From: a virus | Length of the DNA stretch: 25,020 bases | IMG/VR virus record: IMGVR_UViG_3300005529_000094 | Coordinates: 1 to 25,020 of that record | Strand: one strand, 5' to 3' | Part shown: piece after piece, positions 1 through 25,020 of the stretch | Layout: each line of letters opens with the position of its first letter | How positions within the stretch are numbered: the first letter of the stretch is position 1 | The notes under the pieces: model-generated | What the model saw: the letters and a program-made list of their open reading frames with translations, nothing else | The model's database searches: none | Told to the model about the DNA's origin: nothing | Position numbers and translations under genes: made by a program

Positions 1-54
1 AGCACTTCCTTGACATGGAAGGGGTCGCAGGTTCGATCCCTGCACAGCCCACCA
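1..54 (+). tRNA. tRNA-Val(GAC), 3' portion (5' part outside window); probable att site
   Basis: The first 54 bases fold as the 3' part of a tRNA. The anticodon stem is CTTCC/GGAAG around the loop TTGACAT, giving anticodon GAC (valine). It is followed by a 5-base variable region, the T arm GCAGG-TTCGATC-CCTGC, the acceptor strand ACAGCCC, discriminator A and an encoded CCA at 52-54. The D arm and 5' acceptor strand lie before the window. The structural operon of a prophage ends 125 bases away. It could be either a complete host tRNA cut by the window edge or a duplicated 3' fragment left as the att core; the sequence shown cannot decide. Confidence 0.85.
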
Positions 55-178
55 AAGCGCCCCGGCTTCGACCGCATCCGCATCCTGCGGACCGTCAGAC
101 CACCGGGGCGGGAATATTTTCCGGAATATTTGGCGCGGATTCTGTCGGGCTTGATCGACCAGCAGCGTAGGCGTTCGC
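55..178. other. Non-coding junction between tRNA and prophage operon end, with small repeats
   Basis: No convincing gene lies here. Two small repeats are visible. One is an 8-base inverted repeat, CGCCCCGG at 58-65 and CCGGGGCG at 103-110. The other is a 9-base direct repeat GGAATATTT at 111-119 and 123-131, whose spacer creates the palindrome TTCCGGAA (119-126). The AT-rich patch stands out against the GC-rich surroundings. It would be a reasonable place for recombination-protein binding near an att site, but that is inference only. Confidence 0.4.
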
Positions 179-985
179 TTACAGCAACCCGCCCAGCAGG
201 CTTGGCTCGTAGTTGGTGATCACCAGCTCGCGGCTCTCTTCCTTCGGTGCACGCAGTTTGTCGGTGGTGCCGATGGTGTAACGGATGCCGAGCTCGTGCA
301 TGTGCAGGCCTTCGAACACGCGGCGAATCTCCGGATGATCGTTGATGCTGACCATCGCTCGCGATTTGCAGCAGCGAATGAACGCGGCCATGCGTTCGTA
401 TTCGACGAATTCGAACGGCACGCCGTAGCCTTCGGTTTCCCAGTAGGGTGGATCCAGATAAAGGAGGGTGTGCGCGCGATCATAGCGTTCGCAGCATTCG
501 AACCAAGGCGCGTTCTCGATGGTGACGCCGGCGAGACGCAGGTGCACCGCACTCAGGTTCTCTTCGATGCGCAGGAGATTGATCGGCACGGCGGTGGTGG
601 CGGTGCCGAATGATTGGTCGACCACCTTGCCGCTGTAGCAGTGGTGGTGAAGGTAGAAGAAGCGCGCGGCGCGCTGGATGTCTGTGAGCGTTTCCGGCCG
701 CGTCATCTGTTGCCACTTGAACACCTGGCGCGAGGACAGCGCCCACTTGAACTGGCGCACGAACTCCTCGAGGTGGTTCTGCACCACGCGGTAGAGGTTG
801 ACCAGCTCGCCGTTGATGTCGTTGAGAATCTCGACCTTTGCCGGTGCCGGCCTGCGGAAGAAAAGTGCGCCGCCGCCGCAGAACGCCTCGACATAGCACT
901 CGTGCGGTGCAAACAATCGTAACAACTGCTCGGAAAGTCTCCCCTTTCCCCCGATCCAGGGAATTATGGGTCTTGCACCGTCCAT
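179..985 (-). CDS. Dam-type (D12 class) DNA adenine-N6 methyltransferase
   Basis: This 268-residue protein belongs to the D12 class (MethyltransfD12) of DNA adenine methylases, which transfer a methyl group from S-adenosylmethionine to adenine N6. Visible landmarks are the N-terminal PWIGGK segment (9-14), the SAM-binding motif FCGGGALFF (35-43), a conserved LNDINGELVNLYR stretch (about 54-66) and the catalytic DPPY (178-181). The length is normal and the gene looks intact. The start is supported by a strong AGGAGG six bases upstream of the ATG. It is the last gene of the late operon, beside the tRNA. By family it could protect phage DNA from host restriction or alter regulatory sites. The target (GATC or other) cannot be read from the sequence. 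Confidence 0.9.
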   Translation of the reverse strand: MDGARPIIPWIGGKGRLSEQLLRLFAPHECYVEAFCGGGALFFRRPAPAKVEILNDINGELVNLYRVVQNHLEEFVRQFKWALSSRQVFKWQQMTRPETLTDIQRAARFFYLHHHCYSGKVVDQSFGTATTAVPINLLRIEENLSAVHLRLAGVTIENAPWFECCERYDRAHTLLYLDPPYWETEGYGVPFEFVEYERMAAFIRCCKSRAMVSINDHPEIRRVFEGLHMHELGIRYTIGTTDKLRAPKEESRELVITNYEPSLLGGLL

Positions 986-1114
986 CGCATCCTCCTCATG
1001 CTCGCCGCGCCCACGTGGGCGGCGGAGCCTTTGGTCTGGATGCGGGCTCGATCCGCGTTCGGATGGTCGGCGTGTGCTGCAACACGCGCCGGCCGCTCCG
1101 CTCTTCTTCGACTG

Positions 1115-1291
1115 CTACTCCCTTTGCGTGCGCGCCAGATCGAGCAGGCCTTTAATTCGATCCTGCTCGCGCCGGCGACGCTCGTCGAACTTGTTGAAGC
1201 GCGGGCGACGGTTCTGCGCATCTAGCTCGGCGGGGTGCTGGCGATGCCGCAACTTCATGCGGTCTTCTCTGCTGGTCCACGGGCGCGTCAT
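1115..1291 (-). CDS. Small highly charged protein, function unknown
   Basis: This 58-residue ORF begins two bases after the stop codon of the gene upstream (TGACG then ATG). It is very rich in Arg, Lys, Asp and Glu, with a likely helical C-terminal half (residues about 28-56). An alternative start is the internal MKLRHRQ at residue 12. It has no cysteines, so it is not a Com-like zinc finger even though it precedes a DNA methylase. I do not recognise a family. Tight coupling to the preceding fibre gene is the main reason to believe it is translated. The roughly 130 bases between it and the methylase hold no supported gene. Confidence 0.45.
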   Translation of the reverse strand: MTRPWTSREDRMKLRHRQHPAELDAQNRRPRFNKFDERRRREQDRIKGLLDLARTQRE

Positions 1292-1293
1292 CG

Positions 1294-1959
1294 TCAGCCG
1301 CTTCCGAATGATTCCACGAATACGGTAAACGTGGAGGTCGTCACCACACCGGTCGATACTTTCTTGAGGCTGACGCTCACCGTGCCATGCGAGCCTCTGT
1401 CCGCGCCGGTGTTCTGGCCCACCTGCGCATCGACCGAGATCGCTCTGTTGCTGGTGCACGCTTGATAGGCGGATGCACCGTTCGTGACAGTCGCGGGGCC
1501 ACTGGCTTCCTGCGAACTCTGGTTCCAACCGAATTCGACCTGGTAGTTGGAAGCCGAATCGCCGGCCGGCAGCCAAGCGCCTGAGGTACTGCCGGAGGTG
1601 TCGGGCGAATTGCCGAGGCAGGTAAGGCTGTAGGTGCCATCCGACTTGATGGTGAGCGTGATGTTGGCATCCATCGAGCCGCTGATCAGGCCGCTGGAAC
1701 GCGCGGTAAAACTGCCGCCATCGAAAGGCAAGCCGTAGCGTGCCGTGCCGGCCGCTGCCCAGTAATTGCTCAAGTCCACGCCGCTCGCATCGCGAAAGCC
1801 GACATTCGGTCCTTTGCTGCCGTAGCTCAGCTTGGCGTACTTCAGCAGCGTGCCATCGCTCTTCTTGAAGATCGACGCCGTCGGCCCGTCGCCCTTGATG
1901 TCCGGGTCGAACAGATTCACGAAATCGGCCGCGGCGGAATTGCGGTATCCGTCAGCCAT
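1294..1959 (-). CDS. Fibre-associated virion protein (hypothetical)
   Basis: This 221-residue protein has no signal peptide or membrane segment and is rich in Gly, Ser and Thr, as expected of a beta-structured surface protein. The first third contains NLFDPDIKGDGP (about 15-26) and SYGSKGPNVGFRD (about 45-57), a pattern I associate with proteins encoded next to phage tail fibres. The rest looks like beta-strand-rich Ser/Thr sequence ending in a Val/Thr-rich segment. The start codon overlaps the stop of the fibre gene upstream by eight bases (ATGGCTGA), indicating translational coupling. It may be a fibre tip, a fibre chaperone or a second receptor-binding protein; the sequence does not choose between them. 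Confidence 0.6.
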   Translation of the reverse strand: MADGYRNSAAADFVNLFDPDIKGDGPTASIFKKSDGTLLKYAKLSYGSKGPNVGFRDASGVDLSNYWAAAGTARYGLPFDGGSFTARSSGLISGSMDANITLTIKSDGTYSLTCLGNSPDTSGSTSGAWLPAGDSASNYQVEFGWNQSSQEASGPATVTNGASAYQACTSNRAISVDAQVGQNTGADRGSHGTVSVSLKKVSTGVVTTSTFTVFVESFGSG

Positions 1960-3043
1960 CGATCCGCTCCTCGAGCTTGACCACGATCGCCGTCAGTTCC
2001 TGCACGGCCGCGATCAGCACCGGCACCAGCTCCATGTAGTTGACGGTGGGCGTGGAACCTTTCTGTTCGTACACCGCTTCCGGAATGACTTCGCGGAGCT
2101 GCTCGGCGATCACGAAGAGGTGGTCGCGGCCATCCTTGTTGAACTTTTTCTTGTAGCGGCCGCGGCGGGTTTGGATTTTCAAGAGATCCGCCAGGCCATA
2201 GCCGAGCCGGCGCAGCTTGGTCTTGATCTTGATCGAGGATCCCATCTGGAAGCCGCCGGTGGCGATCACCGCACCCGCGACGTTCATCGTGCCCGCGTTG
2301 TTGACGGTCGTTTGGCCCGTGGCGCTTCCCTCGCCGTTGGGCCGCAGGTACACCGTGCCGGCGCCGTTGGGCGCCAGCACCACCGCGCCAGTGGTGGCGG
2401 AGAAGTTCTGCTGCGCCTTGACGTCGCCGCCGGAAGTCAGCGAGCCGACATTCATCGCACCGGAATAGGTGCCGGATGCGCCATTCACTGCACCGCTGGC
2501 GGAAACCGAGGTCGGTGTGATCGCGCCCAGGGAAATGGTGATCGCCGGCGTAGTGGTCGGGTTGGCGATGCTCGCGGAAATGCCGTTCGCGCTCACTACC
2601 GAAATCGAAGTGACCGTGCCAGTGTTGGCCGTGGCGCCGGCCGCAATGCCGTCCAGCTTGGTCTTGTCCGCCGCGGACATCGAACCGGCTGCTGATTCGG
2701 TCGCAGCTGAAATGCTGATCTGCGGCGTCGCCCCGCCGGTGGAATTGATCGGCGCCACGCCGGTGACGTTGGTCACCGTGCTGCTGCCGCCACCGCCGAC
2801 TCCCGCGGCGATCATGTTGGTGATGGCATCGCGCACCTGGGTGAACGAACCCTTGTCGAGCGTCAGCCCACCGGCCGTCACGACGTTGATCAGTTCCACC
2901 ATCATGGCGTTCAAGAAATCGGCCGGAACGATCGTGGCCGGTTGGCCGGTGCCGGGATTGCCGTTGGTGAAGAAGCCCGGCGTGCCATAGGCAGACGGCG
3001 CCGGCATGGAAGCGACGGCGGTTGAAACGTCGATCTGATACAT
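1952..3043 (-). CDS. Tail fibre with C-terminal S74-type intramolecular chaperone
   Basis: This is a 363-residue tail fibre. Residues about 17-75 (GTPGFFTNGNP, then PADFLNAMMVELINVV) match the N-terminal attachment region common in myovirus fibres. Residues about 115-140 contain MSAADKTKLDGIAAGA, a widespread fibre motif. A low-complexity Gly/Ser/Thr shaft follows. Residues about 262-363 form a peptidase S74-like chaperone with the GLADLLKIQTRRGRYK and IAEQLREVIPEAV segments and a terminal helix. Such domains drive trimerisation and often cut themselves off. The Ser/Lys pair around SSIKIKTK (269-276) is not quite canonical, so cleavage is uncertain. The ribosome-binding site is AAGGAA, and a terminator lies just upstream. 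Confidence 0.85.
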   Translation of the reverse strand: MYQIDVSTAVASMPAPSAYGTPGFFTNGNPGTGQPATIVPADFLNAMMVELINVVTAGGLTLDKGSFTQVRDAITNMIAAGVGGGGSSTVTNVTGVAPINSTGGATPQISISAATESAAGSMSAADKTKLDGIAAGATANTGTVTSISVVSANGISASIANPTTTPAITISLGAITPTSVSASGAVNGASGTYSGAMNVGSLTSGGDVKAQQNFSATTGAVVLAPNGAGTVYLRPNGEGSATGQTTVNNAGTMNVAGAVIATGGFQMGSSIKIKTKLRRLGYGLADLLKIQTRRGRYKKKFNKDGRDHLFVIAEQLREVIPEAVYEQKGSTPTVNYMELVPVLIAAVQELTAIVVKLEERIDG

Positions 3044-3060
3044 GGGCGATTCCTTCAGGC

Positions 3061-3088
3061 AACAAAAAAGCCGCCCGAAGGCGGCTTT
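3061..3088 (-). terminator. Intrinsic terminator with UUCG tetraloop upstream of the tail fibre
   Basis: On the minus strand the 9-base-pair stem AAAGCCGCC/GGCGGCTTT (3067-3088) closes a TTCG tetraloop and is followed by a run of T (the A-rich stretch at 3061-3069). It lies after the 38-residue membrane-protein gene and ends within about 20 bases of the fibre start codon. The core hairpin is identical to the one at 17752-17771. Confidence 0.8.
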
Positions 3089-3115
3089 GCTATGGAGAGC
3101 GATTGGGTCAGGCGA

Positions 3116-3232
3116 TCACGGTTTGCCCTGCCACACCATCACGATGATCGACATCAGGAACATGCCGAGCAGCAGCCAGCCGATTTTCTGGCGCCCACTC
3201 AACACGTCGTCGTCGCTGCGGCGCAGTTTCAT
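3116..3232 (-). CDS. 38-residue single-pass membrane protein
   Basis: This very small ORF overlaps the preceding gene by four bases (ATGA), which is good evidence that it is translated. A charged N-terminus (MKLRRSDDDV) and a basic GRQK lead into one hydrophobic segment, residues about 18-34 (IGWLLLGMFLMSIIVMVW), and a short QGKP tail. The charges predict an N-terminus in the cytoplasm. It could be a small holin-like or membrane-anchoring protein, but it lies in the fibre cluster and no endolysin is nearby, so I do not call it a holin. The terminator at 3061-3088 follows. Confidence 0.6.
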   Translation of the reverse strand: MKLRRSDDDVLSGRQKIGWLLLGMFLMSIIVMVWQGKP

Positions 3233-3471
3233 ACGATCACCTCGCCCGGCTGATTGCTGCTCTTGTCCTGGTTCTGGCCGGGTGGCGGTGGTGGTGGAGG
3301 TGGCGGCGGAGGCGGCGGATCGACTACGATCATCACGTCGATGGTGTCGATCACCTGCTGATTCGTTCCCGTTGCGCGCGCCACGGCCGAGGCCGCGAGA
3401 ATTGCAGCGTGCCGCGAATCGTACTGCTCGCCTGCGAACACCCAGGTGTCCTTGACCGTGATCTTGCTCAT
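3229..3471 (-). CDS. Small protein with 13-proline tract, function unknown
   Basis: This 80-residue protein has three parts: a compact N-terminal region (1-51, beginning MSKITVKDTWVFAGEQYDSR), an uninterrupted run of 13 prolines (52-64) and a 16-residue hydrophilic tail ending NQPGEVIV. The proline codons are mixed (CCG, CCT, CCA, CCC), so the tract is kept at protein level and is not a simple DNA slippage product. Translating it should depend on elongation factor EF-P. The start lies two bases after the upstream stop, and the stop overlaps the next start by four bases. The tail resembles the C-terminus of the gp48-type protein. The layout suggests a folded head on a stiff linker with a terminal docking tail; the function is unknown. 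Confidence 0.65.
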   Translation of the reverse strand: MSKITVKDTWVFAGEQYDSRHAAILAASAVARATGTNQQVIDTIDVMIVVDPPPPPPPPPPPPPGQNQDKSSNQPGEVIV

Positions 3472-3473
3472 GG

Positions 3474-5168
3474 TCAGTTCCCCGTGTAGTTCGGCTGTTG
3501 CGGCGTGGTCGTTGTCTCGATCGCGCCGATCGTGCACGGGTTGCCGCGCGTCTGGCTGCCCCAATCCACCGTGGTGCATGCAGTGGTGGCACCGAGCGCC
3601 GGCGAGCCGGTTAATGGCGTTGCGTCGAACGATGCGCCAGTTTCGTTCTTCAACAGCGGATCGACGCAGGTCAAGCCGTTGCCGCACGTGTTGTTGCGGT
3701 AGTGCCACAGGATGTTGCTGGTGAAGTTCACGGTCGGCACGCCGGAGGTGTAGAAGCCGCAGGTGTAGGCGCCGCCGTTCTTGCCGAGATAGCTCACCTG
3801 CCCCAGCAGAATGTTGCTCTTGATGTTGAGCACGTCGCTGGACACCGGATCGAAGCCGCCCACTGCGCCGCTGCCGGGTCCGCTGTCGATCAGACAATCG
3901 CCGTTGCCGGTGACGGTGTTGTTCTGGAACGTGAGCGTTTGGTTGGCAGCGTTGTTGTCCAGCTCGACCGCATTCCCCAGCGCGCGGCAGCGCTCGGCAG
4001 GCACAGGCCCCATGCCGGTGAACTCCGAACAATCGCCGTTGATGACGCTGTTCTGCACCGTACCTGGGCCATTGACCTTGACCTGCTGCGACAGGTTGAA
4101 CTCGGAGGTCACCCGATCGACGAATACGCTGCCAGTTCCATCCGCGTACAGCAGGTCGAGCCCGTCGCTGGTGTTGTGCAGGAAGTGGTCGTTGATGAAG
4201 CGCCAGTTGCCCCCGGTGGCATAGGTGCCGAGGCCGTCGCCGTAACCGCCCTGCTCGGCTGCAACACAGGTGGCCATGGTGCCGACCGCCGGGTAATTCT
4301 CGGAGCAGCCGTTCCAGTCGATGCCCGAGTTCTTGATCAGGATGGTGCCAGAATTGCTGGAAGTGCCGCCTTCGCCGATGTCGCCATCCCAACCGCTCTC
4401 GGCGTTGCAGCAGATTTCGACGTGATCGAGGATCGTGGTGCCGGTCAGCCCGCCGACGTGGATGCCGTCGTGCGTAAAGCCGTGGATGTAGACGTTGGTC
4501 AGGATGAGGTTGTTAGTGTGCCGCGTTCCCGGACTGGGGCCGGTCGGTGTGTTGTAAACCTCGATTCCGTCTTGCGCGCCAAGATTGGTCGGCGGCGAAT
4601 TGGAGCAGATCGCCACCACGCCAGCCTTGTAATTGGTGTTCCACTCTGTACAGGTGGCGTGATCGGTCAATTCCAGACACGAGATCGTGATGCCACTCGT
4701 ATTGGTTACATCGATCAGGTCTTGTTGGTGGCCGCTTCCCCACAGCACAGGCATCGAAGGACACAAGCCGCCATTGGCACCCGTAATGGTGATGTTGTTA
4801 GGCAGATAGCGGCCGGTGTATGCGTCAAGGACGCACGCATAGGTGTAATTCGATTTGCAGCTTTCGGCTCCGGGCGTGCCATAGCCCATCGGGTAAGTCC
4901 CGGGGCTGATGACCAGCGTGTCGCCCGCAGCGATCCGTGGCGCTGGCGTGCCATCGCCGATGTAACCCGGCGGAATTGCGTATTGCGGGTTCTTCCACGC
5001 GCACGCCACGCCGGAGCCGCTGCCGGGATAGGCGGCATTCGCCAAGCCCGTGCACTGGGTCGCATCACCGCCATCTGTGCGCACGTAGTAGGTTGTGGCG
5101 CCGGCGGGAGTAACGATCTGTGCCAGCAGCGCCAGCGCGAAAGTGAAAATCAGCGTTCGAAGTTTCAT
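3474..5168 (-). CDS. Secreted cysteine-rich right-handed beta-helix protein (putative tailspike or cargo)
   Basis: The 564-residue product starts MKLRTLIFTFALALLAQ with an ordinary Sec signal peptide (1 to about 24, cleavage near PAGA-TTYY). This start is chosen because it carries the signal peptide and is preceded by GAGG. The mature part begins TTYYVRTDGGDATQC and continues with repeats typical of parallel beta-helices, such as ITISCLELTDH, LILTNVYIHGF, TTILDHVEICC and GTILIKNSGI, as in pectate-lyase-like proteins and tailspikes. It contains more than twenty cysteines, unusual for a cytoplasmically assembled virion protein but fitting an oxidising compartment. It sits between the gp48-type gene and the polyproline gene. 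It could be a tailspike captured with its export signal or a periplasmic lysogeny factor. The fold is fairly secure, the role is not. Confidence 0.7.
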   Translation of the reverse strand: MKLRTLIFTFALALLAQIVTPAGATTYYVRTDGGDATQCTGLANAAYPGSGSGVACAWKNPQYAIPPGYIGDGTPAPRIAAGDTLVISPGTYPMGYGTPGAESCKSNYTYACVLDAYTGRYLPNNITITGANGGLCPSMPVLWGSGHQQDLIDVTNTSGITISCLELTDHATCTEWNTNYKAGVVAICSNSPPTNLGAQDGIEVYNTPTGPSPGTRHTNNLILTNVYIHGFTHDGIHVGGLTGTTILDHVEICCNAESGWDGDIGEGGTSSNSGTILIKNSGIDWNGCSENYPAVGTMATCVAAEQGGYGDGLGTYATGGNWRFINDHFLHNTSDGLDLLYADGTGSVFVDRVTSEFNLSQQVKVNGPGTVQNSVINGDCSEFTGMGPVPAERCRALGNAVELDNNAANQTLTFQNNTVTGNGDCLIDSGPGSGAVGGFDPVSSDVLNIKSNILLGQVSYLGKNGGAYTCGFYTSGVPTVNFTSNILWHYRNNTCGNGLTCVDPLLKNETGASFDATPLTGSPALGATTACTTVDWGSQTRGNPCTIGAIETTTTPQQPNYTGN

Positions 5169-5175
5169 GGGTGCC

Positions 5176-7107
5176 TCACACTTGTTCGATACCGGGTTGA
5201 TTCGTGGTGCCGTCTGGATTGCCGCCGCTGCCGCCGCCGCCACCACTGATGACCGTGACGAGATGCGAGATGCTGTTGGTCGCGCCGAGGTTGTCGGTCA
5301 CCGTGAGCGTGACGGTGTAACTGCCGTTCGCCGCATAGGTGTGCGATGGATTGGTGGTGGTCGCGGTGTTGCCGTCGCCGAAGTCCCACAGGTGCGATGC
5401 GATCGTGCCGTCCGGATCGCTGGAGCCATCCACGAAGCTGGCGGTCAATCCGCTGATGCTGAAGGTGAACGCCGCGACCGGCGGCTGATTGCCGCCGCCC
5501 GAATACGTAAACGAATCCGTCGCCAGCCACAGCCGCGTGGCGATGCCGCCGGCGATCTGGATGGTCGCCGTCTCGCCGCTCTGCGCGATGCCATTGATGC
5601 GGTAGCCGTCGAATAGCGCGCCGGAACCGACCCAGCCCAGATAGGTATCCGAGCCGAAGCCGTAGTCCGTCTGCGCGGTGCCGGTCGGGACGCCATCGTT
5701 GGTATCGCCGCCGGCATACAGCACGACACCGGGCCCCGCCGTGTTGAAGGCCGGCGAGGTCAGGCTGGTGGCGTTGTACGGACCATCTGCTGCAGTGGCA
5801 TTCGGCGGCGTGGAACCGGTGGCGTCGTAAGACCACGCCGCGCTGCCCGGCGCCTGCCAGTGTTCCGCCAGTGCCGCGCTGGGCACACCCAGCGTGTGAT
5901 TGAAATTGATGGTGATGACGTTGCCGGTTTTCGCCGCGCTGGAAAGGCAGTAGAAGCACTGCGAGCGCACCCGGTGATAGGTTTCGTCCTGGAAATTGCC
6001 GGGCGTGTAAGTGTTGCCGGCGGTATCGGTGATGCTGGTGATCGAGTAGGCGCTGTCCCAGGCCACGCGCACACGGATCAGCTGGCCGGCGATGGCGTTG
6101 AAGGCACCGAGCACCAGCGTGCTGCTGGAGTAACCGGTCGTGGGCGGCGCCACCACGCGCGCCAGCAGCGTCGGTGTGCCGGTGCCGGAGGTGTCGCGCA
6201 AGCCGGCGGAGATGCCCGCCGCGGCCAGCGTCTGGTTCAAATTCTCGCGGTTGCCTTTGGCCAGCAGTGAAGCATCCGTTGCGGGCGCGAGGGTCTTGGC
6301 GACGGTTTCCGAAGTGCCCTTGCGCACGCCCGCGGAAACGGTGTCGGCGCCCAACGTCTTCGATACGGACAGGCGATCGGCATCGCTCAATGCGGCGGAG
6401 ACGGTGGCGCCGGCGAGCGTCTTGGTCAGCGCTTCGCCCGTGGTGCGGCCGATGCCAGCAGCGGCGCTGACGCCGCCCAGCCGCTGCGCGACGGCCAGGT
6501 CGTTTTCGGTGGCGACCGCCTGGATCAGCAGAATGGATTGCGCCGGCTTGATCGCCTGCAGTTCGCATTCAAGAACGTCGTTGCCCCAGTTCTCCAGCGC
6601 ATCACCGCAGGCGCTAACTCCGGCGCGGAAATACGTGATGCTTTGCAGCGGGATATCCACCGCCCAGGTAAAGGCCCAGTCCTGGCCTGCAAGCGGATCG
6701 CCCGCGTGGCTTTGCCCGCAGCGGAACGGCGCGTATTGCTTGACCGTCGCGGCGTAGCCCAGCAGCTTGGCGTAGGCGACGAAGAACGGAATCGACTGGC
6801 CGCCGCTGCCGGCCAGCCGCGCGACCACCTGCTGTCGCCGGCCTTGCAGCGTCGGCGATTCGCCGGCGCAGGGATCTGGCAAGCCGAGCGTGGCTTCCCA
6901 CTCCGGCAATAGATCCAGCGCCGTGGCGGGGAATGCATTGACCAGCAGATCGAGCCCAGCCTGCCCGCTGCGCTGGAAGCTCGGTGCGAAGCTGGCGAGC
7001 ACCTTCGCCTGCAGGCTGTCGGTATCGCGCGGCCACACCCGTCCCGGCGGCATCAACGCCTGCAAGGCGTGGGCATAGTCTTGGGTGGCGAAAACCGGCG
7101 CGGACAT
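5176..7107 (-). CDS. Mu gp48-like baseplate protein fused to repeats, beta-sandwich and PKD domain
   Basis: This 643-residue multidomain protein starts with a complete Mu gp48-type baseplate domain (1 to about 197: YAHALQALMPPGRVWPRD, LLPEWEATLGLPDPC, ALENWGNDVLECEL). Five copies of a 21-residue repeat follow (about 199-305, consensus TLAxATVSA...L-x-x-T). Next is a beta-sandwich-like region (about 310-537, with ITDTAGNTYTPGNF). After it comes a clear PKD domain (about 540-622: PPVAAFTF, DPDGTI, WDFGDGN, SHTYAANGSYTVTLTVTD). The end is a Gly-rich linker and the tail NPDGTTNQPGIEQV. Mu gp48 is only about the size of the first domain. The gene starts one base after the gp47 stop. PKD and sandwich domains bind surfaces in other proteins, so I infer a baseplate-anchored adhesin. 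Confidence 0.85.
   Translation of the reverse strand: MSAPVFATQDYAHALQALMPPGRVWPRDTDSLQAKVLASFAPSFQRSGQAGLDLLVNAFPATALDLLPEWEATLGLPDPCAGESPTLQGRRQQVVARLAGSGGQSIPFFVAYAKLLGYAATVKQYAPFRCGQSHAGDPLAGQDWAFTWAVDIPLQSITYFRAGVSACGDALENWGNDVLECELQAIKPAQSILLIQAVATENDLAVAQRLGGVSAAAGIGRTTGEALTKTLAGATVSAALSDADRLSVSKTLGADTVSAGVRKGTSETVAKTLAPATDASLLAKGNRENLNQTLAAAGISAGLRDTSGTGTPTLLARVVAPPTTGYSSSTLVLGAFNAIAGQLIRVRVAWDSAYSITSITDTAGNTYTPGNFQDETYHRVRSQCFYCLSSAAKTGNVITINFNHTLGVPSAALAEHWQAPGSAAWSYDATGSTPPNATAADGPYNATSLTSPAFNTAGPGVVLYAGGDTNDGVPTGTAQTDYGFGSDTYLGWVGSGALFDGYRINGIAQSGETATIQIAGGIATRLWLATDSFTYSGGGNQPPVAAFTFSISGLTASFVDGSSDPDGTIASHLWDFGDGNTATTTNPSHTYAANGSYTVTLTVTDNLGATNSISHLVTVISGGGGGSGGNPDGTTNQPGIEQV
6193..6513 (-). 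repeat. 21-residue (63-bp) degenerate repeat array in the gp48-type protein
   Basis: About five units are visible, with cores AQRLGGVSAAAG, KTLAGATVSAAL, KTLGADTVSAGV, KTLAPATDASLL and QTLAAAGISAGL. The period between successive TL motifs is 21 residues. The same consensus recurs in the gp46-type protein 2 kb upstream in the operon. Confidence 0.8.
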
Positions 7108-7108
7108 G

Positions 7109-8272
7109 TCAGGTGTACGTCACGGTGCCGAGCACAGGCAATTCGCCGGTGACGTTGGCGATGTTCGCTGTGGGCGACGTGATCACGAACCCGGCTGTGC
7201 CGGAGATCGCGGCGATCGCCGATTCGATCGCGGAGAGATCCACGGATGTTCCCGCGATCGGCGAGCCTTGCTCCAGGAACACCTGCTTGATCGCATCGCT
7301 GATCGCGCTGCGCACGCTGATCGGCGCCGTAGAGATGCCGCTGATGGTGAAATTGATGGTGTGCGCCGTCGGCGCGCAGACGTACACCAGCGCGGTGACG
7401 GGCTGCTTGTTGACGATCAAATCGGCAACGGTGAGCTGGTCGCCGGCCGCGACACTGCCGCGCGGCGAGCCGCCTGGACCCTGGTCATGTTGCGAAACAC
7501 CATCGGTGCCGACCGGGAACCCGTTGTTGCCGGCTTCCGCAACATCGAACATCACGTACACCACCACGGTGCCGACGCCGAAGCCGTTGGGCGCCACCCA
7601 GGCGCGCGTCACGCCGGGCACATCGAGCGCCCAGCCGATGTAGTCCTCCATGTCGCCGCCCTGCGGCGGGTTCTGGTAGGCCTGCAGCATGCGCGTGCGC
7701 AGCGAGGCATCGGTTTCGATGTCCGCACCGCCGGTCAATGCCGCAGCGACCGTGCCGGCGGATTGGATACCCGCGACGACCGATTGCAGCGTGAGGATGG
7801 TGCCGACGGGTGCATTGCCATCCGCGCCGCCGCCGGCCGGATTGTTGACCGGGTCGATGAGCGGCAGGATCGCGGTGACGGGGACCGTCACCGATCCGGA
7901 GGCAATGGTGCCGGTGGCGGTGGTCTGGTACACATAGCCATCGCCGCGCGCCAGCAGTGCGCCGGAAGGCAGCACCGCGCCGTTCGTTCCGGTGAAGGTG
8001 ACCGTGCCCGTTGCCGCCGTCGCCGGATTGCGCGTGATGCCTTTCAGCGCGGCCCAGGCCTCCAGATATTCATCGGTCGCGGTGTAGGGCACCGCCTGCA
8101 GCGCAATCCAATCCAGATAGCCGTAGTGCAGTTGCGCCAGGCCCGAGAGCACGGTGCCCAGCACGCCGAGATTGGAAAACCGCAGCAGGCCATCCGCGCC
8201 GGGCACACCGGAAGAAATATCCGCCGAAGTCTGCGCGCGCAGATCGGAAAGTGAGGGACGCTGGAAAGGCAT
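7109..8272 (-). CDS. Mu gp47-like baseplate wedge protein (J-like family)
   Basis: The 387-residue protein matches the baseplate J/Mu gp47 family, which builds the wedges that trigger sheath contraction. Recognisable parts are the N-terminal [15 protein letters not shown] (5-19), [19 protein letters not shown] (about 63-81), the strand-rich [16 protein letters not shown] region, the [19 protein letters not shown] segment (about 188-206) and [12 protein letters not shown] (about 219-230). The C-terminal half ([24 protein letters not shown]) has the usual helix followed by beta structure. The start lies 15 bases after the stop of the gp46-type gene, and the gp48-type gene follows with a one-base gap, so the gene order 46-47-48 is the Mu order. 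Confidence 0.92.
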
Positions 8273-8287
8273 CGATGCGGATCCCGA

Positions 8288-11032
8288 TCAGTTGAGCTGA
8301 TTCCACGCCCAGTTGAAATTGAGCGACTGCCGCGCGCCGTTGACGCGCAGGATTTCCACCGTGGCGTTGAGCCGGTTCGGCATCACGATCGAGGTGGTGA
8401 TATTCACGCTCGCGGCGACGCCGTCGCTGAGCATCCAGGCCAGCGCTTCGGCGATGTAGCCTTTTGCCGTCAGTGCGACCGAAGGCATGAGCTTGGAGCG
8501 CGACAGCAGCCACAGGCGCGAGCCGATCGGCACGTCCTGATCCAGATCGCCCCACCAGCCCCGGCGGTCGTTGGAGGCGGGATCGGGCAATACGTCGTCC
8601 GCATTGGCCAGCCGGTCGGTGAAGAGACTGATCAGCACCGCGGTGGTGAGATCATCGCCGCTGGCCAGCGCCGCGTTGCGCAATTGCCAGTCGCCACGGA
8701 TATTGGCGACATCCCAGAACGTGGTGATGTCGCCCGGCGGCAACGTGCTCAAACGCCCCACGGGCTTGGATGGAAATAGCACGCTCTTGGAAGCCGCGCC
8801 GCCCAGCGTTTGTGTCACGCCCAGCGGATTGACCACCGTCTGCTGCACCACCGCGCTGGCGCTCGCCGGCGCCAGGGTTTGGGTGAGGCTTTCTCCCGCC
8901 GCCTGATGCAGCGTGGCAGCACTCGTTGCCGGCGCCAGCGTCTCGTTGACCGAGGCGCCTGAATCCTGTTTGAAGGCGGAGGAACCGGTTGCGGGTGCCA
9001 GCGTATGCGTGGAAGAAAGCGCGTGCCCTTCCGTATCCACCGCGGTGAGGGCGGCGCCGGCGAGCGCGCTCGTTTCCGAGAGCTTGCGGCCTTCGACTTC
9101 GGTGATGTGAGGAGTGACGCCGCCGAGCGTTTCATCCACACCGTAGCTGGTGACAAACTGGCCTGCTAAAAAGGCCTGCCGGATCGACTGCATGGTGCGG
9201 ATGGACGTGACGCCCATCTCGCCGCCGGAGGTGTCGTTGGTGCGGAACACGATGCCGGCGATCGAGAAATCCTTCTTGATCCAGACCACCGTTCCGTAGG
9301 TGCCGGCCATCCAGAAATCGCCGGTGACGGGCTCGATCCACATCGCCCATTCGTGCTTCCAAGGTTCGTTCGCCGGCGCCGGCGAAGAGAATACGCTGCC
9401 ATCGGTGAAGTAGGCCGAGGCGTTGACCGGAACCCAGGAAGGCGATTCCAATAATGCGCGGTAGGCTGCGAAGGTGTTGTTCAATATCTGCTGCGCGATC
9501 GCGCGCAGCACGGCTGGCGTGCAGTCCACGCCACCCGCCGGCATGGGCGAGGAAAGCTGGAGCTGGGTGACGCTGAACGTGGCGCGGTATTCGGCGGCGA
9601 TTGCCGAACGGGTATCGCTGCCGTGGCTGGGCGAGAGTACCTTGTCCATGTGGTACTGCTCGTGCGCCGAGTCGTACGAGAAGATACCGACGTGCGCCGG
9701 ATTCAGCGCGCCGTACGGGAACCCGCCCGTGCCCACGGTCAGCAGGCATTGATCCACGGTTTGCGTGGCGCTCTGCTGACACTTCTGGCCCTGCATCAAA
9801 TCGTGGCCGGAGGTGTGCGTGAAAAACGGATAATCGGCTGCGCCCAGCGTGAAATTCTGCGCCGCCCAGATCGCGTACACCGTCTTGGAAACCGATGCGA
9901 CCGCCGCTTGCGTCGTCACCGTCGGCGCGCTGGCGCTGCCGAAGCTGCCGGACCACAACACCGTGTCGGCGGTGAATATCTCGCCGTAGAAATCCGTGCC
10001 GCCGTTGGCGATGTCGTGATTGGCGGCGGATGTGGCCGCGGCCTGGGACTGGACGAGTGGAATGTCCGACCAGGCGGCGGCAACCGACGCGGGCGCGAGC
10101 GTCTTGTTGAGCGATTCGCTCTCCGTTTTCAGATCGGATTCGCCGGCGCTGAGCGATGCTGGAGCGAGTGCGCTGGTCTCGGAAAGTTTGCGGCCTTGCT
10201 TTTCCGCCGCGGAGACCGTGGCGCCAGTGAGCGCGCTGGTTTCGTTGAGTTTCCTCCCTTCGGTCTCCGCTGCGCTGACGGTCGCCGCACCCAGAGTGTC
10301 CGTGCCGCTGAGCTTGCGGCCTTCGGTTTCCGCCGCGCTGACCGTGGCACTGCCGAGCGCATCCGTCGCGCTGTAGCTTTCCAGCGGTGTGTAGGTGATG
10401 ACGATGACGCCGGCGCGGCCCGCACCGGAATTGTGCCCGCTGCGAGCGCCGCCGCCGCCGCCGCCGTACTGCCCGCCGGCGGCGCCATCGCCCGTGGCCG
10501 AAGCGCCGCCACCGCCGCCGGAACCGGCCGTGCCCCATTCCGTGCCCGAGCTGCCCGGCAGCGATGCGGTGCCGCCCGCACCGCCGAATCCGGCATCGCC
10601 GGAACCACCCGTGGCGCCACTGGTGCTGGCATTGCCGGGACCATTGGGTCCGCCTGCGCCGCCACCGCCGCTGGCCGTGCCCGTGGGGTTGCCACCGCCT
10701 GCATTGACTGTGCTGCCGACGCTGGCGGAGGTTGCCGAGCCTCCGCCTCTTGCAAGCACGGTACTGGTCGAATTGAACCAGGTGTCGCCGCCGGCATTGG
10801 GCGTTGCGTTTGCGGTTGCTGAGCCGCCGACGCCCAAATGATAGGTAACGTTGGCGCCAGGCGTCAGCGCGAGGTTGACGATCTTGGCGTAATCGCCGCC
10901 GGCGCCACCGTTGGTATTGGTCGCGATCCAGCCGGATTGTCCACCACCGATGCACTCGATGGTGTTGGCGGCGTTGTTCCAGTCAGCAGGAACCGTCCAC
11001 GACGAGCCGGTCGTCAGGATGATCTGGGCCAC
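8288..11032 (-). CDS. Giant baseplate fusion: Gly-rich domain, repeats, SxxK hydrolase-like domain, Mu gp46 domain
   Basis: This 914-residue protein has five visible parts. Residues 1 to about 215 are a tail-fibre-type Gly-rich domain (start [18 protein letters not shown]). Residues about 219-323 are five 21-residue repeats ([13 protein letters not shown]). Residues about 340-600 resemble the serine beta-lactamase/DD-peptidase fold: [12 protein letters not shown] with S380-x-x-K383, FSYDSAH with Y453-D-S455, [10 protein letters not shown] (497-506) and GTYGTVVWI (577-585). Six more repeats follow (about 630-750). Residues about 765-914 are the Mu gp46 baseplate domain ([30 protein letters not shown]). 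Mu gp46 alone is only about the size of the last domain. No separate gp46 start is apparent. I infer a baseplate protein displaying an envelope-acting hydrolase; the domain calls at both ends are firm, the enzyme call is moderate. Confidence 0.82.
8753..9145 (-). repeat. Second half of the 21-residue repeat array in the gp46 fusion
   Basis: About six units lie at residues 630-760, with cores [70 protein letters not shown] and [12 protein letters not shown]. Spacing is 21 to 23 residues. The unit [15 protein letters not shown] closely matches units of the first half. Confidence 0.8.
10064..10378 (-). repeat. First half of the 21-residue repeat array in the gp46 fusion
   Basis: About five units lie at residues 219-323: [65 protein letters not shown] and [14 protein letters not shown]. 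The first three repeat exactly every 21 residues and are also clearly alike at DNA level. The array is interrupted after the fifth unit by the hydrolase-like domain. Confidence 0.85.
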
Positions 11033-11053
11033 GGGCGGCTCCCGAGATCACCG

Positions 11054-11458
11054 TCAACCGTTGGCTTCGTTGAGCGTGAAGCTCGTGACCGTTTCGGTGT
11101 CGCCGCTGCCGACGGTGGTGCTGGTGGCGATCATGTCGCCGCCGCCGCCGCTGGCGGTGATCGTGCCCTGGATGTGGCAGGTGGTGCCGGTGGAATCGTA
11201 GATGCGGAAATAACCCGCGGTGCCGGCGGCCGATGCGGTGCTGGTCCAGGTGCCGGACATGGACTTCGAATCGCCGGACGCGCCCGCCATCCAATCCGAC
11301 GGCAACGTCATGGTGTCCAGCAGCGTGCCGGTGGCCGCGGCGGCGCAGTTGGCCGGCACGGAACCGGTATAGATCTTCAGCAGCGGCGCGGTGCCGATTG
11401 TGCTCTCGATGACATCGAGGCGAGCATTGCGGACGGCATCGGAAAATTGCAGGGCCAT
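11054..11458 (-). CDS. Conserved small phage virion-type protein, function unknown
   Basis: The 134-residue protein begins MALQFSDAVRNARLDVIES and contains LLKIYTGSVPANCAAA (about 26-41), LPSDWMAGASGDSKSMSG (about 53-70), AGYFRIYDSTGTTCHIQGT (about 81-99) and a C-terminal ETVTSFTLNEANG. I recognise this as a protein often found near tail-fibre and baseplate genes in tailed phages, with no assigned function. It is strand-rich, with no membrane or signal segment. AAGGAAG precedes the ATG. The gene sits behind the terminator at 11481-11510 and 22 bases ahead of the giant gp46 fusion. Confidence 0.7.
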   Translation of the reverse strand: MALQFSDAVRNARLDVIESTIGTAPLLKIYTGSVPANCAAAATGTLLDTMTLPSDWMAGASGDSKSMSGTWTSTASAAGTAGYFRIYDSTGTTCHIQGTITASGGGGDMIATSTTVGSGDTETVTSFTLNEANG

Positions 11459-11480
11459 GTTTGCTTCCTTCGTGCGTTGA

Positions 11481-11510
11481 AAAACAAAAAGGCAGCCGGA
11501 TGGCTGCCTT
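11481..11510 (-). terminator. Intrinsic terminator after the spike gene
   Basis: The minus-strand stem AAGGCAGCC/GGCTGCCTT (11489-11510, four-base loop) is followed by a T-rich run (A-rich stretch at 11481-11490). It lies 24 bases after the gp45 stop and about 23 bases ahead of the next start codon. Confidence 0.8.
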
Positions 11511-11533
11511 CGGGGTGCTGCGGTTGAAAGGGG

Positions 11534-12109
11534 TTACTGCTGCGGGTTGGGCGGATGCGTCACGGCATCGAGCGGATGCCCGTGCTCGTTGTAGAGATCG
11601 CGCATGTTCTTGACCGTGTGCGACTGGCTATCGCAGTTGTCGATGATGTCGCCGGTGCATTCCAGGCGCGGGGTGACGCAGCGGATCTTCGAGGAGGCGT
11701 TGATCGTCACCTGCGTGGCGTTGTTAACTACCACGGGGCCGTTCTTCGCATCGATCTCGATCGAGCCGTCCGCTTTCAGATAGACGTGCTTGCCCCACAG
11801 GTCGTAGAGCATTGCCTCGCCTTCGGCGAGATTCTTCGGCCGACTTGGCTGGTGACCGGTGGCTATCACCACGCCGTTCGATCGATCGCCGGCGATGAAC
11901 ACCAGCACTACATCCGACTGCGCAGGCGGCCGCGAGGTGAAACCGAACTCGGCCAGGCGCGGCGTACCATCGCGCAGCTCACCCCAGTTCACCTGGGCCT
12001 GAATCTTTTGCACCGTGCCGGTGTCGTCGCTCGCAGTGACGCGTGCGCGCGCGACGGTGAGCTGTATGCGCCGCCAGAACTGCCGCGCAAATCCGGCAAG
12101 ATCGCTCAT
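11534..12109 (-). CDS. Mu gp45-like baseplate spike protein
   Basis: This 191-residue protein is the central membrane-piercing spike of the contractile tail. The N-terminal region [22 protein letters not shown] leads into an OB-like part (about 30-95) with [22 protein letters not shown] and [27 protein letters not shown]. This is the Mu gp45 signature that docks on the hub. The later part ([27 protein letters not shown]) has the alternating strand pattern of a beta-helix spike. The C-terminus holds [12 protein letters not shown], whose HxH and further His recall the metal-binding spike tip. The start overlaps the P stop by four bases (ATGA). Confidence 0.9.
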
Positions 12110-13170
12110 TGCGCGCTCGCCGGAATATCGCCAAAGGTGGGTTGCAGCAGAATCGGCTCCGGCTTGAACGCATCGGGCGGCATCAGCATCAGCTCCGCCG
12201 TGGTGCCGCGCTCATCGCTTTTCGAATACGTCACCTCGCCGATGCACATTGCGCCGTCCTTCAACTTCAGCGTCGGCAAATTCACCGGCGCCAGCGTGTT
12301 CGGTTGCCACAGCTTGCCGGCTGAGTCGCGCCAGCTATCGACGGTGACGCGCACCATGCGCGAGCGGCCCGCGCGGCGCGCGCATTCCCACAGTGCGCGC
12401 TTCTTGGCGACGTCGTTGCCGCCGCCGCCGGCTTCGGCGATCAGGATCAGCGCGCGGTGGCGCGGACAGTTCGGGTCCGGCACATCAGAGAGTTCATTGC
12501 CGGTGTTGCCGAGATCAGTGAAGGTGTCCACCGACTGGATGAAAGCCTTGTAATTGCTGTAGCGCTGATCCATCGAAAACTCGACGGAGGCTTCCTGCAC
12601 ATTCGTGCCTTCGGCCGCGCCGCTCGCGGCCTTGTCCGTGCCGACCTGCGCCAGCACCAGGTTGCCGTCCGGCATGTCGTAAGCCAGCAGCGCGGAATAA
12701 CGGCTGATGCGTTCGATCACTTCGAACGCCGATTCGCCCAGCATCAGGTTGAATTGCGGAATGGCCGGAAGGCCTGGCACCTTCGACGTCACCGTAATGC
12801 CGTACGGCTGGGCCAGCTTCTGCGCGATGCCGAGCGCGTTGGCGCCGTTGATCTGCCCGCCCGGCCACTCCGCGGCACAATCGACCAGGTCGCAGCACTT
12901 CGAGCGGCCCACCACCGTGATGCTGTGGCGGTCGTCGCCGAAACTTGGAATGAAGCGATCCACGTAGCCGGTGATGACAAGGTCTTGGCCCAGGTGTACC
13001 GTGCACGCTGCTCCGGGCGCGATGATCACCTTGTCCAACTCGCCGGGAAACAGCTCGGTCAGACCGATCTGGAAATCCGAAGGCAGACGCTCGATCCCGC
13101 GCGTGACACGGATGTCCGTCCAGCCGGAGATGGCCTGGCCACCGACGGTCAGCGTGAGATCGTCCGACAC
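12106..13170 (-). CDS. Mu gpP-like baseplate hub protein
   Basis: The 354-residue protein matches the gpP/gpD hub family, the trimer that joins tube, tape measure and spike. Diagnostic stretches are the N-terminal [20 protein letters not shown] (5-24), [17 protein letters not shown] (about 61-77) and [19 protein letters not shown] (about 82-100). They are followed by [32 protein letters not shown] (about 175-195) and a C-terminal [21 protein letters not shown]. It starts with GTG at 13170 because no in-frame ATG precedes the conserved N-terminus, and its ribosome-binding site is weak. The plus-strand moron starts only 14 bases away in the other direction. In Mu, P follows N directly, so the moron is an insertion between them. 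Confidence 0.9.
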
Positions 13171-13184
13171 TTAGGGGAAATCCT

Positions 13185-13595
13185 ATGCTTGGCGCTTTTC
13201 TCTTGGCCGCGGCCGCTGCGAGCGGCCATATCAATCCGGCGCAATCCATCGAAAGTGCGTACAGCGCGAAAGCCGAGATGCGTTTCCACACGCTGAACTA
13301 CTCGGCGATGGTATGCACGGATCCGCAATATGCCGTGCGCGCGAATCTGATCAGCAGCGGAATGGGTGCAACGACCGATCCGCAGTACGATGCGCAATGG
13401 CTGGAAACGCAGAAGGCAAACAAGAATTGCTTCCAGCTCGCGCCGACTTTTGGTTTCAAAACGACCAACGCTTTTGCGGTTTACGCCGGCGAAATCGGAG
13501 CATTCTGGGTTGTCGGCGTAAAAGACCACGGCGGCAACATCGTCGGATACATCCCGATCGACGATATCCAGTTCATCCCGATCCCTTACGGCTAA
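13185..13595 (+). CDS. Secreted 136-residue moron protein, function unknown
   Basis: This is the only supported gene on the plus strand. It starts ATG after AGGGG and encodes MLGAFLLAAAAASGHINPAQ, a short signal-peptide-like N-terminus with a good hydrophobic core but no basic residue before it. The mature part has two cysteines (44 and 82, possibly a disulfide), a duplicated TDPQY motif (45-49, 64-68) and a strand-rich end (GEIGAFWVVGVKDHGGNIVG, then IDDIQFIPIPYG). I do not recognise a family. It lies between N and P, divergent from P and convergent with N, with stop codons overlapping. Its base composition looks less GC-rich than its neighbours. Orientation and secretion suggest a lysogenic-conversion or superinfection-exclusion gene; that role is inferred. 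No promoter is obvious. Confidence 0.7.
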   Translation: MLGAFLLAAAAASGHINPAQSIESAYSAKAEMRFHTLNYSAMVCTDPQYAVRANLISSGMGATTDPQYDAQWLETQKANKNCFQLAPTFGFKTTNAFAVYAGEIGAFWVVGVKDHGGNIVGYIPIDDIQFIPIPYG

Positions 13596-14974
13596 CTCGC
13601 GAGCGCTTGGAACTGCTGCGGCATGAAGGCCGGGTGCACGGGCTTCGCCTGATCGATCAACTGGTCCGCGCGCGAGGCATCGGCATAGATGCGCTGCGCC
13701 AGCATCAGCGCCGGGAGCGGTGCGTTGTAGGTGAATTCCTGCAGGCGCGGTAGGCCTGCGCCGGCCTGGATCAGCAGCGCCACGGCCATCTGGCGCAGCG
13801 TGCGCAGGGCGCCGTAGCTGGCGTCGTCGCCCGCATCGCCGGCGGTGAGGATTTCCCCGTCCAGATAACCCGTGACCTGCGTGCGAACGTTGGCGGCGTC
13901 ATCGTAGGAACTGGGCGCGTACTGGCCGACCGCGCGCACCAGTGCACCGATTGCCGCGCGGCGCAGCAGTGCGCTGCTCGCCGCTTGTGCAAGCTGTTCC
14001 GCTGCAGCGGACTGTCCAACGCCGGTGGAAACTGGCGGCGTGTACTGCGCCAGCGCGCTGAAGAGACGCAGGGAATCCCCGGGATTCACCACCGCGGTGC
14101 CGAGCGCGGCGGTCAACCCTTGCGCAGCGGCGGTGAAGCTCAGAGCGCTCGACGCATCAAGGCCTGCCGCCGCTTGAGTGAGTGTTTCGGATGCGGCGGC
14201 CACCGCGGAGCGATCCTGAGCGCCTTCCGCCTCCAGGGTGCCGATGGTGAGACTCTCATCGGCCGTCTGGCCACCGCCGAAGGCCGACAGGATGTTGGCA
14301 TTGACGTAGCGCCCGTAGTTGCCGGTGAGCTGGCTGGCCAAGTTGAACAGGCTGGTGGCATCGCGCGCGGCGGTGCCGGCGAGCGAGATGAAGCCCGCCA
14401 CGGTGCCGACCACTGCGCCTACCACCGCGCTGCCGAGACTGATCGCCCCGGGCACGATGCCGAGGCCCAGATTCACCGAACGCGTGATGCTGGAAACGAA
14501 ATCCTGCGCGGCGGAAACATCCAGCGAGTCGCACAGCGAATCCAGCGCATCGGGCGTGGTGGTGGAGGCGCTCGGGAACTGCCGCTCGCCGGATTCGAGG
14601 AAAGTGAAACCGATTTCGAAGTAGCGGCCGTGATCCCAGCGTTCGATGACGCTCAAGCCACCATCGGGAATACTGACCTGCAACTGCCCCAGCGTCGGGT
14701 GCACCAATGTGCCGGGCCCTGCGGTTTCCGCCGCGGCGACCATTGCGTCGCGCTGGGAGAACGCATCGCCTCCGCCGTAGACCAGGCTGTTTTCGATCAG
14801 AAACCCGGTGAGCGTGATGCGGCGCGTGGAGCGGCCGAGATCCTCGATGTAGGGCGTGTCGCGATTGGGATACTGATGCGGCACCACGCGCCGGCCGAAT
14901 CGGCCCTCGCTGCCAAGCACGCCGAACGGCACGCCGCGGAACGACGCTTGCTGCAACTGGTCGAACCAGCTCAT
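13592..14974 (-). CDS. Mu gpN-like tail protein, DNA circularisation family
   Basis: The 460-residue protein begins with a DNA_circ_N domain: MSWFDQLQQASFRGVPFGVLG, RRVVPHQYPNRDTPYIEDLGR (about 29-49), RRITLTGFLI and VIERWDHGRYFEIGFTFLESG (about 109-129). In Mu the equivalent gene N encodes a baseplate/tail component; the name DNA circularisation is historical. The remainder is a long Ala/Gly-rich, mostly helical region with a hydrophobic stretch near 170-205 (SLGSAVVGAVVGTVAGFISLAG) and ends PALMLAQRIYADASRADQLID. The start overlaps the tape-measure stop by four bases. Its own stop overlaps that of the plus-strand moron, so it does not couple to the hub gene P as in Mu. Confidence 0.88.
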   Translation of the reverse strand: MSWFDQLQQASFRGVPFGVLGSEGRFGRRVVPHQYPNRDTPYIEDLGRSTRRITLTGFLIENSLVYGGGDAFSQRDAMVAAAETAGPGTLVHPTLGQLQVSIPDGGLSVIERWDHGRYFEIGFTFLESGERQFPSASTTTPDALDSLCDSLDVSAAQDFVSSITRSVNLGLGIVPGAISLGSAVVGAVVGTVAGFISLAGTAARDATSLFNLASQLTGNYGRYVNANILSAFGGGQTADESLTIGTLEAEGAQDRSAVAAASETLTQAAAGLDASSALSFTAAAQGLTAALGTAVVNPGDSLRLFSALAQYTPPVSTGVGQSAAAEQLAQAASSALLRRAAIGALVRAVGQYAPSSYDDAANVRTQVTGYLDGEILTAGDAGDDASYGALRTLRQMAVALLIQAGAGLPRLQEFTYNAPLPALMLAQRIYADASRADQLIDQAKPVHPAFMPQQFQALAS

Positions 14975-16923
14975 GCCGCCGCTCCGACCATCGACGTCGC
15001 CACGCGCGTGGAAGCGGTGACATTGGGATCAGGCTTGACGCGCGCTTTCGTGCCCGGCTCCGCCGAAACGGTGACGTGCACTTTCTGGGGTTCGTTCTTG
15101 CCAGCTACAGGTTGCGAATAAGGGCCGTTGGGAGCGGCATTGAAGGCTTCATTCGCATAGGAAGTTCGGCGATTGAAACTGCCGTCATCGCCGAAGCGTT
15201 CGTACTGCACGCCGAATACCAACGCCGCATTGTCGACCGCAGTAGTCCGGCGAAGGTTGCCGCCGGCCTGTTTCTCGCTGTTGTTCAACTCCCAGTTGAT
15301 GAACTTCAGTTGATCCTCGAAGCTGGCGCCCTTCAGCGGCTCATGCATGACCTGCTGAAACAACTGCACACGCGATCCGAGCCACTGCCCGACGCCCATC
15401 GCTCCGCTCTTGGCATTGACGGCGTTGGGATTGAGGCCGCTTTCCTGTTCCAGATTTCCGACGATTCCGGCGGACTGCGCACGGGTCCATCCTTGCGACA
15501 TGAAGTACTGCATCGCCTTCGAAACCTTGGCTTTGCCGTAGCCGGTACGCTCTGGGTGAAAATCGCCCGAGTGATTTTCTGGCGTGCGGCGATGCATGTC
15601 GTCGAGCGCTTCCTGCGCGCCCGGAATTCCGAGGGTGGCGGCCAGACGTGCCGCGCCTTCTGCGATCACGTCGCCGGCTTTGGTGCCCTGCAGAAAATGC
15701 GTGTAGATCCAATACCCGGCAAGCGCCCCGGTCGCGGCGGCGATGGCCGTGGCGAGCGTGCCGAACACGGCCGCCATGCCACTCAACCCGGTAATGGCTG
15801 AAACGCTGGCAACGCTGATCTTTGCGAAGGCGCCGGCGATGCTCAACACCGGCGAGAGAAACTTCGCCCCCATGATCGCACCGGCGCCGATCATCACGAC
15901 GTTCCAGCCGCCGATCGACTTAACCGCGTCGTTGATCGAATGCACCAGGTGATCGACGCCGTCAATGGAATTGCGGAGGTTTTTACCGACGCGCTTCCAG
16001 TCGATACTGCGCAACCAGGCGCCGAACTCGCGCGCGTATTCGCCGATTTTCTGTGCGATCAGCTCGCGGTTCTTGCCGACCCAGTCGGTCAGTCCGTTCA
16101 ACAGCGGCTCGATCGCCGGCATCAGTGCGTTGCCGATCGAGTTCTTCAGCGCGGAAACGGTGATGTCCATCTTCGCCAGCTTGTCGGCGAATTCATCGGC
16201 AGACTTAATCTGCGCCGGCGTCATGATCAGGCCGGTTTTCTCGGCTTCCGCGCGCGCCGCGCGCATGTCGCCGTGGTACTTGCGGATCAGCGGCAGCATG
16301 GCGGTGAGGCCGAACTGTCCTGCGACCAGCCGCTGCTTTTGCGGATCGAACAGGTTGTAGATGGCGCGGCCCAGGGCGTCGAATTCGCCGGCGGCATCCA
16401 CCGCGCCGCTGGCGGTGCGCTTGATGCCGATGCCAAGCCGGTTGAACAACATCAGCGCCTGCTGGTTGCGGCCGTACAGCGCATCTTCCATGGTGTCGCC
16501 GAGGCTGGTGAGGCTCTGCGTCATCGCCTCGCCGGACAAGCCGGCCAAGCGCGCGGCGCCCTGGAATTCCTGCAACTGCGTGGTGCCGATGCCGATGTCC
16601 TGCGCGGAATAGGTAACGTTGCGGCCGAGCTTGGCTACGCCATCGGCGAGCGCGATGACGCCGGCGACGGATGCAATGCCGGTAATGCCGGTGAGCGGCG
16701 CCGCGATCGAGGCGATGCCGCGCGCGGCGGCGCGCGCATCGGCGCCGATGCGTGACAGGTTGGCGCCGATCTTATCGAAGCCGATCTCGCGGCCGAGACT
16801 CTTGAAGGATTTTCCGACCTGGTCGAATGGGCGCGTCAGCTTGCTGACGGCATCGTTGACCTTGCGGACGGTGGCCGTGGCCTTGTCGGTGGCCGAGATG
16901 ACGATCTGGAAGGTCTGTGCCAT
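14971..16923 (-). CDS. Tail tape measure protein with C-terminal phage tail lysozyme domain
   Basis: The 650-residue protein begins with a helical coiled-coil-like region (TFQIVISATDKATATVRKVNDAVSKL) typical of Mu/P2 tape measures, with hydrophobic stretches near 68-98 and 345-408 that may enter the host membrane. Residues about 467-595 are a phage tail lysozyme domain: AMQYFMSQGWTRAQSAGIVG, then NLEQESGLNPN with the probable catalytic Glu494, GAMGVGQWLGSR (508-519) and ALVFGVQYERFG. This would cut peptidoglycan during DNA injection. Using about 0.15 nm per residue, 650 residues correspond to a tail of roughly 100 nm, less if the lysozyme does not span the tube. The ATG lies one base after the stop of the frameshifted chaperone. 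Confidence 0.9.
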   Translation of the reverse strand: MAQTFQIVISATDKATATVRKVNDAVSKLTRPFDQVGKSFKSLGREIGFDKIGANLSRIGADARAAARGIASIAAPLTGITGIASVAGVIALADGVAKLGRNVTYSAQDIGIGTTQLQEFQGAARLAGLSGEAMTQSLTSLGDTMEDALYGRNQQALMLFNRLGIGIKRTASGAVDAAGEFDALGRAIYNLFDPQKQRLVAGQFGLTAMLPLIRKYHGDMRAARAEAEKTGLIMTPAQIKSADEFADKLAKMDITVSALKNSIGNALMPAIEPLLNGLTDWVGKNRELIAQKIGEYAREFGAWLRSIDWKRVGKNLRNSIDGVDHLVHSINDAVKSIGGWNVVMIGAGAIMGAKFLSPVLSIAGAFAKISVASVSAITGLSGMAAVFGTLATAIAAATGALAGYWIYTHFLQGTKAGDVIAEGAARLAATLGIPGAQEALDDMHRRTPENHSGDFHPERTGYGKAKVSKAMQYFMSQGWTRAQSAGIVGNLEQESGLNPNAVNAKSGAMGVGQWLGSRVQLFQQVMHEPLKGASFEDQLKFINWELNNSEKQAGGNLRRTTAVDNAALVFGVQYERFGDDGSFNRRTSYANEAFNAAPNGPYSQPVAGKNEPQKVHVTVSAEPGTKARVKPDPNVTASTRVATSMVGAAA

Positions 16924-16924
16924 G

Positions 16925-17325
16925 TCATCCGCCGTTGTTGCTGATCCGATGCGCCTGGTCGTTCCACCATTCCAGTTCCGTCAGCGTGAGCGACCAGGCC
17001 TCGCGCGGACCCCAGTGATAGAACCGGGTGACCTCGGCGATCAGGTTGCCCCAGCCGGCGCCGCGCCAGCGTCGGTAAAACCCGAGAGATACGCGCTCGC
17101 CTCCGCCAGATCGCGTTGCGAGAGCTGCTCCACCGCGCCGCGCGGCACCTTGGCGATGGAACTGATCAGGTTGATCATCACGCCGACGCTGGTGTCGGCG
17201 CGCTGCGCCTTTTCCAGCTCGCCGGCGGTGGGCTCGCGCAGTTTCAGTTCCGGATAGGTGATCGCGCCATCGCCCGAGCCGACGGTCAGCGGTTTGCGCA
17301 GATGGATGGTTTTCTCTTCTTCCAC
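16925..17325 (-). CDS. Frameshifted tail assembly chaperone fusion (gp41-GpE type)
   Basis: A -1 frameshift at 17077-17083 after codon 83 would join the 94-residue chaperone frame to a second frame that stops at 16925, giving a 133-residue product. The extension begins YRRWRGAGWG and contains NLIAEVTRFYHWGPREAWSL and TELEWWNDQ, a clear GpE-type segment (helix, xxHW.P, then a Trp-rich helix). In P2, Mu-like and lambda-like phages the short and long chaperones are made in a fixed ratio and coat the tape measure before tube assembly. The second frame has no good start of its own and ends one base before the tape-measure ATG, so shifting is the natural way to express it. Confidence 0.85.
17041..17325 (-). 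CDS. Tail assembly chaperone, short form (Mu gp41-like)
   Basis: The 94-residue product belongs to the phage tail assembly chaperone family that includes Mu gp41 and P2 E. Typical parts are TIHLRKPLTV (6-15), ITYPELKLREPTAGELEKAQR (about 22-42), VGVMINLISSIAKVPRGAVEQL (about 47-68) and the helix DLAEASAYLSGF. It starts with GTG at 17325, preceded by AGGAG. Just upstream, the tube-gene stop is followed by a small GC-only hairpin (GCGCGC stems, 17338-17352) that might affect how much chaperone is made relative to tube. It acts in the cytoplasm and is not part of the virion. Confidence 0.9.
   Translation of the reverse strand: MEEEKTIHLRKPLTVGSGDGAITYPELKLREPTAGELEKAQRADTSVGVMINLISSIAKVPRGAVEQLSQRDLAEASAYLSGFTDAGAAPAGAT
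17054..17083 (-). promoter_or_regulatory. Programmed -1 frameshift signal: slippery GGGTTTT plus stem-loop
   Basis: The minus strand reads GGGTTTT at 17083-17077 in the phase G-GGT-TTT, the canonical X-XXY-YYZ arrangement for simultaneous -1 slippage of Gly and Phe tRNAs. Six bases later lies a GC-rich hairpin, GCTGGCG-CGG-CGCCGGC (17070-17054), seven base pairs with a three-base loop. The spacing is as expected of a stimulatory structure. The -1 frame then stays open for 50 codons. Confidence 0.88.
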
Positions 17326-17353
17326 AAAATTCTCCTCGCGCGCTCAGCGCGCA

Positions 17354-17728
17354 TCAGGTTTCTGTCACGCTGCCCTGCGGGCCTTCCCAGCGCACTTCCA
17401 CCGTGGCATCGGTGGCCTTGGCGGCTTGCGCTTCGACCGTCCACATGTTGCGACCGATGACGGTCTTGCCATTGGCAAGCTCGGCCACCACGGTGACGTT
17501 GCTCATGGCGTTGAGCTGCGCCACGCTCAAGCCGCCCGAATCGCGCAGCGTGCAGGCGATGTGCGGCGCGGTGGGCTTCTCGCTGTAGCCGTGCACCGAA
17601 TCCATGCCGGTGAGGGTTTCGCGCGATACCACCGCGGGGGAATATTCGAAATCTCCGGCGAGCATGTAGGACTGACCGTCCACGGTCAGGTACGCGGTGC
17701 CGGCCAGGCGGTTGCTGTTGTTCGCCAT
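17354..17728 (-). CDS. Tail tube protein (Mu gpM-like)
   Basis: The 124-residue protein is the inner tube subunit of the contractile tail. It reads MANNSNRLAGTAYLTVDGQS, then AGDFEYSPAVVSRETLTGMD (about 25-44), IACTLRDSGGLSVAQLNAM (about 57-75), VTVVAELANGKTVIGRNMW and a C-terminal VEVRWEGPQGSV, the order of motifs in the Mu-type Tail_tube family. The ATG at 17728 is chosen because GGAG stands eight bases ahead and MANN is the family N-terminus; a TTG 18 bases further up is poorer. It follows the sheath gene and a terminator with a T-run only about 17 bases before its start codon. Confidence 0.92.
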   Translation of the reverse strand: MANNSNRLAGTAYLTVDGQSYMLAGDFEYSPAVVSRETLTGMDSVHGYSEKPTAPHIACTLRDSGGLSVAQLNAMSNVTVVAELANGKTVIGRNMWTVEAQAAKATDATVEVRWEGPQGSVTET

Positions 17729-17744
17729 GAGCTTTTCTCCGGGC

Positions 17745-17771
17745 AAAAGAGAAGCCGCCCGAAGGCGGCTT
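17745..17771 (-). terminator. Intrinsic terminator with UUCG tetraloop between sheath and tube
   Basis: The minus strand reads AAGCCGCCTTCGGGCGGCTT (17771-17752), an 8-bp stem with a C(UUCG)G tetraloop, followed by CTCTTTT. It lies 26 bases after the sheath stop. The hairpin is identical in sequence to the core of the one at 3067-3088. Confidence 0.78.
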
Positions 17772-17797
17772 GATGAGGAGGGTCAAACGAAGGGGAT

Positions 17798-19291
17798 TTA
17801 TTGCAGGCGGAATTGCGCGAGCAATGCGAACACGCGCAGCTGGTCGATCAGCACGCCTGGCCAGAGGACGTCGATGCGGTTGGGATTCTGCGCGTTGATC
17901 TGCACCACCAGGCCCTGCGCGAAGGCGGCGCTGTTCTGCACGTAGCCGTTGTATTCCAGCGTCTGGTACTCGGCGATGATGTCGGCCTTGATGATCGACG
18001 GCGTGACGATCGCCGAGCCCGGCGCGAAGCGCGTGCCGTCCGCGGCGAGTTTCACGCGCGCGTATTTCGAGGTGACGACGCTCGCCAGATCCCGCAGGAT
18101 GAACATCAGCAGGAACATGGTCTCGATTTCCAGGTAGCTGTCGTCCGCCTGGCCGAAACCGTTCTTCTGGTAAGTGGTGATGACATTCTCCAGCTGCACC
18201 GTGCCATCCTGCGCGACCGTGAAGGTGCTGATGCCGTCGAAGAGCAGCGTGTTGCGCTCGCTCAGGGTGAAGCGGGATTGCAGCGGCGGCGGCAGCACCG
18301 AACTCAGCTTCAGCGTCTGCAGCGGCCGGCCGGGATCGGCGCGCAGCGCTACCGCCGCGGTGCCGGCGAGATCCGCCGCCCATACCCAGTTGGGCGAAGG
18401 CGAATCATAGAAACCGAGCACGGTTTCGTGCTGGTTGTTGCGCGCGGTGCCGAAGGTGGTCTGCGCGGAGACATTGCCACGGTAGGCGGCAAAAACATGG
18501 CCGTACACCTGGCTCGCCCAGCTCCAGCGGCCGGTCTGGTCGTTGAGCAGGCTCTTCAACGCATCGAGCGACGTGCCATCGGTATACGGACAGACGATGA
18601 AGTCGAACGGCTGGTCGCCGAGGTTTGCCAGCGCGGTGGTCAGCGAAGGATTGGTGGCGCCGTTGGCCATTGCGACCAGGGTGTACGCGACACCCGGCGG
18701 CGTGACTTCGCCGGCGGCCGCGCCCTGGTAGTTGAAGCGCAGGTCGATATCGTTACCCGCGGCGCCGGCGTTGTTAGCCGTGATGTTGACCTTGCTGATG
18801 GTCGTGCCGTCCACGGCCGCGGTGACCGGCAGATCGGAATTCGCGTTGATGGCCGCGGCAAGTGCGGTGGCCATCGAATCGGCGGTGTCGGACGTATCTA
18901 CCGGCACGCTGACGAGCTGGCCGCCGATGTAGAGCGAGAGCACGCCGACCGCGGTCGGCACGGAGGTGAAGTTGATCGACCCCACCGCGGCGACGGCGCC
19001 GACCGCGTCGGAGAGCGGCAGCAGCCAGACTTCGCCGAACGAATCGGCCTTGTAGTAAGCAGCTACCTCCTGCGCGAGCATCGAGCCCTGGCCTGCCTTG
19101 GCGATGGCATCGTTGGGGCCTGCGCAGATCACCGGCACGTTGGGCGTGGCGTTGCCGTCGGATGTGATCTGCCCGATCAGCAGCGCGCGTTGCGTCTGCT
19201 GGCCGGTGTTGGCTTGGCTATTGTCGACCTCCGCATAGAACAGCGGAACGCGAAGATTCTGGGGGATGTTGGAAAAAGGTACGGCGCTCAT
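17798..19291 (-). CDS. Contractile tail sheath protein (Mu gpL-like)
   Basis: The 497-residue protein is the contractile sheath subunit. The N-terminus VPFSNIPQNLRVPLFYAEVD (4-23) followed by TQRALLIGQI (about 32-41) is diagnostic of Mu-type sheaths. Further family features are LAQEVAAYYKADSFGEVWLLPL (about 77-98), FDFIVCPYTDGTSLDALKSLL and the conserved C-terminal part TVAQDGTVQLENVITTYQKN, DDSYLEIETMFLLMFI and RIDVLWPGVLIDQLRVFALL, which forms the contact with the tube. Length is normal. The start overlaps the DUF2635 gene by four bases, and GGGAG stands before the ATG. Confidence 0.95.
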   Translation of the reverse strand: MSAVPFSNIPQNLRVPLFYAEVDNSQANTGQQTQRALLIGQITSDGNATPNVPVICAGPNDAIAKAGQGSMLAQEVAAYYKADSFGEVWLLPLSDAVGAVAAVGSINFTSVPTAVGVLSLYIGGQLVSVPVDTSDTADSMATALAAAINANSDLPVTAAVDGTTISKVNITANNAGAAGNDIDLRFNYQGAAAGEVTPPGVAYTLVAMANGATNPSLTTALANLGDQPFDFIVCPYTDGTSLDALKSLLNDQTGRWSWASQVYGHVFAAYRGNVSAQTTFGTARNNQHETVLGFYDSPSPNWVWAADLAGTAAVALRADPGRPLQTLKLSSVLPPPLQSRFTLSERNTLLFDGISTFTVAQDGTVQLENVITTYQKNGFGQADDSYLEIETMFLLMFILRDLASVVTSKYARVKLAADGTRFAPGSAIVTPSIIKADIIAEYQTLEYNGYVQNSAAFAQGLVVQINAQNPNRIDVLWPGVLIDQLRVFALLAQFRLQ

Positions 19292-19476
19292 GCGTCTTCA
19301 CTCCCGCTGGGTTTCTGGGGTTTGGCCTTGACCTTCTTGCCCACCGTCACGCTGCCGTCGGCAATGCGGCGCAGCCAGTAGGAATCGCCGTCCGCGACCT
19401 CGCGGCCGGTTTCCGGCAACAGGTCTTTCTTGACCGGATCGCGCGTCAGCACGCCGGGCTTCGGATACACGTACAT
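19288..19476 (-). CDS. DUF2635 family small tail protein (Mu gp38-like position)
   Basis: This 62-residue protein shows the DUF2635 pattern: YPKPGVLTRDPVKKDLLPE (4-22), GREVADGDSYWLRRIADGSV (24-43) and a lysine-rich end. Members occur directly before the sheath gene in Mu-like phages, as here; the molecular function is not known. AGGAG stands seven bases before the ATG, and the stop overlaps the sheath start by four bases. Confidence 0.88.
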   Translation of the reverse strand: MYVYPKPGVLTRDPVKKDLLPETGREVADGDSYWLRRIADGSVTVGKKVKAKPQKPSGSEDA

Positions 19477-19485
19477 GCAAGGCTC

Positions 19486-20115
19486 CTATTGCGGCAGCTC
19501 GATGTCCGCGCCGGCCTCGCTGCGGCCATCGGGCCCTTGCGTGCGCGGCGCCGGCTGCACCGAAGCGGGGAATGGCGGGTTGGGATACGTGCCGGAGGGA
19601 TCGAAGACGTTGACCAGATCCGCGTCGATCGTGACTTCCTCGAGCGGCGTGGTCTGGATCTGGTAGAAGTCTTCCGGCCCCTGGTAGAACTTCAGGCCGA
19701 TATCCATCGTCAGCTCGCCGAGGTGCGTTTCGCCTTCGCCGGTGACGGTGTTGCCGCAGCGGACAAAGGGATATTCCTCGATCAGCCCCATGATCGCCGG
19801 GTTGTTGATCAGCGTCTGCTCGATCTGCTGCTGCAGACGCTCCAGCGCGGCCATCGCGAGCGCGGCGCCGGCATCGGCTTTCGCCTGGTTCACCTGCACG
19901 CGGCCGACGACGCGCAGGGTCATCGTCACTTCGAACTGCGGCGCGCCGTTTGGACCGAGCGATTCCTTGTTCTCTTCCGGCGTGGAGAGAAACAGCACCG
20001 GATAATTGCCGGACCAGGTGGGCCGGTCCAGTGGCGAGAACACATTCGAACCGGCATCAGTCTTGCCGATCAACTGCGCTTGCGCGGCGGTGCGCAGATC
20101 CGCCGATTGCGTCAT
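19486..20115 (-). CDS. Tail terminator (lambda gpU-like / minor tail protein)
   Basis: The 209-residue protein lies where the tail-completion gene is expected, between the head-tail joining gene and the sheath block. It has DLRTAAQAQLIGKTDAGSNV (6-25), NYPVLFLSTPEE (about 37-48), a strand-rich ending of the first half (FEVTMTLRVVGRVQV), a long helix (about 77-105, ADAGAALAMAALERLQQQIE) and further strands (GELTMDIGLKFYQGPEDFY). The order helix after paired strands with a damaged-symmetry beta-sheet is that of gpU-like terminators, which cap the growing tube. The Pro-rich C-terminal 40 residues are extra. Family assignment is from pattern and position rather than a single diagnostic motif. Confidence 0.7.
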   Translation of the reverse strand: MTQSADLRTAAQAQLIGKTDAGSNVFSPLDRPTWSGNYPVLFLSTPEENKESLGPNGAPQFEVTMTLRVVGRVQVNQAKADAGAALAMAALERLQQQIEQTLINNPAIMGLIEEYPFVRCGNTVTGEGETHLGELTMDIGLKFYQGPEDFYQIQTTPLEEVTIDADLVNVFDPSGTYPNPPFPASVQPAPRTQGPDGRSEAGADIELPQ

Positions 20116-20441
20116 GGCGAACTCATCTTGCCCAGCATCAGCTTGGCCCAGCCGTGACCGTCAATGCGCACCTCGCGCACTACGTAGGTGGTGTTGACGC
20201 TCGGCACCTGCACGGTGTCATCCTGCGCGGGCGTCTGCGAGAACAACGCCAGCCGTACGCCGAGCACCGGCACGATGGTGGTGGTGCCGAGCGGATCGGA
20301 GAGATCCACATCCTTGTAAGCAGCATCGAACACGCCGACGATGCCTGGGACAGCAACGCCGGCCGCCGTGGTGTAATTCACGGCTTCCGCATACACCTGC
20401 TCCAGCGGCTGCAGGACGTTGGCATCCCAATCGATCGGCAC
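20112..20441 (-). CDS. Head-tail joining protein (lambda gpFII / Phage_attach-like)
   Basis: The 109-residue product starts with GTG directly after the upstream stop (TAAGTG). The second half, VRLALFSQTPAQDDTVQVPS then TTYVVREVRIDGHGWAKLML, matches the Phage_attach pattern of lambda FII-like proteins, which bind the filled head and make the platform for the tail. The N-terminal part (QPLEQVYAEAVNYTT, then IVGVFDAAYKDVDLSD) is also usual. Its place after the capsid genes and before the tail terminator agrees with the call. The stop overlaps the next start by four bases. Confidence 0.75.
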   Translation of the reverse strand: MPIDWDANVLQPLEQVYAEAVNYTTAAGVAVPGIVGVFDAAYKDVDLSDPLGTTTIVPVLGVRLALFSQTPAQDDTVQVPSVNTTYVVREVRIDGHGWAKLMLGKMSSP

Positions 20442-20687
20442 TTACGCCAGCCTCACCGAGGGACCATCGCTCGGATTGATCTTCGGCACTTGCTGCAGCG
20501 GGATTTCTTCCGCATCTGGATCGACCAGGAAGCCGAGTTTGCGCAATCGATCGGCTTCGCCCGCTTCCAGCTTGATCTTCTGCCCTGCCTTGCGAGGCGG
20601 CTTGTCCTTGGCCTCGTAGATCGTGTGACCGCGCGCCACGACCGCCTCGACGATTTCCGTCGGGGCGGTTTCCTTTGCGGCGCCCAT
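20442..20687 (-). CDS. Small head-module protein, function unknown
   Basis: The 81-residue protein is coupled to the capsid gene by a TAATG overlap. It reads MGAAKETAPTEIVEAVVARG, then HTIYEAKDKPPRKAGQKIKL and EAGEADRLRKLGFLVDPD. The pattern of a short strand, then Gly-x-x-hydrophobic, then an Ala-x-x-Leu helix and Gly-hydrophobic recurs in many small phage proteins encoded after capsid genes (DUF7210-like), usually without known role. Position would also allow a packaging accessory of the lambda FI kind, but it lacks FI length and composition. Confidence 0.6.
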   Translation of the reverse strand: MGAAKETAPTEIVEAVVARGHTIYEAKDKPPRKAGQKIKLEAGEADRLRKLGFLVDPDAEEIPLQQVPKINPSDGPSVRLA

Positions 20688-21754
20688 TACGACACCTGCG
20701 CGGGGCAGACCGTGGCGGCGAGACCGGCATTGACGCGGCTGGGAATCACCAGCGGCGAGCTCTGCATCAGGATGATGCGCTGCGCCGGGTCGTTCTCCAC
20801 CCAGGTCTTCGGTGCGTACGGCAGGCCGGCATAATTGAAGGCCGGGTCGAGGATCTGGCCGAAGGCGCGCGTGCCTTGCAGATCCTTGCCCGACATCAGA
20901 ACGGTGCCATCCGGTAGCATCGGCTGTTCCACGCCGTCGTCGTCGATGTACCAGTCGTTGTAGACGTAGAGGTCGTACTGGCCCCAGCGGCCCTTGTACA
21001 CCGCACCGCGCGCGATCTGCGCGCCCGGATCGATCGGGCCGGCTTCGCCGAGCTTGGGATAGAACACCGCGCCCTTGAGCGTCGGATCCGCGATGAATGC
21101 TGACCACGCGGAGGTGGTGAACACGAGCGTGTCGCACACGCCACCCGATAGCTTCAACACCTGATGCTGCCAGGCTTCGATGTTCGCGGTGGGCGAAGCA
21201 TTGCCGGCGGTGATGTTCGCGGCTGTCCACTGCGCGGTGCCCGTGAGTGCGACGGTGAGCGAAGAGTCACGGCCGAAGTCGATCAGCTCGGTCGGGAAAC
21301 CTTCGCCCTGCACCGTGACGGTGCCGCTGCGCAGCGCGCTCGCCGCCATCCACTCGAGGCGACGATCCAGCATGTCGATCTGGTCGGCCATCTCGAAATT
21401 GATGTTGGCCATCTCGCGCTCGGCGCCGGTCAGCTCGCCGCCGCCGATGCGCTCGCCGATCTGACGCATCACCGGTTTGCGCAGATCCGGCGCGCGCTTG
21501 TCCTTGATGTAGGCCGGCTTGTACATGTTGGTCTGGTAACGGCGCTGCTCGACCAGCTTGCCCTGCACCAGCGGGCTGACGAACGGCGACATGCGGCGCA
21601 GGCCGACGTCGATGTCGATGGCGACGTATTCCGTGTCGCTGACCTTGATGTTGGGGAAGAAGCGGTCGAGCAGGAACTTCTGTGCGCGTTTCAGCGTTGG
21701 CACCACCTGGATGAGGTCGATGGTGCTGAACGGGAAACTGGATTGAGCAGTCAT
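20687..21754 (-). CDS. Major capsid protein (lambda gpE family)
   Basis: The 355-residue protein is the main head subunit of the lambda E type (Phage_cap_E). Visible family parts are FSTIDLIQVVPTLKRAQKFL (9-28), FFPNIKVSDTEYVAIDIDVG (about 32-51), APDLRKPVMRQIGERIGGGE (about 88-107), NINFEMADQIDMLDRRLEWM (about 115-134) and the C-terminal DPAFNYAGLPYAPKTWVEND then RIILMQSSPLVIPSRVNA. The length is normal. GGAGAG stands six bases before the ATG. It is separated from the decoration gene by the terminator at 21781-21804, which suggests separately tuned expression. Confidence 0.95.
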   Translation of the reverse strand: MTAQSSFPFSTIDLIQVVPTLKRAQKFLLDRFFPNIKVSDTEYVAIDIDVGLRRMSPFVSPLVQGKLVEQRRYQTNMYKPAYIKDKRAPDLRKPVMRQIGERIGGGELTGAEREMANINFEMADQIDMLDRRLEWMAASALRSGTVTVQGEGFPTELIDFGRDSSLTVALTGTAQWTAANITAGNASPTANIEAWQHQVLKLSGGVCDTLVFTTSAWSAFIADPTLKGAVFYPKLGEAGPIDPGAQIARGAVYKGRWGQYDLYVYNDWYIDDDGVEQPMLPDGTVLMSGKDLQGTRAFGQILDPAFNYAGLPYAPKTWVENDPAQRIILMQSSPLVIPSRVNAGLAATVCPAQVS

Positions 21755-21777
21755 TGAAACTCTCCAAGCAGTGGAAA

Positions 21778-21804
21778 CGAAAAAAGCCCGCGCGAGGCGG
21801 GCTT
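21778..21804 (-). terminator. Intrinsic terminator between decoration and major capsid genes
   Basis: The minus-strand stem AAGCCCGC/GCGGGCTT (21784-21804, five-base loop) is followed by TTTTTT. It lies 27 bases after the stop of the decoration gene and about 30 bases before the capsid start codon. Confidence 0.82.
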
Positions 21805-21830
21805 GTTCAGCGGGGTGGAATGGTTTCGGC

Positions 21831-22523
21831 TTACGGGCCGGAATCGTTGCTCGGTGGCGCAGCGGACACGGCCGACTTGATGAAGATGCCGTACGCGCGG
21901 GCTGCCGATACGAGCTGCGCCAGCGTCCAGGACGGATCGAACGTCAGCGCATTGCCGTTGAACTCGCCCATGACGTAGCCGCCGGTGGTGACCGGACCGC
22001 CGGACGCATCGGCGTCATCGGCCAGGATCGCGACCGGATTCTGGCTGCCATCCACTGCGGTCTTGACGCATTCGATGTAGCCGCCGGTGGCATCCGACAC
22101 GGTGATGTCGAATTCGTCGCCGGCGACGAACGCGGTGCCGCCCGCGGTGATCGTGAATCCGATCTGGCCGCCGGTGCTGAAGGCCGAACCTACGGTCGCA
22201 GTGCCGACGTTGCCGCCTTCCGGATCCGTCACGGTGAAGCTGGTGGAGCTGGTGGCGATGGCCTTGTACACGCCGACCTTCGGCGCAGCGCCGACGCTCA
22301 ACGTGCCGATGGTGCCGTTGCCGGTATTGCTGGCTTTCGCCGCCGCGCTGATCGGGCTGACGTTCTGCTGGCCCAGCACGGTGCCGCGTTTCAAGGTTCC
22401 CGACAGCAGCACGATCGGCTGCGACACGAGATTCTTGGCATCGGCGATGAGCTGGTCTGGCAAATAGACTTCCGACTGGATACCCGGCTGTTGCGGGTTG
22501 TCGAGGACGTTGCTTGCGGACAT
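21831..22523 (-). CDS. Head decoration protein (lambda gpD-like) with inserted beta domain
   Basis: The 230-residue protein combines a gpD-like frame with an insertion. The outer parts are the N-terminal SEVYLPDQLIADAKNLVSQP (17-36), LKRGTVLGQ (44-52) and the C-terminal VMGEFNGNALTFDPSW, LAQLVSAARAYGIFIK. Between about 60 and 146 lies an extra strand-rich module (GVYKAIATSSTSFTVTDPEG, then FAAGDEFDI-like FVAGDEFDITVSD). Lambda D is only about half this size. Such proteins cement the expanded capsid at threefold sites; the insert should project from the surface. AGGAGAT precedes the ATG. The gene is bracketed by two terminators. Confidence 0.88.
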   Translation of the reverse strand: MSASNVLDNPQQPGIQSEVYLPDQLIADAKNLVSQPIVLLSGTLKRGTVLGQQNVSPISAAAKASNTGNGTIGTLSVGAAPKVGVYKAIATSSTSFTVTDPEGGNVGTATVGSAFSTGGQIGFTITAGGTAFVAGDEFDITVSDATGGYIECVKTAVDGSQNPVAILADDADASGGPVTTGGYVMGEFNGNALTFDPSWTLAQLVSAARAYGIFIKSAVSAAPPSNDSGP

Positions 22524-22541
22524 GGTGATCTCCTGAAAATG

Positions 22542-22563
22542 AAAAACCGCTCAAAGAGCGGTT
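22542..22563 (-). terminator. Intrinsic terminator abutting the decoration-gene ribosome-binding site
   Basis: The minus-strand stem AACCGCTC/GAGCGGTT (22545-22563) has a three-base loop and is followed by TTTTTC. The T-run ends only about 18 bases ahead of the decoration start codon, immediately before its AGGAG. Confidence 0.78.
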
Positions 22564-22587
22564 CAAGGAACGCGTGATGCGCTGCGA

Positions 22588-23265
22588 TTACCGCGCCGCG
22601 CGGGACTTCTCCAGCTTCTCGCCGACGGCGATTATGGCCGCCGCGACTTTGGTCATGCCAGGCGATGGCTTGTCGCCGCCGTCGGCGCCGACATTCGGCA
22701 CGCCGGTCGTGGCCATGCGTTCGGCGAGCGAGCTGCGCGGCTTGCCGTCGGCGGATTGATCGAACTCACCGGCGTCGAGAATGGCCTTCGCGACCTTCAC
22801 CGAAAGCCCGTGCTGAGCAGCAACCGTAGCCTGGTGAATGCGTCCCGTAGCCTGCCCATGCGCGATGATCTGGGCGACGCGGGCGCGGTTGCGGCGGATG
22901 GCGGAACGGGCGGACTTTTCGTCGCCGTCTTCGTCATCATCTTCCTCTTCGGCGGCTTTGCCTTTCGACTTGGCCTTGCGGCCTTTGCCCTTTTCTTTCT
23001 CGTCGCCATCGTCGTTGTCCTCTTCCTCGGCGTGCATGTCGCCGTCATCGCTGCCACCGTCTTCCTCTTCTGCGCGTTTGGACTTCTTGCCGTCCTTGTC
23101 CTTTTCTTCGTCCTCCTCCTCGCACTCTTCCTCTGCGCGCGCCTGCTCGTCTTCCTCTTCTGCGCGTTTGGACTTCTTGCCTTCTTCCTCTTCGGCGGCC
23201 TTGCTCAAACCCAACAACTGGGCAAACGACGCAACTGCCGCTGCGGTGCGCGACATGGTTTTCAT
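22588..23265 (-). CDS. Highly acidic scaffold-like head protein
   Basis: The 225-residue protein starts MKTMSRTAAAVASFAQLLGL (ATG 23265, AGGAG eight bases upstream). Residues about 24-118 are extremely rich in Glu, Asp and Lys, with the unit GKKSKRAEEED present twice (29-39 and 59-69). The C-terminal half is an ordered-looking helical region, RNRARVAQIIAHGQATGRIH, then GLSVKVAKAILDAGEF and TKVAAAIIAVGEKLEKSR. In lambda the scaffold Nu3 is nested in the 3' end of protease gene C; here a separate gene stands between protease and decoration gene. Position and composition make an assembly scaffold likely, but there is no motif to prove it. Confidence 0.65.
   Translation of the reverse strand: MKTMSRTAAAVASFAQLLGLSKAAEEEEGKKSKRAEEEDEQARAEEECEEEDEEKDKDGKKSKRAEEEDGGSDDGDMHAEEEDNDDGDEKEKGKGRKAKSKGKAAEEEDDDEDGDEKSARSAIRRNRARVAQIIAHGQATGRIHQATVAAQHGLSVKVAKAILDAGEFDQSADGKPRSSLAERMATTGVPNVGADGGDKPSPGMTKVAAAIIAVGEKLEKSRAAR
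23058..23181. repeat. 34-bp perfect direct repeat within the scaffold-like gene
   Basis: Bases 23058-23091 and 23148-23181 are identical over 34 positions, 90 bases (30 codons) apart and in frame. They encode the repeated GKKSKRAEEED. Recombination between them would remove exactly 30 residues without shifting the frame. Confidence 0.9.
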
Positions 23266-23293
23266 TGCGATACTCCTGGATGGAATGAATGAA

Positions 23294-24178
23294 TCAGGCC
23301 AGCTCGGTGAGCAGCGCCCTGAACGCGGCGTCCGGCGCCGCCACAGCATCCGCGAGCCCGAGCTCGACGCCATCGGCGCCCAGATAGCACGCGGCTTCCG
23401 TATCGCGCACCGTGCTGGCCGCGATGGAACGGTTGCGGGCGACTGTGTTGACGAACAGTTCGCCCATCGTGTCGATGTCTTTCTGGAATCCCGCCAGCGC
23501 TTCCTTGGAAAGCGGAATTTCCGGGTGACCGTCGGCCTTGCGGTCGCCGTACTGGATGAAAGTCACTTTGATTCCGGCATCGGTGAGTGCGCGCGACCAA
23601 TCCACGTGCATGCAGATCACGCCGATGGAACCCGTGCCGCCGGTGCGCGGCACGCTGATGCGATCGGCCGCGCTGGCGATGGCGTAGGCTGCGGAATACG
23701 CCACTTCGCTCAGGATCGCGTGGATCGGCTTCTGGCCGCGCGCCGCGTAGATGGTGTCCACCAGGTCGAAGCAACCGGCCACTTCACCGCCGGGCGAATC
23801 GATATCCAGCGCGATGGCCTTAACTTCCGGATCCGTGTACGCGGTGAGGAACGCCTGGCGGATGCCGTTGTAACCGGTCATGCCGCTATACGGCCGCAGA
23901 CTGCCGAGCTTCTGCACCAGCGTGCCGTGCACGGGGATCACCGCGACGGGACCGGCCATGTCGTAGCCGCGGTCTTCGTAGCGCTCGCGCGCTGCATAGT
24001 CGTACCCGTCGTCATCGTCCATCGCCATCGGCTGGAGCGGCACTGCATCACCGTTGATGCGCACCATGCTGCCGATGCCGAGCCGTTCCGCGAGCGCCGC
24101 CATGATCACTTCGGCCTTGTCCGGATGGATCGCCAGCGGCACGTTGAACAGTCTCTGCGCGAGATGTGCGAAACGCAT
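23294..24178 (-). CDS. S49-type head maturation protease (lambda gpC-like)
   Basis: The 294-residue product is a SppA/ClpP-fold serine protease of the S49 family used by lambda-like phages in capsid maturation. Visible parts are VAVIPVHGTLVQK (78-90), MTGYNGIRQAFLTAY (100-114), KAIALDIDSPGGEVAGC (120-136), VAYSAAYAIASAADRI (159-174) and GGTGSIGVICMHVDWS (180-195). The probable nucleophile is Ser162 and the general base Lys214 in YGDRKADGHPE; the 52-residue spacing equals that of the Ser-Lys pair in bacterial SppA. The start overlaps the portal stop (TGATG). Unlike lambda C, the protein ends shortly after the protease domain. Confidence 0.92.
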   Translation of the reverse strand: MRFAHLAQRLFNVPLAIHPDKAEVIMAALAERLGIGSMVRINGDAVPLQPMAMDDDDGYDYAARERYEDRGYDMAGPVAVIPVHGTLVQKLGSLRPYSGMTGYNGIRQAFLTAYTDPEVKAIALDIDSPGGEVAGCFDLVDTIYAARGQKPIHAILSEVAYSAAYAIASAADRISVPRTGGTGSIGVICMHVDWSRALTDAGIKVTFIQYGDRKADGHPEIPLSKEALAGFQKDIDTMGELFVNTVARNRSIAASTVRDTEAACYLGADGVELGLADAVAAPDAAFRALLTELA

Positions 24179-25020
24179 CAGACGGGCTCCGGATCGGTGA
24201 TGACTTCGCTCGCGTTCTTCGGCTCTTTCTGCACGTCCTTGACGCCGGCCCAGGTCGGCACCGGGATGTTGCGATCCTTGAAGGCCTTGATCTCGCGCTC
24301 GCGCTGATCGAGCACTTCTTCCCAGTCGAGGCCTTGCTCGGCGCATTCGCGCTCGAGCGTAGACAAGCCGCCATCCATGCCGAGGATGGCGCCCTTCTTT
24401 TCGTCCACCGGATCGATCCAGCCACGGCCGGGACCCATCCACTGCGTGCGCGCATACATCGCACGGCACTCCATAAAATCCGGTGCACCGTTGGGCAGCG
24501 GATAATCGTCCACTTCCATGGATTCTTCCATCCATGCGGTGAAGATCGGGGAGCAGAACCCGATGGCGAAGTCGCCGCGGCGGCGCTCCAGCGTCTTCCA
24601 CGCCTCCAGCAGTGCGGCACGCGCGCTCGAATAGTTGACGTCCGACCAATCGTGGCTCATCTGCTGCGCAGAGATGCCGGTGGCGGATGCGAAATTGCGC
24701 AGGAAGGACTTCTCGAAATCCTTGAAGTTGCTGTTCGGCCGCGTCGGGTTGACGGTGTTGATCTTCTCGCCGGGGAACAGGATCGGTACGCGCGCCTCGC
24801 CCAGCATGGTGCGGCGCTGGTTGTGATAATCCGCACGCTGCGTCTGGTACGCCGTGAGATCGACGTCGTCGCCGACCGCCTGCTCGAGCAGCTGGTGATC
24901 GAACGGGCTTTCCAGATAGGCGCCGAACATCGCGTTGATGACGGCCGAATCCAGTTCCGTCTCGTCGTACTTCCACAGCATCTTCATGCGCTGCAGGATC
25001 GGCGCGAAGATGCCGTTGCC
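24178..25020 (-). CDS. Portal protein (lambda gpB-like), 5' part outside the window
   Basis: The last 280 residues of the portal are visible; the reading frame stays open to the window edge (NGIFAPILQRMKMLW), so the ATG at 24987 is not the true start. The family signature is clear: KINTVNPTRPNSNFKDFEKS (about 100-120 of the visible part), SYSSARAALLE-like VNYSSARAALLEAWKTLERR, AMYARTQWMGPGRGWIDPVDE and EQGLDWEEVLDQRERE, which is the lambda portal pattern. The protein forms the dodecameric ring through which DNA enters the head. The C-terminal tail is hydrophilic. The stop codon overlaps the protease start. Confidence 0.95.
   Translation of the reverse strand, partial: GNGIFAPILQRMKMLWKYDETELDSAVINAMFGAYLESPFDHQLLEQAVGDDVDLTAYQTQRADYHNQRRTMLGEARVPILFPGEKINTVNPTRPNSNFKDFEKSFLRNFASATGISAQQMSHDWSDVNYSSARAALLEAWKTLERRRGDFAIGFCSPIFTAWMEESMEVDDYPLPNGAPDFMECRAMYARTQWMGPGRGWIDPVDEKKGAILGMDGGLSTLERECAEQGLDWEEVLDQREREIKAFKDRNIPVPTWAGVKDVQKEPKNASEVITDPEPV

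Follow-up and report, generated by a model that had tools for sequence, protein, structure and literature searches.

PF00144-type serine hydrolase domains have been described on the tails of mycobacteriophages. Minor tail proteins of these phages carry PF00144, and two reports identify Omega gp39 and Corndog gp59 as virion proteins (PMC3706429, PMC4351075), with mass spectrometry confirming Corndog gp59 in the particle (PMC4351075). Both belong to phrog_382, together with Fowlmouth gp25 and Shauna1 gp19, and Shauna1 gp19 combines its PF00144 domain with a Gly_rich_2 domain, as does the 914-residue protein analyzed here. The phrog_382 proteins differ from that protein in coming from mycobacterial siphophages, in their carrier protein and domain order, and in having no described 21-residue repeat tether. 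The statement in the preliminary description of this locus that no well-described phage has this fold in its baseplate was too strong. In the open-access literature we found no description of a PF00144 domain in a Mu-like contractile baseplate. The PF00144 domain on a phage tail is thus known; what looks new is the combination of a contractile Mu-like baseplate, a wedge protein as the carrier, and a repeat tether.

Two groups of PF00144 proteins are also close to this system. Family VIII carboxylesterases and EstB-like enzymes share the Pfam family and have an SxxK motif and a tyrosine without a KTG box. A further subfamily, represented by L346 and L337 and annotated "serine hydrolase domain-containing protein," occurs on Bacteroides, Sphingobium, and Agrobacterium plasmids and in genomes from the phylum to which G594 (L037's genome, titled Acidobacteriia) belongs. 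The carrier is of the Mu gp46 (phrog_180) type, whose relatives are usually about 150 to 200 residues long.

The window is a complete virus record of 25,020 bases; the recognized genes, and all features given below with coordinates in the window, lie on the minus strand. The genes run from a portal and head protease through the major head protein, sheath, and tape measure to a Mu-like baseplate block, in which the order gp44 hub, gp45 spike, gp46, gp47, gp48 is followed by a 590-residue protein and then a tail fiber. The contractile sheath lies at 17798-19291 (phrog_165, E 3.8e-185), and the tape measure protein (14971-16923) has its own C-terminal tail lysozyme domain (PF18013, residues 468 to 595). 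After the Mu gp44-like hub (12106-13170) and gp45-like spike (11534-12109) come a 134-residue virion structural protein of phrog_3758 (11054-11458), the extended wedge protein (8288-11032), a Baseplate J-like/Mu gp47 protein (7109-8272), and a 643-residue Mu gp48-like baseplate protein (5176-7107). The phrog_3758 protein also lies between gp45 and gp46 in L238, which encodes the closest gp46 relative. The 590-residue protein (3474-5246) had no match in PHROGs or Pfam; it reads as beta-helix-like, contains a stretch resembling a secretion signal (MKLRTLIFTFALALLAQIVTPAGA), and is possibly a captured bacterial secreted protein. A DNA methyltransferase (phrog_56; 179-985) lies downstream of the tail fiber. 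Because the hub is 72 to 74% identical to its counterparts in Dyella and Rhodanobacter prophages, the host is probably a Gram-negative bacterium related to these genera.

The extended wedge protein is encoded in one open frame with a GTG start and is built, from the N terminus, of a Gly_rich_2 domain, 21-residue repeats, the SxxK domain, a second set of 21-residue repeats, and GP46. Pfam and PHROGs recognize only the two ends: the glycine-rich domain (PF21722, residues 10 to 214; 10391-11005; Pfam E 5.8e-6, above the cutoff) and the GP46/phrog_180 baseplate wedge domain (residues 768 to 913; 8294-8731; Pfam 1.6e-32, PHROG 3.1e-47). The latter is full length for PF07409/phrog_180 and stands in a Mu-like gene order, and these C-terminal 146 residues clearly belong to the Mu gp46 family, here with a 767-residue N-terminal extension that bears cargo. 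The relative in L238, in contrast, is 82% identical in GP46 but is 205 residues long; it has a short repeat-like stretch and lacks the cargo. The N-terminal repeat array (residues 216 to 318; 10079-10387) has 53% self-identity at an offset of 21 and a consensus of approximately GRKLxETxALxxATVSAAExE, and the C-terminal array (residues 637 to 765; 8738-9124) is 43% identical to it. Between the arrays lies the PF00144-type SxxK domain (residues 320 to 634; 9131-10075).

A misassembly in which bacterial hydrolase sequence was joined to a phage gene might be suspected, given a single 25-kb virus record and nearest gp46 relatives that lack the insert. We find this reading hardly credible: the frame is open throughout, GC3 stays at 0.75 to 0.86 along the open reading frame and is similar across its segments, and one kind of 21-residue repeat lies on both flanks of the domain and recurs in gp48 of the same record. 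In the gp48-like protein, the repeats occupy approximately residues 196 to 312 and a PKD domain lies at residues 540 to 617. The gp46- and gp48-type wedge proteins of one phage thus have the same repeat arrays with different cargo, namely, SxxK and glycine-rich domains on the gp46 type and PKD on the gp48 type. Separately, GP46 proteins in L014 (3422-4747) and L016 (2699-4024) have approximately 280 residues inserted within the domain after its first 20 residues, a second route by which a gp46 wedge protein takes additional sequence.

Searches with the SxxK domain alone against Pfam, NCBIfam, PHROGs, PDB sequences, phages, plasmids, IMG/VR, and GTDB returned no close relative. The plasmid search gave a single chance-level match (E 0.4), and tblastn matches in approximately 600 genomes, drawn from the family and phylum to which G001 (Dyella) belongs, were all at chance level. 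The domain did not match phrog_382 (minor tail protein with lysin activity) in the PHROG search, and a DNA pattern for the GxFGxYPW motif, which proved too strict, had zero matches. In a Pfam hmmscan reported up to E 10, PF00144 was absent and its curated cutoff was not reached. The profile check proposed in the preliminary description therefore failed with the curated Pfam model, but custom PF00144 profiles did recognize the domain. One such profile was built from 79 PF00144 proteins that had been gathered independently from 25 genomes, with the 914-residue protein left out; it scored the domain at 19.2 bits, compared with maxima of 12.2 bits for 2,000 shuffled sequences and 7.0 bits for 1,828 other open reading frames. 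Block-permuted copies of the domain (n = 2,000) reached at most 12.6 bits, so the score depends on motif order. The match is split into two collinear parts, the first covering SxxK and the second running from AGG to the last strands. When the profile was rebuilt from half-samples, the domain exceeded all 1,000 shuffles in 12 of 12 cases, once by only 0.2 bits. Narrow PF00144 clades used singly did not place it above shuffles, and the EstB-like clade profile by itself did not recognize it.

Profile-profile comparison supports a relation to a specific subfamily. With the domain as the query, tblastn against 396 genomes of the G594 phylum ranked second a true PF00144 protein (its own Pfam PF00144 E 2.3e-34), at an E value of 0.007 per genome that is not significant by itself. 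A profile of 18 PF00144 proteins of this subfamily aligned with the domain full-length over 273 columns (hhalign probability 93.7%, P 1.9e-7). A chance motif match in a region with an unrelated fiber or cargo fold would agree with the absence of matches in curated libraries and with a poor single-sequence structure model, but it is very improbable against this full-length alignment and a profile score above the shuffle, permutation, and real-ORF nulls. On these comparisons, residues 320 to 634 are a real, divergent, slightly shortened PF00144-type domain. The earlier proposal of such a domain inside a baseplate protein is thus borne out by profile, profile-profile, and assisted fold comparisons, together with the C-terminal GP46/phrog_180 domain.

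The domain keeps 20 of 40 subfamily-conserved columns, including S380, K383, T407, G409, F438, Y440, G441, P468, G500, G501, W565, G577, G580, and W584. Like the L346/L337 proteins, it has S-x-x-K, HTSG, F-x-Y-G, AGG, W, G-x-[FY]-G-x-x-x-W, and a C-terminal helix in collinear order, and C418 and C429 have the C-x10-C spacing also found in the nearest relative, L337. The subfamily members differ in not being phage proteins and in a longer helical subdomain; the stretch that joins the SxxK helix to HTSG is approximately 25 residues shorter in the phage domain. The preliminary description had mapped residues 340 to 600 exactly (9233-10015) and correctly listed VASVSK, FSYDSAH, and segments at residues 497 to 506 and 577 to 596 in that order, but its motif list omitted FTHTSG (404 to 409) and F-P-Y-G (438 to 441).

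S380 (9893-9895), the expected nucleophile of the S-x-x-K that opens the core helix, aligns on the invariant serine of PF00144, and K383 (9884-9886), the expected general base, aligns with the invariant pair. They are followed by the family motif HTSG (residues 406 to 409; 9806-9817). Placement of the catalytic tyrosine varies by alignment, falling on Y440 in the subfamily alignment and on Y453 in some others. From sequence conservation, Y440 (F-P-Y-G, residues 438 to 441; 9713-9715) is the more likely equivalent, as it falls on the invariant tyrosine of the subfamily F-x-Y-G motif; here this motif is followed by proline, where the family has P-L-G. Y453 in F-S-Y-D-S (9674-9676), the residue first proposed, is the less likely candidate. 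PAGG (residues 498 to 501; 9530-9541) includes the subfamily-conserved G500 and G501, and GTYGT (residues 577 to 581; 9290-9304) in the last strand pair begins a stretch in which G577, G580, and W584 are conserved in the subfamily. The last motif had been called divergent. Indeed, the KTG or HTG/HSG box that class C beta-lactamases and DD-peptidases have on the strand beside the active site is absent, and the segment reads MAGTYGT, but it is similar to a segment, G-x-F-G-x-x-P-W, found in one PF00144 subfamily.

Single-sequence AlphaFold gave a poor model of the domain (pLDDT 33). Viral scans with PF00144 alignments identified few viral relatives, and an assisted prediction, in which the domain was aligned with eight viral PF00144 sequences, reached a pLDDT of 46 and a pTM of 0.55. 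The PDB matches listed by Foldseek for the assisted model were all beta-lactamase/PBP-fold proteins (best E 4.9e-6), and VIA-align gave Z scores of about 12 over 220 to 240 residues to the esterases EH7 and EstG and the acyltransferase LovD; EH7, EstG, and EstB are among the best fold matches of this model. A BFVD fold search returned nothing below E 0.001, with serine hydrolases and mycobacteriophage minor tail proteins as the top names. Since its alignment came from the PF00144 family, the assisted model is partly circular and indicates compatibility with a beta-lactamase fold rather than independent proof.

Taken with its position on the wedge protein, the domain is a candidate surface acyl-hydrolase. 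We consider it probable, with some reserve, that a divergent PF00144-type domain with this function is carried on the gp46 wedge and displayed at the tail tip. It would derive from a secreted bacterial serine hydrolase, probably captured, and the 21-residue repeats would tether it, together with the glycine-rich domain, to the N terminus of the gp46-type wedge protein. The 914-residue protein would be present in the virion with its fold intact and its N-terminal cargo outward; because it is repeat-tethered to the N terminus of the wedge protein, the SxxK domain should sit outside the tail tip. In the proposed catalysis, S380 would attack an acyl bond with K383 as the base and Y440 assisting, cleaving an acyl ester or amide at the host surface during adsorption.

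The domain may nevertheless be inactive, because approximately 25 residues are missing and 20 of the 40 conserved columns differ. In the main rival reading, which we judge unlikely but serious, the PF00144 fold is kept as a noncatalytic binding module for attachment on the baseplate. The gap between SxxK and HTSG, the change in half of the subfamily-conserved columns, and the missing KTG box would all suit such a pseudoenzyme, and the glycine-rich domain in the same protein and the PKD domain of gp48 look like binding or spacer modules. Retention of S380, K383, and the F-x-Y-G tyrosine despite wide divergence is, however, unexpected without selection on the site.

For an active domain, our best guess is an esterase-like enzyme whose substrate would be a surface polymer decorated with acyl or acetyl groups. 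Two features favor this over a beta-lactamase or a peptidoglycan DD-peptidase: the KTG box is absent, and a lysozyme domain is already present in the tape measure. These same two features make it improbable that the domain is a peptidoglycan DD-carboxypeptidase or endopeptidase trimming the wall during DNA entry. Such a role is suggested by the annotation of actinophage tail PF00144 proteins as D-Ala-D-Ala carboxypeptidases, but in the sources consulted this precedent consists of annotation and virion presence, with no assayed activity reported. In addition, the host is probably Gram negative, and its wall would be reached only past the outer membrane. The proximity to PF13354 or S11 DD-peptidases suggested earlier found no profile support: curated Pfam models of PF13354 and PF00768 (S11) did not match the domain, and our own profiles of these families, a weak test because some members were taken from the wrong strand, gave no score or scores below shuffles.

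The full scenario is more tentative, and we hold it as possible though somewhat doubtful: the wedge protein of a Mu-like contractile phage that infects a Gram-negative host would bear an active SxxK acyl-hydrolase on a repeat tether with exchangeable cargo, and this enzyme would deacylate a surface polymer before injection. For the most part, phages of Gram-negative hosts have glycan lyases, glycosidases, SGNH-type deacetylases, and lysozymes as their virion enzymes. A PF00144-type hydrolase borne by a wedge protein would, if confirmed, add an enzyme class to this set. The inner baseplate would likewise be able to bear swappable cargo on repeat tethers, and the wedge slot that holds cargo here is a bare domain of approximately 150 residues in relatives. 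An enzyme for modifying the host surface may arrive with the phage particle itself, and a concrete, testable question follows: which bond such an SxxK enzyme would cut there as the phage adsorbs.

Follow-up and report, generated by a model that had tools for sequence, protein, structure and literature searches.

In the solved simple baseplates of phages Mu and E217 the fibres dock on a peripheral wedge protein (PMC11915804, PMC10329688), and for E217 a pull by the fibre has been proposed as the trigger of contraction (PMC10329688). In Mu there is one gp46 per wedge, six in all, located at the corner of the tube initiator and the sheath, where it starts sheath assembly through a two-stranded sheet that attaches to the first sheath ring, and gp48 lies at the periphery, where the fibres dock (PMC11915804). 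A fibre with a characterised receptor-binding part is that of Pam3, in which TNF-like and Gly-rich domains are described as responsible for host receptor recognition (PMC9608196). The first-pass annotation of the locus analysed here was right to describe Mu gp46, which has 145 aa, as a small, stand-alone protein present in six copies. We report a gp46 in which this domain is instead preceded by 765 residues in the same reading frame, and we propose that these residues form an arm on the baseplate.

The window, by which we mean the entire linear IMG/VR record IMGVR_UViG_3300005529_000094 (25,020 bases), carries on its minus strand genes for a portal, an S49 peptidase, a decoration protein, capsid E, tail sheath, tape measure, a DNA-circularisation N/hub protein, gp44, gp45, a 134-aa protein, the fusion, gp47 and gp48, with an unassigned 564-aa gene, a tail fibre and a D12 methyltransferase at the end of the set. 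Every head, tail or baseplate gene included in the scan is an open frame and matches its family normally. The baseplate order is gp44-gp45-134 aa-fusion-gp47-gp48, all on the minus strand, with the gp45 spike at 11534..12109 (Pfam/family match), the 134-aa gene (PHROG 3758, ‘virion structural protein’) at 11054..11458, the Baseplate_J wedge protein gp47 at 7109..8272 (family match) and gp48 at 5176..7107; the fusion thus keeps the gp46 place between gp45 and gp47, and the gene order is that of Mu apart from the 134-aa insert. The separate tail fibre (1952..3043, minus) has a weak S74 chaperone match at its end, and its first ~195 residues are 71% identical to the fibre of L043, the closest relative of the window. 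Adjoining gp48, the 564-aa protein (5168-3474, minus) has no match in Pfam or PHROG; by eye its sequence is repetitive and beta-helix-like, and it has a signal-peptide-like start, although a virion protein would not be expected to have a signal peptide. Positions 1-60 of the window resemble by eye a partial tRNA gene, a possible attachment site; ARAGORN predicts no tRNA there, and a gene at this position would be cut off at the contig end.

The fusion gene (8288..11032, minus strand) runs from a GTG at 11032 through 914 codons with zero internal stops. Its start is bounded by an in-frame TGA six codons upstream of the GTG, has a GGGAG motif 6 nt before it and is located 21 nt downstream of the preceding gene, and this far 5' start is the only place in the gene with a Shine-Dalgarno sequence. 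Codon usage, scored as log-likelihood per codon with the other tail genes of the window as the training set, supports the same frame in each of the five parts of the gene (0.34 for the Gly-rich domain, 0.26 for the first repeats, 0.31 for the middle domain, 0.22 for the second repeats and 0.43 for gp46), and in all five the next best competing frame scores about zero or negative. The first-pass reading of a one-frame fusion with gp46 at its C-terminus is borne out at the sequence level; its description of the protein as giant is not, as 914 aa is large for a gp46 and hardly giant. For the gp46 family a small size is usual rather than defining.

The identity of the C-terminal part is clear from several sources. 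The complete gp46 (BW1) domain spans residues 766-914 (8291..8737, minus) and matches PF07409 at residues 795-900 (E 1.6e-32; 111.9 bits against a curated cut-off of 28.6), the baseplate wedge family PHROG 180 at residues 768-913 (E 3e-47) and the sequence of Mu gp46 (PDB 9ki1) with an E of 6e-25, which becomes 8.9e-42 when the gp46 profile A5 is compared with the PDB. The C-terminal 147 residues of the fusion are homologous to Mu gp46 over its full length, and Mu gp46 is the top match by fold as well, since an AlphaFold model of residues 690-914 has 9ki1_A as its best Foldseek hit (E 1.6e-6); the alignment given to the model contained gp46 relatives, so that the fold match is not independent of the sequence. 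In the model the residues N-terminal to the domain are of low confidence and lack secondary structure. A close stand-alone relative begins with MSDITT, and the fusion has PGDITT at the same site.

At the other end of the protein, the Gly-rich domain (residues 1-217; 10382..11032, minus) matches PF21722 at residues 10-214 with an E of 5.8e-6. A profile built from this domain and nine viral relatives was compared with 177,635 PDB sequences, and the sole matches were the entries of the Pam3 tail fibre gp24 (PDB 7yfw, 7ypx; E 1.6e-5), the alignment covering profile positions 4-192 and spanning both the TNF-like start and the Gly-rich part of the receptor-binding region. We take the distal part of the fusion to be a domain of the fibre-tip type and a putative receptor binder, which this similarity supports. 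Its setting differs from that in Pam3: there the domain forms the C-terminal end of a fibre that is trimeric and docks through N-terminal helices, and in the fusion it forms the N-terminus of a wedge protein. The same type of domain occurs in many other viral tail proteins that have no gp46. At another locus (L186:6204-7133, plus), a gene that follows the baseplate genes encodes a separate, fibre-like protein with a C-terminal Gly-rich domain, which by eye resembles that of the fusion.

Between the two ends lie 11 repeats of about 21 residues and a middle domain. Five of the repeats precede the middle domain (residues 218-322; 10067..10381, minus) and six, with a linker, follow it (residues 631-765; 8738..9142, minus). 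They are spaced 21-23 residues apart, and a chain equal to theirs was obtained in 0 of 2000 shuffles. The Gly-rich domain and the exact repeat count of the first-pass annotation both stand. Its ‘hydrolase-like’ label for the middle domain (residues 323-630, ~300 residues; 9143..10066, minus) fared less well. This domain has no match in Pfam (even at E 10), NCBIfam or PDB sequences, no relatives in viral contigs or, at E 1, in phages or plasmids, and only scraps at E > 0.02 in about 700 genomes of the order and phylum; its AlphaFold model, made from the single sequence as there were no relatives to align, has a pLDDT of 31.5 and is unusable. A custom PF00144 profile of 30 proteins from five genomes, applied unguided, places SVSK (residues 380-383; 9884..9895, minus) on the catalytic SxxK and AGGV on AGGI in the right order, with a weak score of 8.5 bits. 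This exceeds all shuffles, but four of 2724 arbitrary frames reached a similar or higher score, each of them on one segment away from the SxxK. A serine beta-lactamase-like hydrolase is the candidate assignment of the middle domain, to which we give an even chance at best.

The nearest gp46 proteins, 82% identical to that of the window, are encoded by L042 and L043, two IMG/VR contigs that apparently represent one phage type. Their gp46 is 205 aa long, directly follows the same 134-aa gene (74% identical in L042), lacks the usual MSDITT start and begins, in frame with the domain, with two repeats of the same type; in L042 a single frame that opens with an ATG covers both the repeat extension and gp46, and there is no start at the usual site. 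On their own the L042 repeats are a modest match, a two-unit chain being reached by 28 of 2000 shuffles, and their kinship with the repeats of the fusion rests on synteny and alignment. Among the loci retrieved, the 134-aa PHROG 3758 gene is common to the window and these two contigs only and seems to accompany the repeat-gp46. A sequencing frameshift that joined two genes, raised in the first-pass annotation as a possible artefact, is unlikely given the repeat-gp46 fusion of L042 and L043 and the even coding signal of the window gene. L042 and L043 differ from the window: they have just two repeats, lack the Gly-rich and middle domains, and have a gp48 of normal size. The gp48 of L043 has 198 aa (67% identical), and a PKD domain is found there in a gene of its own, whereas the gp48 of the window is extended to 643 aa compared with about 198, its gp48 domain being followed by five repeats of the same 21-residue type as in the fusion, ~230 unassigned residues and a fused PKD domain. 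Two wedge proteins of the window phage, gp46 and gp48, are thus extended with the same type of linker. L003 (78% identical) has a gp46 that stands alone and starts at an ATG of its own; in the other relatives retrieved gp46 is likewise of ordinary size. The prophage of Rhodanobacter sp. B04, too, has a gp46 of the ordinary stand-alone kind.

The closest cellular relative is in a Rhodanobacter genome, and samples of 398, 398 and 369 genomes from the order, phylum and class of that genome, some of them shared between samples, were surveyed for gp46. They yielded 36 different frames above the Pfam cut-off, 34 of which are 117-238 aa long. Only two exceed 300 residues, and both are also above the 400 residues that the first-pass annotation had set for such a search: G460 (1030 aa after the ATG; L105:6060-2968, minus) and G1066 (428 aa; L106:3057-4343, plus). 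Both belong to prophages of bacterial genomes, and each lies inside a complete gp44-gp45-gp46-gp47-gp48 order and, like the fusion, has a large module N-terminal to gp46. In G460 this module contains LamG-type domains and is related to tail fibres annotated as such, among them the fibre of RcapMu, and in G1066 it is a ~300-residue module in which no domain was recognised. They differ from the fusion in that the module is set between a gp46-like beginning of eight residues (MTDFALIQ, MSDIALIR) and the gp46 core, and in that no 21-residue repeats or Gly-rich domain were recognised. These cases support the view that unrelated phages have placed fibre modules on gp46 independently. A diverse profile retrieved 80 viral gp46 loci, none of which is a clear fusion, and the 914-aa architecture itself was found in no other record. 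Several gp46 frames of 202-376 aa (L184, L162, L157, L095, L083 and others) are not fusions, as they have a start codon or a normal-size domain at the usual place and their upstream translation is out-of-frame text rich in Arg and His; G356 (a 2066-aa frame) and G420 are weak matches under the Pfam cut-off. The literature searched, which covered few subscription journals, contained no report of a gp46 fusion.

We propose that the fusion is probably a single wedge protein in which gp46 takes the normal BW1 place and the N-terminal part forms an outward arm with a receptor-binding tip, a reading that we consider the best one and well supported by the gene and domain comparisons. The gp46 domain would sit at its usual baseplate position in six copies per tail, and the N-terminal 765 residues would project outwards with the repeats as spacers and the TNF-like/Gly-rich, fibre-type receptor-binding domain at the far end; the middle domain might be a serine hydrolase that trims surface material, although any enzymatic activity in the arm is speculative. 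Six arms would emerge near the sheath if the fusion assembles in the way that Mu gp46 does. Such an arm would have originated by insertion of a tail-protein module and the 134-aa gene between gp45 and gp46, with gp46 losing its own start, the order of these steps being something that we infer. Fibre-type modules on gp46 in both G460 and the window argue that the gp46 N-terminus is accessible. The retained fibre gene implies that the arm is additional to, rather than a replacement for, the conventional fibre, and we assume that the two would work alongside each other; the first-pass proposal of a different mode of attachment holds in that a fibre-type module is present on gp46, and it fails in that separate fibres are kept. 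The arm is fused to gp46, in which it also differs from a gp49-type fibre, a protein in its own right whose N-terminus docks on gp48. Several points count against the arm. Mu gp46 is at the tube-sheath corner and not at the periphery, so that the arm must thread outwards; the Gly-rich fibre domain of Pam3 is trimeric and gp46 is present once per wedge; and fibre tips are normally C-terminal, whereas the tip proposed here would be N-terminal. The lack of a second record with this 914-aa architecture also counts against it.

Internal initiation or proteolysis could yield a gp46 of normal size and leave residues 1-765 as a separate tail protein, released or attached elsewhere, and this would be in keeping with the stand-alone gp46 of L003, with the Gly-rich modules found elsewhere as separate tail proteins and with the TTG/GTG codons just upstream of the gp46 domain (residues 758-764). 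However, residues 615-799 contain no in-frame ATG, no GTG/TTG codon in that stretch is preceded by a Shine-Dalgarno sequence, no protease-type domain was recognised in the fusion by a Pfam scan, and in L042 the repeats and gp46 share an ATG-started frame from which the usual start is absent. The internal start that the first-pass annotation had asked about finds no support in these features, and we regard a separately produced gp46 as unlikely.

Alternatively, the arm could be part of the virion as a structural or decorative extension, or only as a tool that degrades the envelope, as might be expected from an SxxK in a beta-lactamase-like context within the middle domain and from the extension of gp48, which consists in part of the same repeats and a PKD domain; the specific similarity of the N-terminal domain to the receptor-binding part of the Pam3 fibre, and the kinship of the G460 module with annotated tail fibres, make this somewhat less likely still. 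That the fusion is a recent and non-functional product of a decaying prophage is very improbable, since the scanned head, tail and baseplate genes are open with normal matches and the coding signal is even over all 914 codons, although the exact architecture is unique to this record and the record is a linear 25 kb contig.

The fusion suggests that a baseplate can itself bear host-binding arms, with no separate fibre protein as the carrier, and the most interesting aspect of the finding is that such fusions recur among unrelated phages. If the outward arm that we propose is correct, it would be covalently joined to the sheath-nucleating protein, giving a shorter route from host contact to contraction, and gp46 would be a second attachment point on which modules are exchangeable by gene fusion. 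As a tentative and rather doubtful extension, gp46 (BW1) may recur in Mu-like phages as a second docking point, with receptor-binding and enzymatic arms fused to its N-terminus, such that host sensing is linked covalently to the subunit that nucleates the sheath and could set off contraction with no fibre docked. The presence of modules on gp46 in at least three lineages makes the idea testable. More generally, determinants of host range can be concealed behind an automatic ‘gp46’ or ‘baseplate wedge’ label.
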